DNA of 64,000 bases from Pseudomonas sp. TH10. Its GTDB lineage: Bacteria; Pseudomonadota; Gammaproteobacteria; Pseudomonadales; Pseudomonadaceae. Below are positions 1-64,000 of this stretch, in pieces. Under the pieces are notes generated by a model. The model was given only the letters and a program-made list of their open reading frames with translations. It did no database searches and was not told the DNA's origin. Positions within the stretch are counted from its first letter, which is position 1; each line of letters begins with the position of its first letter. The stretch lies in assembly GCF_016651255.1 (NCBI RefSeq), contig NZ_JAEKEG010000033.1, forward strand, positions 1 to 64,000, read 5' to 3'. Made by a program: the position numbers and the translations under genes.

Positions 1-143
1 ATGTCATTGCACAGGTCGACGCACTCGTCGCAGATAAAGACCGAGGGGCCGGCAATCAATTTGCGCACTTCATGCTGGCTTTTGCCACAGAAGGAGCAAT
101 AGAGCAGCTTGCCGTTGTCCTCGCCGTTGCGGGTGTCAGTCAT
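1..143 (-). CDS. clpX: ClpX, ATPase subunit of ClpXP protease (N-terminal fragment)
   Basis: Only the first 47 codons are in the window; the gene runs off the left edge. ClpX is the AAA+ unfoldase that selects substrates and feeds them to ClpP in the cytoplasm. The visible part is the family's N-terminal C4 zinc-binding domain, which recognises substrates and adaptors: Cys16-x2-Cys19 and Cys38-x2-Cys41 are present (CSFC and CDEC). The ATG at 143 is followed by the usual short polar leader before KLLYC. It lies downstream of clpP on the same strand, the standard Pseudomonas order tig-clpP-clpX. The ATPase domain is not visible, but the identification is secure from the zinc domain and context. 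Confidence 0.95.
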
Positions 144-191
144 TCGTTCGATCCAAATCCGATAGGCTTGCAACACAAGATGAAGGCTATT

Positions 192-211
192 GCGGGCTTT
201 TTCAAGCCCGC
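192..211 (-). promoter_or_regulatory. Hairpin between clpP and clpX
   Basis: Two 8-base arms, GCGGGCTT and AAGCCCGC, with a 4-base loop lie in the 112-base gap between the clpP stop and the clpX start. There is no clean U-tract, so I read it as an attenuator or mRNA-processing hairpin that could set different clpP and clpX levels, not as a full terminator. That role is inference. Confidence 0.45.
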
Positions 212-255
212 TGGCGAACAGACTCGCCGACCAAGCCTATTTTGAGCTGCTTATT

Positions 256-891
256 TTAAGCGGGGCGCTGGTTGATCACTTCATCGATCAAGCCGTATTC
301 CTTCGCAGCTTCGGCGCTCATGAAGTTGTCGCGATTGGTATCGCGCTCGATTTCTTCAAGTGTGTGCCCGCTGTGCTTGGCCATCAGCGTATTGAGACGC
401 TCGCGAATGAACAGGATTTCCTTGGCATGGATTTCGATGTCCGAAGCCTGGCCCTGGAAACCGCCCAGTGGCTGGTGAATCATCACACGCGAGTTCGGCA
501 GGCAGAAACGTTTGCCTGGAGCGCCTGCGGTCAGCAGGAACGCGCCCATGCTGCAGGCCTGGCCGATGCAAGTGGTCGATACGTTGGGTTTGATGAACTG
601 CATGGTGTCGTAGATCGACATGCCAGCCGTCACCGAACCGCCCGGGGAGTTGATATAGAGATGGATGTCCTTGTCCGGGTTTTCCGCTTCAAGGAACAGC
701 AGTTGCGCACAGATCAGGTTGGCCATGTAGTCCTCTACCGGACCAACCAGAAAGATCACTCGCTCCTTGAGCAGGCGCGAGTAGATGTCATAGGCGCGTT
801 CGCCACGAGCAGATTGCTCGACAACCATCGGGACCAGGCCGCCTGCGGCCTGGATATCAGAGTTCTGCTGAATATACGAATTACGGAACAT
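256..891 (-). CDS. clpP: ClpP, proteolytic subunit of Clp protease
   Basis: This is the 211-residue serine peptidase that forms the tetradecameric chamber of ClpXP/ClpAP and degrades unfolded proteins in the cytoplasm. The catalytic triad is visible: Ser114 in GQACSMGA, His139 in MIHQPLGG and Asp188 in NRDNF. The oligomerisation and substrate-binding segment [11 protein letters not shown] precedes the serine. Length fits the proteobacterial family, which carries a short self-cleaved propeptide. It sits between tig (upstream, 92-base gap containing a hairpin) and clpX (downstream), so the three are probably co-transcribed from a promoter ahead of tig. Nothing is missing or unusual. Confidence 0.98.
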
Positions 892-930
892 GCTCTGCAG
901 TCACTCCCAAATAGTTATGTCTTGAATACG

Positions 931-957
931 CATAAGCCAGCTCGAAGGCTGGCTTAT
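931..957 (-). promoter_or_regulatory. Hairpin between tig and clpP
   Basis: Two arms (CATAAGCCAG and CTGGCTTATG) flank a short loop in the tig-clpP gap. No U-tract follows, so it may be a partial attenuator or an mRNA end protector rather than a strong terminator. The role is inferred from position only. Confidence 0.45.
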
Positions 958-983
958 GTGTGTACTTCTTAACGCAAAAACAA

Positions 984-2294
984 TCAGTCGGCTTTTGGAG
1001 CTTCTACCGGCTTGACAGCTTCTTCGTAAGAGACCGACTTGTCGGTCACGCTAGCTTTCTGCAGAACAGTATCCACAACTTGTTCTTCCAGCACAACCGA
1101 ACGAACTTCGTTCAGTTGCTGCTCGTTCTTGTAGTACCACGACACAACCTGCTCAGGCTCCTGGTAAGCCGAAGCCATTTCCTGAATCATTTCGCGAACG
1201 CGAGCTTCGTCAGGCTTCAGGTCGAACTGCTTGACCACTTCAGCCACGATCAGACCCAGCACAACGCGGCGCTTGGCTTGCTCTTCGAACAGCTCGGCCG
1301 GCAGTTGGTCAGGCTTGATGTTGCCGCCGAACTGCTGAACAGCCTGCACGCGCAGACGGTCAACTTCGTTGGACAGCAGAGCCTTAGGCACTTCGATCGG
1401 GTTGGTGGCCAGCAGACCGTCCATTACCTGATTTTTGACCTTGGATTTGATCGCCTGACGCAGTTCACGCTCCATGTTCTTGCGAACTTCGGTGCGGAAA
1501 CCGTCGATGCCGCTTTCCTTGATGCCGAATTGAGCGAAGAACTCTTCGTTCAGCTCAGGCAGCTTAGGCTCGGATACAGTGTTGACGGTCACGGTGAACT
1601 CGGCGGTTTTGCCAGCCAGGTCCAGGTTCTGATAGTCCTCTGGGAAGGTCAGGTTCAGAACGCGTTCTTCGCCAGCCTTGGCGCCGACCAGGCCTTCTTC
1701 AAAGCCAGGGATCATGCGGCCGGAACCCAGCACCAGCTGAGTACCCTTGGCGGAACCGCCAGCGAACACTTCGCCATCAACCTTGCCAACGAAATCGATG
1801 TTCAGTTGGTCTTCGTTCTGAGCGGCGCGATCGGTCACTTCAAAACGGGTGTTCTGCTTGCGCAGGATGTCGAGCATTTTGTCCAGGTCAGCGTCAGCCA
1901 CGTCAGCGCTCAGGCGCTCAACGGTGATGCCTTCGAAACCGGCAACGGTGAACTCAGGGAACACTTCGAATACAGCAACGTATTCCAGGTCTTTGCCAGC
2001 TTCGAGCGACTTAGGCTCGATCGAAGGCGAACCCGCCGGGTTCAGCTTCTGCTCAACCACAGCTTCGTAGAAGGAGGACTGGATCACGTCGCCTACAGCT
2101 TCCTGACGAGCGTCAGCACCGAAACGGCGCTTGATTTCGCTCATTGGCACTTTGCCTGGACGGAAGCCAGCAATCTTGGCCTTTTGGGCAGTCTGCTGCA
2201 GACGCTTGTTGACCTGGCTCTCAATGCGCTCAGCCGGCACGGTGACGCTCATGCGGCGCTCAAGAGCAGTAGTATTTTCAACAGAAACTTGCAT
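984..2294 (-). CDS. tig: Trigger factor, ribosome-associated chaperone and peptidyl-prolyl isomerase
   Basis: This 436-residue chaperone binds the ribosome exit tunnel and shields nascent chains. The N-terminal domain carries the ribosome-docking signature GFRPGK at residues 43-48. The central FKBP-type domain follows (around residues 150-245, with TFPEDYQ and GKTAEFTV), then the long helical C-terminal substrate-cradle domain. I chose the ATG at 2294 (MQVSVENTT), the conserved family start; the longer upstream extension of the open frame does not look like trigger factor. It is the first gene of the tig-clpP-clpX cluster. Length and motifs are normal. Confidence 0.98.
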
Positions 2295-2650
2295 GGATAT
2301 TCCTCGTTGCACAGACGTTAGCCGGCCGTTTCCGACCCCAGAATCAAGGGCATGCATTCTAGTGGGTCAAACTCAAGAAGTCACCCTACTGAAAACGGGT
2401 AAAAAAACAGCAGGCAATTTATAGGGACCGATGCACGATTGCAGCGCGCCCCACAGGCGAATACAACCAATCACGCCAGGGCTCTGCGCCAACCTCTTCT
2501 ATATATAGAAGGGACTGCCAATCACTCCCTGACGGCCGGACCTGCAAGCAAGCCCGGCGGGCAGCACGGCATCATCGAGCAACATAAATACGACGAAGCG
2601 CCCTGCCCCTGCGACCTAAAGACGGCGACGCCGACTTTTGAAACCCCTAA
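2295..2650. other. Intergenic region upstream of tig, no gene seen
   Basis: This gap of about 350 bases lies between the tig start and the tRNA terminator. It should hold the tig-clpPX promoter. I see no convincing protein-coding frame. It contains an exact 16-base palindrome at 2496-2511 (CTTCTATATATAGAAG), unusually AT-rich for the region. Confidence 0.6.
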
Positions 2651-2688
2651 AACAAAAAAGGCGCCAGACTGTTAAATCTGGCGCCTTT
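2651..2688 (-). terminator. Rho-independent terminator of the tRNA unit
   Basis: On the minus strand a GGCGCCAGA / TCTGGCGCC stem with a short AT-rich loop is followed directly by a run of six T. It starts a few bases after the 3' end of tRNA-His and so ends the tRNA-Arg/tRNA-His transcript. Confidence 0.92.
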
Positions 2689-2695
2689 CGAAATA

Positions 2696-2772
2696 TGGGG
2701 TGGACGATGGGGATCGAACCCACGACAACGGGAGTCACAATCCCGTGCTCTACCAACTGAGCTACGCCCACC
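2696..2772 (-). tRNA. tRNA-His (GTG anticodon)
   Basis: The minus strand folds as a full cloverleaf. The acceptor stem GTGGGCG pairs with CGTCCAC through one G-T wobble. The D-arm is standard (TAGCTCAGTTGGTAGAGC), the anticodon loop TTGTGAC reads GTG, and the T-arm carries GGTTCGATCCC. An extra G at 2772, opposite a C discriminator, is the G-1 identity element of histidine tRNA and is encoded in the genome. The 3' CCA is encoded too. It follows tRNA-Arg by 31 bases in the same transcript. Confidence 0.97.
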
Positions 2773-2803
2773 ATATCGCGTTACTTGTGCCAAAGCTGCC
2801 TAA

Positions 2804-2880
2804 TGGCGCACCCGGCAGGACTCGAACCTGCGACCATCCGCTTAGAAGGCGGATGCTCTATCCAGCTGAGCTACGGGCGC
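2804..2880 (-). tRNA. tRNA-Arg (TCT anticodon)
   Basis: A complete cloverleaf on the minus strand. The acceptor GCGCCCG pairs with CGGGTGC, the D-arm contains CTCAGCTGGATAGAGC, the anticodon loop CTTCTAA gives TCT (reads AGA/AGG), and the T-arm carries GGTTCGAGTCC. Discriminator G and an encoded CCA follow. It is the first tRNA of the two-gene unit. AGA/AGG are rare codons in a genome like this. Confidence 0.97.
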
Positions 2881-2997
2881 CTTATTAATCTGTACTCTTA
2901 AAGGACTACAAACTAAGTGCTTCCAGCCTTCGCAGAATCGTAATCCTGCTTGACCTTCTTAACCAGTGCTAGGCTGTGCCCGACAAGTGCGACGAAT

Positions 2998-3024
2998 AGT
3001 ATAGAGGGCTCCCAAGGTCGTCAA
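2998..3024 (-). promoter_or_regulatory. Probable sigma-70 promoter of the tRNA-Arg/tRNA-His unit
   Basis: On the minus strand TTGACG (3024-3019) and TATACT (3003-2998) lie 15 bases apart, about 120 bases ahead of tRNA-Arg. A GC-containing discriminator follows, as is usual for stable-RNA promoters. The 15-base spacing is short; shifting the -35 by one base to TTTGAC gives 16. Confidence 0.55.
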
Positions 3025-3154
3025 ATCTTTTTTGAAAAAAATTCATTTAATTAAAGGGGTTAGAGGAATTTGCAGACCAAGCGCCTTTGCCCTCACCGCA
3101 TGACATGCGAGAATGCGTTCTCTTTTTTCCCCTCTCGATGGTTAATCACGCGCA

Positions 3155-4009
3155 ATGACTGCACAACTAATCGACGGCAAATCGATCGCCGCCAGCCTGC
3201 GCCAGCAGATCGCCAAACGCGTCACCGAGCGTCGCCAGCAAGGCCTGCGCACTCCCGGTCTTGCGGTGATCCTGATCGGCAGCGATCCTGCCTCTCAGGT
3301 TTATGTCTCGCACAAGCGTAAAGACTGTGAAGAGGTCGGCTTCCTGTCCCAAGCTTATGACCTGCCTTCAGAAACCACCCAGGAAGCACTCACCCAGCTG
3401 ATCGATCGCCTCAACGACGACCCGGCAATCGACGGCGTCCTGCTTCAACTGCCCCTGCCGGAACACCTGGACGCTTCCAAGCTGCTGGAACGCATTCGCC
3501 CGGACAAGGACGTTGACGGATTTCACCCTTACAACGTCGGCCGCCTTGCCCAGCGCATCCCGCTGCTGCGCCCGTGCACACCCAAGGGCATCATGACCTT
3601 GCTGGAAAGCACCGGCGTCGACCTTTATGGACTGGACGCAGTGGTCGTCGGCGCCTCCAACATCGTTGGTCGTCCGATGGCGATGGAACTGCTGCTGGCC
3701 GGTTGCACCGTGACCGTAACCCACCGCTTCACCAAGGATCTCGCCGGCCATGTTGGCCGTGCCGACCTGGTGGTCGTGGCTGCCGGCAAGCCGGGCCTGG
3801 TCAAGGGCGAATGGATCAAGGAAGGCGCAATCGTCATCGACGTCGGCATCAACCGTCAGGACGACGGCAAACTGGTTGGTGACGTTGTCTACGAAACCGC
3901 CCTGCCCCGCGCTGGCTGGATTACGCCAGTGCCCGGCGGTGTTGGTCCGATGACCCGCGCCTGCCTGCTGGAAAACACCCTCTACGCGGCAGAAACCCTG
4001 CACGTCTGA
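3155..4009 (+). CDS. folD: FolD, methylenetetrahydrofolate dehydrogenase/cyclohydrolase
   Basis: This 284-residue bifunctional cytosolic enzyme interconverts 5,10-methylene-, methenyl- and 10-formyl-tetrahydrofolate in one-carbon metabolism. The catalytic tyrosine-lysine motif YVSHK is at residues 50-54, followed by [15 protein letters not shown], the NADP-binding GASNIVGRP and the C-terminal [10 protein letters not shown]. All are intact and length is standard. It is a single-gene unit: the tRNA unit lies divergently upstream and a strong terminator follows 33 bases after the stop. The ATG at 3155 fits the family start (MTAQLIDGK). Confidence 0.98.
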
Positions 4010-4042
4010 TGGCATTGTGTGCCTTGCACGCTGAGCCAACAA

Positions 4043-4067
4043 ACCCCGCCAATGGCGGGGTTTTTTG
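4043..4067 (+). terminator. Rho-independent terminator after folD
   Basis: CCCCGCC-AATG-GGCGGGG is followed by six T immediately after folD. It is a classical intrinsic terminator on the plus strand. Confidence 0.92.
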
Positions 4068-4247
4068 TATTCGCCGAACCCAACCTACCATTCGCCGGAA
4101 ACCCGCTGTTTTGTACGTCTTTTCAAGGACTTTGACCTGTTATTTGATCAACCATCGACAGTTCTTCAGCCATACTCCTAAAATGCGCCGCTTTTAAGAA
4201 ATAACCCGTTACAAAACGGCTTATCCACCTCTTATGAGTCTGCCAGC

Positions 4248-5186
4248 GTGAAAATTCGTCTTTCGATTCTGAGCCTGTTTTTTGCATTTGCAGGGACATT
4301 CATCACGCCATCGGTCAACGCCGCCGAAACCACCTCGGCGCCTCGGGATGCCACACAACTGAAGATCGCCTCCGGCAGCGCGTTGCTGATGGACATGCAG
4401 ACCAACAAAGTCATCTACTCCAGCAACCCTGACGTGATCGTACCGATCGCTTCCGTCAGCAAGCTGATGACAGGCTTGGTAGTGGTTGAAGCCCGACAGA
4501 ACATGGATGAATGGATCGATGTCGATATCAGCCACACCCCGGAAATGAAGGGTGTGTTCTCTCGAGTCAAACTGAAAAGTGAACTGCCGCGCCGCGAGAT
4601 GCTGCTGATTGCTCTGATGTCCTCGGAAAACCGTGCCGCCGCCAGCCTCGCGCATCACTATCCGGGCGGTTATGCCGCCTTCATCGCGGCAATGAACGCC
4701 AAGGCCAAGGCGCTCGGCATGACCAACACGCACTACGTCGAACCCACCGGTCTGTCGGAGCGCAACGTTTCCACCGCCCGCGACCTGAGCAAACTGCTGG
4801 TGGCCGCGAACAAATATCCAATCCTCAGCGAACTCACCACCACCAAGGAAAAGACCGTGTCTTTCCGTAAACCCAGTTACACCCTGGGTTTTCGCAATAC
4901 CGATCACTTGGTCAATAAAGCCGACTGGGACATCAAGATCACCAAAACCGGCTTCACCAATCCCGCCGGACATTGCCTGGTACTGGTGACCCGAATGGGC
5001 AACCGCCCTGTTGCGCTGGTAATACTTGATGCGTTCGGCAAATACACCCATTTTGCCGACGCCAGCCGTATCCGCAGCTGGATGGAAACCGGCAAGAGCG
5101 CCAGCGTTCCAGCGGTAGCTCAGCAATATAAAGCGGAGAAAAACCTCAAGTCGCGCCAGAGCGGCGTGGTTGAAGCCTCGAAGTAA
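4248..5186 (+). CDS. pbpG: PBP7-type D-alanyl-D-alanine endopeptidase
   Basis: This 312-residue periplasmic penicillin-binding protein of the S11 family cleaves D-Ala-mDAP cross-links during peptidoglycan remodelling. A hydrophobic signal peptide (residues 1-25) ends at SVNAAE. The active-site motifs are all present: S69-V-S-K72 (nucleophile Ser69), S126-E-N128 and K233-T-G235. The start is a GTG at 4248; the nearby ATG at 4234 runs into a stop after five codons. A terminator follows directly. Length matches PbpG rather than the longer DacA-type carboxypeptidases, which have an extra C-terminal domain. Confidence 0.94.
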
Positions 5187-5196
5187 ACGCAGCCGC

Positions 5197-5225
5197 AAAA
5201 AAGCCCCGATCGTCCGGGGCTTTTA
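5197..5225. terminator. Bidirectional terminator between pbpG and the small acidic gene
   Basis: AAAAAAGCCCCGATCGTCCG-type stem: A-tract, AGCCCC, short loop, GGGGCT, then four T. It can serve pbpG on the plus strand and the converging small gene on the minus strand. Confidence 0.85.
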
Positions 5226-5235
5226 CTGCCTGCCA

Positions 5236-5442
5236 TCAGTCGTTCGGCAGCGGCATCTGGTCATCATCCGGAATGCCATCTCCCGCACTTGGATCCCTGT
5301 GGTGCTCGGCCGGCGTCACCAGCGGACGCGCCATTGGATCGCGCAGTGGACTGTCCGGATCGAGGACGGGGTCTATATCGTCCTCAGGCGTAGTCGGGAC
5401 ACTGTCCGGACGCTTGTCATTGAAACTCGAATCGGTAGACAT
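5236..5442 (-). CDS. Small Pro/Asp-rich acidic protein, function unknown
   Basis: The 68-residue product is dominated by Asp, Pro and Ser (for example EDDIDP and DPDSPLRDP) with no hydrophobic core, signal peptide or known motif, so it is probably disordered. I chose the ATG at 5442 because a GAGG ribosome-binding site lies 5 bases upstream; a GTG two codons earlier is also open. It is followed on the same strand, further upstream, by a second protein of similar size and composition (5460-5666), and the two may form a unit with only 17 bases between them. I do not recognise a function. Confidence 0.65.
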   Translation of the reverse strand: MSTDSSFNDKRPDSVPTTPEDDIDPVLDPDSPLRDPMARPLVTPAEHHRDPSAGDGIPDDDQMPLPND

Positions 5443-5459
5443 ACGCACCTCACAGAAAA

Positions 5460-5666
5460 TCAGGGTTTGAGGTCACTTAGCGGGTCGTAAGGCTTGGCCG
5501 GTGCCTTCTCGTTCTTGTTCGGATCCTTGTCCAGTGGCGCGATGGCGGGCCCGACGGGATCGACTTGCGGGTCTGCAGCGTCAGGCGAATCAGGATCAAA
5601 ACCCAGGTCATCACCGGACGAATGCTCCGATGAATGCGGGCCGGCGGGAGTATTTGAATGTGCCAT
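5460..5666 (-). CDS. Small Pro/Asp-rich protein, function unknown
   Basis: This 68-residue protein is rich in Pro, Asp and Ala (DPDSPDAADP, PLDKDPNKNEK) and is likely disordered and soluble. A strong AAGGAGG site lies 6 bases before the ATG at 5666, which supports real translation. It may belong to one of the Pseudomonas-specific DUF families of such proteins, but I cannot confirm which. It lies just upstream of the similar 68-residue gene and downstream of a lipoprotein gene on the same strand. Confidence 0.68.
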   Translation of the reverse strand: MAHSNTPAGPHSSEHSSGDDLGFDPDSPDAADPQVDPVGPAIAPLDKDPNKNEKAPAKPYDPLSDLKP

Positions 5667-5755
5667 GGGCGCCTCCTTGGTCTGGCCCGGAAAACCCGGG
5701 CCTTGTACTTCAGAGGCTTGCGACGCGCGACGGTGCCCGGCAGATGACGAACGGA

Positions 5756-6430
5756 CTACTGAGAGCCCAGCGCCCTCTTCGCCCGCGCGGCAGCTTGCTC
5801 CTGACCGGCCTGGGCCAGATCGTTCGCGGCCTTCAGCCAGCGTTGCTGATCAACATCGGCAGGGATCTGCTCCGGCTTCTGAAGCAGTACCGCCCAGCCG
5901 CCGCCGTCCTTGAACGCCGACTCGAATGAACTGAAGCTCATCAGGGTCCGGCGATCCATCCCGGCGCGCAACAGAACGGTCTGCTTCTGGGTGTTGTAGC
6001 CGGACAGAATGGCGTAGCGCGGCCCAGCCCAGAACGCCGAGCCTTCGTTGAACCGCACCATCACCGGATAACCGGCGGCCACCTGGGTGAGCAATGCTGG
6101 CAGATCGTCGTCCAGGGGGTAGACCACCAGGCCATATTCCCGGGCAAGGTTGACCATGTTCTGCTGCAGCTGAGCCTCGGCTGCCGGCAGACGCAGCGGC
6201 TTGTCGAGCAAACCGGGCGTGATCGCGATGCCCTGTTGCGACAGCAGGCTGGCCAGCACCTGCGGACCGCTTTGATGGGTCTGCCCGCGATAGAAGGTGC
6301 CACTGAGCTCGACCCGTTCCGGCAGCCGTTTGATTTGCGGCGAGACGCTGCCGGCGCAGCCAGTCAGGCTCGCAAGGCTCCAGGCGAACAGCGCTGCAGC
6401 CATAATTCGAGGAAATACCCGTACCATCAT
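5756..6430 (-). CDS. Lipoprotein with degenerate C39-peptidase-like fold
   Basis: This 224-residue protein starts with a lipoprotein signal peptide ending in SLTGC (Cys25 lipidated), so it is probably membrane-anchored in the envelope. The body resembles the papain-like C39 fold: a helix beginning QSGPQVLASLL, where active members read QCGPxALxxxL; then a PVMVRF strand and a GPRYAILSGYN strand, where active members carry a catalytic His (HYAVLxGY). Here the cysteine position is Ser54 and the histidine position is Arg138. If the alignment is right, it cannot be a thiol protease and would act as a binding or scaffold protein. The C-terminal helix resembles a TPR end. Family assignment is by eye. 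Confidence 0.62.
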   Translation of the reverse strand: MMVRVFPRIMAAALFAWSLASLTGCAGSVSPQIKRLPERVELSGTFYRGQTHQSGPQVLASLLSQQGIAITPGLLDKPLRLPAAEAQLQQNMVNLAREYGLVVYPLDDDLPALLTQVAAGYPVMVRFNEGSAFWAGPRYAILSGYNTQKQTVLLRAGMDRRTLMSFSSFESAFKDGGGWAVLLQKPEQIPADVDQQRWLKAANDLAQAGQEQAAARAKRALGSQ

Positions 6431-6648
6431 CTCTCTTGTTCAAATGCCGGCAATCGATCGACCGGCCAGGTCGTCGATCATAGGGCGACAGGCAGCCAGG
6501 GTATAGCCTCAAGTGCCAGTAGCGGCGCTTCGATAGAGCGAACTGGTTGGTGACAGGCGACCTTTGGTCAATAGCCTGCAACATGGCAACGGCTAGACTG
6601 TCATTTAGCAAGAGTGGTTGCCCGCAGCAGGGCAAAGAGGAGGCACTG

Positions 6649-6804
6649 ATGAGCCTGACCATGACTATCGTAATGCTGATTGCCGGATGGCTGGCCGTGG
6701 CCACCGCCATGCTGTGGGGCGTGCTGCGCATTTCCCGCCGCCACCATCACCCGGTGCAACCTGCACCCCTGGCGCAGCCCCGCAAAACCGTATCTGCGCA
6801 CTGA
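6649..6804 (+). CDS. Small single-pass membrane protein
   Basis: This 51-residue protein has one strong membrane segment (residues 3-25, TMTIVMLIAGWLAV), then a basic and His-rich cytoplasmic tail (RISRRHHHPVQP). The start at 6649 is fixed by an AAAGAGGAGG ribosome-binding site 5 bases upstream; the longer upstream frame has no such signal. A strong bidirectional hairpin follows. I recognise no function. Small proteins of this kind often bind and regulate larger membrane complexes, but that is only a general expectation. Confidence 0.6.
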   Translation: MSLTMTIVMLIAGWLAVATAMLWGVLRISRRHHHPVQPAPLAQPRKTVSAH

Positions 6805-6825
6805 CTGGCCAGGGTTAAACAAACA

Positions 6826-6858
6826 AAAACGGCCGCCTGGTGACCAGGCGGCCGTTGC
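6826..6858. terminator. Bidirectional hairpin between the small membrane protein and terC
   Basis: A perfect CGGCCGCCTGGT / ACCAGGCGGCCG stem with A-rich flank on one side and T-containing flank on the other separates two convergent genes. Confidence 0.75.
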
Positions 6859-6872
6859 GTTTTCAGTCAGCG

Positions 6873-7622
6873 TCAAGCTTCAGCAGTCGCACGCTTCTGC
6901 CTGGCACGACGCGACAGCATGTTCAGCACCTCGATACCGGCCGAGAACGCCATGGCCGCATATACATAGCCTTTCGGCACGTGGGCACCAAAGCCCTCGG
7001 CGATCAGCGTCATGCCGATCATGATCAGGAAGCCCAGTGCCAGCATCACTACCGTCGGGTTGTCGTTGATGAACTTGGCCAGCGGCTCAGCGGCAAACAG
7101 CATCACCAATACCGACACCACGACTGCAATCACCATGATCGGCAAGTGTTCGGTCATGCCGACAGCGGTGATGATGCTGTCGATCGAGAACACCATGTCG
7201 AGCAACAGGATCTGACCGATAGCGGCGGCGAAGCCCAGGGTCACGGTCGACGTCGCGGTCTTCGGATCATCCGGCGACGGATCCATGCTGTGGTGGATCT
7301 CGGTCGTGGCTTTCCAGACCAGGAACAGACCACCGGCGATCAGAATCATGTCCTTCCACGAGAAAGCCTGCCCCAGGATCTCGATCACCGGCGCGGTCAA
7401 CTGCACGATGAAGGCAATGGTGCTCAACAGCGCCAGACGCAGGATCAGCGCCATGCCGATACCGATGCGACGGGCCTTCTGCCGATGCTGCTCAGGCAGT
7501 TTGTTGGTCAGGATCGAGATAAAGATCAGGTTGTCGATGCCGAGCACGATTTCCATCACCACCAATGTGGCCAATGCAACCCAGGCAGCAGGGCTGGCGG
7601 CGAGTTCTAACAGATATTCCAT
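6873..7622 (-). CDS. TerC family integral membrane protein
   Basis: The 249-residue polytopic inner-membrane protein belongs to the TerC/Alx family. Members export metal ions such as manganese or support metalation of secreted proteins; some are linked to tellurite resistance. The signature acidic membrane motifs are present: [11 protein letters not shown] near the N-terminus and DMVFSIDSI in the middle, with about seven membrane segments. The C-terminal tail is basic. Length matches short stand-alone TerC proteins without a CBS or CorC tail. A small lipoprotein gene lies just upstream on the same strand. Which ion it moves cannot be told from sequence. Confidence 0.88.
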
Positions 7623-7651
7623 GGGTCAGTCCTGACTCTGTGTAAGACGAT

Positions 7652-7897
7652 TTAGATGGTTTTGGAGGAAGATTCGGATTGTTCCGCGTCTTTTTCCGGC
7701 GTTTGTTTTTTCTCGATCAACCCGCCGGTGGCGTCGCTGAGCGCCTGCTCGGCAGCTTTGTGGGTATCGTCGATGGCTTGCTTGGCGCTTTCCGCCGCCT
7801 TGCCCATCAACTGCTGGGCGCTTTTTTCAGCCTGATCGCAACCTGTCAGAACCAGTAAAGACGTAATCAGCAATAGTGCCGTGGTTTTAAGTTTCAT
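7652..7897 (-). CDS. Small Ala-rich lipoprotein
   Basis: An 81-residue protein with a lipoprotein signal ending in LVLTGC (Cys20). The mature part is one long amphipathic Ala/Lys/Glu helix (AAESAKQAIDDTHKAAEQAL) with a charged, Ser-rich tail, suggesting a coiled coil at the membrane surface. It lies 29 bases upstream of terC on the same strand and could be co-transcribed with it. No function is recognised. Confidence 0.72.
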   Translation of the reverse strand: MKLKTTALLLITSLLVLTGCDQAEKSAQQLMGKAAESAKQAIDDTHKAAEQALSDATGGLIEKKQTPEKDAEQSESSSKTI

Positions 7898-8030
7898 GAT
7901 GCTTCCTTGATAGAACAGACAGGGTCAGCAGACCGGCCGTCGATGGCTGGGCATTCTAGGCAAGCAAACACTTCAGGAAAATTCGTATTTTTAGCGGCTA
8001 TACTTCGATTTTTACGAACTGTTGATCAAC

Positions 8031-8929
8031 ATGCTCAATTATCGCCAGCTTCACTATTTCTGGGTCGTGGCCAAAACCGGCAGCATTGTGCGCGCCTGCG
8101 AACAGCTCAACCTGACGCCGCAGACCATCAGCGGGCAGATCTCGCTGCTGGAACAAACCTATGGGATCGAACTGTTCCAGCGCGTCGGCCGGCAGCTGGA
8201 GCTGACCGAAGCCGGGCGCCAGACCCTGCCATTCGTCGAGCAAATGTTCCAGCTGGGGGCGAACTGGAGCTGATGCTGCGCGCCCAGCCCAACGAACAGC
8301 AGATCCTGTTTCGCGTCGGTGTTGCCGATGTGGTGCCCAAGTCCATCGTCTATCGCCTGATCGCGCCGACCATGGAACTGAACGAGCCGCTGCGCATTAC
8401 CTGCCGCGAGGACAAACTTGAACGGTTACTGGCGGATCTGGCGATCCAGCGCCTGGACCTGGTGATCTCCGACAGCCCCATGCCTTCGCACCTCGACATC
8501 AAGGGCTACAGCCAGAAACTCGGGGAGTGCGGCATCAGTTTCTTCGCCACTGCGCAATTGGCGGCGCTATACGGCCAGGATTTTCCCCGCAGCCTTCACG
8601 GTGCCCCGCTACTGATTCCCGGGCCGGAAACCGTGGTGCGCAGTCGCTTGCAGCGCTGGTTCGCCGAGCAGCAGATACAGCCAAGAATTGTCGGCGAGTT
8701 CGATGACAGCGCGCTGATGCAGGCCTTCGGGCAATCCGGCAGCGGGATTTTCATCGGCCCCAGCGTGATCGCCGATGAAGTCAGACGCCAATATGGCGTG
8801 GAGGTGATCGGCCAGACGGACGCGGTCACCGAGTCGTTCTACGCCATCTCGGTGGAGCGCAAGGTCAAGCACCCCGGTATCGTTGCGATTACCGAAGGCG
8901 CCCGACGCGAGCTGTTTCCCGGGGTTTAA
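8031..8929 (+). pseudogene. nhaR: NhaR-like LysR transcriptional regulator, frameshifted
   Basis: Two overlapping frames together make a 299-residue LysR-type regulator most like NhaR, the sodium-responsive activator of the NhaA antiporter. The first frame holds the helix-turn-helix (NYRQLHYFWVVAKTGS, LTPQTISGQISLLE). The second holds the effector domain (VGVADVVPKSIV, LVISDSP, GEFDDSALMQAFG). One base is missing near 8255-8261, in a G5 run: adding a G gives a continuous FQLGAELELML. Because both halves are otherwise perfectly conserved I suspect a sequence error. It converges on the MFS gene with only 4 bases between stops. No nhaA lies beside it. Confidence 0.82.
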
Positions 8930-8933
8930 CCCC

Positions 8934-10088
8934 TCAGGCGCAAACTTCCCTGGGTTTGAAGGTCATCAGGGCGATGGCCAGCAGGATCGAGGCAAGGATA
9001 AACGCCGCCCCGGCGAACCCGAGGCCTTGCAGGCCAACGCTGTCGATCACGCGACCACCTACCATGGCGCCCAGGCCGATGCCGAGGTTGGCCCCGGCAA
9101 TGTTCAGCGACGCGGCAAACGCTGGCGCTTCGGGGGCGGCCTTCATGAGCCGAACGTGGCTGACCAGGAACAACGCAGCCTGGGTCACGCCCCAGATCCC
9201 CATCGCCGCCGCCAGGCCCAGGGTCGAATGAATGTTCGGCACCAGCGTCACCATGCCGGCAATCATGAATGCGCAAAACATCACCGAAGCAATCAGCGGA
9301 TGGCGATCCACGGCACGGCCGCCCAGGGAGTTACCGATCAGGCCGACCGCACCAAAGCCCATCAGGCACCAGCCGACCAGGGTGCCGTTGAAACCGGCAA
9401 GCCGCTCGAGGATATCCGCCAGATAGGTGTAGGCGGTAAACATGCCGCTGAACACCAGGATCGACAACAGCACATGGCCGATCATCAACGGGCTGCGCAG
9501 GATCTTGAATTGCGAGCGGAAACTGACTTGGTGCTGATGCAGGTTGGTCTTCGGCAAATAAACAAACAGCAGCAAGGCCTTGGCGAACGCGATCACCGCC
9601 AGAATGCCGAAAGCACTGCGCCAGCCGAACGCATCGGAAATCAGCGTGCCGACCGGAATGCCGAACACCGTCGCGCAGACAATGCCGAAGCCGATCTTGG
9701 CGATCGCGCGACCGGCGAAATCCGGGCCGACAATGTCCACAGCCGTCTCGCTGGCCAAGGCCCAGAACACGGGCAACCCCAGCGCCGGGATCAACCGGGC
9801 AAACGCCATCACCCAGATATTCGGCGCCAGCGCCGCCACGGTATTGGCCAGACCGAACATGATCAGGATGCTGATGAACAGCTTGCGTCGCTCGAAACGG
9901 GCGAAATACGCGGTCAAGAATGGACCGAACATGGCCACCGTAAAAGCGAATAGAGTCACCAGCAGCCCGGCTTGCGGGATGGTCACTTCGAGGTCTCGGG
10001 CAATCGCCGGCAGCAGGCCGACGATGACGAATTCCGTAGTCAGCACCGTGAAGCCGGCGGCGGACAACAGAAGGATGGGCAACAGCAT
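8934..10088 (-). CDS. MFS transporter, DHA1 type (AraJ-like)
   Basis: This 384-residue inner-membrane protein has the 12-helix layout of the major facilitator superfamily and the drug:H+ antiporter-1 look: TEFVIVGLLPAIARDL in helix 1, FARFERRKL in the loop between helices 2 and 3, and ALGLPVFWAL in helix 4. It probably exports sugars or drugs. The start is the ATG at 10088 (MLLPILLLS); the open frame extends 51 codons further but that part lacks any family likeness and does not look coding. It is divergent from sstT with a 259-base gap and converges with the nhaR-like gene. The substrate is not predictable. Confidence 0.85.
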   Translation of the reverse strand: MLLPILLLSAAGFTVLTTEFVIVGLLPAIARDLEVTIPQAGLLVTLFAFTVAMFGPFLTAYFARFERRKLFISILIMFGLANTVAALAPNIWVMAFARLIPALGLPVFWALASETAVDIVGPDFAGRAIAKIGFGIVCATVFGIPVGTLISDAFGWRSAFGILAVIAFAKALLLFVYLPKTNLHQHQVSFRSQFKILRSPLMIGHVLLSILVFSGMFTAYTYLADILERLAGFNGTLVGWCLMGFGAVGLIGNSLGGRAVDRHPLIASVMFCAFMIAGMVTLVPNIHSTLGLAAAMGIWGVTQAALFLVSHVRLMKAAPEAPAFAASLNIAGANLGIGLGAMVGGRVIDSVGLQGLGFAGAAFILASILLAIALMTFKPREVCA

Positions 10089-10347
10089 GGGAAACTCCAA
10101 CAAAACGACGACACCAGCGATGACCCGGAGGCCCGCTGGCAGAACTTGAAAATGAGGATCGGCCATCCTACCAGAAGTGTTTGCGCACCGGGATGCACGA
10201 ACCTGCAAAACCGGTTGAACAACCCGGCGGCCAATCGTCACAGGCCTGAAGGATAAGGCCTACGCTGTGATAAAGTCCGCGCCCCGCGATATGCACACCC
10301 TGTTCGTCGGCTAGCCCGCACCTAAAAAAATCAGAGATGCCCGCTTT

Positions 10348-11580
10348 ATGACCCCTTCATCCCCTTCCCTGCTGCACCGCCTGAAAAGCACCGGCCTGGT
10401 TACCCAAATCATCATCGGCCTGATCGCCGGCATTGCCCTGGCGCTGCTCGCGCCGGACGTGGCGAAGTCCACTGCATTCATCGGCAAGGTATTCGTCTCG
10501 GCGCTGAAAGCAGTCGCGCCGATCCTGGTGTTCGTGCTGGTCATGGCGTCGATCGCCAATCACAAGCACGGCCAGGAGACTCACATCCGGCCGATCCTGT
10601 TCCTGTACCTGCTGGGCACATTCGCTGCGGCGGTGGTCGCGGTCGTTGCCAGCATGATGTTCCCGTCGAGCCTGGTGCTCTCCACCCAGGACGTGGCTGT
10701 AACGGCACCTGGCGGCATCGGCGAGGTATTGCAGAGCCTGCTGTTAAGTGTGGTGGACAACCCTGTCAGCGCGCTGATGAACGCCAACTTCATCGGTATT
10801 CTGGCGTGGGCAATCGGCATGGGCGTGGCCATCCGCCATGCGGGCGACACCACACGCGAAGTACTGGGCGACCTGTCCAACGGCGTGACCCTGATCGTGC
10901 GCATGGTGATCCGCTTCGCCCCGCTGGGGATTTTCGGCCTCGTGGCCTCGACCCTGGCGACCTCCGGCTTCGGCGCGCTGATCGGTTATGCGCACCTGCT
11001 GGCCGTGTTGCTCGGCTGTATGCTGTTCGTGGCGCTGGTGATGAACCCATTGATCGTGTTCTGGAAACTGCGTCGCAACCCTTACCCGCTGGTGCTGATG
11101 TGCCTGCGGGAAAGCGGCATTACCGCGTTTTTCACCCGCAGTTCGGCGGCGAACATTCCGGTCAACCTGGAATTGAGCAAGCGCCTGGGCCTGCATGAAG
11201 ACACCTATTCGGTATCGATCCCGCTGGGCGCAACCATCAATATGGCTGGCGCGGCGATCACCATTACTGTGCTGACACTGGCGGCCGTGCACACTTTGGG
11301 CATTGCCGTGGATATTCCAACGGCGATCCTGCTCAGCTTGGTCGCAGCGATTTGCGCCTGTGGCGCTTCCGGTGTGGCCGGTGGCTCGCTGCTGCTGATC
11401 CCGTTGGCATGCAGCCTGTTCGGCATTCCGAGCGAGATTGCCATGCAGGTGGTGGCGGTCGGTTTCATCATTGGTGTGTTGCAGGATTCGGCAGAAACGG
11501 CGCTGAACTCCTCCACCGACGTGCTGTTTACCGCCGCGGCCTGCCTGGGTGAAGAAGAGAAAGCCCAACGCACCGCGTGA
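10348..11580 (+). CDS. sstT: SstT, Na+/serine-threonine symporter
   Basis: The 410-residue inner-membrane protein belongs to the dicarboxylate/amino acid:cation symporter family and imports serine and threonine with sodium. It has the SstT N-terminus ([13 protein letters not shown]), the helical hairpin [14 protein letters not shown], the NMAGAAI unwound segment and the final [19 protein letters not shown]. Length is typical. It is a single-gene unit, followed by a REP pair and an intrinsic terminator. Confidence 0.95.
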
Positions 11581-11584
11581 CCCT

Positions 11585-11672
11585 GTAGGAGTGAGCCTGC
11601 TCGCGATTGCGGAATGTCAGACAAGTACCCGCTGGCTGACACACCGCGATCGCGAGCAGGCTCGCTCCTGCA
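11585..11672. repeat. REP palindrome pair (BIME-like)
   Basis: Two copies of a Pseudomonas REP in opposite orientation: GAGTGAGCCTGCTCGCGAT on the left and ATCGCGAGCAGGCTCGCTC on the right, with short GTCAG/CTGAC inner arms around a 15-base spacer. They lie directly downstream of sstT. Confidence 0.88.
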
Positions 11673-11683
11673 CAAAAGCAACA

Positions 11684-11722
11684 AAAAGCCCGCCAAGGCG
11701 CAAACCTTGGCGGGCTTTTTTG
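11684..11722. terminator. Bidirectional terminator after sstT
   Basis: AAAAAGCCCGCCAAGG, short loop, CCTTGGCGGGCTTTTTT. A-tract and T-tract on opposite sides let it end both sstT (plus) and the DUF1993 gene (minus). Confidence 0.93.
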
Positions 11723-11734
11723 TTGCCGGAAGTT

Positions 11735-12244
11735 TTAGAACGCGCCCATGTAATCGCGTTTGCCCACTTCAACACCGTTATGACGCAGCAGCGCGTAAGT
11801 GGTGGTGACGTGGAAGAAGAACTGCGGCAGACCGTAGGTCAACAGGTAAGCCTGACCGCTGAAGCGCTTCTCTTTCGGGGTGCCCGGACGAGTAACGATT
11901 TCGATGCCTTCCTTGCCATTGATCTGCTCTGGCTTGATCTCGCCGATGAAGGCCAAGACCTTGGCGATCAACGCTTGCAGGTCAGCGAAGGTGGTTTCTG
12001 TGTCGTCGTATTTCGGCAATTCGATTTCAGCCAGACGCGCGGAAACGCCTTTGGCGAAGTCGACCGCGATCTGCACCTGACGCACCAGCGGGAACATGTC
12101 CGGGTACAGGCGGGCTTGCAGGAAGGCGTTCGGGTCGATGTTTTTCTCGGTGGCGTGGGCTTCAGCCTTTTTCAGGACATCGCTCAGCGCGTTGAGCATT
12201 TGTTGAAAAACCGGGACGGATGCGGCGTACAGGGAAATGGTCAT
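11735..12244 (-). CDS. DUF1993 family protein
   Basis: The 169-residue soluble protein matches the DUF1993 family, whose members look like DinB-type four-helix bundles of unknown function. Family-typical segments are SVPVFQQMLNAL at the start, the ARLYPDMFPLVRQVQIA helix and the C-terminal FFFHVTTTYALLRHNGVEVGK, close to the end and containing a conserved His. No transporter or regulator of obvious partnership lies next to it. The terminator downstream is shared with sstT. Function is unknown. Confidence 0.88.
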   Translation of the reverse strand: MTISLYAASVPVFQQMLNALSDVLKKAEAHATEKNIDPNAFLQARLYPDMFPLVRQVQIAVDFAKGVSARLAEIELPKYDDTETTFADLQALIAKVLAFIGEIKPEQINGKEGIEIVTRPGTPKEKRFSGQAYLLTYGLPQFFFHVTTTYALLRHNGVEVGKRDYMGAF

Positions 12245-12445
12245 GGCAGTCTCGTGTAGTGGCTGGGTGGAACGTGGGGGCGATTATAGCCTTGGAACGG
12301 ATCGACACGCTGATGTGCATGCATGCGTGTCCATTGGCCACTGCCGCAGATTCGGGATAGTCTCTTTAGCGCAAGATTCCCGGCTCGATTGATATGGGGA
12401 TGAGTCGTGGTTGCCGACCCGACTGCCAATTAGGGATAGAAAAAA

Positions 12446-13093
12446 ATGACCACCGAACAAGAATCCACCTTCGATGAGCCACGGCTCAACGCCACGGAAA
12501 TCCGCATTCTCGGTTCGCTGATCGAGAAGCAGGCGACCAGCCCGGAAACCTATCCGCTGACGCTCAATGCGCTGGTGACGGCCTGTAACCAGAAAACCAG
12601 CCGCGAGCCGGTGATGAACCTGACTCAGGGTCAGGTCGGTCAGAGCCTGCGAGCGCTGGAAGGCCGCGGTTTCGCCAAGCTGGTCATGGGCAGTCGCGCC
12701 GATCGTTGGGAGCACAAGGTCGACAAAGCGCTGGAACTGGTACCGGCGCAGGTGATTCTGACGGGATTGCTGTTTTTGCGCGGCCCGCAAACCATCAATG
12801 AACTGCTGACCCGCAGTGGGCGCATGCACGACTTCGAAGATGCCGAGCAGGTGATGCATCAGCTTGAGCGTTTGATTGCGCGCGGCCTGGCCGTGTTGAT
12901 CCCGCGTCAGGCCGGCCAGCGCGAAGACCGTTACACCCACGCGCTGGGCGATCCGGCGGATATCGAGGCGATTCTGGCCGCACGGCATAACCCTGCGGAA
13001 CGCGGCTCGAGCGGTGGCGTTTCAGTCGAGCGGATCGAAGAGCTTGAGGCGCGGATTGCAGCGCTGGAAGAGCGCTTGGCCCGCCTCGAATAA
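12446..13093 (+). CDS. YceH family protein (DUF480)
   Basis: This 215-residue cytosolic protein belongs to the conserved DUF480/YceH family, built from two winged-helix-like domains. The signature is visible at residues 10-60: [40 protein letters not shown]. The second winged helix is around residues 105-150 ([14 protein letters not shown]). The tail ends in a coiled-coil-like run of [13 protein letters not shown]. It is thought to be DNA-associated but no target is established. It stands alone between unrelated genes; two 30-base tandem repeats lie just downstream. Confidence 0.9.
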
Positions 13094-13110
13094 CCTGACG
13101 AATGTATTTC

Positions 13111-13170
13111 CTGACTTGAACACCCGGAAAATGCGTTCCCCTGACTTGAACAACACGGAAGATGCGTTTT
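13111..13170. repeat. Two tandem 30-base direct repeats
   Basis: The block beginning CTGACTTGAACA at 13111 repeats at 13141 with exactly 30-base period and about 80 percent identity (CTGACTTGAAC, CGGAAxATGCGTT conserved). There is no open frame or promoter-like structure around it. It may be the terminal-repeat scar of a lost insertion element; this is inference. Confidence 0.6.
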
Positions 13171-13227
13171 CCATGTAGGGCGCATTGCACCCTATCAATA
13201 GGTGGATGACGCCCCCGCGCGGGCACG

Positions 13228-14046
13228 TCAGCTGCGTGCGAACTCTACCGCCAGGCGAAACTGCTCATCCGTCGGCCGCACGCCGGTGTATAGCACGAAC
13301 TGCTCCAGCGCCTGGATGGCGATCACTTCAAGCCCTGTGATCACTCGCTTGCCCTCGGCACGTCCGCGCACGATCAGCGGCGTTTCCGAGGGGATTGCCA
13401 CCACATCGAAGATTGTTTGCGCTTTTTCAATCGCATCTGCCGCAAAGGCCAACTGCTCCGCTTCCGGCCCACCAGTCATGCCGATCGGCGTGACGTTGAT
13501 CAGCATCTGTGCCCGCTCATTTCCCAGCTCTGCTTGCCATTCATAGCCCAGCGAAGTGGCCAGGGCGCGCCCGGCCTGTTCGTTGCGGGCGACGATCAGG
13601 CCATTGCCGTAACCGCCATCGCGCAGCGCACTCGCCACCGCCTTGGCCATGCCGCCGCTTCCGCGCAGGGCGAAGGTTGAATCCTTGGGCACCTGATGAG
13701 TTTCAAGCAGCTGCGCAATGGCGATGTAATCGGTGTTGTAAGCCTTGAGGTGGCCATCGGTGTTGACGATGGTATTGATCGACTGGATGGCCGCAGCCGA
13801 TGCGTCCAGCTCATCGACCAGGGCGATGCAGGCCTCCTTGAACGGCATCGACACCCCGCAGCCACGGATGCCCAACGCGCGAATGCCGCCCACCGCACCA
13901 GGCAAGTCCTGGCTGCTGAACGCCTTGTAGTAAAAATTCAGGCCCAACTGCTCGTACAGATGATTGTGAAAGCGCAGGCCAAAATTCCCCGGACGCCCCG
14001 AAAGGGACATGCACAGCTGGGTATCTCGGTTGGGGTTCATCTGCAT
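13228..14046 (-). CDS. Shikimate 5-dehydrogenase-like protein
   Basis: The 272-residue protein has the shikimate dehydrogenase fold: an N-terminal substrate domain (MSLSGRPGNFG, then SMPFKEA with the catalytic Lys expected after MPFK) and a C-terminal NADP-binding domain (ALRGSGGMAKAV as the glycine-rich loop, INVTPIGM, and a closing GLEVIAIQALEQF). It is clearly different from housekeeping AroE and belongs to the AroE-paralogue group, so the substrate may be quinate/shikimate or another compound. The ATG at 14046 or 14040 both fit. It is a single gene with no aromatic-pathway neighbour. Confidence 0.82.
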   Translation of the reverse strand: MQMNPNRDTQLCMSLSGRPGNFGLRFHNHLYEQLGLNFYYKAFSSQDLPGAVGGIRALGIRGCGVSMPFKEACIALVDELDASAAAIQSINTIVNTDGHLKAYNTDYIAIAQLLETHQVPKDSTFALRGSGGMAKAVASALRDGGYGNGLIVARNEQAGRALATSLGYEWQAELGNERAQMLINVTPIGMTGGPEAEQLAFAADAIEKAQTIFDVVAIPSETPLIVRGRAEGKRVITGLEVIAIQALEQFVLYTGVRPTDEQFRLAVEFARS

Positions 14047-14290
14047 GAAAAAATCTCCATCAAGTGCACTTTCAGATGGACGGGATTGGCCATTCCATCC
14101 TGTTCTGTTCGATCATAAAGGTCAGCGTTCGCTTGGGAACGGGACCGTCGGCAAGCCGGTACAGACCTTACACAAAATTTACCCAGCGGCTGTGCTGAAT
14201 TTCAGAATTTCGCTGTCATAGAAGTATCCCCGCGACAACTGTGGGCCTGGTGCAGGCCCTGCCGCCGGGTCGAAGAACCGAGGACTTATC

Positions 14291-14671
14291 ATGATTCGTA
14301 AACTCCCTATCGTGGCCCTGCTGATTGGTGCATTCGCTGTCGCAGGGCAAGCAGAAGCCCATGGCGGCAACTATTGGCAAGGCCCTGCGGTGTTTGGCGC
14401 GATCGTCGGCTCGGCCATTATCGGTTCGGCGCTTATCAACCAGGACCGCCCTGTCTATGTGCAACAGGCGCCCGTGTATGCCGCACCACCACCGGTTTAT
14501 GTGCAACAACCGCCGCCACCGGTCTACTACCAGCCAGCGCCGGTCTACGTTCAACAGCCGGTCTACTATCAGCCAGCGCCGGTGTACTACGGTCCACCCC
14601 GCGGCTACTACGGTCCACCGCGCGGCTATTACGGCCCGCCCCGTGGTTATTACGGCCGCCCGCACTACTGA
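14291..14671 (+). CDS. Secreted Pro/Tyr/Gln-rich repeat protein
   Basis: A 126-residue exported protein with a signal peptide (cleavage after GQAEA, residue 23), a short glycine-zipper-like hydrophobic segment (FGAIVGSAIIGSALI), then a low-complexity tail: repeats of PVYVQQ and PVYYQPAP, followed by four tandem YYGPPRG-type units. The last repeats are also near-identical at the DNA level (21-base period), so this region is prone to length change. The layout resembles small envelope proteins of unknown role found in many pseudomonads. A ribosome-binding site (GAGGACTT) precedes the ATG, and a terminator follows. Confidence 0.75.
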   Translation: MIRKLPIVALLIGAFAVAGQAEAHGGNYWQGPAVFGAIVGSAIIGSALINQDRPVYVQQAPVYAAPPPVYVQQPPPPVYYQPAPVYVQQPVYYQPAPVYYGPPRGYYGPPRGYYGPPRGYYGRPHY

Positions 14672-14682
14672 TAGACCCATCA

Positions 14683-14710
14683 GGCCCCGCCTCGAAAACG
14701 GGGCTTTTTG
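14683..14710 (+). terminator. Rho-independent terminator after the Tyr/Pro repeat gene
   Basis: GGCCCCG, loop, CGGGGCTTTTTG directly downstream of the stop codon. Confidence 0.85.
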
Positions 14711-14904
14711 TGCCCGCTGATCGGCTCAGGTCTGGATCGATTTTGCCGAGGTCGCTGTCGGAACAGCGCTTGCAAGCAAATTCGGCAAGATTGACTCGAT
14801 CCTCTTTCCCCATTTTGGATAAAACAGTCATATTTATGTCATGTCAGGTCCGCAAGCTTGGGCCTGTCCGCCAATAACAGGTTGATAACAACAAGGACGA
14901 CCTC

Positions 14905-15098
14905 ATGCCCACACAGAATCCGCATCGCAATGTCGGCCTGTGCACCTCCAGCAAGGTGTATGACACGCTGACCGAACTCAAGCACCTGGAAGGCCACCGC
15001 AACGCCAAGTTCCTCTCGCTGCTGACCGAAAACCTGGTGCGCAAGGGGTGCTCAATGAGCAGGAAGTGGTGCATATGCTGGACCTGGTGGTCGACTGA
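14905..15098 (+). pseudogene. Small conserved protein, frameshifted near its end
   Basis: As given, the frame reads MPTQNPHRN...LVRKG and then turns into implausible Cys/Trp-rich sequence. Adding one base in the G4 run at 15045-15048 restores LVRKGVLNEQEVVHMLDL and ends at a TGA at 15096, giving a 64-residue soluble, mostly helical protein. That tail is far more natural, so I read a one-base deletion. The start at 14905 follows a plausible AAGGACGA site. I do not recognise a function. Confidence 0.62.
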
Positions 15099-15201
15099 AC
15101 GCAGCACACACTGGCGTCAATGACGACTATCGAAAACGTTGATTTTCCGTAGAGCCGGCGAGTCCTTAAGGTAGCTCCATCGATTGATGGAGGTACTTGT
15201 C

Positions 15202-15384
15202 ATGGCTCAGGTTCAAATCATGTCCGTTATCGGCAGCGCCGTTCCCGCCTCGCTCAGAGCTTCGGGATTGCTGGCCTGTTGGTATCTGATGCGCGACGGC
15301 GAGCCAATCAGCGGCCCGCTGACTTCGCTGCCAGCGGCACAGGCCCTGTCGCAGAAGATCGTCGACGGTGCATTCAACGCTTAA
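15202..15384 (+). CDS. Small hypothetical protein
   Basis: A 60-residue protein (MAQVQIMSVIGSAVP...). The ATG at 15202 is preceded at 8 bases by ATGGAGG, a good ribosome-binding site, while the ATG pair at 15184 and 15187 overlaps that site. The middle has a hydrophobic and aromatic stretch (LLACWYLMRDGEPISGP) reminiscent of short domains that present Trp-Tyr to a partner, but there is no clear family. It converges with the AI-2E family gene, which ends 4 bases inside it. Function unknown. Confidence 0.55.
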   Translation: MAQVQIMSVIGSAVPASLRASGLLACWYLMRDGEPISGPLTSLPAAQALSQKIVDGAFNA

Positions 15385-16443
15385 GGCAGTTGCACCCTGG
15401 GTTTGGTTTCACTGAAGATCGCCCAGCTCGACATGAACAGCGCGGCGATCAGTGGCCCGATCACAAAGCCATTGAGGCCGAACACCGCCATGCCGCCCAG
15501 CGTTGAAATAAGGATCATGTAGTCCGGCATCTTGGTGTCTTTGCCCACCAGGATTGGACGCAGTACGTTGTCCACCAGGCCGATGACGAATACCCCGAAC
15601 AACCCCAGTACCACGCCCTGCCAGATCGCCCCGGTCAGCAGGAAGTAAGCGGCCACCGGCCCCCAGACAATGCCCGCCCCCACCGCCGGCAACAGCGACA
15701 GAAACGCCATCAGCACCGCCCACAGCAACGCACTCGGAATATCCAGAAACCAGAACATCAGTCCCCCCAGAGCGCCCTGCGTGACAGCCACCAACAGATT
15801 GCCTTTAACGGTCGCGCGCACCACGCGATTGAACTTGAGCTGCAGCCGGCGTTTCTGGTGTTCCTGCAGCGGCACTGCCGCGCGAACCTTGCGCGCCAGC
15901 TCGGGGCCGTCGCGCAGGAGGAAGAACAGCAGGTACAGCATGATGAAAAAACTCACGACAAACTCAAACGTGCCCTGGCCAAAACTGAAGGCCTGGGATG
16001 CCAGGACCTGGCCCCCGGTCATGGCGCTCTTCACCAGTTTTTCCACGCAAGCCGTTCAACTCGCCCATGCCGAAGCGGTCGAGCTGGTGCTGGAAGTAGG
16101 TAGGCAGGCTGTGTTTGAACTGGGCCACATAGGCCGCAATATCCAGCTCGCCGCTTTCCACACTCTTGTAGAACACCGCGCCTTCCTGCACCAGCAACGC
16201 ACTGATGATGATCACCGGCAAAATCGCGATCACCAGGCACACACTCAGGGTGCACAGCGAGGTCACGTTGCGCTGCCAGCCAAACTTCAACTGCAGGCGG
16301 CGCTGCAAGGGTGCAAACACAATTCCCAGAATCACCGCCCAGAACACCGCACCGTAAAATGGCAGCAGGATCCAGATGAAGGCGGCGGTGACCACGAACA
16401 GCAGTATCACCAACGATTTATTCTGTAGCGTCTTTTCGTTCAT
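15381..16443 (-). pseudogene. AI-2E family (PerM-type) transporter, frameshifted
   Basis: Two frames join into one membrane protein of about 353 residues of the AI-2E/PerM exporter family: an N-terminal pair of helices (VILLFVVTAAFIWILLPF), a periplasmic stretch (YFQHQLDRFGMGELNGL), then the helices with FIMLYLLFFLLRDG and the family-typical FLSLLPAVGAGIVWGPVA and VGKDTKMPDYMILISTLGG. One extra base lies near 16043: removing a G restores NGLREKLVKSAM. Family members export signalling or small organic molecules or act as antiporters; the substrate is unknown. Probably a sequence error, since both halves are otherwise intact. Confidence 0.82.
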
Positions 16444-16599
16444 GTCCGATCCATGTCAGTCCACAGGCCGCAAGTTCGCGACCTGATGCTTAGTCCACCA
16501 CGGTCCGCGCGAGTGCCATCCGTTTGTGGATAAAGCATAGATGGAGATCGATAGACCCCGAGGGACTTACAACCCCGCCGCCGCCCAGGCATTTTCACC

Positions 16600-16633
16600 A
16601 AAAAAGCCTGACAGGCAGATGCCGTCAGGCTTG
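16600..16633 (-). terminator. Rho-independent terminator after the small acidic gene
   Basis: On the minus strand AAGCCTGACGG, loop, CCTGTCAGGCTTTTTT. It lies 45 bases after the stop of the 76-residue gene. Confidence 0.85.
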
Positions 16634-16677
16634 CGAATACAACGACTGATTAATCCGGCACGGTCGCCTGGTGCCGT

Positions 16678-16907
16678 TTAGCGACGATCATCTGACAGCG
16701 GCGAAGGTTCATCCGCTGGCGGCATGTCTTCGTCCGCAGTGGGGTCCATCCAGTCTTCAGGACGATCCGCATCCGCCTCGGACGGATCCCGCGAGGGTCC
16801 ATGCCAGGGGGCGCATCGTGATCCATCAACGGCTCATCCGTGCCGGGCATGGGTCTGGCGGGGTCGGTGTCGGGGGTTGTGCCGGGGAAGTTCGTTTCGT
16901 TAGCCAT
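16678..16907 (-). pseudogene. Small Asp/Pro-rich acidic protein, frameshifted
   Basis: The frame from 16907 begins MANETNFPGTTPDTDP and is strongly acidic up to GMDPRG, then turns abruptly basic (RPRRMRIV). Adding one base at the C3 run 16788-16790 continues the acidic composition (DPSEADADRPEDWMDP, ADEDMPPADEPSP) and ends at a TAA at 16680-16678, with a terminator just after. That gives a 76-residue disordered protein similar in style to the two at 5.2-5.7 kb. No function recognised. Confidence 0.68.
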
Positions 16908-16996
16908 GACGCACCTCATTGATGAGGTCCAGCAAATCTGGGCCGTACTTGTTGGAAAGCGGTTCGGGCGCCGCGTGCTGTCGGCGAGACGGACGG

Positions 16997-17713
16997 TCAG
17001 GTGTGATCGGCGAGAAAGCGGTCGCGACTGTTGGTCAGGTGCAACCACATGGCAGCGCGCGCCGCGTCAGTGTCCTGGCGTTTGATCGCATTGAGGATTG
17101 CCTCATGCTCAAGGTTGGCCAGCAGGCCCAGCTTGCTCAAGTCCGCCGCACCGCGTTCGGCGGCGTTGACCCGGGTTCGAGGAATCATCGCGTGCCCCAG
17201 GTGCTGCATGATTTCACTGAAGCAGGCATTGCCGGTGGCTTCGGCGATCAGCAAGTGAAAACGCCTGTCGGCTTCAACGCAACTGTCGTTATTCGCCAGC
17301 AAGCGCTGGTAGTCGTCGAGCGCTTGGCGCATTTGCACCAGGTGCTGATCCGAACGGCGCATAGCTGCCAACGCGGCGGCCTGGGTTTCCAGCCCCATGC
17401 GCAGCTCCAGGATGCTGCGCACCCCCAGCGCGGTATCGACGTTCAATCGCAGGCCCTGCTGCGTCTCACGCTCCAGCACAAAGGTACCGATGCCGTGACG
17501 TGTCTCGACATAACCCGACGCCTGCAGCTTGGAGATTGCCTCGCGCACCACGGTGCGACTGACCCCGTGTTCCTGCACGATCGAGTTCTCGGACGGCAGC
17601 TTGTCCCCTGGCTGCATCTGCCCCAGCAAGATGCTCTGGGTCAGCTTGGCGACCAGGTCATGGGCCAGGTTATGGGTGCGCTTGCGAGCGGGTGCTTCGA
17701 GGTCTTCTTGCAT
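16997..17713 (-). CDS. FadR-type GntR regulator of the glucarate module
   Basis: This 238-residue regulator has an N-terminal GntR winged helix (LPSENSIVQEHGVSRTVVREAISKL, residues 37-65) and a FadR-type all-helical FCD effector domain with metal-binding His/Asp positions (for example RRFHLLIAEATGN and LEHEAIL). It is divergent from the MFS transporter and gudD, separated by 277 bases that contain two TTGTATGA sites, so it most likely represses hexarate import and dehydration until glucarate or galactarate binds. That target is inference from context; it could also respond to a downstream keto-acid. Confidence 0.85.
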   Translation of the reverse strand: MQEDLEAPARKRTHNLAHDLVAKLTQSILLGQMQPGDKLPSENSIVQEHGVSRTVVREAISKLQASGYVETRHGIGTFVLERETQQGLRLNVDTALGVRSILELRMGLETQAAALAAMRRSDQHLVQMRQALDDYQRLLANNDSCVEADRRFHLLIAEATGNACFSEIMQHLGHAMIPRTRVNAAERGAADLSKLGLLANLEHEAILNAIKRQDTDAARAAMWLHLTNSRDRFLADHT

Positions 17714-17786
17714 GGCGTCATCCGAAAGCGGAACTGCTGCAATCGTAGCACTGCGCTGCTCGGGAATCTCTGGAAAAGACAGTTAA

Positions 17787-17800
17787 CTTGTATGACAACA
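17787..17800. promoter_or_regulatory. Candidate operator 1 for the GntR regulator
   Basis: CTTGTATGACAACA lies in the divergent gap between the regulator and the hexarate transporter. TTGTATGACAA is a form commonly seen for FadR-subfamily operators. A second copy of the core lies at 17919. Confidence 0.5.
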
Positions 17801-17918
17801 CTCAACCAAACCCTAGTAAATAGCTCATTACAGCGCCAACACCTCCGCTACAGATTAAAAATACCACCTGTCTCTGCCAGTTTACTGAGCAGAACACCTT
17901 GCAGACGTAAAAATAGCA

Positions 17919-17932
17919 GTTGTATGATGTCT
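17919..17932. promoter_or_regulatory. Candidate operator 2 for the GntR regulator
   Basis: GTTGTATGATGTCT shares the 8-base core TTGTATGA with the site 132 bases upstream and lies about 60 bases before the transporter start, where a repressor would block initiation or early elongation. Confidence 0.5.
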
Positions 17933-17990
17933 ATCAACAACGCAACAGGAAGCTCCACCCCGCATAAAAATAATCAGTGGGAGAACATCT

Positions 17991-20718
<2,728 letters not shown>

Positions 20719-20839
20719 GGCTTTTGGCGGTGTACAGATCCGTTTTCCGGCCTTGCAGGAAGTGACAGTCTCCTTGCTCAGGATTCATTCTCCACTTAGC
20801 CTGTACAATATGCAAAAACACCAAGGACTACCACCCCTC

Positions 20840-22005
<1,166 letters not shown>

Positions 22006-22030
22006 TCGAAACTACCTTCCGTGTGAACAC

Positions 22031-22064
22031 TAAAATGGGCGACCTGTGCAGGTCGCCCATTTTG
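22031..22064. terminator. Bidirectional terminator between ampC and the DUF4174 gene
   Basis: AAAATGGGCGACCTG, two-base loop, CAGGTCGCCCATTTT. It is a nearly perfect stem with A/T ends and sits between two converging genes. Confidence 0.9.
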
Positions 22065-22066
22065 TT

Positions 22067-22615
22067 TCAGTCGTCGGGCATTTCAGGCGGCTTGGCGGGT
22101 TTAGCCGGTTTGGCAGGTTTCGCGCCCTTGGCGCCTTTGGCCGGCTCGGCTTCGGCCGGTGCCGCCACCGCCGCTGCCGCCGCTTCTTTTTCAGCCATCG
22201 GCATGGCATCGATAGTGCTGAAAATCTGCTTCAGGTCTACCGTCCCCAATTGTTCAAGCTTCTTCTCACCATCCTTGCCCACAAGAATGACCTTGGTCTG
22301 CGCCCCTGCCCCCATCTTCAGTGCACGAATCAGCGCCATCGTACTTTGTGGGTCGAGGTCTTTGCCCTCTCGCTGACCCATGGTGTTGATCACCGAATAA
22401 AGCACCATGTTGCGGTCGGTGAAGCCTTTTTTGTTGTCGGGCTCTTCCAGGGATTTTTTCAGGCTGACCCACGTCGGGTCCACCGTGCTGGGCGCGATCA
22501 CGATCAGCGGACGCGAGCGGCCCTTGTCCATGTCCAGCGGTGAATCGCCGTCAGCGGCGAGCAAGGGGCCGGCGAGTACCAGCAAGGTAGTCAGGGTCAA
22601 AGACCTGATGAGCAT
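22067..22615 (-). CDS. DUF4174 domain-containing secreted protein
   Basis: The 182-residue protein has a signal peptide (MLIRSLTLTTLLVLAGPLLA) and a thioredoxin-fold-like DUF4174 domain (RPLIVIAPSTVDPTW, DRNMVLYSVIN, TKVILVGKDGEKKL). The C-terminus is a long Ala/Pro/Lys tail with repeated AKPAKP units. For the start, AAAAGGAG directly abuts the first ATG (22621) but lies 6 bases before the second (22615), so I chose the second. No catalytic CxxC is present, so a redox role is unlikely. Function is unknown. Confidence 0.8.
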   Translation of the reverse strand: MLIRSLTLTTLLVLAGPLLAADGDSPLDMDKGRSRPLIVIAPSTVDPTWVSLKKSLEEPDNKKGFTDRNMVLYSVINTMGQREGKDLDPQSTMALIRALKMGAGAQTKVILVGKDGEKKLEQLGTVDLKQIFSTIDAMPMAEKEAAAAAVAAPAEAEPAKGAKGAKPAKPAKPAKPPEMPDD

Positions 22616-22826
22616 GCGCATCTCCTTTTGTAATCCACGCTCTAATGATTGCGCATCGCGGTGATTGTTCCGGGTGACGCACCGCAATAATGTTTCGCCT
22701 TGTTCAAAGCTTAGGTCAGGGCGATTATTGCGCAACCGCCATCCTGTGCGCAGTTGATGACTTGAAACGAACATTCTATGGTCGGCGCACGACAAGCCAG
22801 CGTCATGAAAAGGAGCTTCAAGCGCC

Positions 22827-23297
22827 ATGCAAATCGACTACCTGTGCGACCATCCAGCACTCATCCCCGAGTTGGCCGAACTCAATTTCAACGAGTGGGG
22901 TCAATACCGTCCCGGCGACACACTGCAAGCCAGAACCGTGCGCATGCGGGCGGCCTGTGGCAAAGGTGCAGTGCCCTCGGTTGTGGTCGCCATTGAAGGT
23001 GCACAATTGCTCGGAGGCGCCCTGCTGATCGACAGCGACATGAAAACCCGTCCCGAGCTGACGCCGTGGCTGGCCGGGGTGTATGTGAAGACTGAACAGC
23101 GCGGCCGCGGGGTCGCGTCGCAACTGGTCAAGCGCATAGTCGAAGAAGCTGCAGCGCTGGGTGTGCCGCAGTTGTATCTGTACACCGACGCGGCGCAGTC
23201 GTTGTATGCGCGGCTGGGCTGGGAAGTTGTCGAGCATACGGTCGATGACGAGGGGCTCGACATCACTGTGATGAAGCGTCTGATCCAAAAGGCCTGA
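22827..23297 (+). CDS. GNAT family N-acetyltransferase
   Basis: The 156-residue cytosolic enzyme has the GNAT acetyl-CoA-binding motif A: VYVKTEQRGRGVASQLV (the RGRG loop, residues 89-105) after a conserved WLAG strand, followed by LYLYTDAAQSLYARLGWEVVE (motif B with the final Y-x-x-x-G-W). It transfers an acetyl group to an amine substrate that cannot be predicted. It is preceded by AAGGAG about 12 bases from the ATG. It is a stand-alone gene converging on the TauE-type permease. Confidence 0.85.
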   Translation: MQIDYLCDHPALIPELAELNFNEWGQYRPGDTLQARTVRMRAACGKGAVPSVVVAIEGAQLLGGALLIDSDMKTRPELTPWLAGVYVKTEQRGRGVASQLVKRIVEEAAALGVPQLYLYTDAAQSLYARLGWEVVEHTVDDEGLDITVMKRLIQKA

Positions 23298-23309
23298 CGC
23301 ACGGCTCAC

Positions 23310-24095
23310 TCAGAACGCCAATTTGTAACCGATCAATACCAGCATGGTCGCCAGGCAAGGTCGCAGCACTTCATCGGAGATCCGTCCGGTGAGGTGACTG
23401 CCCAGCCAGATGCCCGGCAGCGAGCCGATCAACAAATAGCCCAGCACGTGCCAGTCCATGTTGCCCATGCTCGCGTGGCCAAGACCGGCGACGAGGGTCA
23501 GCGGTACGGCGTGGGCGATTTCGGTGCCCACCAGGCGCCGGGTTGGCAGCAGTGGATAGAGGATGAACAAGGCCACGGTGCCCAGCGCGCCAGCGCCGAT
23601 GGACGTCAGTGCGACCATTGTGCCAAGGACCAAACCGGTGATGACAGTCATCACATTGAGGCGCGGACCGCTCGGGTTGTAGTTGCCGCCAGCTCGTTTG
23701 TGGGCGAAATCGAGCAGGCGTTTCTTGAAGAAAATTGCCAGTGCCGTCGCGAACAGTACGAAACCCAGGGCCTGTTTGATAACGGCATTCATGGCATCCG
23801 GAGAGCTGTGCAGCGTGCTCAGGAACCACAATGTCATGACCACTGCCGGGACACTGCCGAGGGTCAGCCAGCCGGTGATCGCCCAGTCGATATTCTTGTT
23901 TTTGCGGTGAACCAGAACACCACTGGATTTGGTGATGGCGGCGTACAGCAGGTCAGTGCCGACCGCTGTGGCCGGGTTGATACCGAACCACAGCAGGATC
24001 GGCGTCATCAACGAACCACCGCCGACACCGGTCATGCCGACGATAAAACCTACCACCAGCCCGGCAATCACCAGGCCGAAATTTGCCAATTCCAT
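23310..24095 (-). CDS. TauE/SafE family permease (DUF81)
   Basis: The 261-residue inner-membrane protein has the duplicated TauE/SafE signature: GFIVGMTGVGGGSLMTPIL in the first half and LVLGTMVALTSIGAGALGT in the second, with about eight membrane segments. Family members are sulfite or organosulfonate exporters, or anion transporters. I chose the ATG at 24095 (MELANFGLVI); the open frame runs 70 codons further upstream without coding character. No sulfonate-metabolism gene adjoins, so the substrate is unknown. Confidence 0.88.
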   Translation of the reverse strand: MELANFGLVIAGLVVGFIVGMTGVGGGSLMTPILLWFGINPATAVGTDLLYAAITKSSGVLVHRKNKNIDWAITGWLTLGSVPAVVMTLWFLSTLHSSPDAMNAVIKQALGFVLFATALAIFFKKRLLDFAHKRAGGNYNPSGPRLNVMTVITGLVLGTMVALTSIGAGALGTVALFILYPLLPTRRLVGTEIAHAVPLTLVAGLGHASMGNMDWHVLGYLLIGSLPGIWLGSHLTGRISDEVLRPCLATMLVLIGYKLAF

Positions 24096-24311
24096 TAAGA
24101 CGTCCAGAAAAACGACAGGAAAAATCTGGCCCGCAGCATAGCGATTTTTCTTATAACTACTTATATCAATGCGGACTATGGTTATATCGATTCGGCAATG
24201 ATGTTGAATGGCGGACCGCTCGCGAGCAACTTTACTCCCACAGGGGGTGCGACGCAGGCAGCCGTGGCAGGCAAGCGTTGCGCCCACAGAATGAGTTCGG
24301 ATCATTGCAGG

Positions 24312-25525
24312 TCAGTGCGACCGCCGCCCCGGCTTGAAGCTGTAATGGCTATTAACAAAAACCGTAGCAAACGCCACCAGCGACAAAATCAGCAACGCCC
24401 AGGGAAACGCCATCGCGCCCACCCGGTCCAGCAGCAGACCACCGAACAGTCCGCCCCCGGCAATGGCCACGTTCCAGGAAGTCGTCAGCATCGCCTGCAC
24501 CACATCAACGTTCTCCCCCGCAGAATCCGCAGCCGCCGTCAGCAGCAACGTTGCCGACCCGCCAAATGACAGACCCCACACCGCCATGCAGCCATACACC
24601 ACCCAAGGCGACGACGCAGCCATGGCCAGCACCAGCGCGGTAAGCGAAAAACCGCGAGGCTGATCAGCGCCAACCGGCGCAACCAACGGTCCACCAGCAG
24701 GCCAATCACCCAGATACCCACCAGAGAACTGACACCGAACACCAGCAGCACCAGGTCCACCCGTTCACCCAGACCCGCCTGGGTCAGGAACGGATCGATG
24801 TAGGTGTACAGAATGTTATGCCCCAGCATCCATGTCAGCACCACAAACAACACAGGACGCACGCCCTTCATGCTGAACACCTTGGCCAGGGGCAGGCGCT
24901 CGGTGTCGGGCTGGCCGGGACGGTCCGGCACGGCGACCATGATCCAGGCCGCCAGCAGCAGCGCCAGGGCCGACATGATGCCGAACGAGGCGCGCCAGCC
25001 AATCAGGTTACCCAGCCAGGTCCCGGCAGGCGTGCCGAGCGACAGCGCGACCGGGGTGCCAAGCATCGCGATCGCCAGCGCCCGACCTTGCAGGCGCGGG
25101 GTGACCAGGCCCCGGGCGTAACCGGCCATGATGCCCCACGCCAGGCCCGCGGCCATGCCCGCCAGGAAGCGCGACACCAAGGTCAGCCCGTAGTGACTGG
25201 AGAACGTCGTGACTGTGTTGAACAACAGAAATCCGCACACCGTCATCATCAGCACTCGCCGACGCCGCCAGCCGCGAGTCGCCACAGTCAGCGGAATGGC
25301 CGCCACGATCGAGCCAAGGGCATAGAGCGTTACCAGCTGGCCGGCCCACACTTCGCTGACCTGCAACCCGGCGCCGATCTGCGTCAGCAACCCGGCCGGC
25401 AGGGTTTCGGTGAGCACGGCGATAAAACCGGTCATGGCGAACGCCAGCAGCGCAGCGTAAGGCAGCTTTTCGCTCTTGGCAGAGTGTTCGGTGCGCGCAC
25501 GTTCGACGGCGGCCTGGTCTGTCAT
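24312..25525 (-). pseudogene. MFS drug/sugar exporter (SotB-like), frameshifted
   Basis: Two frames combine to a 12-helix transporter of about 404 residues like SotB/YdeA-type sugar or drug efflux proteins: LTETLPAGLLTQIGAGLQVS at the N-terminus, RFLAGMAAGLAWG, LGHNILYTYIDPFL, then SFGGSATLLLTAAAD and DVVQAMLTTSWN in the second frame. The frame breaks at the A5 run 24647-24651 (T5 on the coding strand); a sixth base restores ISLAVFSLTALVLAM. A TTGTATACAA palindrome lies about 35 bases upstream of the ATG. Everything else is intact, so a sequence error is likely. Confidence 0.82.
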
Positions 25526-25557
25526 GAAGGTTGCAGCTCCCTTTCAAGCGAGATAAA

Positions 25558-25567
25558 TTGTATACAA
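25558..25567. promoter_or_regulatory. Perfect palindrome upstream of the SotB-like gene
   Basis: TTGTATACAA, a perfect 10-base inverted repeat about 35 bases before the start codon, in a short AT-rich patch. It is a plausible repressor operator overlapping a TATACA-type -10, but no regulator gene adjoins. Confidence 0.42.
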
Positions 25568-25590
25568 CTTTACACTGTAACTGACTCGGA

Positions 25591-26339
25591 TCACTGCACC
25601 GGTAAAAAATTCAGAAACAGCAGGCTCTGCGCGTAGTTCAGGCCGATCCGTCGATATCGCTCGTCGAGCATCTGGGTCAACAGGTCCAGGCGCGCAACGA
25701 TCTTGCCGAATTCCACGGCAAAACTCAGGTTGCTGCCCTCCTCCGAGATCTCGTTTGAAAACAGCAAGGGTCCGCCCTGGGGGTTCTGCCGCTGACTGAG
25801 GATCCAGGTGGCTTTCTCGATGTTGCGCGCGGCGTTGTTGACGAAGGTCGGATTGATCGCATCCGTCATGTAGAACTCCAGCCGGTCACCGTGGGCCGTC
25901 ACCAGCATGCTGCCGATGGCATAGATGAACGCACCGACCCGGTCGCCGAGAAACTCCGGACTCATGGCATAGCTCAGCGCCGCCAGATCCTTCCTGCCCC
26001 CAGGGTGGGCAGCGGTTGCTGCTGCTCGATCGCCATGCGCACCTGTTTTTCGGCAATTCGAGCGTCGAGAAAGCCGGACTTTTTCAGCTCGTCGGGGTTG
26101 CGCAGGTACAGCTTGTTCATGAGCAGGTAGAGGCTGTCGAGGTTGTCGCGCATGGTCAGGGTGGCCATGCGGTCGACGCTGGTCTGGAGAAATTCCTGGG
26201 GTTTGCCTTCGCGAAACTGGCTGATGACGTCCCGTCCCTGCTGCTGGCTGCAACCGGTGACGAACAGCAGCGTCATGCAGGCGATCAGCCAGCGTTGGCC
26301 GCGGATGTGCGCGGTGATGAGGGACAACAATTGGGCCAT
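25591..26339 (-). pseudogene. Conserved lipoprotein, frameshifted
   Basis: The reconstructed protein of about 249 residues starts with a lipoprotein signal ending in LLFVTGC (around residue 30), then helical segments with FREGKPQEFLQTSVDRM, and a second half beginning RKDLAALSYAMSPEFLGDRVGAFIYAIGSML. The two halves are in different frames; the C5 run at 25997-26001 is one base short (a sixth gives PTLGGRKDLAAL). It looks like a conserved pseudomonad envelope lipoprotein, but I know of no function. It is divergent from the aldo/keto reductase gene. Confidence 0.72.
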
Positions 26340-26565
26340 GAATTTTGCGACTTGGGCATTGGCCGGCGGTGGGGATCGCCGCGGGCAGGCCATGGATAGA
26401 GCCGCGAATGCTGAAAAAGTGCAGTGCCGACGGTCCGTAAACCTGCACAAAGGATGCGCCACTCAACAACGTCCACCGGCTGCGGTAGCCTGGAGCCTTG
26501 CAGCAATGAACCTCATGCCATTCATGCTGCCGAACGTACACCAGCGAATTTTTCAGGAGGTTTGC

Positions 26566-27387
26566 ATGCGTACCCTCGAATTGGCCGGCGTGCAGGTGCC
26601 GGTGATTGGCCAGGGCACCTGGCGCATGGGTGAAGACCGCTCCGACCACAAGCGTGAAGTCGCAGCCCTGCGCACGGGGATCGAGCTGGGCATGACCCTG
26701 ATCGACAGCGCCGAAATGTACGCCGAGGGCGGTGCCGAGACAGTGGTCGGCGAAGCCATTACCGGCCTGCGCGATCAGGTGTTTCTGGTCAGCAAGGTCT
26801 ATCCGCACAACGCCAGTCGCAAGGGCATCGCGCAAGCCTGCGAGCGTAGCCTGCGTCGGCTCGACACCGATTACATTGATCTCTATCTGTTGCATTGGCG
26901 CGGCCAGTATCCGCTGGAGGAAACCGTCGAGGCCTTCGAACGCCTGCGCGAGGATGGCAAGATCGGCCGCTGGGGCGTGTCGAATTTTGATGTCGATGAC
27001 CTGCAGGAACTGGCCAATCCGGCGTGCGCCACCAATCAGGTGCTCTACAACCTCGAAGAGCGCGGCATCGAATTCGATCTGTTGCCATGGTGCCAACAGC
27101 AGCGTATGCCGCTCATGGCCTACTGTCCCATTGGCCAAGGTGGGCATATGCTGGCCCACGCCACCCTTGGACAAGTGGCAGCCCGTCACGCCGCGACACC
27201 GGCGCAGGTGGCACTGGCATGGATTCTGCGACAGGACGGGGTGATCGCCATCCCCAAGGCGGTGCGACCCGAGCACGTCAAACTCAACGCCCAAGCCCAG
27301 GACATCAGGCTTGAACCCGGGGATCTGGAGGCGCTGGACCAAGTGTTTCGTGCGCCACAACGCAAACAGCGACTGGCCATGGTCTAG
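26566..27387 (+). CDS. Aldo/keto reductase
   Basis: The 273-residue NADPH-dependent oxidoreductase has the AKR catalytic tetrad: Asp47 and Tyr52 in IDSAEMYAEG, Lys77 in LVSKVYPHN, and His110 in LYLLHWRG. GKIGRWGVSNFD and the C-terminal IPKAVRPEHVK cofactor-binding region are also present. It reduces carbonyl compounds in the cytoplasm; the specific substrate is open. CAGGAGG lies 5 bases before the ATG at 26566, ruling out the longer upstream frame. The DUF1810 gene follows 28 bases downstream, possibly in the same transcript. Confidence 0.92.
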   Translation: MRTLELAGVQVPVIGQGTWRMGEDRSDHKREVAALRTGIELGMTLIDSAEMYAEGGAETVVGEAITGLRDQVFLVSKVYPHNASRKGIAQACERSLRRLDTDYIDLYLLHWRGQYPLEETVEAFERLREDGKIGRWGVSNFDVDDLQELANPACATNQVLYNLEERGIEFDLLPWCQQQRMPLMAYCPIGQGGHMLAHATLGQVAARHAATPAQVALAWILRQDGVIAIPKAVRPEHVKLNAQAQDIRLEPGDLEALDQVFRAPQRKQRLAMV

Positions 27388-27415
27388 GCCATCGGTTTCA
27401 TCAGAGGGCTTCTAC

Positions 27416-27886
27416 ATGAGAAGCACCGATCCGCTGGACTCCTTTAACCTGGACCGCTTCCTCCAGGCGCAGGACCCGGTGTTCGACTACGTCCTCGAGG
27501 AACTGGCTGCCGGCCGCAAACGCAGCCACTGGATGTGGTTCGTGTTCCCGCAGTTCGCCGGGCTGGGCGGCAGTGAAATGTCCCGGCGCTTCGCTATCCA
27601 ATCGGCTGCAGAAGCGATGGCCTATCTGGATCATGCAGTGCTGGGTACACGCCTGCGCACCTGCACTCAGTTGGTGCTGAACGTGCAGCAACGTTCGATT
27701 GCAGAAATCTTTGGTCACCCGGATGACCTGAAATTCCACTCGTCAATGACGCTGTTCGCTCAGTTTGCCGCTGAAGACAGCCTCTTCCATCAGGCACTGG
27801 AACGCTACTTCCACGGCATTCTTGATGAGTGGACATTGCAGTTGCTTGACTCAAAACAGGCCCAGTTGCCCGCCGATCAGGGTTGA
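27416..27886 (+). CDS. DUF1810 family protein
   Basis: This 156-residue soluble helical protein matches DUF1810: [21 protein letters not shown] at the start, then [15 protein letters not shown] with SxMSRRFAI following, and the C-terminal [11 protein letters not shown]. The family has been seen in calpastatin-like annotations, but no activity is established. Its 3' end overlaps the end of polB, on the opposite strand, by 36 bases. It lies 28 bases after the aldo/keto reductase. Confidence 0.9.
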
Positions 27887-30214
27887 GAAGTCGTCATCGA
27901 CAAACGGCAGAATCGCGTCTGCAATCGGTTGCAGTTGCCGGGTGATGTAGTGGTCGTAGTCGATGGCCGCGCGACGCACTTCCAGCGGCTCCGGGCCAGC
28001 CAGGGTGATGACGTAGCTGATCCAGCCGCCGTTCTGGTATTGCCGTGGACGGCCGTGCTGCACGTTGTATTCGTCGGCCAGCCGTGCCGCGCGCACATGG
28101 GGCGGCACATTGCGTTCGTAATCGTCGAGAGTGCGGCGCAGGCGCTTGCGATAGATCAGTCGATCATCGAACTCGCCGGCCAACGTCTTGCGCACATAAT
28201 CGCGCACGTAATCCTGATACGGCTTGCGCTGGAAAATCCGCTCGTAGAGTTCCTGCTGAAACTGCCGGGCCAACAGCGACCAGTCGGTGCGTACGGTTTC
28301 CAGGCCTTTATAGACCATTTCTTCCGTCCCATCGGCGCGGCTCACCAGCCCGGCATAGCGCTTCTTGCTGCCCTCTTCCGCGCCCCGAATGGTCGGCATC
28401 AGAAAGCGTTTGTAGTGCGTCTCGAACTGCAATTCCAGGACACTTTCCAGGCCGAACTCGTCCCGTACATGCTCGCGCCACCAATCGTTGACGTGCTTGA
28501 CCAGTGCATGGCCAATCTCTGCGGCTTCTGCCTGGCCGTGGGGACGACGCAGCCAAACGAAGGTTGAATCGGTGTCGCCGTAGATCACCGCGTGCCCCTG
28601 CTCTTCGATCAGCTTGCGCGTGCGCAACATGATTTCGTGGCCGCGCAAGGTGATTGAGGAGGCCAGTCGCGTATCGAAGAACCGACAGCCGCTGGAACCG
28701 AGCACGCCGTAGAAGGCGTTCATGATGATTTTCAGCGCTTGGGACAATGGCGCGTTGTGCTCGCGCTTGGCGGTCTCGCGACCTTCAGCCACCCGCGACA
28801 CGATCGACGGCAGGCAATGCCGCGTGCGTGAGAACCGCGCGCCACGGAAGCCCGGCACCGAGTCGGTGTCGTCCGGGTGCTGCAAGCCTTCGATCAGCCC
28901 CACCGGGTCGATCAGAAAGGTGCGAATGATCGACGGATAAAGGCTTTTGTAGTCGAGCACCAGCACCGACTCGTAGAGCCCCGGGCGCGAGTCCATGACA
29001 AAGCCGCCGGGACTGGCCTGCGGCGGATTAGTCCCCAGGTTCGGCGCGACAAAACCCTGGCGGTGCATCAACGGCATGTACAGGTGGGTGAACGCCGCCA
29101 CCGAACCACCGCTGCGATCCGCCGGCAGGCCGGTGACGCTGGCGCGCTCCAGCAGGAACGTCAGCAGTTCGGTCTTGGCGAAGATCCGCGTGACCAGTTC
29201 GCAGTCCTTGAGGTTGTACTTGGCCAGCGCCGGTTTGTCCTCGGCGAACATCCGATTGATTTCGTCCATGCGCTGATACGGCGTGTTGATGGATTTGCCC
29301 TCGCCCAGCAGCGTCTGGGCGACGTTTTCCAGGCTGAACGAGGGAAAACTCCAGGTCGCCGAGCGCAGCGATTCAATGCCATCGATGATCAGCCGCCCCG
29401 CTGCCGAGGCGAAGTAGTGATTGCGGCTGCCGTGCTCACGCCATTGCATCTCTTCGCCGCCACGGCCGATCTTCAGCGGCACACCGAGACGCCGGGCATG
29501 TTCGTGGAGGATGCGCAGGTCGAACTGCACGACGTTCCAACCGATGATCGCGTCGGGGTCGTGGCGGGCGAACCAGTCGTTGAGTTTCTTCAGGATGAGC
29601 GTGCGCGAGTCGCAATATTCGAGATCGAAATCGACGATGCTGGCATCACCGTTCGCGGCGCCAAGCATGTACACCTGACGCTCGCCGCAGCCTTCCAGGG
29701 CAATGGAATACAACTCACCGGTTTCGGTGGTTTCGATGTCGAGCGAGACCAGCCGCAGCTTTGGTCGGTAAGCCGGGGCGGGTTTGAGGTGTGCGTTGAG
29801 CAAAACCCCGTCGGCATCGGGCGTGCCGCTGAAAAACACCGGGGCGGTGATGAAACGCTCCATCAGATAGCGCTCAGGCGGGCGCACATCGGCTTCGTAG
29901 ACGTCGACACCCGCGCGATTGAGCGCTGTTTCCAGGCGCATCAACTGACCATGTTGCTGGCAATACAAGCCGAGCACCGGGCGATGCTCGAAATCCTGCA
30001 GGGCCAACGGGCGCAGTTCGACGTTCTTTTCATCGTGCAGCAGGCGTTCAGCCGCTGCGCGCTGCTCGGCGGGGATAAACGCCACCGACGGCTGATGCGG
30101 CAAGCGCACACGGCGCGGCCCGGCGTCGGTCGCCAGCCAGAACTCGACTTCGGTGCCGGCCGGCGTATCGCGCCAATGCCGGGTCAGGACGAAGCCCTGC
30201 GGTAAATCCACCAC
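27851..30214 (-). CDS. polB: DNA polymerase II (family B)
   Basis: The 787-residue protein is the SOS-associated repair polymerase with 3'-5' proofreading. Exonuclease motifs are visible: SLDIETT near residue 159, [10 protein letters not shown] near 230 and YNLKDCELV near 340. Polymerase motifs are DYKSLYPSI (A), [10 protein letters not shown] (B) and YGDTDSTF (C). The C-terminus ends exactly in QLGLF, the beta-clamp-binding motif. The start is a GTG (30214), with CGAGG about 6 bases upstream. It is a single gene. I do not see a clear LexA box (CTGT-N8-ACAG) upstream. Confidence 0.97.
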
Positions 30215-30426
30215 TGCAACCTCGGGAAACTGAATCTGGTGGGCATTCTACGCGTATCCTCGTCACAGCTGCCGAGCCAGCGAGGTTATGTGGCGTTGGA
30301 ACGGGAAAATGTATAAAAAAACTGCCAAATGACGTTTTTTGCATCATATCCGCCGCTTTTGCGTCTTGCCCTCGACGCCCGGGTCTATGATTCTTCTAGA
30401 ACAACGACAACACCAGAGTACCCACC

Positions 30427-30867
30427 ATGAAAACCGTCGCCCAACTGCTCAAGTTGAAAGATCAGAAGAATCAGGAAGTGCACCAGATCAAGCCCGACCA
30501 CATGGTGCTGGAAGCGTTGATGAAGATGGCCGAGAAGAACGTCGGCGCCCTGCTCGTGGTGGAAGACGACAAAGTGGTAGGCATCATCAGTGAACGCGAT
30601 TACGCGCGCAAACTGGTGTTGCATGGCCGCTCATCGGTGGGCACACCGGTTCGCGACATCATGGTGGCGAACGTGATCACCGTGGACACCCACCAGACCG
30701 TCGACACCTGTCTGGGCATCATGTCCGACAAACGCCTGCGTCACTTGCCGGTGGTGGAGAACGGCAAGTTGATCGGCTTGCTGTCGATTGGTGACCTGGT
30801 GAAAGAAGCGATTGCCGAACAGGCCGAGCTGATCAAACAGCTGGAGCAGTACATCCGCGGAGAATAG
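30427..30867 (+). CDS. CBS-domain pair protein
   Basis: A 146-residue protein consisting of two CBS domains (around residues 15-70 and 78-135), with VVGIISERDYARKL ending the first and LPVVENGKLIGLLSIGDLVK ending the second. Such stand-alone pairs bind adenine nucleotides and regulate a partner enzyme or channel. No partner is adjacent. The gene is followed by a REP pair. The ATG at 30427 is preceded by a weak site. Precise role unknown. Confidence 0.9.
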   Translation: MKTVAQLLKLKDQKNQEVHQIKPDHMVLEALMKMAEKNVGALLVVEDDKVVGIISERDYARKLVLHGRSSVGTPVRDIMVANVITVDTHQTVDTCLGIMSDKRLRHLPVVENGKLIGLLSIGDLVKEAIAEQAELIKQLEQYIRGE

Positions 30868-30869
30868 TT

Positions 30870-30961
30870 CGGGTCCCACTTGTGGGTGATCCTGCTCGCG
30901 ATGGAGTGTCAGTCGACATCATTGGATCTGACATTCCATCGCGAGCAGGCTCGCTCCCACA
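30870..30961. repeat. REP palindrome pair
   Basis: Inverted copies CCTGCTCGCGATGGAGTGTC and GACATTCCATCGCGAGCAGG, flanked by CCCAC/CTCCCAC, enclose a short spacer. Same REP family as at 11.6 kb. Confidence 0.88.
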
Positions 30962-30968
30962 GTATTGT

Positions 30969-31592
30969 TCACGTTGGCCAATGCCGGGCAAACACCGGTG
31001 CCAATGTCGGATGCCGGTCGATTCGCTCCAGCCACGCATAAAATCCTGGCCGGGTGCTACGCAGATGTTCGCGGCTACCCGCCCAGCGGCTGACCACGGC
31101 GGCCAGAACGTCCAGAGCGCCTGGCGCCTCGTCGCCCAGGTACAACTCGCCGGAAAACTGGTCGGCGAACACCTCCCAACTCCAGTGCAGGCGCTGGCGC
31201 GCGCCGGCCATGAGGTTCTGCCGGGACTTCTCATCCGATTCGTCCAGCCAGCGCTCGGGGTAGTCGATGATGCCGATCGCCGCATAACAATTGCTGACAA
31301 TGAACGCCAGACCGCGAATGGCCTGGTCGCGTTCGGCGACGTCGTCCGGCAGCAGGTTCGACTGGGGAAAGGTCAGCCCCAGGTGGATGAGGATCGCGGC
31401 GCTCTCGGTCAGGACGCTGCCGTCGGGCAATTGCAGGGTTGGTATCTGCTTCAGCGGATTGAGTTTCTCCAGGGCCTGGGCCGACTCTGGTGAGGCCTCG
31501 ACATCGATGAAACGATAGGGAATCTCGCAGAGTTCCAACGCCGCCTCAATCGCCGCAGCGCCGGAGTTCCTGTGTCCGTAGAGCTGGTACAT
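30969..31592 (-). CDS. Glutathione S-transferase family protein
   Basis: The 207-residue protein has an N-terminal thioredoxin-like domain (YQLYGHRNSGAAAIE at residues 2-16 in place of the catalytic Ser/Tyr region, then NPLKQIPTLQLPDG with the cis-Pro, and LTESAAILIHL for glutathione binding) and a helical C-terminal domain. It conjugates or reduces electrophiles with glutathione. AGGAGG lies 6 bases before the ATG at 31592. Terminal residues resemble the pseudomonad YfcG/BphK-like branches, but no exact subgroup can be stated. Confidence 0.88.
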   Translation of the reverse strand: MYQLYGHRNSGAAAIEAALELCEIPYRFIDVEASPESAQALEKLNPLKQIPTLQLPDGSVLTESAAILIHLGLTFPQSNLLPDDVAERDQAIRGLAFIVSNCYAAIGIIDYPERWLDESDEKSRQNLMAGARQRLHWSWEVFADQFSGELYLGDEAPGALDVLAAVVSRWAGSREHLRSTRPGFYAWLERIDRHPTLAPVFARHWPT

Positions 31593-31748
31593 ACACACCT
31601 CCTTTGCAGTTCTCTCTTTGTAGCAGCTGACTCGGCTCCTGCGGAAAAATTTCTTTTTCGCCTCTGCATCCAAATCGCCCCGTGGCGGGTAGTACCTGTA
31701 GCAGCCCTGATGCTGCACAGCGGATTACCCACTTTCGGAGTGCTATCA

Positions 31749-32270
31749 ATGAACGCCAAACAGCTGATGTGCCTTGCCGGTTTGCTTGCCACCACTACCG
31801 CCGCCTTCGCCCAGACGGGGTTGCCCGACAGTATCAAGGTGCCGGACGGGCACAAGGTGGCGATGGAGACCACCGGGGTCGGCGAGATCACCTATGAGTG
31901 CCGCGACAAGCCCAACGTCGCCGGGCAGACCGAGTGGACCTTCGTCGGCCCGAAAGCGGTGCTCAACGATCGCAGCGGCAAGCAGGTCGGCACCTATTTT
32001 GGTCCACCCGCCACCTGGCAGGCCAAGGACGGTTCAAAAGTCACCGGCACGCAATTGGCCGTGGCGCCATCGAGCCCGGGCAACCTGCCCTATCAGTTGG
32101 TCAAGGCCAACCCGGCCGAAGGCAAAGGCGCCATGACCGGCGTGAGTTACATCCAGCGCGTCGCACTCAAGGGCGGCGTAGCGCCGGGCAGCGAATGCAC
32201 AGCGGCGAACAAGGGCAAACAGGAAGTGGTGAAGTACCAGGCCGATTACATCTTCTGGGCCGCGAACTGA
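31749..32270 (+). CDS. DUF3455 secreted protein
   Basis: The 173-residue protein has a signal peptide (cleavage after AAFA, residue 21), and the DUF3455 domain: LPDSIKVPDGHKVAMETTGVGEITYEC, FVGPKAVLNDRSGKQVG, and GATW/PPATWQAKDGS. There are only two Cys positions (ITYECRD and GSECTAA) likely to form a disulfide. Genes of this family are often next to an ECF sigma/anti-sigma pair, and one follows here 268 bases downstream, so it may be part of that regulon. Function is unknown. Confidence 0.87.
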   Translation: MNAKQLMCLAGLLATTTAAFAQTGLPDSIKVPDGHKVAMETTGVGEITYECRDKPNVAGQTEWTFVGPKAVLNDRSGKQVGTYFGPPATWQAKDGSKVTGTQLAVAPSSPGNLPYQLVKANPAEGKGAMTGVSYIQRVALKGGVAPGSECTAANKGKQEVVKYQADYIFWAAN

Positions 32271-32298
32271 TTCCGGCACCCACCTCGAATAAACGCCT

Positions 32299-32374
32299 GG
32301 ACACTGCAATATTCTGGAACACATGCATTATCCGTGATCCGGGACACCTGCAATTTCTGTGACCGGGAACAGCT
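32299..32374. repeat. Imperfect tandem repeats, possible insertion-sequence scar
   Basis: GGACACTGCAATATTCTG at 32299 recurs as GGACACCTGCAATTTCTG at 32342, and GTGATCCGGGACAC recurs as GTGACCGGGAACAG 27 bases later. Multiple short repeats of this kind occur at ends of IS21-type elements. No transposase is present. Confidence 0.45.
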
Positions 32375-32451
32375 GTAGCAGCTCTGGCAGCTGCGGAAAC
32401 AGGGCTTATCCGCGAGGGTGGTCGGTCAGCAGATTCAACATTTGCTGACAA

Positions 32452-32484
32452 AAAGCCATCGCGGGCAAGCCTTGCGCCTACAGG
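32452..32484. repeat. Single REP-like palindrome
   Basis: GCCATCGCGGGCAAGCCTTGCGCCTACAGG, a half-unit of the Pseudomonas REP type just upstream of the sigma factor gene. Confidence 0.55.
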
Positions 32485-32537
32485 AGTTGTGTTTGTTTGC
32501 TAGATTGCATGCCAGGTCCCAACAATGGCTGAGCACA

Positions 32538-33065
32538 GTGTCCTTGCCCGAACCCTTATTCGATTACGAAGCACACCTGGCCGCCTGCGGGCGAGGCGAA
32601 CGGCAGGCCTTGCGCGATTTATACGTGCAGGAAAGTCCGCGCCTGCTGGGCGTGGCCAAGCGCCTGGTCCGCGACACGGCACTGGCCGAAGACATTGTCC
32701 ACGATGCATTTCTGAAAATCTGGAACGGTGCCGCGCGATTCGATCCCGCGCGAGGCTCGGCGCGGGGCTGGATGTACAGCGTAACGCGGCACCTGGCGCT
32801 GAATTTCCTGCGCGACCATCGGCGCGAAAGCCACGACGAGACCGAAGTGCCGGACGTTACCGAAGCTTTCGATGACCAGGCCGATTCCGGGCGCATCCAT
32901 CACTGCCTGGAGCAATTGGATCCGGCACGGCGCACTTGCATCGTGCATGCGTACGTCGACGGTTATTCCCACGCCGAGATATCACACAAGCTCGGCACCC
33001 CGCTGGGCACGGTCAAAGCCTGGATCAAGCGCAGCCTGACGGCGTTGCGGGAGTGCATGGGATGA
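32538..33065 (+). CDS. ECF sigma factor (sigma-70 family, SigK-like)
   Basis: The 175-residue sigma factor has region 2 (LYVQESPRLLGVAKRLV, AEDIVHDAFLKIW, then the -10 recognition helix GWMYSVTRHLALNFLRD) and region 4 (LDPARRTCIVHAYVDGYSHAEISHKLGTPLGTVKAWIKRSL). It directs RNA polymerase to a small regulon, held inactive by the next gene's product. The GTG at 32538 aligns with family N-termini; other upstream starts are possible. The stop overlaps the anti-sigma start by 4 bases (ATGA), so the two are translationally coupled. Confidence 0.92.
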   Translation: MSLPEPLFDYEAHLAACGRGERQALRDLYVQESPRLLGVAKRLVRDTALAEDIVHDAFLKIWNGAARFDPARGSARGWMYSVTRHLALNFLRDHRRESHDETEVPDVTEAFDDQADSGRIHHCLEQLDPARRTCIVHAYVDGYSHAEISHKLGTPLGTVKAWIKRSLTALRECMG

Positions 33066-33781
33066 TCAGCAGACCTTTGAACGAAACCCCTGAAGAGCGC
33101 GACGAACTGGCCAGCGAGTATGTACTGGGCACGCTCCCGGCCGAGTTGCGAGTTCAGGTGCGCCTTCGCCTCGAGGACGACGCCGAGTTGCGCACGGCGG
33201 TCGACAGCTGGGAACGTCGCCTGCTCGGCCTGACCGACCTCGTCGAGCCTGTGCTTCCCTCTACCCAATTGTGGCCGAGGATTGAGCGCAGTGTGCAGGT
33301 CCTGGAGCCCAAACCCCGGTCACCTGCCCCGCGCGCGCCCTCCTGGTGGAACCTGCTGCCCTTATGGCGCGGGCTGGCCGGTGCCGGGCTAGCAGCCAGT
33401 CTGCTGTTCGGTGCATTGCTGTTGACGCAGACCACGGCCAAGCCGACCTACCTGGTGGTATTGGTCGGCCCTCAGGACAAGGCGCCGGGCTGGGTCGTCC
33501 AGGCGAGCAACCCAAGGGAGTTGCAGCTGATTCCGCTGGGGGTGGTTGAAGTTCCAGCCGACAAGGCGCTGGAATTCTGGACCAAGGCTGACGGTTGGCA
33601 AGGACCGGTATCCCTGGGTCTGGTCAAACCGGGGCAAACCCTGTCGGTGCCGCTGGATAAGCTGCCACCACTGGTCCCGGATCAACTGTTCGAGCTGACC
33701 CTGGAGAACCCCAATGGCTCGCCGATCGGCAAGCCCACCGGGCCGATTCAATTCATCGGCCGGGCAGTGAAGGTCATTTGA
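33062..33781 (+). CDS. Anti-sigma-K factor (RskA family)
   Basis: The 239-residue inner-membrane protein has an N-terminal zinc-free anti-sigma domain (EERDELASEYVLGTLPAELR, WERRLLGLTDLV), one membrane segment near residues 105-127 (GLAGAGLAASLLFGALLL), and a periplasmic RskA domain with repeated hydrophobic strands (ELQLIPLGVVEVPADKALEFW, TKADGWQGPVSLG). It binds the ECF sigma factor encoded just before it and releases it when an envelope signal is sensed. The start overlaps the sigma stop. The signal is unknown. Confidence 0.9.
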   Translation: MISRPLNETPEERDELASEYVLGTLPAELRVQVRLRLEDDAELRTAVDSWERRLLGLTDLVEPVLPSTQLWPRIERSVQVLEPKPRSPAPRAPSWWNLLPLWRGLAGAGLAASLLFGALLLTQTTAKPTYLVVLVGPQDKAPGWVVQASNPRELQLIPLGVVEVPADKALEFWTKADGWQGPVSLGLVKPGQTLSVPLDKLPPLVPDQLFELTLENPNGSPIGKPTGPIQFIGRAVKVI

Positions 33782-33844
33782 TTGAATTTACCCTGGGCCG
33801 TCTGATGCAAACAACCGCGCGCTCCCACAGAGGCCTGGGCCCGC

Positions 33845-34936
33845 TCAGCGGGCTCGGGCCATGCAGCGTTTGTAACGCTCATCCACCCGTTTGGCGAACC
33901 AGGCCGTGGTCAGTTTGCGGGTGATTTTCGGGCTTTGCAGGACGATCCCCGGCAACACCGCACGCGGCAATGACTTGCCTTCGGCCTTCTCCGCCAACTC
34001 GAATACCCGTTGATAGAGTTTGGTCTCTTCGAATTCCAGGGTTTTGCCTTTGTCCAGTTGATCGCGAATGGTCGGATTGCGCATGCCCAACGACTTGCCA
34101 AGGGTGCGCACCGCCAGTTCCGTGCTGCCAGGCATGATCGAATCGTAACGAATCAAATCGCCATCCAGCGCCAGCGGGATGCCCGAGGCACGGCTGACGG
34201 CATTCTGGAATGCGGCATTGCGACTGGCGTACCAGCCGGCGTTGAAATCGGCGAAGCGGTACAGGGGTTGTTCGTAACTCACCGGGTAGCCGAGCAAATG
34301 CGCGATGCCGAAATACATGCCGCCGCGACGGCTGAACACTTCGTGGCGGATCGTGCCGTCCACCGGGTACGGGTAACCCTTGGCGTGCTGCTCGGCGAAA
34401 TCGATGCTGACCTGCATCGGCCCACCGGTATGCACCGGGTTAAATCCGCCGAACAGCGTCTGCCCCATTGGCACCATGCCGATGAAATCATCGAAGATCG
34501 CGCTCAGTTCCTTTTCACTGCGCGCGGCATTGAGCCGGGTGCTGTAGCTCTTGCCGTTAGGCGATTTGACCTGCAGCGCGCCACTGACCAGCAGGCGGGG
34601 GATATGCACCTTGGCGGCCCGGCGGTCGATCTCTTCACGGGCGATCTTGCCCAGCCCGGGCACTGGCGGGTCCACTTGGAACGTCGACTCCTGCTCGGTG
34701 ACGGCGAGCACCGAGCAGAGGTTTTGCGTACTCGGATAAATGCCCTGCGCGGCGAATGCGGCATAGATGTCCGTGGCCCAGCCCTGGCGATCGGCTGTTT
34801 TGGCCGGCAACAGACGCACCAGTTCAGCCTTGACCTCTGCGGGCTTGCGCGCAGGCGGTTCCGGTGTCCTTTGCGTGGCGCAACCGGCGAGTACCAGTAG
34901 CGCGGTGACGCTTGTGATCAATCGATTGGCTTGCAT
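33845..34936 (-). CDS. DUF1615 family lipoprotein
   Basis: The 363-residue protein has a lipoprotein signal ending in LLVLAGC (Cys19) and the DUF1615 domain that covers nearly all the rest (RQGWATDIYAAF, CSVLAVTEQESTFQVDP, FGGFNPVHTGGPMQVS, GMYFGIAHLLGYP). The segment VTEQESTF, with a Glu placed like the catalytic Glu of lysozyme-like transglycosylases, hints at a peptidoglycan role, but that is inference. Single gene; a REP-like palindrome lies in the 291-base gap upstream. Confidence 0.87.
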   Translation of the reverse strand: MQANRLITSVTALLVLAGCATQRTPEPPARKPAEVKAELVRLLPAKTADRQGWATDIYAAFAAQGIYPSTQNLCSVLAVTEQESTFQVDPPVPGLGKIAREEIDRRAAKVHIPRLLVSGALQVKSPNGKSYSTRLNAARSEKELSAIFDDFIGMVPMGQTLFGGFNPVHTGGPMQVSIDFAEQHAKGYPYPVDGTIRHEVFSRRGGMYFGIAHLLGYPVSYEQPLYRFADFNAGWYASRNAAFQNAVSRASGIPLALDGDLIRYDSIMPGSTELAVRTLGKSLGMRNPTIRDQLDKGKTLEFEETKLYQRVFELAEKAEGKSLPRAVLPGIVLQSPKITRKLTTAWFAKRVDERYKRCMARAR

Positions 34937-35068
34937 GGTGTTCCATCAGATTCTTCGGGACGGTTAACCATACGATCAATGGCATGGCGCAGGCTATGAC
35001 TCTTGCCGCCGCTAGCTGTTCCCCCGACTAAACCGGGTGCGATTTGCGCGGGATCTGCATGCAATCCG

Positions 35069-35118
35069 GGTAGGAGCTGCCGAGAGAAACGAGGCTGCGA
35101 TCTTTTGATCGGAACGCC
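35069..35118. repeat. Single REP palindrome
   Basis: GTAGGAGCTGCCGAG, GAGGCTGCGATCTTTTGATC. Same type as the pair at 39.6 kb but unpaired. Confidence 0.65.
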
Positions 35119-35227
35119 GTCCCCAGCAGGCATGCTTTTACCAGAGGGCTTTTTCCGTTGGGCAGGCCGTCTGGACGCGGTTTCGGGCTGGACCATACTT
35201 GAGCAACACGGCGAGGAGACCAGCCCC

Positions 35228-36763
35228 ATGAATCGAAGCGATGTGCTGATTGTCGGCGCCGGCCCCACTGGACTGGTACTGGCGCTGTGGTTGAGCAAAC
35301 TGGGGATTCGGGTGCGGATCATCGACAAGAGCTCGGCGCCCGGCACGACCTCCCGGGCGTTGGCGGTGCAGGCGCGCACCCTTGAACTGTATCGCCAGCT
35401 CGACCTCGCCGACACCGTGGTGCAGAACGGTCATCGCGTTGCCGCGGCGAATTTCTGGGTCAAGGGCGGGCCTGTCGCGCGCTTGCCCCTGACGGCCGTC
35501 GGCGAAGGCCTCACGCCCTACTCTTTCCTGGAAATATATCCCCAGGACCAGCACGAGCGACTATTGATCACCCGCCTCGAAGCCTTTGGAATCAAGGTTG
35601 AACGCAGTACCGAACTTGAAAGTTTCGAGGAAACCGGCGACGGCGTCAGCGCGCAATTGCGCTTGCCGGACGGCCAGCAGGAAATTTGCCAGGCGTGTTA
35701 CCTGGCCGGGTGTGATGGCGCCCGATCGATCGTGCGCAAGGCCCTCGATACCGACTTTCCCGGCGGCACCTACCAGCAGATTTTCTACGTGGCCGATGTG
35801 CATGCCAGCGGCGAGGCCCTCAATGGCGAATTGCACGTGGACCTGGATGAGGCCGACTTCCTTGCGGTGTTTCCCATGGCCGAGCAAGGTCGCGCGCGTC
35901 TGATCGGCACAGTGCGCGGTGAGCGCGCCGAACAGTCGGAAAACCTGAGGTTCGAGGATGTCAGCAATCACGCGATCCAGAACATGAACGTGCAGATCGA
36001 GCAGGTGAACTGGTTCTCGACCTACCGCGTGCATCACCGGGTGGCGGATCACTTTCGCACCGGTCGCGCGTTTCTGCTGGGGGACGCCGCCCACGTCCAC
36101 AGTCCGGTCGGCGGCCAGGGCATGAACACCGGGATCGGCGACGCCATCAACCTGGCGTGGAAACTCGCCGCCGTGTTGAGTGGCGGTGCCGAAGCGCGGT
36201 TGCTCGACAGTTATGAACCGGAACGCATCGCTTTTGCCCGCAAACTGGTCGCCACTACCGACCGGGTATTCAGTTTGGTCACCGCCCAGGGCCCCATGGC
36301 CGACCTGCTGCGCACCCGCCTGGCGCCGTTGCTCATTCCGAGAATGGCCGCGTTCGAAACATCCCGCGAATTTCTGTTTCGCACGGTTTCGCAGATCACT
36401 CTGAATTACCGGGCGATGGCATTAAGTGCAGGCGTGGCCGGGCATGTCCATGGAGGGGATCGACTGCCTTGGGCGCACGATGGCGAAGGCGACAATTATG
36501 AATCGCTCAAGCAACCGGTCTGGCAGGTGCATGTGTATGGCGACACCAGCGACGAAATGATCGCCTGGTGCGTGGAGCATCACCTGCCGTTGCAGGTATT
36601 TGCCTGGCGGCCTGCGTTCGAAGCGGCCGGCCTGGGACGTAACGGGTTCTACCTGTTACGACCGGATACCTATGTGGCGATCGCCGAGAACAGCTCGGAT
36701 CCGAAGGTGATCGAACGCTATTTCCGTGATCACGGGATTCGTACGTTTTTCACCAACCCCTGA
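35228..36763 (+). CDS. FAD-dependent aromatic monooxygenase (PheA/TfdB family)
   Basis: The 511-residue flavoprotein hydroxylase has the dinucleotide-binding VGAGPTGL (residues 10-17), the DG motif CDGARSIVR and the GD motif LLGDAAHVHSPVGGQGMN, all characteristic of the PheA/TfdB/MhpA group, followed by a thioredoxin-fold-like C-terminal domain without catalytic cysteines. It should hydroxylate a phenolic or quinonoid substrate using NAD(P)H and O2. No ring-cleavage gene is next to it, so the pathway cannot be named. The ATG at 35228 (MNRSDVLIVG) is the clear start; the frame continues upstream without coding character. Confidence 0.88.
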   Translation: MNRSDVLIVGAGPTGLVLALWLSKLGIRVRIIDKSSAPGTTSRALAVQARTLELYRQLDLADTVVQNGHRVAAANFWVKGGPVARLPLTAVGEGLTPYSFLEIYPQDQHERLLITRLEAFGIKVERSTELESFEETGDGVSAQLRLPDGQQEICQACYLAGCDGARSIVRKALDTDFPGGTYQQIFYVADVHASGEALNGELHVDLDEADFLAVFPMAEQGRARLIGTVRGERAEQSENLRFEDVSNHAIQNMNVQIEQVNWFSTYRVHHRVADHFRTGRAFLLGDAAHVHSPVGGQGMNTGIGDAINLAWKLAAVLSGGAEARLLDSYEPERIAFARKLVATTDRVFSLVTAQGPMADLLRTRLAPLLIPRMAAFETSREFLFRTVSQITLNYRAMALSAGVAGHVHGGDRLPWAHDGEGDNYESLKQPVWQVHVYGDTSDEMIAWCVEHHLPLQVFAWRPAFEAAGLGRNGFYLLRPDTYVAIAENSSDPKVIERYFRDHGIRTFFTNP

Positions 36764-36782
36764 CACCCTACACAACAAACAT

Positions 36783-36808
36783 GTGGCAGCGGGCTTGCCC
36801 GCTGCCAC
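36783..36808. repeat. Perfect palindrome of REP type
   Basis: GTGGCAGCGGGC-TT-GCCCGCTGCCAC, a 12-base-arm perfect inverted repeat between two convergent genes, probably also acting as an RNA end-hairpin. Confidence 0.75.
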
Positions 36809-36825
36809 AGGCAGGTTGCTGTTGG

Positions 36826-37800
<975 letters not shown>

Positions 37801-37941
37801 GGGGCCTTTCCTGAAAAAACGGCAGATGAGACGAAAGTCGTAGGGGGCGAAGCTTATGCCTTGTGCGGCGTACCGCACAAACGCTTGTTGACCAAGAGTG
37901 CGTTACCGGTCGGGCAATAATCACCAGACGGCACGGTCGGT

Positions 37942-38784
37942 CTAGAGGGTCAAAGTGCCGCTGATGCAGGTCACCACGGGGCCACCAACCCAGATTTCGT
38001 CGCCCACCTGCTCGACCTGGATTCGCCCGGCGCGACCCATGGTCACACCCTGGCTGACCACATAGCTCGGCGGTGCCAGCCCTTCCATGAGTAGCCACTG
38101 CGCCAGCCCGGCATTCAGGCTGCCGGTGGCCGGATCTTCAGGCATGCCGTCGCCGCTGATAAATGCACGCACTTCGAACTGCGCGGCATCGCCATCGCGT
38201 GCCGGCTGCCAGGGCGCAACGACCCCGACCGCGAGGCCGAGCATTTGCGCATGGTCGGGCTGCAGGTCCAGCACCTGCTGGCGATCAGCCAGCATCACCG
38301 CCAGCCAGCCGGCGCCATTATCGACCCACTGACTGCGCAGGATCGCACCGCGCTCCAGGCCCAATCCCAGGCGCACCCGTTCTACAATCCCGGCATCCAC
38401 CGGCCCGGTCCTGATCAGCGGCGGCGCCAGGAAGGCCAGCTCCGCGCCCTGGCGACGAATGCGCACCAGCCCGACTCCGCACTCCTGAATCACCTCCTCG
38501 GCCATGGGCACGCCGCCGGCTTCCAGCCAGGCATGACAAGTCCCCAGGGTCGGATGACCGGCGAATGGCAGCTCCTTGAGCGTGGTGAAGATCCGCACCC
38601 GGTAGTCGGCCCGCGGGTCACGGGGCTGGAGGATGAAGGTGGTCTCGCTGAGGTTGGTCCAGGCGGCAAACGCCGCCATCCGCTCGTCGCTCAGTTCATC
38701 AGCGCCGAACACCACCGCCAGCGGATTGCCTTTGAGCGGGCTGCGGCTGAACACATCTACCTGCTTGAAATCGAATGAATGCAT
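37942..38784 (-). CDS. PhzF family isomerase/epimerase-like protein
   Basis: The 280-residue protein has the diaminopimelate-epimerase-like fold of PhzF: QVDVFSRSPLKGNPLAVVFGAD at the N-terminus, NLSETTFILQP with the conserved catalytic-position Glu, FTTLKELPFAGHPTLGTCHAWLE, and DPATGSLNAGLAQWL late in the chain. Members catalyse isomerisation in phenazine and related pathways; stand-alone copies have unknown substrates. No phenazine genes are nearby. It lies upstream of a GST gene on the same strand with a 27-base gap. Confidence 0.88.
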   Translation of the reverse strand: MHSFDFKQVDVFSRSPLKGNPLAVVFGADELSDERMAAFAAWTNLSETTFILQPRDPRADYRVRIFTTLKELPFAGHPTLGTCHAWLEAGGVPMAEEVIQECGVGLVRIRRQGAELAFLAPPLIRTGPVDAGIVERVRLGLGLERGAILRSQWVDNGAGWLAVMLADRQQVLDLQPDHAQMLGLAVGVVAPWQPARDGDAAQFEVRAFISGDGMPEDPATGSLNAGLAQWLLMEGLAPPSYVVSQGVTMGRAGRIQVEQVGDEIWVGGPVVTCISGTLTL

Positions 38785-38811
38785 GGCCTTTCCCTGGTCT
38801 TGTTGAATGGA

Positions 38812-39510
38812 CTACTTCGGAATTTCCAGCCCGCGCATGACTGCCGGCCGCGCCAGGAAGCGCTCAAGCACCCGCGTCACGTTCTTGAAGTCGTTGATGC
38901 CCACCAGGTCGCCCGCTTCATAGAAGCCGATCAGGTTGCGCACCCAGGGGAACGTGGCGATGTCGGCAATGGTGTAGCGCTCGCCCATGATCCAGTCCCG
39001 CCCTTGCAGCCGGGTATCGAGCACCTTGAGCAGGCGCTTGCTTTCGTCCACATAGCGACCGAGTGGGCGTTTATCCTCGTAGTCCTTGCCGGCGAATTTA
39101 TTGAAGAAGCCGAGCTGGCCAAACATCGGCCCGATGCCACCCATCTGGAACATCAGCCACTGGATCGTCTCGTAACGCGCCGTCGATTCCTGAGCCAGTA
39201 ACTGCCCGCTCTTGTCGGCGAGGTAGATCAGAATCGCCCCGGACTCGAACAGCGCCAAGGGTTGATCGGCCGGACCATGCGGATCGAGAATCGCCGGGAT
39301 CTTGTTGTTCGGGTTTAGCGACAGAAACGCCGGGGACAACTGATCGTTGCTGTCGAAAGCGACCTTGTGCGGCTCGTACGGCAGGCCGATCTCTTCGAGC
39401 ATGATCGAGACTTTGACGCCGTTGGGGGTCGGCAAGGAGTAGAGCTGAATCCAGTCAGGGTACTGCGCCGGCCATTTCTGGGTGATCGGGAACGCGGACA
39501 GATCGGTCAT
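38812..39510 (-). CDS. Glutathione S-transferase (nu-class, YfcG/YghU-like)
   Basis: The reconstructed 232-residue protein has a thioredoxin-fold domain starting LYSLPTPNGVKVSIMLEE, the SLNPNNKIPAILDP cis-Pro loop, ALFESGAILIYLADKSG for glutathione binding, and a helical domain with ETIQWLMFQMGGIGPMFGQL. TPNG with Asn downstream of Thr is typical of nu-class disulfide-bond reductases. The start could be the ATG at 39519 or 39510; I prefer 39510 (MTDLSAFP). It is transcribed just ahead of the PhzF-like gene. Confidence 0.87.
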   Translation of the reverse strand: MTDLSAFPITQKWPAQYPDWIQLYSLPTPNGVKVSIMLEEIGLPYEPHKVAFDSNDQLSPAFLSLNPNNKIPAILDPHGPADQPLALFESGAILIYLADKSGQLLAQESTARYETIQWLMFQMGGIGPMFGQLGFFNKFAGKDYEDKRPLGRYVDESKRLLKVLDTRLQGRDWIMGERYTIADIATFPWVRNLIGFYEAGDLVGINDFKNVTRVLERFLARPAVMRGLEIPK

Positions 39511-39872
39511 GGGAAGCATCCAGTCACAAATTGAACCCCGATATTAATGTAGGAGCTGCCGCAGGCTGCGAACTTTTGATCTTGAGCCTGATTTTTCAAG
39601 GTTGCTGAACATCAAGCGCAAAAGATCGCAGCCTCCGGCAGCTGCGACGACAAGTTGTAACATCCTGTCGGTAACTTTTCCTACATCCGAGAAAGCATCC
39701 CGGTAGAGTGCGGCGCACCTCTCGGGATCGAACCAAATGGGCTTCAGGCACTCTGATCCTTGCCCCTTCGGAAACGGACCGGCTCAACGACAGGGAAAAC
39801 ACCCGGTGCTGGGAGCCAGTGGTGTAAAGGTTTGTCAGCCTTAATCGAACTTGCTGAAGAACCCCTTATTCC
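39511..39872. other. Intergenic region with a REP pair and a long leader
   Basis: 362 bases without a gene. A REP pair fills 39549-39650. The other 220 bases before the histidine phosphatase have no open frame I can support. They contain short inverted words (GGTGCGCCGCAC-type complementarity around 39705-39720) but I cannot assign a riboswitch or small RNA. Confidence 0.55.
39549..39650. repeat. REP palindrome pair (TGCCGCAGGC type)
   Basis: Left copy GTAGGAGCTGCCGCAGGCTG...CTTTTGATC and right copy in opposite orientation (AAAAGATCGCAGCC...CGGCAGCTGC) around an AT-rich spacer. This is the second REP subtype of the window. Confidence 0.85.
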
Positions 39873-40547
39873 ATGACGAACCTGATAAGTTTCGCCAAAC
39901 GTTTCAAACACCGCGCCTACGTGGTCCTGCCCTCCCTGCTGGCGGTCAGCGCGGTCTTTCTGTCACTCGAATCCAGCGAGAGCCGCGCGCAGCCGGTCGA
40001 TGGCACGCAGACGCTGGTGTTCCTGCGCCACGCCGAAAAGCCCGAGGGCGGTCTGGGTCAGCTCAATTGTCAGGGCCTGAATCGCGCCATCGACCTGTCG
40101 ACAGTACTGCCGGAGAGATTCGGCAAAGCCGATTACGTATTCGCCGCCAACCCGACGCGCAATGTCGAGGAAGGTGAGTTGGACAACTCCTACAGCTACA
40201 TTCGCCCGCTGATGACCATCAGCCCGGCAGCGATCAAGCTCGGTTTGCCGGTGAACATCGAGTTTTCAGCCAACGACACCAGCGATCTGGCCCGTGAGTT
40301 GCTCGCCGACAAGTACCACAACTCGACGATTTACACCGCGTGGTCCCATGGTTACCTGCCGGAACTGATCAACAAAGTCGCGGACAAAGCGGTCGGCGGC
40401 AAGCAGCACATTACCGATGACTGGTCGGGTGACGATTTTGATTCGCTCTACGTGCTGACCCTGACCTGGCACAACGGCAAGGCCAGCCTGCAGAGCCATA
40501 GCTACAAGCAGGGGCTGGATAACGGTCGCGAGACCTGCCCAACGTAA
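39873..40547 (+). CDS. Secreted histidine phosphatase family protein
   Basis: The 224-residue protein has an N-terminal hydrophobic signal segment (YVVLPSLLAVSAVFLSL) and the phosphohistidine motif LRHAEKP at residues 50-56, followed by catalytic-core elements of the branch-2-like phosphatases (ADYVFAANPTRNVE) and a second His region (TAWSHGYLP). It probably acts in the periplasm on a phosphate ester; the substrate is not known. It is followed 67 bases downstream by the permease gene and may be co-transcribed with it. Confidence 0.85.
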   Translation: MTNLISFAKRFKHRAYVVLPSLLAVSAVFLSLESSESRAQPVDGTQTLVFLRHAEKPEGGLGQLNCQGLNRAIDLSTVLPERFGKADYVFAANPTRNVEEGELDNSYSYIRPLMTISPAAIKLGLPVNIEFSANDTSDLARELLADKYHNSTIYTAWSHGYLPELINKVADKAVGGKQHITDDWSGDDFDSLYVLTLTWHNGKASLQSHSYKQGLDNGRETCPT

Positions 40548-40614
40548 GTGTCTGCGCCGGGAGGAGGAGCTGGGCTATCATGAACCCTTTCCTTCTTGCC
40601 CCCGGAACCTCCCC

Positions 40615-41669
40615 ATGTCACTCTCATCCACAGCTGCCCCCTCCAGGGGCTGGTCGTTCTGGTGGAAACCTGCGCTCTTCGTCCTGGTCGCCTGTATCGG
40701 CCTGTATTACGTCAAATGGTCGCCCTACTACGCCAAGGCTTTCCTGGCCGCTGACAACCACAGCATCGGCGCCTCCATCCTCAACGACGCCCAGACCGCT
40801 CCCTGGCCGCTGCACTGACCTATGCCAAGGTGTATTTCCTGGCGATCTGGAAAGCTGCAGTGCTGGCAGTGATTCTCGGCTCGTTGCTGCAGGTATTGAT
40901 CCCCCGCGACTGGCTGCTGCGCCTGTTCGGCCGCGCCGGTTTTGCCTCGACCTTGCGCGGCGGCCTGTTCGCCCTGCCGGGCATGATGTGTTCATGCTGC
41001 GCGGCACCGGTGGCGGCCAGCATGCGTCGCTCCAATGTGTCGGTCGGCGCCGCGCTGGCGTTCTGGATCGGCAATCCGGTGCTCAACCCGGCCACGCTGG
41101 TGTTCATGGGCTTCGTGCTGGGCTGGGGCTTTACGGCGCTGCGCCTGGTGGCGGGTATCGTGCTGGTGTTTGGCGTGTCCTGGGTGGCACAGCGCATGTC
41201 CGGCCCTCAGGTGCTGCCTGAAGCGGCTGTGGAAGCAGTGAGTGAAGCGAGCACGGTGGATGTGCAACCGTTCCTGGTGCGCTGGGGCCGCACGCTCTGG
41301 CAACTGTTCTGGAGCACCATCCCGATTTACATCCTGGCAGTGCTGGTGCTCGGCGCAGTGCGGGTCTGGGTGTTTCCGCACATCGATGGCGCCATGGCCA
41401 ACAGCCTGATGTGGCTGGTGCCGCTGGCGATCATCGGCACTTTGTTCGTGATTCCAACAGCAGCGGAAATCCCCATCGTGCAAACCATGATGACCCTCGG
41501 CATGGGCACTGCCCCCGCCGTCGCGCTGCTGATGACCCTGCCGAGCATCAGCCTGCCGTCGCTGCTGATGCTGCGCAAGGATTTCGATGCGAGGGTGCTG
41601 GTGAGTGTGGCGCTGATGACCATGGGGATTGGTGTGGTCAGCGGGTTGATCGGGGCGGCTTTGCTGTAG
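40615..41669 (+). pseudogene. Permease of the YraQ/DUF318 family, frameshifted
   Basis: Reconstructed as a protein of about 351 residues. The first 66 residues (one membrane helix, PALFVLVACIGLYYVKW) lie in one frame and the rest in another: a C is missing at about 40801-40803; adding it restores TASLAAALTYAKVYFLAIW. The main part has about eight helices and the conserved PGMMCSCCAAPVAASMR loop, whose cysteine pair is typical of the YraQ/ArsP-like permeases, then IGNPVLNPATLVFMG and PTAAEIPIVQTMMTLG. Relatives move organo-arsenicals or other anions; the substrate is open. Confidence 0.8.
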
Positions 41670-41675
41670 ATTCTG

Positions 41676-41696
41676 TGGCGCCCGTTAGGGCGCCAG
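41676..41696. terminator. Weak convergent hairpin after the permease
   Basis: GGCGCCCGTTAGGGCGCC stem (7-base arms) lies between the permease stop and the mnmH stop. T-tract is absent. Confidence 0.5.
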
Positions 41697-41707
41697 CACA
41701 GGCAACA

Positions 41708-42811
41708 TCACCCCCGCTGAACAGCACGCTCGAGCAGATACTCGAGCACCGCGTCCCGCTCCCCGGCAAACTCGATTCGCGCGCCCTTTTTCTCGCGCTG
41801 GAACGCATACATCGGGTCGTAATACTCGCTCAACAAGCCCTCGATCCATGCCCGATGCAGGTCCACCGAGCCGGTGCGCGCCTGCTGTTCCAGGGCATCC
41901 TCCATCAACAGCAGCATGCGCCGGTGCCGTTCGCCACCCAAGCGTTTTTGCACATTATTGAGGCTTTCCAGCAACCGCTCGGAGAACAGCGCAAACCCGC
42001 CATCACCATGCACAGTGATGAATTCGGCGCACAGGTCTACCACGTAATCGCGCAGGATCCGCTCGACCCGCCCTTGCAGGCTGTCTTCCAGCCAGACCAT
42101 CGGATACTGCTGCATGCCCTGGAACAACGGCAGCGGCAAGGCGCAACTGCCGACCGTGCGGCTCTCGTCTTCCAATACGAAGCGCTCGATGCCGACCGCA
42201 CGTTTTTTCAGGATGTCCACGGCCAGGCGGTTTTCAAAATCGATGTTGGAGGGCTGGTCAGTGGCGCGTTTGCCAAAACTGGAGCCGCGGTGATTGGCAT
42301 GGCCTTCAAGGTCCAGACCGTTGCTCAACTGCGTGAGCACCTCGGTCTTGCCGGTACCGGTCATGCCGCCCAGCAACACGAAATCACACTGGGTCACTGC
42401 CTGGTCGACCGTGTCCAGCAGGAACGAGCGCATGGCCTTGTAGCCGCCACCGACTCGTGGGTACTCGATGCCTGCCTCGTCCTTGAGCCACTGCTGCACA
42501 AGCTGCGAGCGCAAGCCACCGCGAAAACAGTACAGATAACCTTCAGGATGAGCCCGGGCAAAATCGGCCCAGGCCTGGATACGTTCGGCCTTGATCGCAC
42601 CGGACACCAGTTGGTGCCCGAGGGTGATCGCTGCCTCCTGCCCGTGCTGCTTGTAGCAGGTGCCGATGCGCTGGCGCTCGTGGTCATTCATCAGCGGCAG
42701 GTTGACCACGCCGGGAAACGAGCCCTTGGCGAATTCCACCGGTGCACGAGCATCGAGCATGGGTCGGTCGTTGAGGAAAATGGCGCGGTAGTCGGTGCAG
42801 TCGATTGGCAT
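41708..42811 (-). CDS. mnmH: tRNA 2-selenouridine synthase
   Basis: The 367-residue enzyme, also called SelU or YbbB, converts 2-thiouridine to 2-selenouridine at the wobble base of tRNAs using selenophosphate. An N-terminal rhodanese domain holds the active-site Cys95 in [12 protein letters not shown]-loop NTPase-like domain follows (GGMTGTGKT, residues 148-156). It overlaps selD, whose product makes the selenium donor, by one base (TGATG), so the two are translationally coupled. Confidence 0.95.
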
Positions 42812-43844
42812 CAGAACACCTCGACCGCGTGGCTCTGTCGCTCAACCAACTCACCGATGGGCTCAAGGGTCAGTCCCAGTTCGGCGGCCACGCTCAGAAA
42901 CTGCGGGTTGCCTGCCGGAGTGACCGCTATCAGCAGGCCGCCGCTGGTTTGCGGGTCGCACAGCACACGCTTGTGCAGTTCCTGCAGACGTCCCAGTTTG
43001 CTGGCATAGCTGTCGAAATTGCGCAGGGTGCCGCCTGGGACACAACCCTGCTCAAGGTAATACTCAACACCGGCCAGGCGCGGCACGCGGTCGTACTCGA
43101 TACGCGCGGTCGAGTGGCTGCCGCCGGCCATTTCCACCAGGTGCCCGAGCAGGCCGAACCCGGTGACGTCGGTCATCGCGGTCACGCCCTCAAGCTTGCC
43201 GAAACGGCTGCCGGGCTTGTTCAGGGTGCACATCCAGTCCCGGGCCAGGCCGATATCGACGTGGCGCAACTTGCCCTTTTTCTCGGCGGTGGTGAGGATG
43301 CCGATCCCCAGGGGTTTGGTGAGGTACAACAGGCATCCGGCGGTCGCGGTGTCGTTGCGTTTCATGTGGCGTTTTTCCACCAGACCGGTCACGGCCAGGC
43401 CGAAAATCGGTTCGGGCGCGTCGATGGAGTGCCCGCCGGCCAAGGGAATGCCTGCTTCATCACAGATCGAGCGACCGCCACGAATCACTTCGCGCGCGAC
43501 TTCCGGCGCCAGCACATTGACCGGCCAGCCGAGGATCGCAATCGCCATCAACGGATCACCGCCCATTGCGTAGATATCGCTGATCGCGTTGGTCGCCGCA
43601 ATGCGGCCGAAGTCGTACGGGTCATCGACGATCGGCATGAAAAAGTCAGTGGTCGAAACCACGCCGCGCTCGGCATCGATCTCGTACACCGCCGCATCAT
43701 CGCGCGAGGCGTTGCCGACCCACAGTTTCGGGTCCAGGTTCTGCGCCCCGCTGCCTGCCAGGATCACTTCCAGCACCTGGGGGAAATCTTGCAGCCGCAT
43801 CCTGCACCGTGGCTGTATTGGGTCAGACGAATCGGCTCGCTCAT
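42811..43844 (-). CDS. selD: Selenophosphate synthetase (N-terminus frameshifted)
   Basis: SelD makes selenophosphate from selenide and ATP. The long continuous frame (42811-43800, 329 residues) holds [43 protein letters not shown] and the C-terminal [10 protein letters not shown]. However, its first codons (MRLQDFP) are wrong: the reading frame upstream, from the ATG at 43844, gives [19 protein letters not shown], which carries the family's catalytic Cys at position 16-18 and the adjoining Lys. The two frames join if the five-base G run (C on the coding strand) at 43779-43783 has six, giving a standard 344-residue enzyme. No selenocysteine codon is seen. Confidence 0.93.
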
Positions 43845-43898
43845 GGGGGGCACCTTGTGTAGTCAGGTCGACAATCGTACAGCATGCGCGCGGCCATG

Positions 43899-43973
43899 TA
43901 GGGCCGGCTTGCCGACGATCGCAGTACCCCGGTGTATCAGTGGCACCGCCACCGCAGGCAAGCCGGCTCCTGC
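43899..43973. repeat. REP palindrome pair
   Basis: GTAGGGCCGGCTTGCC and the reverse copy GGCAAGCCGGCTCCTGC enclose a GC-rich spacer between selD and the adhesin terminator. Confidence 0.75.
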
Positions 43974-43977
43974 AAAA

Positions 43978-44004
43978 TCAAAAAAAAACCGCCCTTGCGG
44001 GCGG
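43978..44004 (-). terminator. Rho-independent terminator of the giant adhesin gene
   Basis: On the minus strand CCGCCCG-CAA-GGGCGG is followed by nine T, 22 bases after the adhesin stop codon. Confidence 0.93.
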
Positions 44005-45769
44005 CTGAAAGTGCTTCGACCCTAAATCAGAAGCCCAGGCTGAAGCTGATGGTCATCGCATGGTCATTGCTGTCTTTCGACAGTTGCCCCGAGTAACCGA
44101 CCCCGAGCTTGCCGGTCGGGCTGATCTGGAAGTCCACACCTGCTTCGACCAGCGCGCTGTCCTTGGCAATCGGCACACCCTGGGTGTGGAACGAGGCGCC
44201 GCCGTCGATAAAGGTCAGGTCGGCGTCAGGCTTGGTGTCGCCGAAGGCATGCCGCCAGCCGATGGCCGCGCGCGGGGTGAATTGCCCGCCGTTGGCCAAG
44301 GTGATGACTTTGCCGGCGCGCACGCCCAGGGTCGAGAAGGTGATGTCCTGATCGGCCTCGGCCTCCAGGCGCCCTACCCCACCTTTTTCCTTGGCCTTGT
44401 CGGAGTCGTAGTTGACGTACGAGAGGCCGGCAAACGGTTCCAGGGCAATGCCGGCGGCATCGATTGTGTAACCGACTTCGCCGAACACCTGGGCGCTGCG
44501 AGCATCGTAGTTGGCTTCAAGCCGGTCGTTGTAGGCACCAACGCTGACGTCGCGCTTGGTCTCTATGTCATGCCAGCTGTAAGCCGCGCCCAGGCGCACG
44601 GCCAGCGCGTCGAAATGCGAGTTGAGGTAGGCCGCCAAGTGGTAGCTTTCGACCGTGGCATCGGAACGACGCTCGTGGGCGTCGAGGTCGCTACGCGTGT
44701 AGCCGGCGGCCATACCGGCGCGCCATTGCGCGTCGATCTGCTTATCGGTGCCGAGCATAAAGCCACTGAGGTTGCGATCGAGTTTGGCGCTGTTGCTGTC
44801 GCCATCCATTTCGCCCCAGGCGCCGAGCGCGCGCATCCAACCGACCATTTCACCGTGGCAGCCGCCGCTGCTCAGGCGGTTTTCGCTCGGTGCCAGCGCC
44901 CGGGCTGGATCATCCGGGCCACTGCAGGAAGGTTGGCGCATACGGTCATTGACCGCGTCGCGGATGTAGCGCGAGTCCTCGATAATAGCGCTGGCGGTGC
45001 TGGCGTGAATTTCCCCGGACAGGCTGTCAAAGGCGTTACGGGCACCGGCAGTGCTCAGGTTGACGATCTCGTTCTGCAGTAACGCACCGGCCACACCATT
45101 GCGCTCCAGGGCCGAGGCTGTGCCGCGCTGGTTACCGGTGGCCGCTACCTCGGCGAAGGAGGTCTGGTTGCGGCTGACCGTCCGGTCGACTGCGTTGGCG
45201 CCATAGACCAGGGACGTATCAAGAAACACCTGCTCCGGCAGATCAGTGGTGCTGAACGTACCGTCGACCCCGCCACCGGCCGTGATCAGCGAGTAACGGG
45301 TGTCACCGGTGAACGGTATCAGACTATTCACCACCAGGCCTCCGCCCAGGTTGGCCGTCCCGCCGACCACCAGCGCAGTGGCGGTCGGCGAAGTGATGGT
45401 CAACGCGAGCAGGCCGTCGGCCGCGTTAGTAAAGTTGCCCGCGACGCTCAGGTTGCCCGCGCTGGCACCGGACTGCACCACACCATGGTTGACCAGCGAA
45501 CCGACGCTGCCGTTACCGCTCAGGCCTGCACTGTTGGCCACTGTGACCTGGCCACCGAGGGTGCCCGGGGTCTGCCGGTCGCCGACCTGCAGAACACCTT
45601 GCTCCACTCCCACAGTGCCACTGAAAGGCTGGTTACCGGTCAGCAGCAGCACGCCGGCGCCCTGTTTGACCAGGTCGCCGGTGCCACTGAGCACTCCGTT
45701 AAAACGACCGTCGGTGCTCTGGGCAAACAGCAACCGCGCGTTGTTCAGAATGTTGCCTTGGAGGCTGGC

Positions 45770-46580
45770 CGTGTTGCCCACCAACGTACCGCCGCTGATA
45801 GTCGTGCCGCCGCTGTAGGTATTGGCACCGCTCAAGACCAGGACTCCGGAGTCGAGCTTCTCGATCCCGCCGGCTCCCACCAGCGGCGTGGAGATTTGCG
45901 TGGTGACCCCGGCATTGACCCGCACCGGTGCCAGGCTGCCATCTGCGCCATTGACCGGCGTGAGGCTGCCGCCTGCGCCAGGTACCAGGCTGTAGCCGGG
46001 ATCAAGAAACTGCAGGCCAGTGAAGCCCTGGTTCCCGGCCACCGTGACAGTCCCGCCCTGGCCGCCGAACACCGCAAACTGATTGGTAGACGCCTGGCTC
46101 GCAGTGCCATCGACATCAGTCCAGTTGGTGCCGGAGCCCCAGGTGCCGCTGCCGCCGACGATACTGCCATCGGCGTTGGTCTTGTCGCCGTTCCAGAACT
46201 GCACCTCGCCCGCAGCGGATTGCACCAGCAGGTTGATCTGGTTGGCCAGCGCGGTTTGCAGGGTCAAGGCCGCCGGCAGCACGCCACCGGCAGGCTGCCA
46301 TAAACCAGACCGTTGTCGGTCAGGCTGCCGCCGTAGCGGAACAGTTGATAGACGCCGGTGCCGAAGCCCCCGGCATTGGCTACATTGAGCGTGCCATCGA
46401 GGGTCAGGTCGCGGGCAACGTTGACTACGGTGGTGGCGCTGCTGGCCGCACCGAGACTGAAGTCCAGATCGGTACCCGCGGTCAGCACCAGCGCACCCAC
46501 CGACAACGGCGCCGCACTGCCGCCACCAGCCAGGGTCGAGCCGTCGGCCATCTGCACCACTGCGCCGATTTGCCCGCTAC
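45770..46580 (-). repeat. Adhesin long module, copy 3
   Basis: Contains the ADGSTLAG, DLTLDGTLNVANAGGFGTGVYQLFRY strand set, then FWNGDKTNADG, SGTWGSGTNWT and NQGFTGLQF. It is the copy nearest the beta-barrel and the most divergent of three. Confidence 0.75.
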
Positions 46581-47309
46581 CGGCCAGGGTTGCGCCGCTT
46601 GCGACTGTCAGTTCGGCACTGTCGAGGCTGCCATCGACCCGCAATGCGCCGGCCTGCACCTCGGTATTGCCGGTAAAGCCGTTGCTGCCGGTCAGGAGCA
46701 ATTGCCCGGCCCCCGTCTTGGTCAGCGTGCCGCTGCCGGTAAGGTTGCCGGTGAAGCTGCCGTCAGTGTTCTGTTCGAAGGTCAGCGTGGCGTTGTTGAC
46801 GATCGCCCCTTGCAGGCTGCCGGTATCGCCGCGAGTGCCGCCAGCGTTGAGGGTGGTGCCGCCGGTGTAGGTGTTGGCGCCGCTGAGCAACAACTCGCCG
46901 TTGCCGTTTTTCACCAGGCTGCCATTGCCGGCGATCACTCCGCTGAGGGTGGTGTCCTGGGCCCCGGCCAGGGTCAGTTGGCCGTCGAGGTTGATGGCAT
47001 TCATCAGCTGCAGAGCCGCGCTGCTGTCCAGGGTACCGTTGCCGGTTGCGGTCAGGGCGCCTGTACCGATAGCGCTATTGTTGCCAAGGATCAGCGAGCC
47101 GCCGTTGAGCCCGGTTCCGCCACTGTAGCTGTTGTTGCCATTGAGAGTCAGGGCAGCGGCGCCTGTCTTGAGCAGGCTGCCGGAACCGCTGATCGCGCCA
47201 TCCAGAGTCAGGGCATTGGCGCCGGCAACGGTAAGGCCACCGTTGAGCAGCACGGCGTTGCCGAGGCTGATTGCAGAGTTGCTGTCCAGCGTAGTGCCGT
47301 TGGCTGCGA

Positions 47310-48130
47310 TCAACACGCCGCTGCCGAGTGCCAGGTCATTACCCACCACAAGCTTGCCGCCGTTGAGTGCGGTGCCGCCGGTGTAGCCGTTCGCAGCGTT
47401 GAGCACCAGGGTGCCGGCGTCGTATTTGCCGAGGGTGCCGGCACCGTTGAGGGCAACATCGAGCGTCGCGGTAGCGTTCGGGTCGACGCGCACCGTCGAG
47501 TTGCCAAGGGCGCCATTGACCAGCAGTAACTCCCCTGCACCGCCGTCCGCCAGCGTGTAGCCGTCAGTCGCGAATTGCAGGCCGGTGACGCTTTGCGGGC
47601 CAGTGACAGCGACGTTACCCGCCGCTCCCTGGAACACCGCGAAGCTGCCGGCCCACCCCAGATTGAGGGTGCCGTTGACGTCGGTCCAGTTGGTGGTGCC
47701 GGTGCCCCAGGTGCCGCTGCCGCCATCCACCGACCCGTTGGCGATCAGTTGATTGCCGTCCCAGAATTGCACGGTGACGCCCGGTGCGGTGACCAGCAGG
47801 TTGATCTGGTTGGCCAGCGCGGTTTGCAGGGTCAGGTCGCCGGGGGTGACGCTGCCCGGAACGCTGCCGACCAGCAGACCGTTGTCGGTCAGGCCACCGG
47901 TGTAGTTGATGAGGCGATACACGCCGCTGCCGAAGCCGCCGATGTCACTGACGTTGAGCGTACCGTCGAGCGTCAGGTCGCCACCCACATTGACCAGCGC
48001 GTTGCCGCCGCCAGACACCGGAACACCGAGCCCGACGTCCAGGTTCGAGTTGCCGGCCAGCACCAGCGAGCCTAACGACAAGGTGCTGCCGGTCGCTGCG
48101 CCCAGGTGACCACCATCGGCAACATTCACC
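47310..48130 (-). repeat. Adhesin long module, copy 2
   Basis: Contains ADGGHLGA, LTLDGTLNVSDIGGFG, GVYRLINYTGGLTDNG, FWDGNQLIANGSV, GTWGTGTTNWTDVNG and VTGLQFATDGY. It is separated from copy 1 by PATR units. Confidence 0.78.
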
Positions 48131-49499
48131 GCGCCTGCGAGGCTGCCACTGCCTGAGAGGGTAGCGCCGCTGTTGACCAGCACATTGCCGCTCGCCAGCG
48201 AACCACTAACATCCAGGGTGCCGGCGTTGATACGGGTATCGCCAGTCAGGCTGTTGCTGCCTGCAAGACTAAGGGTGCCGCTGCCCAGCTTGTCGAGCAT
48301 GCCAGTACCGGTGAGCGCTCCAGCAAAGGTGCTGCTGCTGTTACTGGCGCCGATGCTCAGCATATTGCCGGCCCCAACCAGCGCCGTGCCGTTGCCGCCA
48401 AGGCTGGCCAGGCTGGCAGATGCCCCCAGGTTCAGTTGGCTGCCCGCCGCCAGATTGACCGCCGCATTGGTGCCCAGCGCCGTGCCACTGAGGGTGCTCA
48501 AGCTGCCAGCCAGTACATCGAAAGTGCCGCTGAAGGTATTGTTGCCAACCAGCGTCAGGTCAGCCAGACCACTCTTGATCAGCGAACCGGAGCCGGCGAC
48601 GATACCGGCCAGCGTCAGGTTATTGTTGCCCGCTACTTCAAGGCCAGCGTTGAGATTGAGGTTATTGGCCAGCACCAGCGCTGCACTGTTATCGAGTGTA
48701 GAAGCGCCCGCGACGGTCAGCGCGCCGCCGCCCAATGCCGCGCCGTTGCCAAGGGTCAGGGTGCCGGCATTCAACGTGGTGCCGCCCTGCCAGGTGTTGA
48801 CGCCGTTGAGGGTCAGGTTGGCGGCGCCGTCCTTGATCAGGGCGCCTGTGCCACTGAGCATGCCACCGAGGGTCAGGTTGTTACTGCCGGCAGCGGTGAG
48901 GTTGGCGTTCAGCACCACGTTGTTGCCCACGCCCAGAGCCGCATTGCTATCCAGGGATGAAGCGCCACCCACGGTCAGGTTACCCAGCCCCAATGCCGCA
49001 GCATTGCCCAGGGTCAGGGAGCCGCTGTCCAAGGTGGTGCCGCCGAGGAAATTGTTCGCCCCAGTGAGGGTGAGGTTGCCCGCACCGTTTTTGCTCAGGC
49101 TGCCGGCGCCGTTGATCGACCCCGCCAGAGTCAGATTGGCAGTGCCGGCGATGCCGAGATTGCCCGCCAGATTGACCGCGTTGTTGACGCTCACGCCAGT
49201 GGCAGCCTCCAGGAGAGTGCCATTGGCGGCATTCAGGGTGCCGGAGCCCAGCGCCGAATTCGAGGCCAGGATCAAGCCGCCAGCGTTCAGTGCGATCGGG
49301 CCGATAAAGTTGTTATTGCCCGCCAGGGTCAGGTTGGCCGCGCCGTTCTTGATCAGGCCACCGACTCCGCCAATGGCCCCATTGAGTGCCAGGGCGTTGC
49401 TGCCGTTAATGCTCAGGTTGCCATTGAGGCTGACCGCGTTGCCCAGTGCCACCGCTGTGTTGCTGTCCAGCGAGGTGCCCGCAGCGGTCGTGAGCAGAC

Positions 49500-50310
49500 C
49501 GCTGCCCAGCGCCGTATTGCTGCCGACGATCAGTGTGCCGCCGCTAAGTTCGGTGCCGCCGGTGTAGCTGTTGGCGCCATTGAGCACCAGGGTGCCGCTG
49601 TCGAGTTTGGCCAGAAGGCCCGCACCGTTGATGCCCACGTCGACAGTGGCCGTGGCGCCAGGATCGACGCGGATCGGCGTGTTACCGCCCGTGCCGTTGA
49701 CGGCGGTCAGTTGCCCCGCCGCACCGGTCAGCAGGTTGTAGCCGTCCGTAACGAACTGCATGCCGTTGAAGGTTTGTGTACCGTTCACGGTCACGTTGCC
49801 CGCCGTGCCTTGGAACACTGCGAAGTCGCTGGCCCAGGTCTGGTTCAGCAGACCATTGACCGAGGTCCAGTTGGTACTCCCGGCGTTCCAGGTGCCGGTG
49901 CCGCCGTCCACGACGCCATTGGCAATGGTCTGGCTGCCATCCCAGAAGCGGATGTCCAGGTTCGGTGCCGAGACCAGCAGGTTGATCTGGTTGCCCACGG
50001 CAGTTTGCACCGCCAGGTCGGCAAGGCTGAAGCCGACCGGAATTGCGCCGACATCCAGGCCAAGGTCGACCAGGCTGCCGGTGTAATTGATCAGGCGATA
50101 AACCCCGACACCAAAGCCGCCGGCATCGGCGACGTTGAGTGTGCCGTCCAGGGTCAGGTTGCCGCCGACGTTGAGCAAGGACGTAGTGGACGGCGCGCCG
50201 AGTGCCACATCCAGGTTGGCGCCGCTGGCCAGTGCCAGTGCGCCTACGGACAGGGTATTGCCGCTGCTCAGGTTCAAATGACCGTTATTCAACACGTTCA
50301 AGGTGCTCAG
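49500..50310 (-). repeat. Adhesin long module, copy 1
   Basis: Contains NNGHLNLSSG, LTLDGTLNVADAGGFG, GVYRLINYTGSLVDLG, FWDGSQTIANGVV, GTWNAGSTNWTSVNG and FNGMQFVTDGY. It shares more than half of its residues with copies 2 and 3 by eye. Confidence 0.78.
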
Positions 50311-53300
50311 CAGCGAACCGGTGCCGGTCAGGATCGCGCCGTTGCTCACATTGATATTGCCGCTGCCCAACGAGCCGCTGACATCCAGCGTGCCGCCGCT
50401 GACCAGCGTGTCGCCGGTATAGCCATTGATACCGGTCAGGTTCAGGGTGCCGGTGCCGACCTTGGTCAAGCCACCCGCGCCGCCGAGACTGCCATCAAAG
50501 GTGCTCGTGGTGTTGACGCCGCCCACCGCCAGGGTGCTGCCCGCACCGATGTCCACGCTGCCGCTGCCGGTGAGGCCGGCCAGACTGGCATCGCTGCCCA
50601 GGTTCAGGCTCGCGCCTGCGCTGATGTTGGCGCCCGAGGTATTGCCTAATGCGCCGCTGCCGAGCGTGGTAATACTGCCAGACAGGATATTCAACGCACC
50701 GGTGAAGGTGTTGTTACCACTAAGGGTCAGGTCGGCCAGGCCGTTTTTGTTCAGGTTAGCGGCGCCGCTGATCACGCCGCCAAGGTTGAGGTCGTTGTTA
50801 CCGGCGATGCCCAGGTCAGCATTCAGCGCTATCGCGTTGCCGAGGGTGAAGGCCGCACTGTTATCAAGCGAAGAAGCGCCGCCCACGGTCAACGCCCCGG
50901 CGCCTAGTGCAGCGGCATTGCCCAGGGTCAAGCTGCCGGCGTTGAGCGTGGTGCCGCCCTGAAAGGTGTTGAGGCCATTGAGGGTCAGGTTGGCCGCGCC
51001 GTTCTTGATCAGCGCACTGGTGCCGCTGACAACGCCACCCAGGGTCAGGCTCTGGGTACCGCCGACCGTGAGGCCAGCGTTCAGGGCGATGGCGTTACCC
51101 AGACTCACCAGGGGTGAATTGCTGTCCAGGACAGCCGCACCGCTGACGGTCAAGCCACCCAGGCCTAATGCGCCACTGTTGCCGACGGTCAGCTTGCCCG
51201 CGTTCAAATTGGTGCCGCCGAGGTAGCCGTTACTGCCATTGAGCGTCAGGTTGGCTGCGCCGTTTTTCACCAGGCTGCCGGCACCATTCACCAACCCCGC
51301 CAGGGTGAGGTCGGCGCTGCCGCCGACGTTCAGCGCACCCGCCAGGTTCACCTGGTTGAGCAGGCTGACTGCGGTATTGGCATCAAGTGTGGTATTGGCG
51401 CCGGCGTTCAATGCGCCGCTACCCAGCGCCGAACTGGAACCGACAATCAACTTGCCGGCGTTGAGTACGGTGTTGCCCAGATAGTTGCTGCTACCGTTGA
51501 GGGTCAGGTCGGCGGCGCCATTCTTGATCAGCCCGCCAATGCCATTGACGGCGCCGTTGAGGGTCAGCGCATTACTGCCACTGAGGGTCAGGTTACCGCC
51601 GAGGTTGACGTTGTTGGCCAGGGTGGCTGCAGTGTTTGCATCGAGCGAAGTACCGCCAACCGCATTTAACGCGCCGGTACCCAGCGCGGTGTTGGAGCCC
51701 ACGATCAGCGACCCGGCGTTCAGCGCCGTGGTGCCGGTGTAGGTGTTCGCGCCCGTGAGTATCAGGCTGGAGGCACCGGTCTTGATCAGGCCGCCGGCGC
51801 CAACGATGACGCCGCCAAGGGTCAGCGCATTGGCGCCGCCAACGCTCAGGTTGGCATTGAGGTTGATGGCATTGTTCAGGCTCAGGGCAGAACTGCCATT
51901 AAGTGCACTGGCGCCGCCCACGGTCAAGGCACCGGCGCCCAACGCTGCAGCATTGCCGACGGTCAGAGTGCCCGCGTTGAGGGTGGTGCCGCCCAGGTAG
52001 GTATTAACGCCGTTGAGGGTAAGGTTGCTGGCGCCAGTCTTGATCAGCTGGTTGGCACCGCTGACTACGCCATCCAGGGTCAGGGCATTGCTGCCACCAA
52101 CGGTCAGCGCGGCGTTCAGGGTGACGTTATTGGCCAGGACAACAGCGGCGCTGCTGTCCAGGGTTGATCCGCCCGCAACCGTCAGCGCACCGCTGCCCAG
52201 GGCGCTGGCGTTGCCCACGCTCAGGCCGCCAGCGTTCAAGGTGGTGCCGCCAATGAAAGAGTTGGCACCGTTGAGCGTCAGTGTTGAGGCGCCGTTTTTG
52301 TCAGGCCGCCGCTGCCGCTCACAGTGGCGCCGAGGGTCAGGTTGGCGCTGCCTCCGATGTTCAAGTTACCTGTGGTGGTCAGCGCGTTGTTCACCACCAC
52401 CGCCGTGCTGGCGTCCAGCGTGGTCCCCGCCGCAGTAGTCAGGTTGCCCAGGCCCAATGCGCTATTGGAACCCAGCACCAGCGTGCCGGCATTAAGCGTG
52501 GTATTACCTGCGTAGCCGTTGTTGCCGCTGAGCGTCAGCGCGGCACTGCCATTCTTGATCAACCCACCGGCACCGTTGATAACGCCACCCAGGCCGATTG
52601 CCTGGGTGCCACCGATGGACAGGTCGCCGCCCAGATTGATGGCGTTGGCCAGGCTCACTGCGGTGCTGGCATCGAGGAGGTGCCTGCCGTCCGTGTTCAG
52701 CGCGCCGCTGCCCAATGCCGTGTTGGAGGCGAGGATCAAACCACCGGCGTTCAGCGCAGTGGGACCGAGATAGGTATTGGAGCCGGTCAGGGTCAGGTCG
52801 AAAGACCATTCTTGATCAATCCACTACTGCCGGAAATCACCCCGTTGAGCACCAGGGCGTTGCTGCCAACAGTGGTCAGGTTGCCGTTGAGTGCGATGGC
52901 GTTGTTCAGGGTTGCACCGGTGGTGCTGTTGAGGCTTGCCGCAGCATTGACATTCAGGGCCCCGCTGCCCAGGGCATTGTTATTGCCCAGGCTCAGGGTG
53001 CCGGCGTTCAGATCGGTACTGCCGGTATAGCCGCTGTTGTTACCGGTCAGGGCCAGGGTGCCACTGCCGTTTTTCGAGATGCCACCGGCACCGCTGATTA
53101 TTCCGGCCAGGGTCAGGCTACCTGTGCCGGAAGTACCCACGGCGCTGTTGAGCACCAGCGTGTTATTCAACGTGATGGTGCCTGGCGCCTGCAACACGGT
53201 GGATCCGCCGACCGTCACCGTGCCGCTGCCGAATGCCTGGTTATTGCCCAGTTGCACCGAACCGCCATTGAGGGTCGTGCCGCCCAGATAGGTATTGGCC

Positions 53301-54553
53301 CCGTTGAGAACCAACTGTGCTGTACCGTTCTTGGTCAGGCCGCCACTGCCGGAAATCACCCCGCCGAGGGTCACAGCGTTAGTACCCAGCACTTGCAAGC
53401 CGCCAGCGCCCAGGGAGATGAGGTTGCTCAGGGTCAAACCACCGGAGCTGGCCTGCAACCCGCCGCCGTTGGACGTGAGCACTCCACTGCCAAAAGTGCC
53501 ACTATTGTTGAATTGGGCGATGCCGCCATTGAGGGTGGTGCTGCCGGTGACCAAGGGTCCCTGCAACGTCCAGGTGCCACTGTTGACCGTCAGGTTGTTG
53601 AAATTCACATAGTTGGCGCTGGAAGCCGTGCCTATACCTGAGGTACCGCCACCCACGCCGATGGGGTTTTGCAGCACCAGCGAGTTGATGCCCCCGGCCC
53701 CACCGTCGATTTGGCCGGTCGGTGCAAAGGTCAGGTTGACGCCGATCAACCCACCCAGGGCCAGGCCAATGCCGCCACCGTTGGAAATGGTCGATCCAGT
53801 GATGGCGGTGAAGGTATTGGTGCTGCCAGCCCCCATCGAAACGCCACCGCTGATGGTGCCGGAATTGACGAACGTGTTGCCGTTGGCGGACGACTCAAAC
53901 GCCATCCGCCCGTTGATCGTGCCCGCGTTGATTACATTGACCTGGGACCCGCCACGAACCGCCACCACCGGACTGTCGGCCGACAACAACGCGAGGTTCA
54001 ACAGGGCCGTCGAGCCGATCGTGCCGTTGTTGACGATATTGGTGCTGCCACCAGCGCTGTTGCTCAGGTTCAGCGCCATGCCATTCAAACTGGCCAGGTT
54101 CACGCCAAGCAAGTCGCCCGTCCCACGAATGATGCCCGTGGCGGCGTTGGTGATGTTGACCACCGACGCACCGGCATTACCGATGACGGCCCCGGCACTG
54201 AGCACCGTCACGGCGCCCAGCAAGGCAGGATCAATCAGCCCCGCGTTGTTGAGCGTGATGTTGTTGCCCGTCAGGTTGAGCACCTGCCCGCCCAGCGTCG
54301 CGTTCAACTGGGCGGCAGAGCCTACGTTGACGGTCAGGTCGTTTACTGCACTGGAAAAGTTGTTCAGGAACAGTGGCAGCGATGGCACCCCGGAGCAGGT
54401 AACCGTCCCGCCCGCCGTCGGGTTGCCCGGCGTGCAAGCCGCCATCGCAGGCGAACTGGCAAAGCCGACCGCGACGCCAACCACTCCAAGACGCACAGCC
54501 AGAAATAGGGGAGACACACGAAAAATCGGGGCGATGAGGGATCTGATGTCCAC

Positions 54554-54910
54554 GGGCAGTTCCTTGCGTGGTTGTTCCTTTCTTCCTTGAAGGGCGTGCT
54601 GCGTTGGCCATAGTGGCCAGGAATCCTTCAACACGCAGATCAAGACTGCGACGGCGTGTGCCGTATCACTCCTGCAACACCGTAGTAGACAAGCGTGCGG
54701 AGGGTAAACCTGCCCGGTGGGTTAATTAGCATTAATACTTTTGTGCATCGACCGCCAGGATGCGGTATCACGGGTGAGGGTATTCCGCAGGGGGTTGGGT
54801 GTCAGTTTCAGGCTGGGAGCCCATCCCGACTCGCTGCCGTCTGACAATCCGACTGAATTTTCCGGCCCGCCGATGATCCTTCTAATACCACAGGGAGAAT
54901 CACGGGCTTT
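54554..54910. other. Intergenic region upstream of the giant adhesin
   Basis: 357 bases between two divergent genes, with no frame I can support. It should hold the adhesin promoter. A short AT-rich inverted repeat TTAAT-TAGC-ATTAA lies at 54722-54735, about 170 bases before the adhesin start, and may be a regulator site. Confidence 0.5.
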
Positions 54911-55138
54911 ATGAACAACGCAAAATTATTCGTCATTGAGTACACCCTTCATGGCGCCCCCAAGTCTTTCATTATCCGTCTGGACAAGATGGACAACGCA
55001 GAGGCTTGGCATTGGGCAAGCTGTGACGCCGGTGTGGGTCGGATCCCGCGCTTTGGCCGGGAGAAGGTGCAGAAGACCAGCAAACCGATGGCCGAGAAAT
55101 TCGGCGTCGAGAACGTGACCTGGCGGCCGGCTGGCTGA
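54911..55138 (+). CDS. Small conserved Pseudomonas-type protein
   Basis: The 75-residue soluble protein (MNNAKLFVIEYTLHGAPKSFIIRLDK...) has the look of a compact alpha/beta domain, with AEAWHWASCDAGVGRIPRF in the middle and VENVTWRPA at the end. It resembles small conserved proteins widespread in pseudomonads, but I cannot name the family with confidence. The start at 54911 gives the expected N-terminus. A terminator follows. Confidence 0.72.
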   Translation: MNNAKLFVIEYTLHGAPKSFIIRLDKMDNAEAWHWASCDAGVGRIPRFGREKVQKTSKPMAEKFGVENVTWRPAG

Positions 55139-55168
55139 CCCACGAAGCATGGTTTGCCCACAACAACA

Positions 55169-55195
55169 GTGGAGCCTGAAAAGGCTCCACTTTGT
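55169..55195 (+). terminator. Hairpin terminator after the 75-residue gene
   Basis: AGTGGAGCCT-GAAA-AGGCTCCACTTTG. Its 3' side also faces the converging metallothionein gene. Confidence 0.8.
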
Positions 55196-55196
55196 T

Positions 55197-55226
55197 TGGG
55201 TGACCGGTTATTGGGTGACCGGTTAC
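55197..55226. repeat. Two exact 13-base direct repeats
   Basis: TGGGTGACCGGTTA occurs twice in a row just before the stop codon of the metallothionein gene, so the second copy overlaps its end. Too short to assign a role. Confidence 0.5.
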
Positions 55227-55390
55227 CTGTGGGCGCACTTGCAGCCTTTGGATGAACACTCTTCGCCATGCTCGTGGTGCTTGGCGCAAGCTTCGCAGCA
55301 GTAATGCTTGCCGTGTCGAGCGATCGGGTGCTCACCCAGCTCGCACTTGCATTTGGGGCAGTCGCAGGTATCGGTCCTGGTCACGGTCAT
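55223..55390 (-). CDS. Metallothionein (bacterial SmtA/BmtA-type)
   Basis: A 55-residue protein (MTVTRTDTCDCPKCKCEL...) with ten cysteines (9, 11, 14, 16, 31, 32, 35, 45, 50, 52) and seven histidines in the bacterial metallothionein order: CxCxxCxC near the start, HYCCEAC in the middle and CxxxxCxC at the end. It is shorter than the SmtA proteins of cyanobacteria but similar to pseudomonad metallothioneins. It would bind Zn, Cd or Cu in the cytoplasm. GGAG lies about 9 bases before the ATG at 55390. It is alone; no metal regulator adjoins. It converges with the gene at 54911. Confidence 0.93.
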   Translation of the reverse strand: MTVTRTDTCDCPKCKCELGEHPIARHGKHYCCEACAKHHEHGEECSSKGCKCAHR

Positions 55391-55472
55391 GGTCTTGACT
55401 CCATCGTTATGGTCGTCCGGATGCAGCGGATGCCCACCCGTGATTACAGTGTAGGACCATCAACCATCAACG

Positions 55473-55931
55473 TTACGCCTGCCGCGCATTACTGCGGTAC
55501 ATGAACACCAGTGCCAGCGCCAGGCACACCATGGCCAGGATCCGGCTGCCCGACAACTCGATTGCCGGGTTGCCCAGCCAGCCGAAATTGTCGATCAGCA
55601 TGCCCATGCCCAACTGCCCGACGATAACCGCCACAGTGGCGACAGCCGCCCCTACCCGTGGCACTGCGCCGACCATCACCATCATGTAGACCACGCCGAA
55701 GAGGGCGCCGCTGAGCTGCCATTTCGGCACGTCGAGCAGACTCACCGCATGGGTCGGTTCGAAGAACAGGATCAGCAAGCCGGTCACCACAGCGCCGACC
55801 ACGAAGGTCAACAGACTGCTGCGCAACACGCCTACCGTTTCACCCAGGCGTCCATTGATCGCCGCCTGCACACTCAACACCGCACCGGCCGCTACGACCA
55901 CCGCCAACAAAATAAACAGACTCATGATCAA
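55473..55931 (-). CDS. DMT family transporter, DUF606 (YdcZ) member 1
   Basis: The 152-residue protein has five membrane segments and the DUF606/YdcZ motif set (AINGRLGETVGVLRSSLLTFVVG, VYMMVMVGAVPRVGAAVATVAVIVGQLGMGMLIDNFGWLG). It is a half-size DMT permease that probably pairs with the next gene, whose end overlaps its start by 4 bases (ATGA, translational coupling). Relatives are putative EamA-like small permeases. Substrate unknown. Confidence 0.87.
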   Translation of the reverse strand: MIMSLFILLAVVVAAGAVLSVQAAINGRLGETVGVLRSSLLTFVVGAVVTGLLILFFEPTHAVSLLDVPKWQLSGALFGVVYMMVMVGAVPRVGAAVATVAVIVGQLGMGMLIDNFGWLGNPAIELSGSRILAMVCLALALVFMYRSNARQA

Positions 55932-56412
55932 CCCCTGGCAATCAGAACAAGTGCGGCAACAATCAACACCAACGCCAGCCAGCGTTCACCGTTGACCTTT
56001 TTGCGCGTTGCGCCGAACCAGCCGAAATGGTCGATCAGTACGCTTTTGCCGACCTGCCCTGAAAGAATCGCGATCATCGTCATGGCGATGCCGATATGCG
56101 GCGTGGCCAGCGTGAGTACGATCACGTAAACGGGGCCCAGGAATCCGCCGATCAGTTGCCAGCGCGGCAAGGTGTTCAACGCCGGCCCCTGTTGCGGGCC
56201 GCTCATCAACAGCAGCAGAAACAAGATGGCCGAGCCAACGCCAAAGATGCTCAAGGTCGCCCACAGATGCCCGACCTGACCCCCAGCGGCCCCAGCAACC
56301 CGGCCTCCACGGAAAGCCCCATGCCGGCCAGGATCACCAGCGGCAACAGCAGCAGCCGTAGCCCGGGTTTGGTGGCAGGCGTCGCAGCGACCTGTTCGAT
56401 TGAAGATTGCAT
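55928..56412 (-). pseudogene. DMT family transporter, DUF606 member 2, frameshifted
   Basis: The start at 56412 gives MQSSIEQVAATPATKPGLRLLLLPLVILAG and GLSVEAGLLGPLG. The rest (GGQVGHLWATLSIFGVGSAILFLLLL onward, with ATPHIGIAMTMIAILSGQVGKSVLIDHFGWFG) lies in another frame. A sixth base in the C5 run at 56280-56284 joins them to 161 residues. It is the upstream gene of a DUF606 pair, probably forming a heterodimer with the following one. A divergent LysR gene likely controls both. Confidence 0.82.
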
Positions 56413-56443
56413 AAAGATAACCTGTGGTCAGTTAACACAAACC

Positions 56444-56472
56444 CATGTGGGCGCGAGCCTGCTCGCGAAAAC
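56444..56472. repeat. Single REP palindrome
   Basis: CATGTGGGCGCGAGCCTGCTCGCG core in the gap between the DUF606 pair and the LysR gene. Confidence 0.6.
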
Positions 56473-56628
56473 GCTGCTCGGGTCGGCAACAAGCCGGTGA
56501 ACGATGATTTCGCGCGCAGACTTGCGCCCAATGGGCGAAGGAGGCGTGCATTATCGGCTGGCGCCGCTTTGCGATAAATGGGAGCATCCGGACAACACTT
56601 TTGCGAAAAACGCACAGCAGGATTCAGC

Positions 56629-57561
56629 ATGCACGGGCTTAACGAACTCGGATTCAAGGCGCTACGGCTGTTTGTCGCAGTGCTCGACCACGGCAGTTTT
56701 TCCGAAGTCGCCCGCCGCGAAGGCGTAGCGCCCTCGTCGATTTCCCGGCAGATCCAGTTGATGGAACAGGCGCTGAACCAGCAATTGCTCTATCGCCACA
56801 CCCGCGCCGTGACGCCGACCGAGGCCGGGCGCATGCTCGGTTACCATGCGCGATTGCTGCTGGTGCAATTGGAAGAGGCTGAACAAGCGTTACAGGAACA
56901 ACAAAGCGAACCCACCGGCCTGGTGCGCATCAACGCCCCGGTGGTGTTCGGTCAGCGGCATCTGACGCCCTGGCTTGGCGAGTTGTGCGCGCGTTACCCG
57001 AAGCTGCAACTGGATATCCAGCAGACCGACAGCTACGTCGATCCGCTGCAGGAAGGTGCCGATCTGCTGTTTCGCATCGGCCCGCTGCACGATTCGAGCA
57101 TGCAGGCGCGGATTCTGGCGCCGCACCGCTTTCAGGTCGCGGCCAGCCCGGCATATCTCAAGCGCCACGGCACACCGCAACAGCCTGAGGATCTGGCGCA
57201 ACACCAATGCCTCGCCTACAAAGGTGCAACCGGCCAGCAGCGCTGGTTTTTCCGCAAGGATCAGCAGGACTGGGTGCCTTACTCGGTGAAGGGGCCCATC
57301 ACCGGCAACCATGCCGACACCCTCACTCAAGCGGCGGAACAGGGCCTGGGGCTGGTGATGTTTCCGTCATGGCTGATTGGCGAAGCGGTGCGAAACGGCA
57401 CGCTGGTGCCCGTGCTGGAGGAGTATCAGGTATCCAACAGCCTGGAACCGCAGCAGATCGCCGTCCTCTGGCCCGGTAGCCGACGGTTGTCGGTGAAGGT
57501 CAGGACGGTGATCGATTTTGTCGAATGCTTCGGGGCGGTGCCGTACTGGGACCGACCCTAG
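56629..57561 (+). CDS. LysR family transcriptional regulator
   Basis: The 310-residue regulator has the LysR helix-turn-helix at the N-terminus (FKALRLFVAVLDHGSFSEVARREGVAPSSISRQIQLME) and a periplasmic-binding-like effector domain (PTGLVRINAPVVFGQRHLTPWL, ADLLFRIGPL, LGLVMFPSWLI). It is divergent from the DUF606 transporter pair and so probably controls it. ATG at 56629 (MHGLNELGF) fits the family start. The inducer is unknown. Confidence 0.9.
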   Translation: MHGLNELGFKALRLFVAVLDHGSFSEVARREGVAPSSISRQIQLMEQALNQQLLYRHTRAVTPTEAGRMLGYHARLLLVQLEEAEQALQEQQSEPTGLVRINAPVVFGQRHLTPWLGELCARYPKLQLDIQQTDSYVDPLQEGADLLFRIGPLHDSSMQARILAPHRFQVAASPAYLKRHGTPQQPEDLAQHQCLAYKGATGQQRWFFRKDQQDWVPYSVKGPITGNHADTLTQAAEQGLGLVMFPSWLIGEAVRNGTLVPVLEEYQVSNSLEPQQIAVLWPGSRRLSVKVRTVIDFVECFGAVPYWDRP

Positions 57562-57671
57562 CTGGCGAGGTGGGCAGTGCGCTATGGCACCATCCTGGAG
57601 CAGGCAACCTGCCCCTCGCCACAGGAGCTCTATTGCCACAGGCATGTACTGGCCACCAAAAACGTCAGGCG

Positions 57672-59353
57672 TCAGATACGAAACTGCCCAACCAGTCCGC
57701 CCAACCGCTGCCCCAGATCCGCGAGGCTACGGGTGGTTTGTGCGCCGAGCTGGGTTTCGTCAGCGACGCTGTCCACGGCTGCCGCAATCTGATGCACGCT
57801 GCGGTTGATCTCTTCGGCCACGGCAGTCTGCTCTTCGGCGGCGCTGGCGATCTGCGCGTTCATCGAGTTGATCGTGCCGATCAGCTGCGCCATCGCATCC
57901 AGCGAAGCGCCCGCCTCGTTGGCCTGGGCGCTGGTGCCGTCGCCGGCCTCGCTGGAGCGACGCATCGCCTCAACCGCTGACTGCGTGCCCGCCTGTAAAC
58001 GGTCGATCATGCCCTGGATTTCCTGGGTGCTGATTTGCGTGCGACTGGCCAGCGCCCGCACTTCGTCCGCCACCACAGCAAAACCGCGTCCGGCCTCACC
58101 GGCCCGCGCCGCCTCGATCGCTGCGTTGAGCGCCAGCAGGTTGGTCTGCTCGGCAATCGACCGAATCACCCCGAGCACGCCGACAATCGACGACACGTCC
58201 TTCTGCAAACTGTCCAGCGACACGCCGCTGCTGCGAATGTCGTCCACCAGCGCGTGAATCTTCACGATGCTGCCGGCCACTACCCGCTTGGCCGCCTGGC
58301 CCTCTTCATCCGTCTGCTGAGCTGCTACCGCAGCGTTCTGCGCGCTTTTGGCGACTTCCTGGGCGGCCGCCGACATTTCATTGATCGCCGTGGCCACCTG
58401 ATCGGTCTCGTGACGCTGGCGTTCCATCGCCTGGTCCGAGCGTTGGGCCTGAGCGGATACCTGTGTCACCAGGCCGGTCAGTTGCGAAGTCATTTCAGTG
58501 ATCTGGCGCACCAGCCCATGGATCTTGTCGACAAAACGATTGAACGAGCCCGCCAGTTCGCCAAGTTCATCCTGGCTGGTAATAGTCAGGCGGCGGGTCA
58601 GGTCACCCTCGCCGGCCGCGATGTCATCGAGGTTGGCTTTCATCAGGTGCAGTGGACGCAAGATCGTGTTGGACAGCAACACGCCAGCAGCGGCGATCAC
58701 CAGCAACACCACGGCAGCGATGGCGACGATGCTCCACACCACCCTTCCATGCGTTCCTGTACCTTGGCCTCGACCAGCGCCACCTGCGCTTCAATGCCGT
58801 CGAGATTCACCGACGTACCCACCGCCATGTCCCATTTGGCCAGGTACTCGGTGTAGCCAAGCTTGGGCACCAGAACCTGGGTGTTGCCCGGCAACGGTGA
58901 ACTGTATTGCAGGTAGTGAGTGCCGTCCTTCGCCACTTTCACCAGCCCCTGGTTGACGTAGACGCCGTTCGGGTCGCGGTTGTCCTTGAAGCTTTTGCCC
59001 ACGCCTTCGGGGTCGTTGGCCTTGAACAGGCGCACGGTCTCGGAGTCGTAACCGAAGAAGTAGCCGTCCTTGCCGTAACGAATGCCCGAGAGCAATTTGA
59101 TCGCCTGCGCCCGCGCGGCGTCATCGCCTGGGGCGGCTGCGTCGTATAGCGGCTTGATCGTGGTCATGGCCACGGCGACGTAACTTTGCAGGGTGGCCTT
59201 GGCGTCGGCCAGCAGCCGTTCGCGGGTCTGCTCGACCTCTTTGTGTGCCTGTTCCTGCAGGATGAACAGCGTGGTCAGGCTGATGACCAGCGCAAAGAGC
59301 AATACCGGGAGAACGGCGAGGGACAGGACTTTGGCCTTGAGGCTCAGGCGCAT
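57672..59353 (-). pseudogene. Methyl-accepting chemotaxis protein with sCache_2 domain, frameshifted
   Basis: The reconstructed receptor of about 560 residues has a first membrane helix (AKVLSLAVLPVLLFALVISL), a periplasmic single-Cache domain (GIRYGKDGYFFGYDSETV, VYVNQGLVKVAKDG), a second helix, a HAMP domain ([18 protein letters not shown]) and the signalling hairpin with [24 protein letters not shown] is missing at 58742-58744 between the ligand domain and the second helix (it restores MEGVVWSIVA). The same domain layout is used by a known malate receptor, but the ligand here is undetermined. Methylation-helix motifs are present. Confidence 0.88.
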
Positions 59354-59464
59354 GGGGTGCTCACTCTTTTGGTTTTATTGGCGTGGTTAAAGGCTTTAAC
59401 GGCACGCCGGAGCAAAAGTTGAATGTCACTCACTCCCACAGGGGAGACCAGTGAGGCGTGGGGA

Positions 59465-60785
59465 TCACAACACCATCGCCGCCACCCAGCCGAAGGCCAG
59501 CAGCGGCAGGTTGTAGTGCAGGAAAGTCGGCACCACAGTGTCCCAGATATGGTGATGCTGGCCATCGACGTTCAAGCCGGAGGTCGGGCCGAGGGTCGAA
59601 TCCGAGGCTGGGGAGCCCGCATCCCCCAGTGCACCTGCTGTGCCGACGATGCACACGATCGCCAGCGGGCTGAAGCCCAGCTGCACGCACAGTGGCACGA
59701 AAATCACCGCCAGGATCGGCACCGTCGAGAACGACGAGCCGATGCCCATGGTCACCAGCAACCCCACCAGCAACATCAACAAGGCACCAATGGCCTTGCT
59801 GTGACCGATCCAGGAAGCGGAGGTTTCGACCAGCGACTGCACATCGCCAGTGGCCTTGATCACTTCGCCAAACCCCGAGGCGGCGATCATGATGAAGCCG
59901 ATCATCGCCATCATCTTCATGCCTTCGGTGAACAGATCGTCGGTATCACGCCACTTCACAATCCCCGACACCGAGAAAATCAGGAACCCTGCCAGGGCGC
60001 CAATGATCATCGAGTCGAGCAGCAGCTGGATCACGAACGCGGCGATGATCGCCAGGCCCGCGACCATCAGGCTCAGCGGGTTGTACTGCACCGCCACCTG
60101 CTCGACCTGCTCGATCTTGCCCAGGTCGTAGACGCGCTTCTTGCGGTAGCTGAAAAACGCGATCGTCAGGCCAAACACCATGCCCAGCGCCGGGATACCC
60201 ATTGCGTGGGTGACGTTGATGCCGCTGATATCGACGCCGCTGCGGGCGACGTTGGCCAGCAGGATCTCGTTGAGGAAGATGTTGCCAAAGCCCACCGGCA
60301 GGAACATGTATGGCGTGATCAGGCCGAAGGTCATGACGCAGGCGATCAAACGTCGATCCAGTTGCAGCTTGGTCAGCACGTATAAAAGCGGCGGCACCAG
60401 CAACGGAATAAAGGCGATATGTATCGGCAAGATGTTTTGCGAGGCGACGGCCACGACTCCCAGCAGGCCGATCAGCAACCATTTGACCCGGCCGCCACCA
60501 CTGGCGTGCTGGCGATCAACCATGGCCAGCGCCTTGTCCGCCAGGGCATGGGCCATCCCCGACTTGGCAATCGCCACCGCGAACGCCCCCAGCAAGGCAT
60601 AGGACAGCGCAACGGTAGCCCCGCCCCCAAGGCCGCTGTTGAACGCTTTAAGCGTGGCGTCAATGCCCAGGCCGCCGGTCAGGCCTACCGACCAGCGCGC
60701 CCACGATCAGCGCGATCACTACGTGTACGCGGGACAGGCTGAGTATCAGCATGACGCCGACCGCAGCAATTACTGCATTAATCAT
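59465..60785 (-). pseudogene. Na+/H+ antiporter family protein (YuiF-like), frameshifted
   Basis: Reconstructed to about 439 residues with about 12 helices. The first 30 residues (MINAVIAAVGVMLILSLSRVHVVIAL) lie in one frame, the rest in another; one extra base at 60686 (a T/A) puts it out of frame, and dropping it gives [20 protein letters not shown]. Visible motifs include [19 protein letters not shown] and [18 protein letters not shown]. Relatives are sodium/proton or amino acid/proton antiporters. It is flanked by two chemoreceptor genes (see findings). Substrate uncertain. Confidence 0.8.
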
Positions 60786-61106
60786 CGTTACCTCAAGGCA
60801 AGCGGAATGAGCTCAGCCGGCAGTCTGCGAAGAGCCGCCAGCGGATTTTAGAATGGGTTTTATTAGAGGGCGCGCACTGTGCCGCAGCGCTGCCAGCTTG
60901 TCAAAGCCAGTGACAGCAACGCGCACGCTGCGGGAGCAAGGCGGGTCTGCGATGGCGATTTCCAGGACGCCATCGCGGGCTAGCCTTGCTCCCACATGTG
61001 ACACCCACACATCCCCGCAATATCTCTCGATCAGTGACTTCAAGAATCCCGAGCAACGGCCGTTACAGTGCAAAGTCTCAGATATTTATCGAATAAGGAC
61101 GTCTCC
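60786..61106. other. Intergenic region with a REP pair between the antiporter and the second chemoreceptor
   Basis: 321 bases between divergent genes. A REP-like pair occupies 60929-60998. Promoters of both genes must lie here but none stands out. No coding frame is supported. Confidence 0.55.
60929..60998. repeat. REP palindrome pair
   Basis: GCGGGAGCAAGGC and the opposed GCCTTGCTCCCAC with inner GATGGCG/CGCCATC arms. Confidence 0.75.
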
Positions 61107-63256
61107 ATGTCGCTAAGACAACTTTCCATCCAATGGAAAATCACCCTGCTCGCCGGCCTCTGCCTGGCCGGTATCGTGACCCTGTTGGTGGGTCTTTCGC
61201 TGTATCGCATGGAGCACAGTTCCGAGCTGGTGAAGGCCTCCAGCATGGAGATGCTCACCGAATCGGCCCAAGCGCGCATCGAATCTCAAGGTGAAGTGCA
61301 GGCCGCCGGCATTCGCCAGCAGTTCATGGACGCCTATCAATACGGCCATGGCTTCTCGCGCCAGGTACTGTTCCTCCGTGAGCAGGCTGAAAAGCGCTTC
61401 CTCGACGCTTTCGACCTGCGCGAAGACATGACCCGTCAGGTCAAATCCGCCCTGCAAGCCAACCCGGATCTGCTCGGTCTGTCGCTGGTGTTCGAAGCCA
61501 ACGCACTGGACGGCAAGGACGAACTGTTCGCCGGCCAAGCTGAACTGGGCAGCAACGACAAGGGCCGTTTCGCCCTGTACTGGTCGCAACCGACCCCGGG
61601 CCAGGTAACGTCCATGGCGTTGCCGGAAAGCGACATGGCCGACACCAATGCCGGCCCCAGCGGCGAACCGGCCAACGCCTGGTTCACCTGCCCGCGCACC
61701 TCGCTCAAGCCGTGCGTCATCGAGCCGTACTTCTATGTAATCGATGGCCAGAACGTGCTGATGACCAGCATCGTTTTCCCGCTGATAGTCAACGGCAAAG
61801 TCATCGCCTCGCTGTCGGTCGACATCAACCTCAACAGCCTGCAAGCCATCAGCCAGGGCGCGAGCAAAAAGCTCTATGACGGCCAGACCGCCGTGAGCAT
61901 CATCAGCCCCGTCGGCCTGCTCGCCGGTTACAGCCCGGATGCGAGCAAACTCAGCCAGCGCCTGGACAGTATCGACAAGAGCAGCGGCGCCGAGCTGATT
62001 CGGTTGCTGGCGACCAGCGACAAGACGGCCAGCCTGCACAGCGACCAACAGCTCAAGGTGCTCGCACCCTTCGAGCCGATCCCCGGTGGCAAATCCTGGG
62101 GCGTGCTGCTGCAAGTGCCGGAAAAAGTCCTGGTGGCGCGCGCCGAAGCGCTCAAGCAGCAACTGGATGCGAGCAACAACTCGGGCACGCTGATCGAGCT
62201 GAGCCTCGGCGTCCTGGCCGCGCTGATCGGCCTGCTGCTGGTGTGGCTGATGGCGCGCAGTGTGACCAAACCGATTCTCGGCGTGGCGCACATGCTCGAA
62301 GACATCGCCAGCGGCGAAGGTGATCTGACCCGTCGCCTGGCTTACGACAAAAAGGACGAACTCGGCCAGTTGGCCGGCTGGTTCAACCGCTTCCTCGACA
62401 AGTTGCAGCCGATCATTGCCGACGTCAAACGCTCGGTGCAGGACGCACGCAATACGGCGGACCAGTCCTCGGCGATCGCCACGCAGACCAGCGCCGGTAT
62501 GGAGCAGCAATACCGTCAGGTCGATCAAGTCGCGACCGCCTCTCACGAAATGAGCGCCACCGCACAAGACGTTGCACGCAGCGCCGCCCAGGCAGCCGAA
62601 GCCGCCAAGGACGCTGATCGCGCCACCCGTCAGGGCCTGACCGTGATCGACCGCACCACCGCCAGCATCGACAACCTTGCCGCCGACATGAGTGCGGCGA
62701 TGGTGCAGGTCGAAGGCGCTGGCGGCCAACAGCGAGAAAATCGGCTCGGTGCTGGAAGTGATTCGCAGCCATCGCCGAGCAGACCAACCTGCTGGCGCTC
62801 AACGCGGCGATTGAAGCCGCCCGTGCCGGTGAAGCCGGACGCGGTTTTGCCGTCGTCGCCGATGAGGTGCGCAACCTCGCCCGCCGCACGCAAGAGTCGG
62901 TGGAAGAAACCCGCCAGGTGATCGAGCAATTGCAGAGCGGCACGCAGGACGTGGTCGGCTCGATGAACAACAGTCATCGCCAGGCGCAAGGCAGTGTCGA
63001 ACAGGTTGGCCAAGCGGTGACGGCACTGCGGCAGATCGGCGACGCGGTGACGGTGATCAGCGACATGAACCTGCAGATTGCCAGCGCGGCTGAAGAACAA
63101 AGCGCGGTGGCAGAAGAGATCAACAACAACGTGGCGACGATTCGTGATGTGACGGAGTCGTTGTCCGGGCAGGCGAATGAATCGGCGCGGGTGAGCCAGT
63201 CGCTCAATAGCCTGGCGAATCAGCAGCAGAGCCTGATGGATCAGTTCCGCGTCTGA
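61107..63256 (+). pseudogene. Methyl-accepting chemotaxis protein with dCache-type sensor, frameshifted twice
   Basis: The reconstructed receptor of about 715 residues has two membrane helices (WKITLLAGLCLAGIVTLLVGL and VLAALIGLLLVWLM), a large periplasmic double-Cache sensor (SLVFEANALDGKDELF, CVIEPYFYVIDGQNVLMTS), HAMP (KPILGVAHMLEDIASG) and the signalling domain. Two bases are extra at 62715-62716 and 62769-62770: removing them restores VEALAANSEKIG and [17 protein letters not shown]. The start at 61107 follows AAGGACG. The ligand is not determined; the periplasmic region has two Cys that may form a disulfide. Confidence 0.88.
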
Positions 63257-63310
63257 GCCAGTCCACAGCGCACGGCCGATCCAATGTGGAAAAGCCAATG
63301 TGCAAGAGCA

Positions 63311-63340
63311 ATGTGGGAGCTAGCAGGCTGGCTCCCGCAG
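63311..63340. repeat. Single REP palindrome
   Basis: GTGGGAGCTAGCAGGCTGGCTCCCGC between the chemoreceptor and the histidine kinase gene. Confidence 0.6.
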
Positions 63341-63363
63341 GGACTTTGGGGCTGCTTCAGGTC

Positions 63364-64000
63364 TCAGCGCCTGGGCAGTTCAATCACCACCCGCAACCCG
63401 CCCCACTCACTCTCCTCCAGGCGCAACACCCCGCCCCACGTGTCGACGATATCGCGCACGATCCCCAGCCCCAGGCCGTGCCCATCGGTCTGCTCATCCA
63501 AACGGGTACCGCGGCTGAAGACCTGGGTCCGTTGATCCTCGGGGATACCCGGCCCGTCATCCTCCACATTCAACTCAAACCCTGCCGTCGTCTCCACTAC
63601 ACTCAAGCGCACCTCGGCATCCGCCCATTTGCAGGCGTTGTCCAGCAGATTGCCGAGCAGTTCCAGCAGGTCTTCACGATCCCAGGGCAGGCGCAGCCCC
63701 TGGGGCGCGCGGTAGCTCAGGTGCAGGTGTTCACCGTGGATCATGTTCAGCGTCGCCAGCAGCCCCGGTAACTCGCCAGCGCAATCGAACAAGGCGCCCG
63801 GCAGCGCATCGCCGGACAACCTTGCGCGATTGAGCTCTCGATTGAGCCGTTGCCGGACCTGCTCCAGCTGCTCCTTGAAGATCCTGCGCAACTCGGGGTG
63901 GTCATCGAGTTTTTCACTCGAGGCCAGGCTCACCAACACCGCCAGCGGGGTTTTCAAGGAGTGGCCAAGATTGCCCAGGGCATTGCGCGAGCGCTTGAGG
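63364..64000 (-). CDS. PhoQ-like sensor histidine kinase (C-terminal part)
   Basis: The gene enters the window at its right edge. The visible 212 residues hold the dimerisation H-box (NLGHSLKTPLAVL, with the phospho-accepting His), the N-box NLLDNACKWA, and the ATP lid with G1 DDGPGIPE and G2 GHGLGLGIV. HSLKTPLAVL and the NACK sequence are close to PhoQ-type kinases. The sensor domain and any response regulator lie outside the window. A REP palindrome lies downstream, 24 bases past the stop. Confidence 0.85.
   Translation of the reverse strand, partial: LKRSRNALGNLGHSLKTPLAVLVSLASSEKLDDHPELRRIFKEQLEQVRQRLNRELNRARLSGDALPGALFDCAGELPGLLATLNMIHGEHLHLSYRAPQGLRLPWDREDLLELLGNLLDNACKWADAEVRLSVVETTAGFELNVEDDGPGIPEDQRTQVFSRGTRLDEQTDGHGLGLGIVRDIVDTWGGVLRLEESEWGGLRVVIELPRR

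Follow-up and report, generated by a model that had tools for sequence, protein, structure and literature searches.

A widespread predicted Pseudomonas lipoprotein with a C39 peptidase fold and replaced catalytic residues

Described C39 proteins and the lipoprotein of the window

The closest described relatives of the lipoprotein reported here are the PA2778 family cysteine peptidases (NCBIfam NF033920), and both PA2778 and PA2779 receive passing mentions only in the portions of the papers checked for them. C39 domains that have lost activity are also described, and the relevant part of PMC8277102 presents the C39-like domain of HlyB (3zua), located at the N terminus of an ABC transporter, as lacking its nucleophile but keeping its His, and as tethering cargo, which it does not cut, by the face away from the C39 substrate site. 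According to the part of PMC4619724 used here, the pseudoprotease CspC activates another protease. Neither the long family nor the existence of dead C39 domains is new, but we found no study or description of the short free-standing class in the open-access literature on PA2778, PA2779, C39 lipoproteins, and periplasmic pseudoproteases.

The gene lies in a 64,000-nucleotide stretch of Pseudomonas sp. TH10 (the window), and its product and parts are as follows.

5756 to 6430, minus strand: pseudo-C39 lipoprotein gene, 224 aa (open reading frame and translation, ATG start, NF033920 match)
6359 to 6430, minus strand: signal peptide, residues 1 to 24 (lipobox LTGC in the sequence; model helix at 7 to 23)
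6356 to 6358, minus strand: Cys25, the lipidation site (Cys in 93/93 short proteins)
5861 to 6325, minus strand: C39-like domain, residues ~36 to 190 (mean AlphaFold2 pLDDT 92.2; 3erv aligned to 37 to 188)
5762 to 5848, minus strand: C-terminal helical hairpin, helices 195 to 207 and 211 to 223 of the model, where the TPR region of the long form begins

The NF033920 model matches the window protein with 136 bits (E 1.4e-39), under its 150-bit cut-off, and homology to the PA2778 family covers the C39 domain and extends as far as the first TPR helices. The two forms have a lipobox in common, and in many of the genomes they occupy the same chromosomal place. The short form differs in lacking the catalytic Cys and His, the oxyanion Gln, the TPR array, and the neighbor PA2779, and in having new arginines; it ends after one helical hairpin, whereas the long form carries further TPR repeats. 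A Pfam scan of the window protein returns no family, neither PF13529 nor PF03412, and both of these match all three long relatives scanned; for NlpC/P60 proteins the comparison consists of this Pfam result and the best structural matches.

AlphaFold2 models the window protein with a pLDDT of 92.2 and a pTM of 0.84, and one long relative with 91.8 and 0.86. In Foldseek searches with VIA-align superposition, the best match of the window model is 3erv, a putative C39 peptidase of Bacillus (Z 15.1, rmsd 2.6, 150 residues), and ComA (3k8u, Z 14.5) and PCAT1 (9azl, Z 14.2) have the same fold; both 3erv and ComA have a Cys in the aligned column in which the window protein has a Ser. The dead domain of HlyB also superposes (Z 11.9, rmsd 2.8, 127 residues) and, in the portion of its description considered here, likewise combines a C39 fold with a lost nucleophile, but it is part of a transporter with the His in place, whereas the window protein is free-standing and has an Arg at that position. 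The original prediction of a lipoprotein with a C39, papain-like fold therefore agrees with the LTGC lipobox and its Cys25, and with a confident model whose top structural match is a C39 protein. The product is probably a periplasmic lipoprotein, and the lipobox is what suggests an outer membrane location.

Replacement of the catalytic residues and new arginines

Matches are present in 99 of 144 related genomes, and 120 loci were aligned, comprising 100 of the 101 matches from those genomes and 20 picked from another search. They divide into 93 short proteins (219 to 236 aa, all from Pseudomonas) and 27 long ones (287 to 347 aa, 15 from Pseudomonas). Residues 54 and 138 of the short proteins occur as the pairs Ser/Arg (67), Gly/Arg (20), Ser/His (3), and Gly/Gln (3); we refer to the three Gly/Gln proteins as class B and to the other 90 as class A. 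A further 29 loci were added later, of which 20 are long, all with Gln, Cys, and His, and nine are short (seven class A and two class B), all without the Cys; two of these nine keep the His and one (L277, class B) has Gln at position 49. The positions that distinguish the window protein from the long form are listed below, in which "extra" denotes the seven later class A proteins.

6269 to 6271, minus strand: Ser54, in place of the catalytic Cys (profile alignments and the relatives' columns)
6284 to 6286, minus strand: Gly49, at the oxyanion-hole Gln position (Gln in 27/27 long, 1/90 class A, 0/3 class B)
6017 to 6019, minus strand: Arg138, in place of the catalytic His (Arg in 87/90 class A and 4/7 extra class A; His in 27/27 long)
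6287 to 6289, minus strand: Arg48, new, beside the oxyanion-hole position (Arg in 88/90 class A, 1/7 extra class A, 0/27 long)
6053 to 6055, minus strand: Arg126, the most constant new arginine (Arg in 89/90 class A and 7/7 extra class A; Leu, Met, or Phe in 27/27 long)

Ser54 and Arg138 belong to the motifs QSGPQVLASLL (residues 53 to 63) and RYAILSGY (residues 138 to 145), and in an hhalign comparison of the short and long profiles (probability 100, E 1e-44) they align with the columns of the catalytic Cys and the catalytic His. The Cys of the long profile aligns in turn with the cysteine of 3erv, of a PCAT peptidase, and of ComA (E 4e-7, 0.011, and 0.14), and its His with the His of 3erv. 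Cys is present at 54 in 27/27 long proteins but in 0/93 short ones, which have Ser (70) or Gly (23), and His is present at 138 in 27/27 long proteins but in 3/93 short ones, the others having Arg (87) or Gln (3). Column 49, which aligns with the oxyanion-hole Q11 of ComA, is Gln in 27/27 long proteins and 1/93 short ones, and a Cys past residue 30 is found in 0/93 short proteins. Among 80 named contigs chosen by their closeness to the query, the Ser/Arg pair is present in 79 and the first motif is unrecognised in one.

The profile alignments thus bear out the original prediction that both the catalytic Cys and the catalytic His have been lost. Of the two replacements, only Arg138 is conserved across the short proteins (87/93), whereas Ser54 is not. 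The further claim that the enzyme is dead is strengthened: because Gln, Cys, and His are lost together, position 54 is Gly in 23 of the 93, and there is no other Cys past residue 30, peptidase activity of the short form is, judged from sequence, very unlikely.

Arg48, Arg126, and Arg138 occur together in 84/90 class A proteins and in 0/27 long ones, and class B proteins have none of the three. The seven later class A proteins, which are divergent and come from low-scoring genomes, have the three-arginine set in one case, Arg48 in one, and Arg126 in all seven, with position 138 being Arg in four, His in two, and lost with a deleted loop in one. Arg126 is present in 96/97 class A proteins overall and is therefore general, whereas the full arginine set is characteristic of only the main part of class A. 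Since the model places residues 123 to 129 and 136 to 146 in strands, Arg126 and Arg138 are likely neighbors in space. The 21 columns that are invariant in the long form fare differently in class A, with L59, P82, G120, P122, V123, G144, L154, and F169 kept in 85 to 90 of the 90 proteins, while 0 to 3 proteins retain each of Q49, C54, E91, W137, and H138. Class B has lost L75 and P82 as well.

Spread, chromosomal context, and descent

Across the genus, 288 of 298 genomes have a match and 10 do not. The best E-values show a gap between 2.4e-53 and 6.6e-49, and 250 genomes lie on the class A side by hand count, such that the figure of ~250 class A genomes is drawn from the score gap, with sites read in only part of them. 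In the remaining 38 matching genomes the sites were read, and 32 are long and six are class B; among the latter, G412 carries a class A domain as well. Outside the genus, no match in an order-wide sample has an open frame shorter than 289 aa, and short forms are seen in that sample only in Pseudomonas, with sites read in 12 outgroup rows outside it.

The median pairwise dN/dS of the short form is 0.30, with 0.284 for the C39 part and 0.62 for the signal and linker (diverged pairs, and rough), and the equally rough values for the Pseudomonas long form are 0.24 overall and 0.164 for the C39 part. This points to purifying selection that acts on the short form less strongly than on the long one. 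With a dN/dS of ~0.3, its fold residues kept, and a presence in ~250 of 298 genomes, the short form looks functional.

The neighborhoods of the two forms overlap in part. An FAD-dependent amine-oxidase-like gene, which is under the cut-off for all NCBIfam models (best 203 bits), is downstream of 46/93 short and 10/27 long loci, so the two forms share a chromosomal location; where G027 and G148 carry both forms, the short gene is the copy next to it. The neighbors of the lipoprotein gene in the window include a D-Ala-D-Ala endopeptidase gene and a TerC-family gene, as well as a small divergent gene for which neither Pfam nor NCBIfam has a family above cut-off.

6649 to 6804, plus strand: divergent 51-aa protein, probably with one membrane helix (homologue beside 87/93 short loci and 0/27 long loci)

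At locus L072 of G027 the gene directly upstream of the short gene is one that we take to be OprF-like, and the upstream neighbors accordingly differ between lineages.

PA2779 (NF033919) is above cut-off in 15 of 119 genomes, which are exactly those with the long gene, and it adjoins 26/27 long loci, but 0/93 short ones; the genome of the 27th long locus (L088) has PA2779 by genome search. Four short-only genomes give weak PA2779 matches (21 to 24 bits) in large frames, and the window's own genome assembly, which is 78% complete, gives no PA2779 match, with the controls also silent. Within 1200 bases on either side of the 93 short genes there is no trace of a PA2779 remnant (best E 0.059) or of a TPR tail remnant (best E 0.12), and the same search recovers PA2779 upstream of 26/27 long genes as a control. 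We note that five genomes have another PA2779 homologue, with a lower score (81 to 100 bits), that does not lie by the long PA2778 gene (G027:C3, G082:C36, G060:C9, G148:C16, and G069:C21).

Every joint gene tree unites classes A and B in a single clade (SH-aLRT 96; 100/96; and 99/95 with extra rows), and they remain joined after removal of the active-site columns. When class A is left out, however, class B nests within the long forms (96/89 with L082, L084, and L086; 92/87 in a set of 14), and a grouping of class B with long relatives is not rejected in AU tests (p 0.31 to 0.34, with the groups named after the trees had been seen). In a tig-clpX tree, the class B genomes (96* with G412, which has both classes) group with six genomes that have only the long form (87), apart from the set that contains the class A genomes (98*). 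With extra rows, the nearest long relatives of class B become L269 and L271 (97/95), which come from genomes (G426 and G527) placed away from class B on the tig-clpX tree. From these sequence comparisons, class B may have been inactivated independently of class A; the tree pattern would also be explained by long-branch attraction or by a single origin with later transfer. A fuller scenario is that inactivation of the same PA2778-type envelope peptidase happened twice in Pseudomonas, with Cys and His lost on both occasions, the TPR region cut at nearly the same point, and PA2779 dropped, and that the dead site of the larger lineage was remodeled into a receptor lined with arginines that binds an anionic ligand of the envelope, giving rise to a class of free-standing C39 pseudoproteases. 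We regard this scenario as unlikely, and it is weakened because, once extra rows are included, the long proteins closest to class B come from genomes other than its species-tree neighbors.

Possible roles of the short form

The role that we tentatively favor, at somewhat less than an even chance, is that class A proteins keep the C39 fold, do not cleave, and hold an anionic ligand in the converted cleft, acting as an envelope binding or regulatory protein. Comparison supports their descent from a long peptidase of the PA2778 type encoded at this same location, with the TPR tail and the neighbor PA2779 having been lost, and the cleft that held the oxyanion Gln, the Cys, and the His would now present Arg48, Arg126, and Arg138 in most of class A, assuming that these residues are close in space. 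Candidate ligands would be an acidic peptide, a peptide C terminus, or a peptidoglycan stem carboxylate, and a role as peptide-binding or regulatory scaffold, as the original prediction had it, may be envisaged on this basis. The anionic-ligand idea is limited to class A, since class B has none of the three arginines, and our confidence in it is lowered by the finding of the full set in only one of the seven divergent class A proteins. The arginines may instead serve folding.

A related possibility is that the short form is a pseudoprotease whose working surface lies elsewhere, for instance on the C-terminal hairpin or on the side facing away from the cleft, and which serves as a chaperone or adaptor like the HlyB domain, with the arginines only stabilizing the emptied site. 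We consider this rather improbable, if the strongest of the rivals: the dead HlyB domain is among the structural matches of the window model and binds its cargo opposite the C39 substrate site (in the part of PMC8277102 referred to above), W198, G209, and A217 of the hairpin region are identical in 93/93 short proteins, and Arg48 and Arg138 vary in the divergent class A proteins. However, no link from the protein to a transporter was found, and Arg126 sits at the old site in 96/97 class A proteins. The homology of the short and long forms, and their presence together in three genomes (G027, G148, and G551), would also suit a regulator or decoy of an active long PA2778-type peptidase or of PA2779. 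This is a poor prospect, as the long gene is a second match in only those three of ~250 class A genomes, and PA2779 is above cut-off only together with the long gene among the 119 genomes, the four short-only matches being weak.

Two other explanations are more improbable still. Retention of the fold is consistent with an enzyme of altered chemistry that uses Ser54 or the arginines, but Gly replaces Ser54 in 23/93, the oxyanion Gln is gone in 92/93, and none of the 93 has a Cys past residue 30. Likewise, the absence of a match in 10/298 genomes and the relaxed selection relative to the long form (C39 part 0.284 versus 0.164) could reflect a relic drifting towards loss, but dN/dS is well below 1, the lipobox Cys is present in 93/93, and the spread is broad; we think it highly doubtful that either of these accounts for the short form.

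The preferred reading, of a cleft converted to hold an anionic ligand, concerns a widespread Pseudomonas envelope pseudoprotease whose active relatives are still at the same place in other species, and the change from cutting to, probably, binding is therefore open to study through natural before-and-after pairs. In one genome, the class A domain of locus L284 (G412:C41, 1447 to 3591) is fused in frame to an M11/gametolysin-like metallopeptidase (PF05548, E 2.1e-8), and we set this fusion aside as a functional clue, with a full-length match in G412 alone of 57 genomes. There is also a warning for annotation, in that catalytically dead proteins can reach the NCBI cysteine peptidase cut-off. Nine dead proteins (G164, G075, G014, G148:C3, G073, G079, G071, G037, and G015) reach that of NF033920 and would therefore be misnamed, with G015 doing so only when its neighbors are included in the frame.
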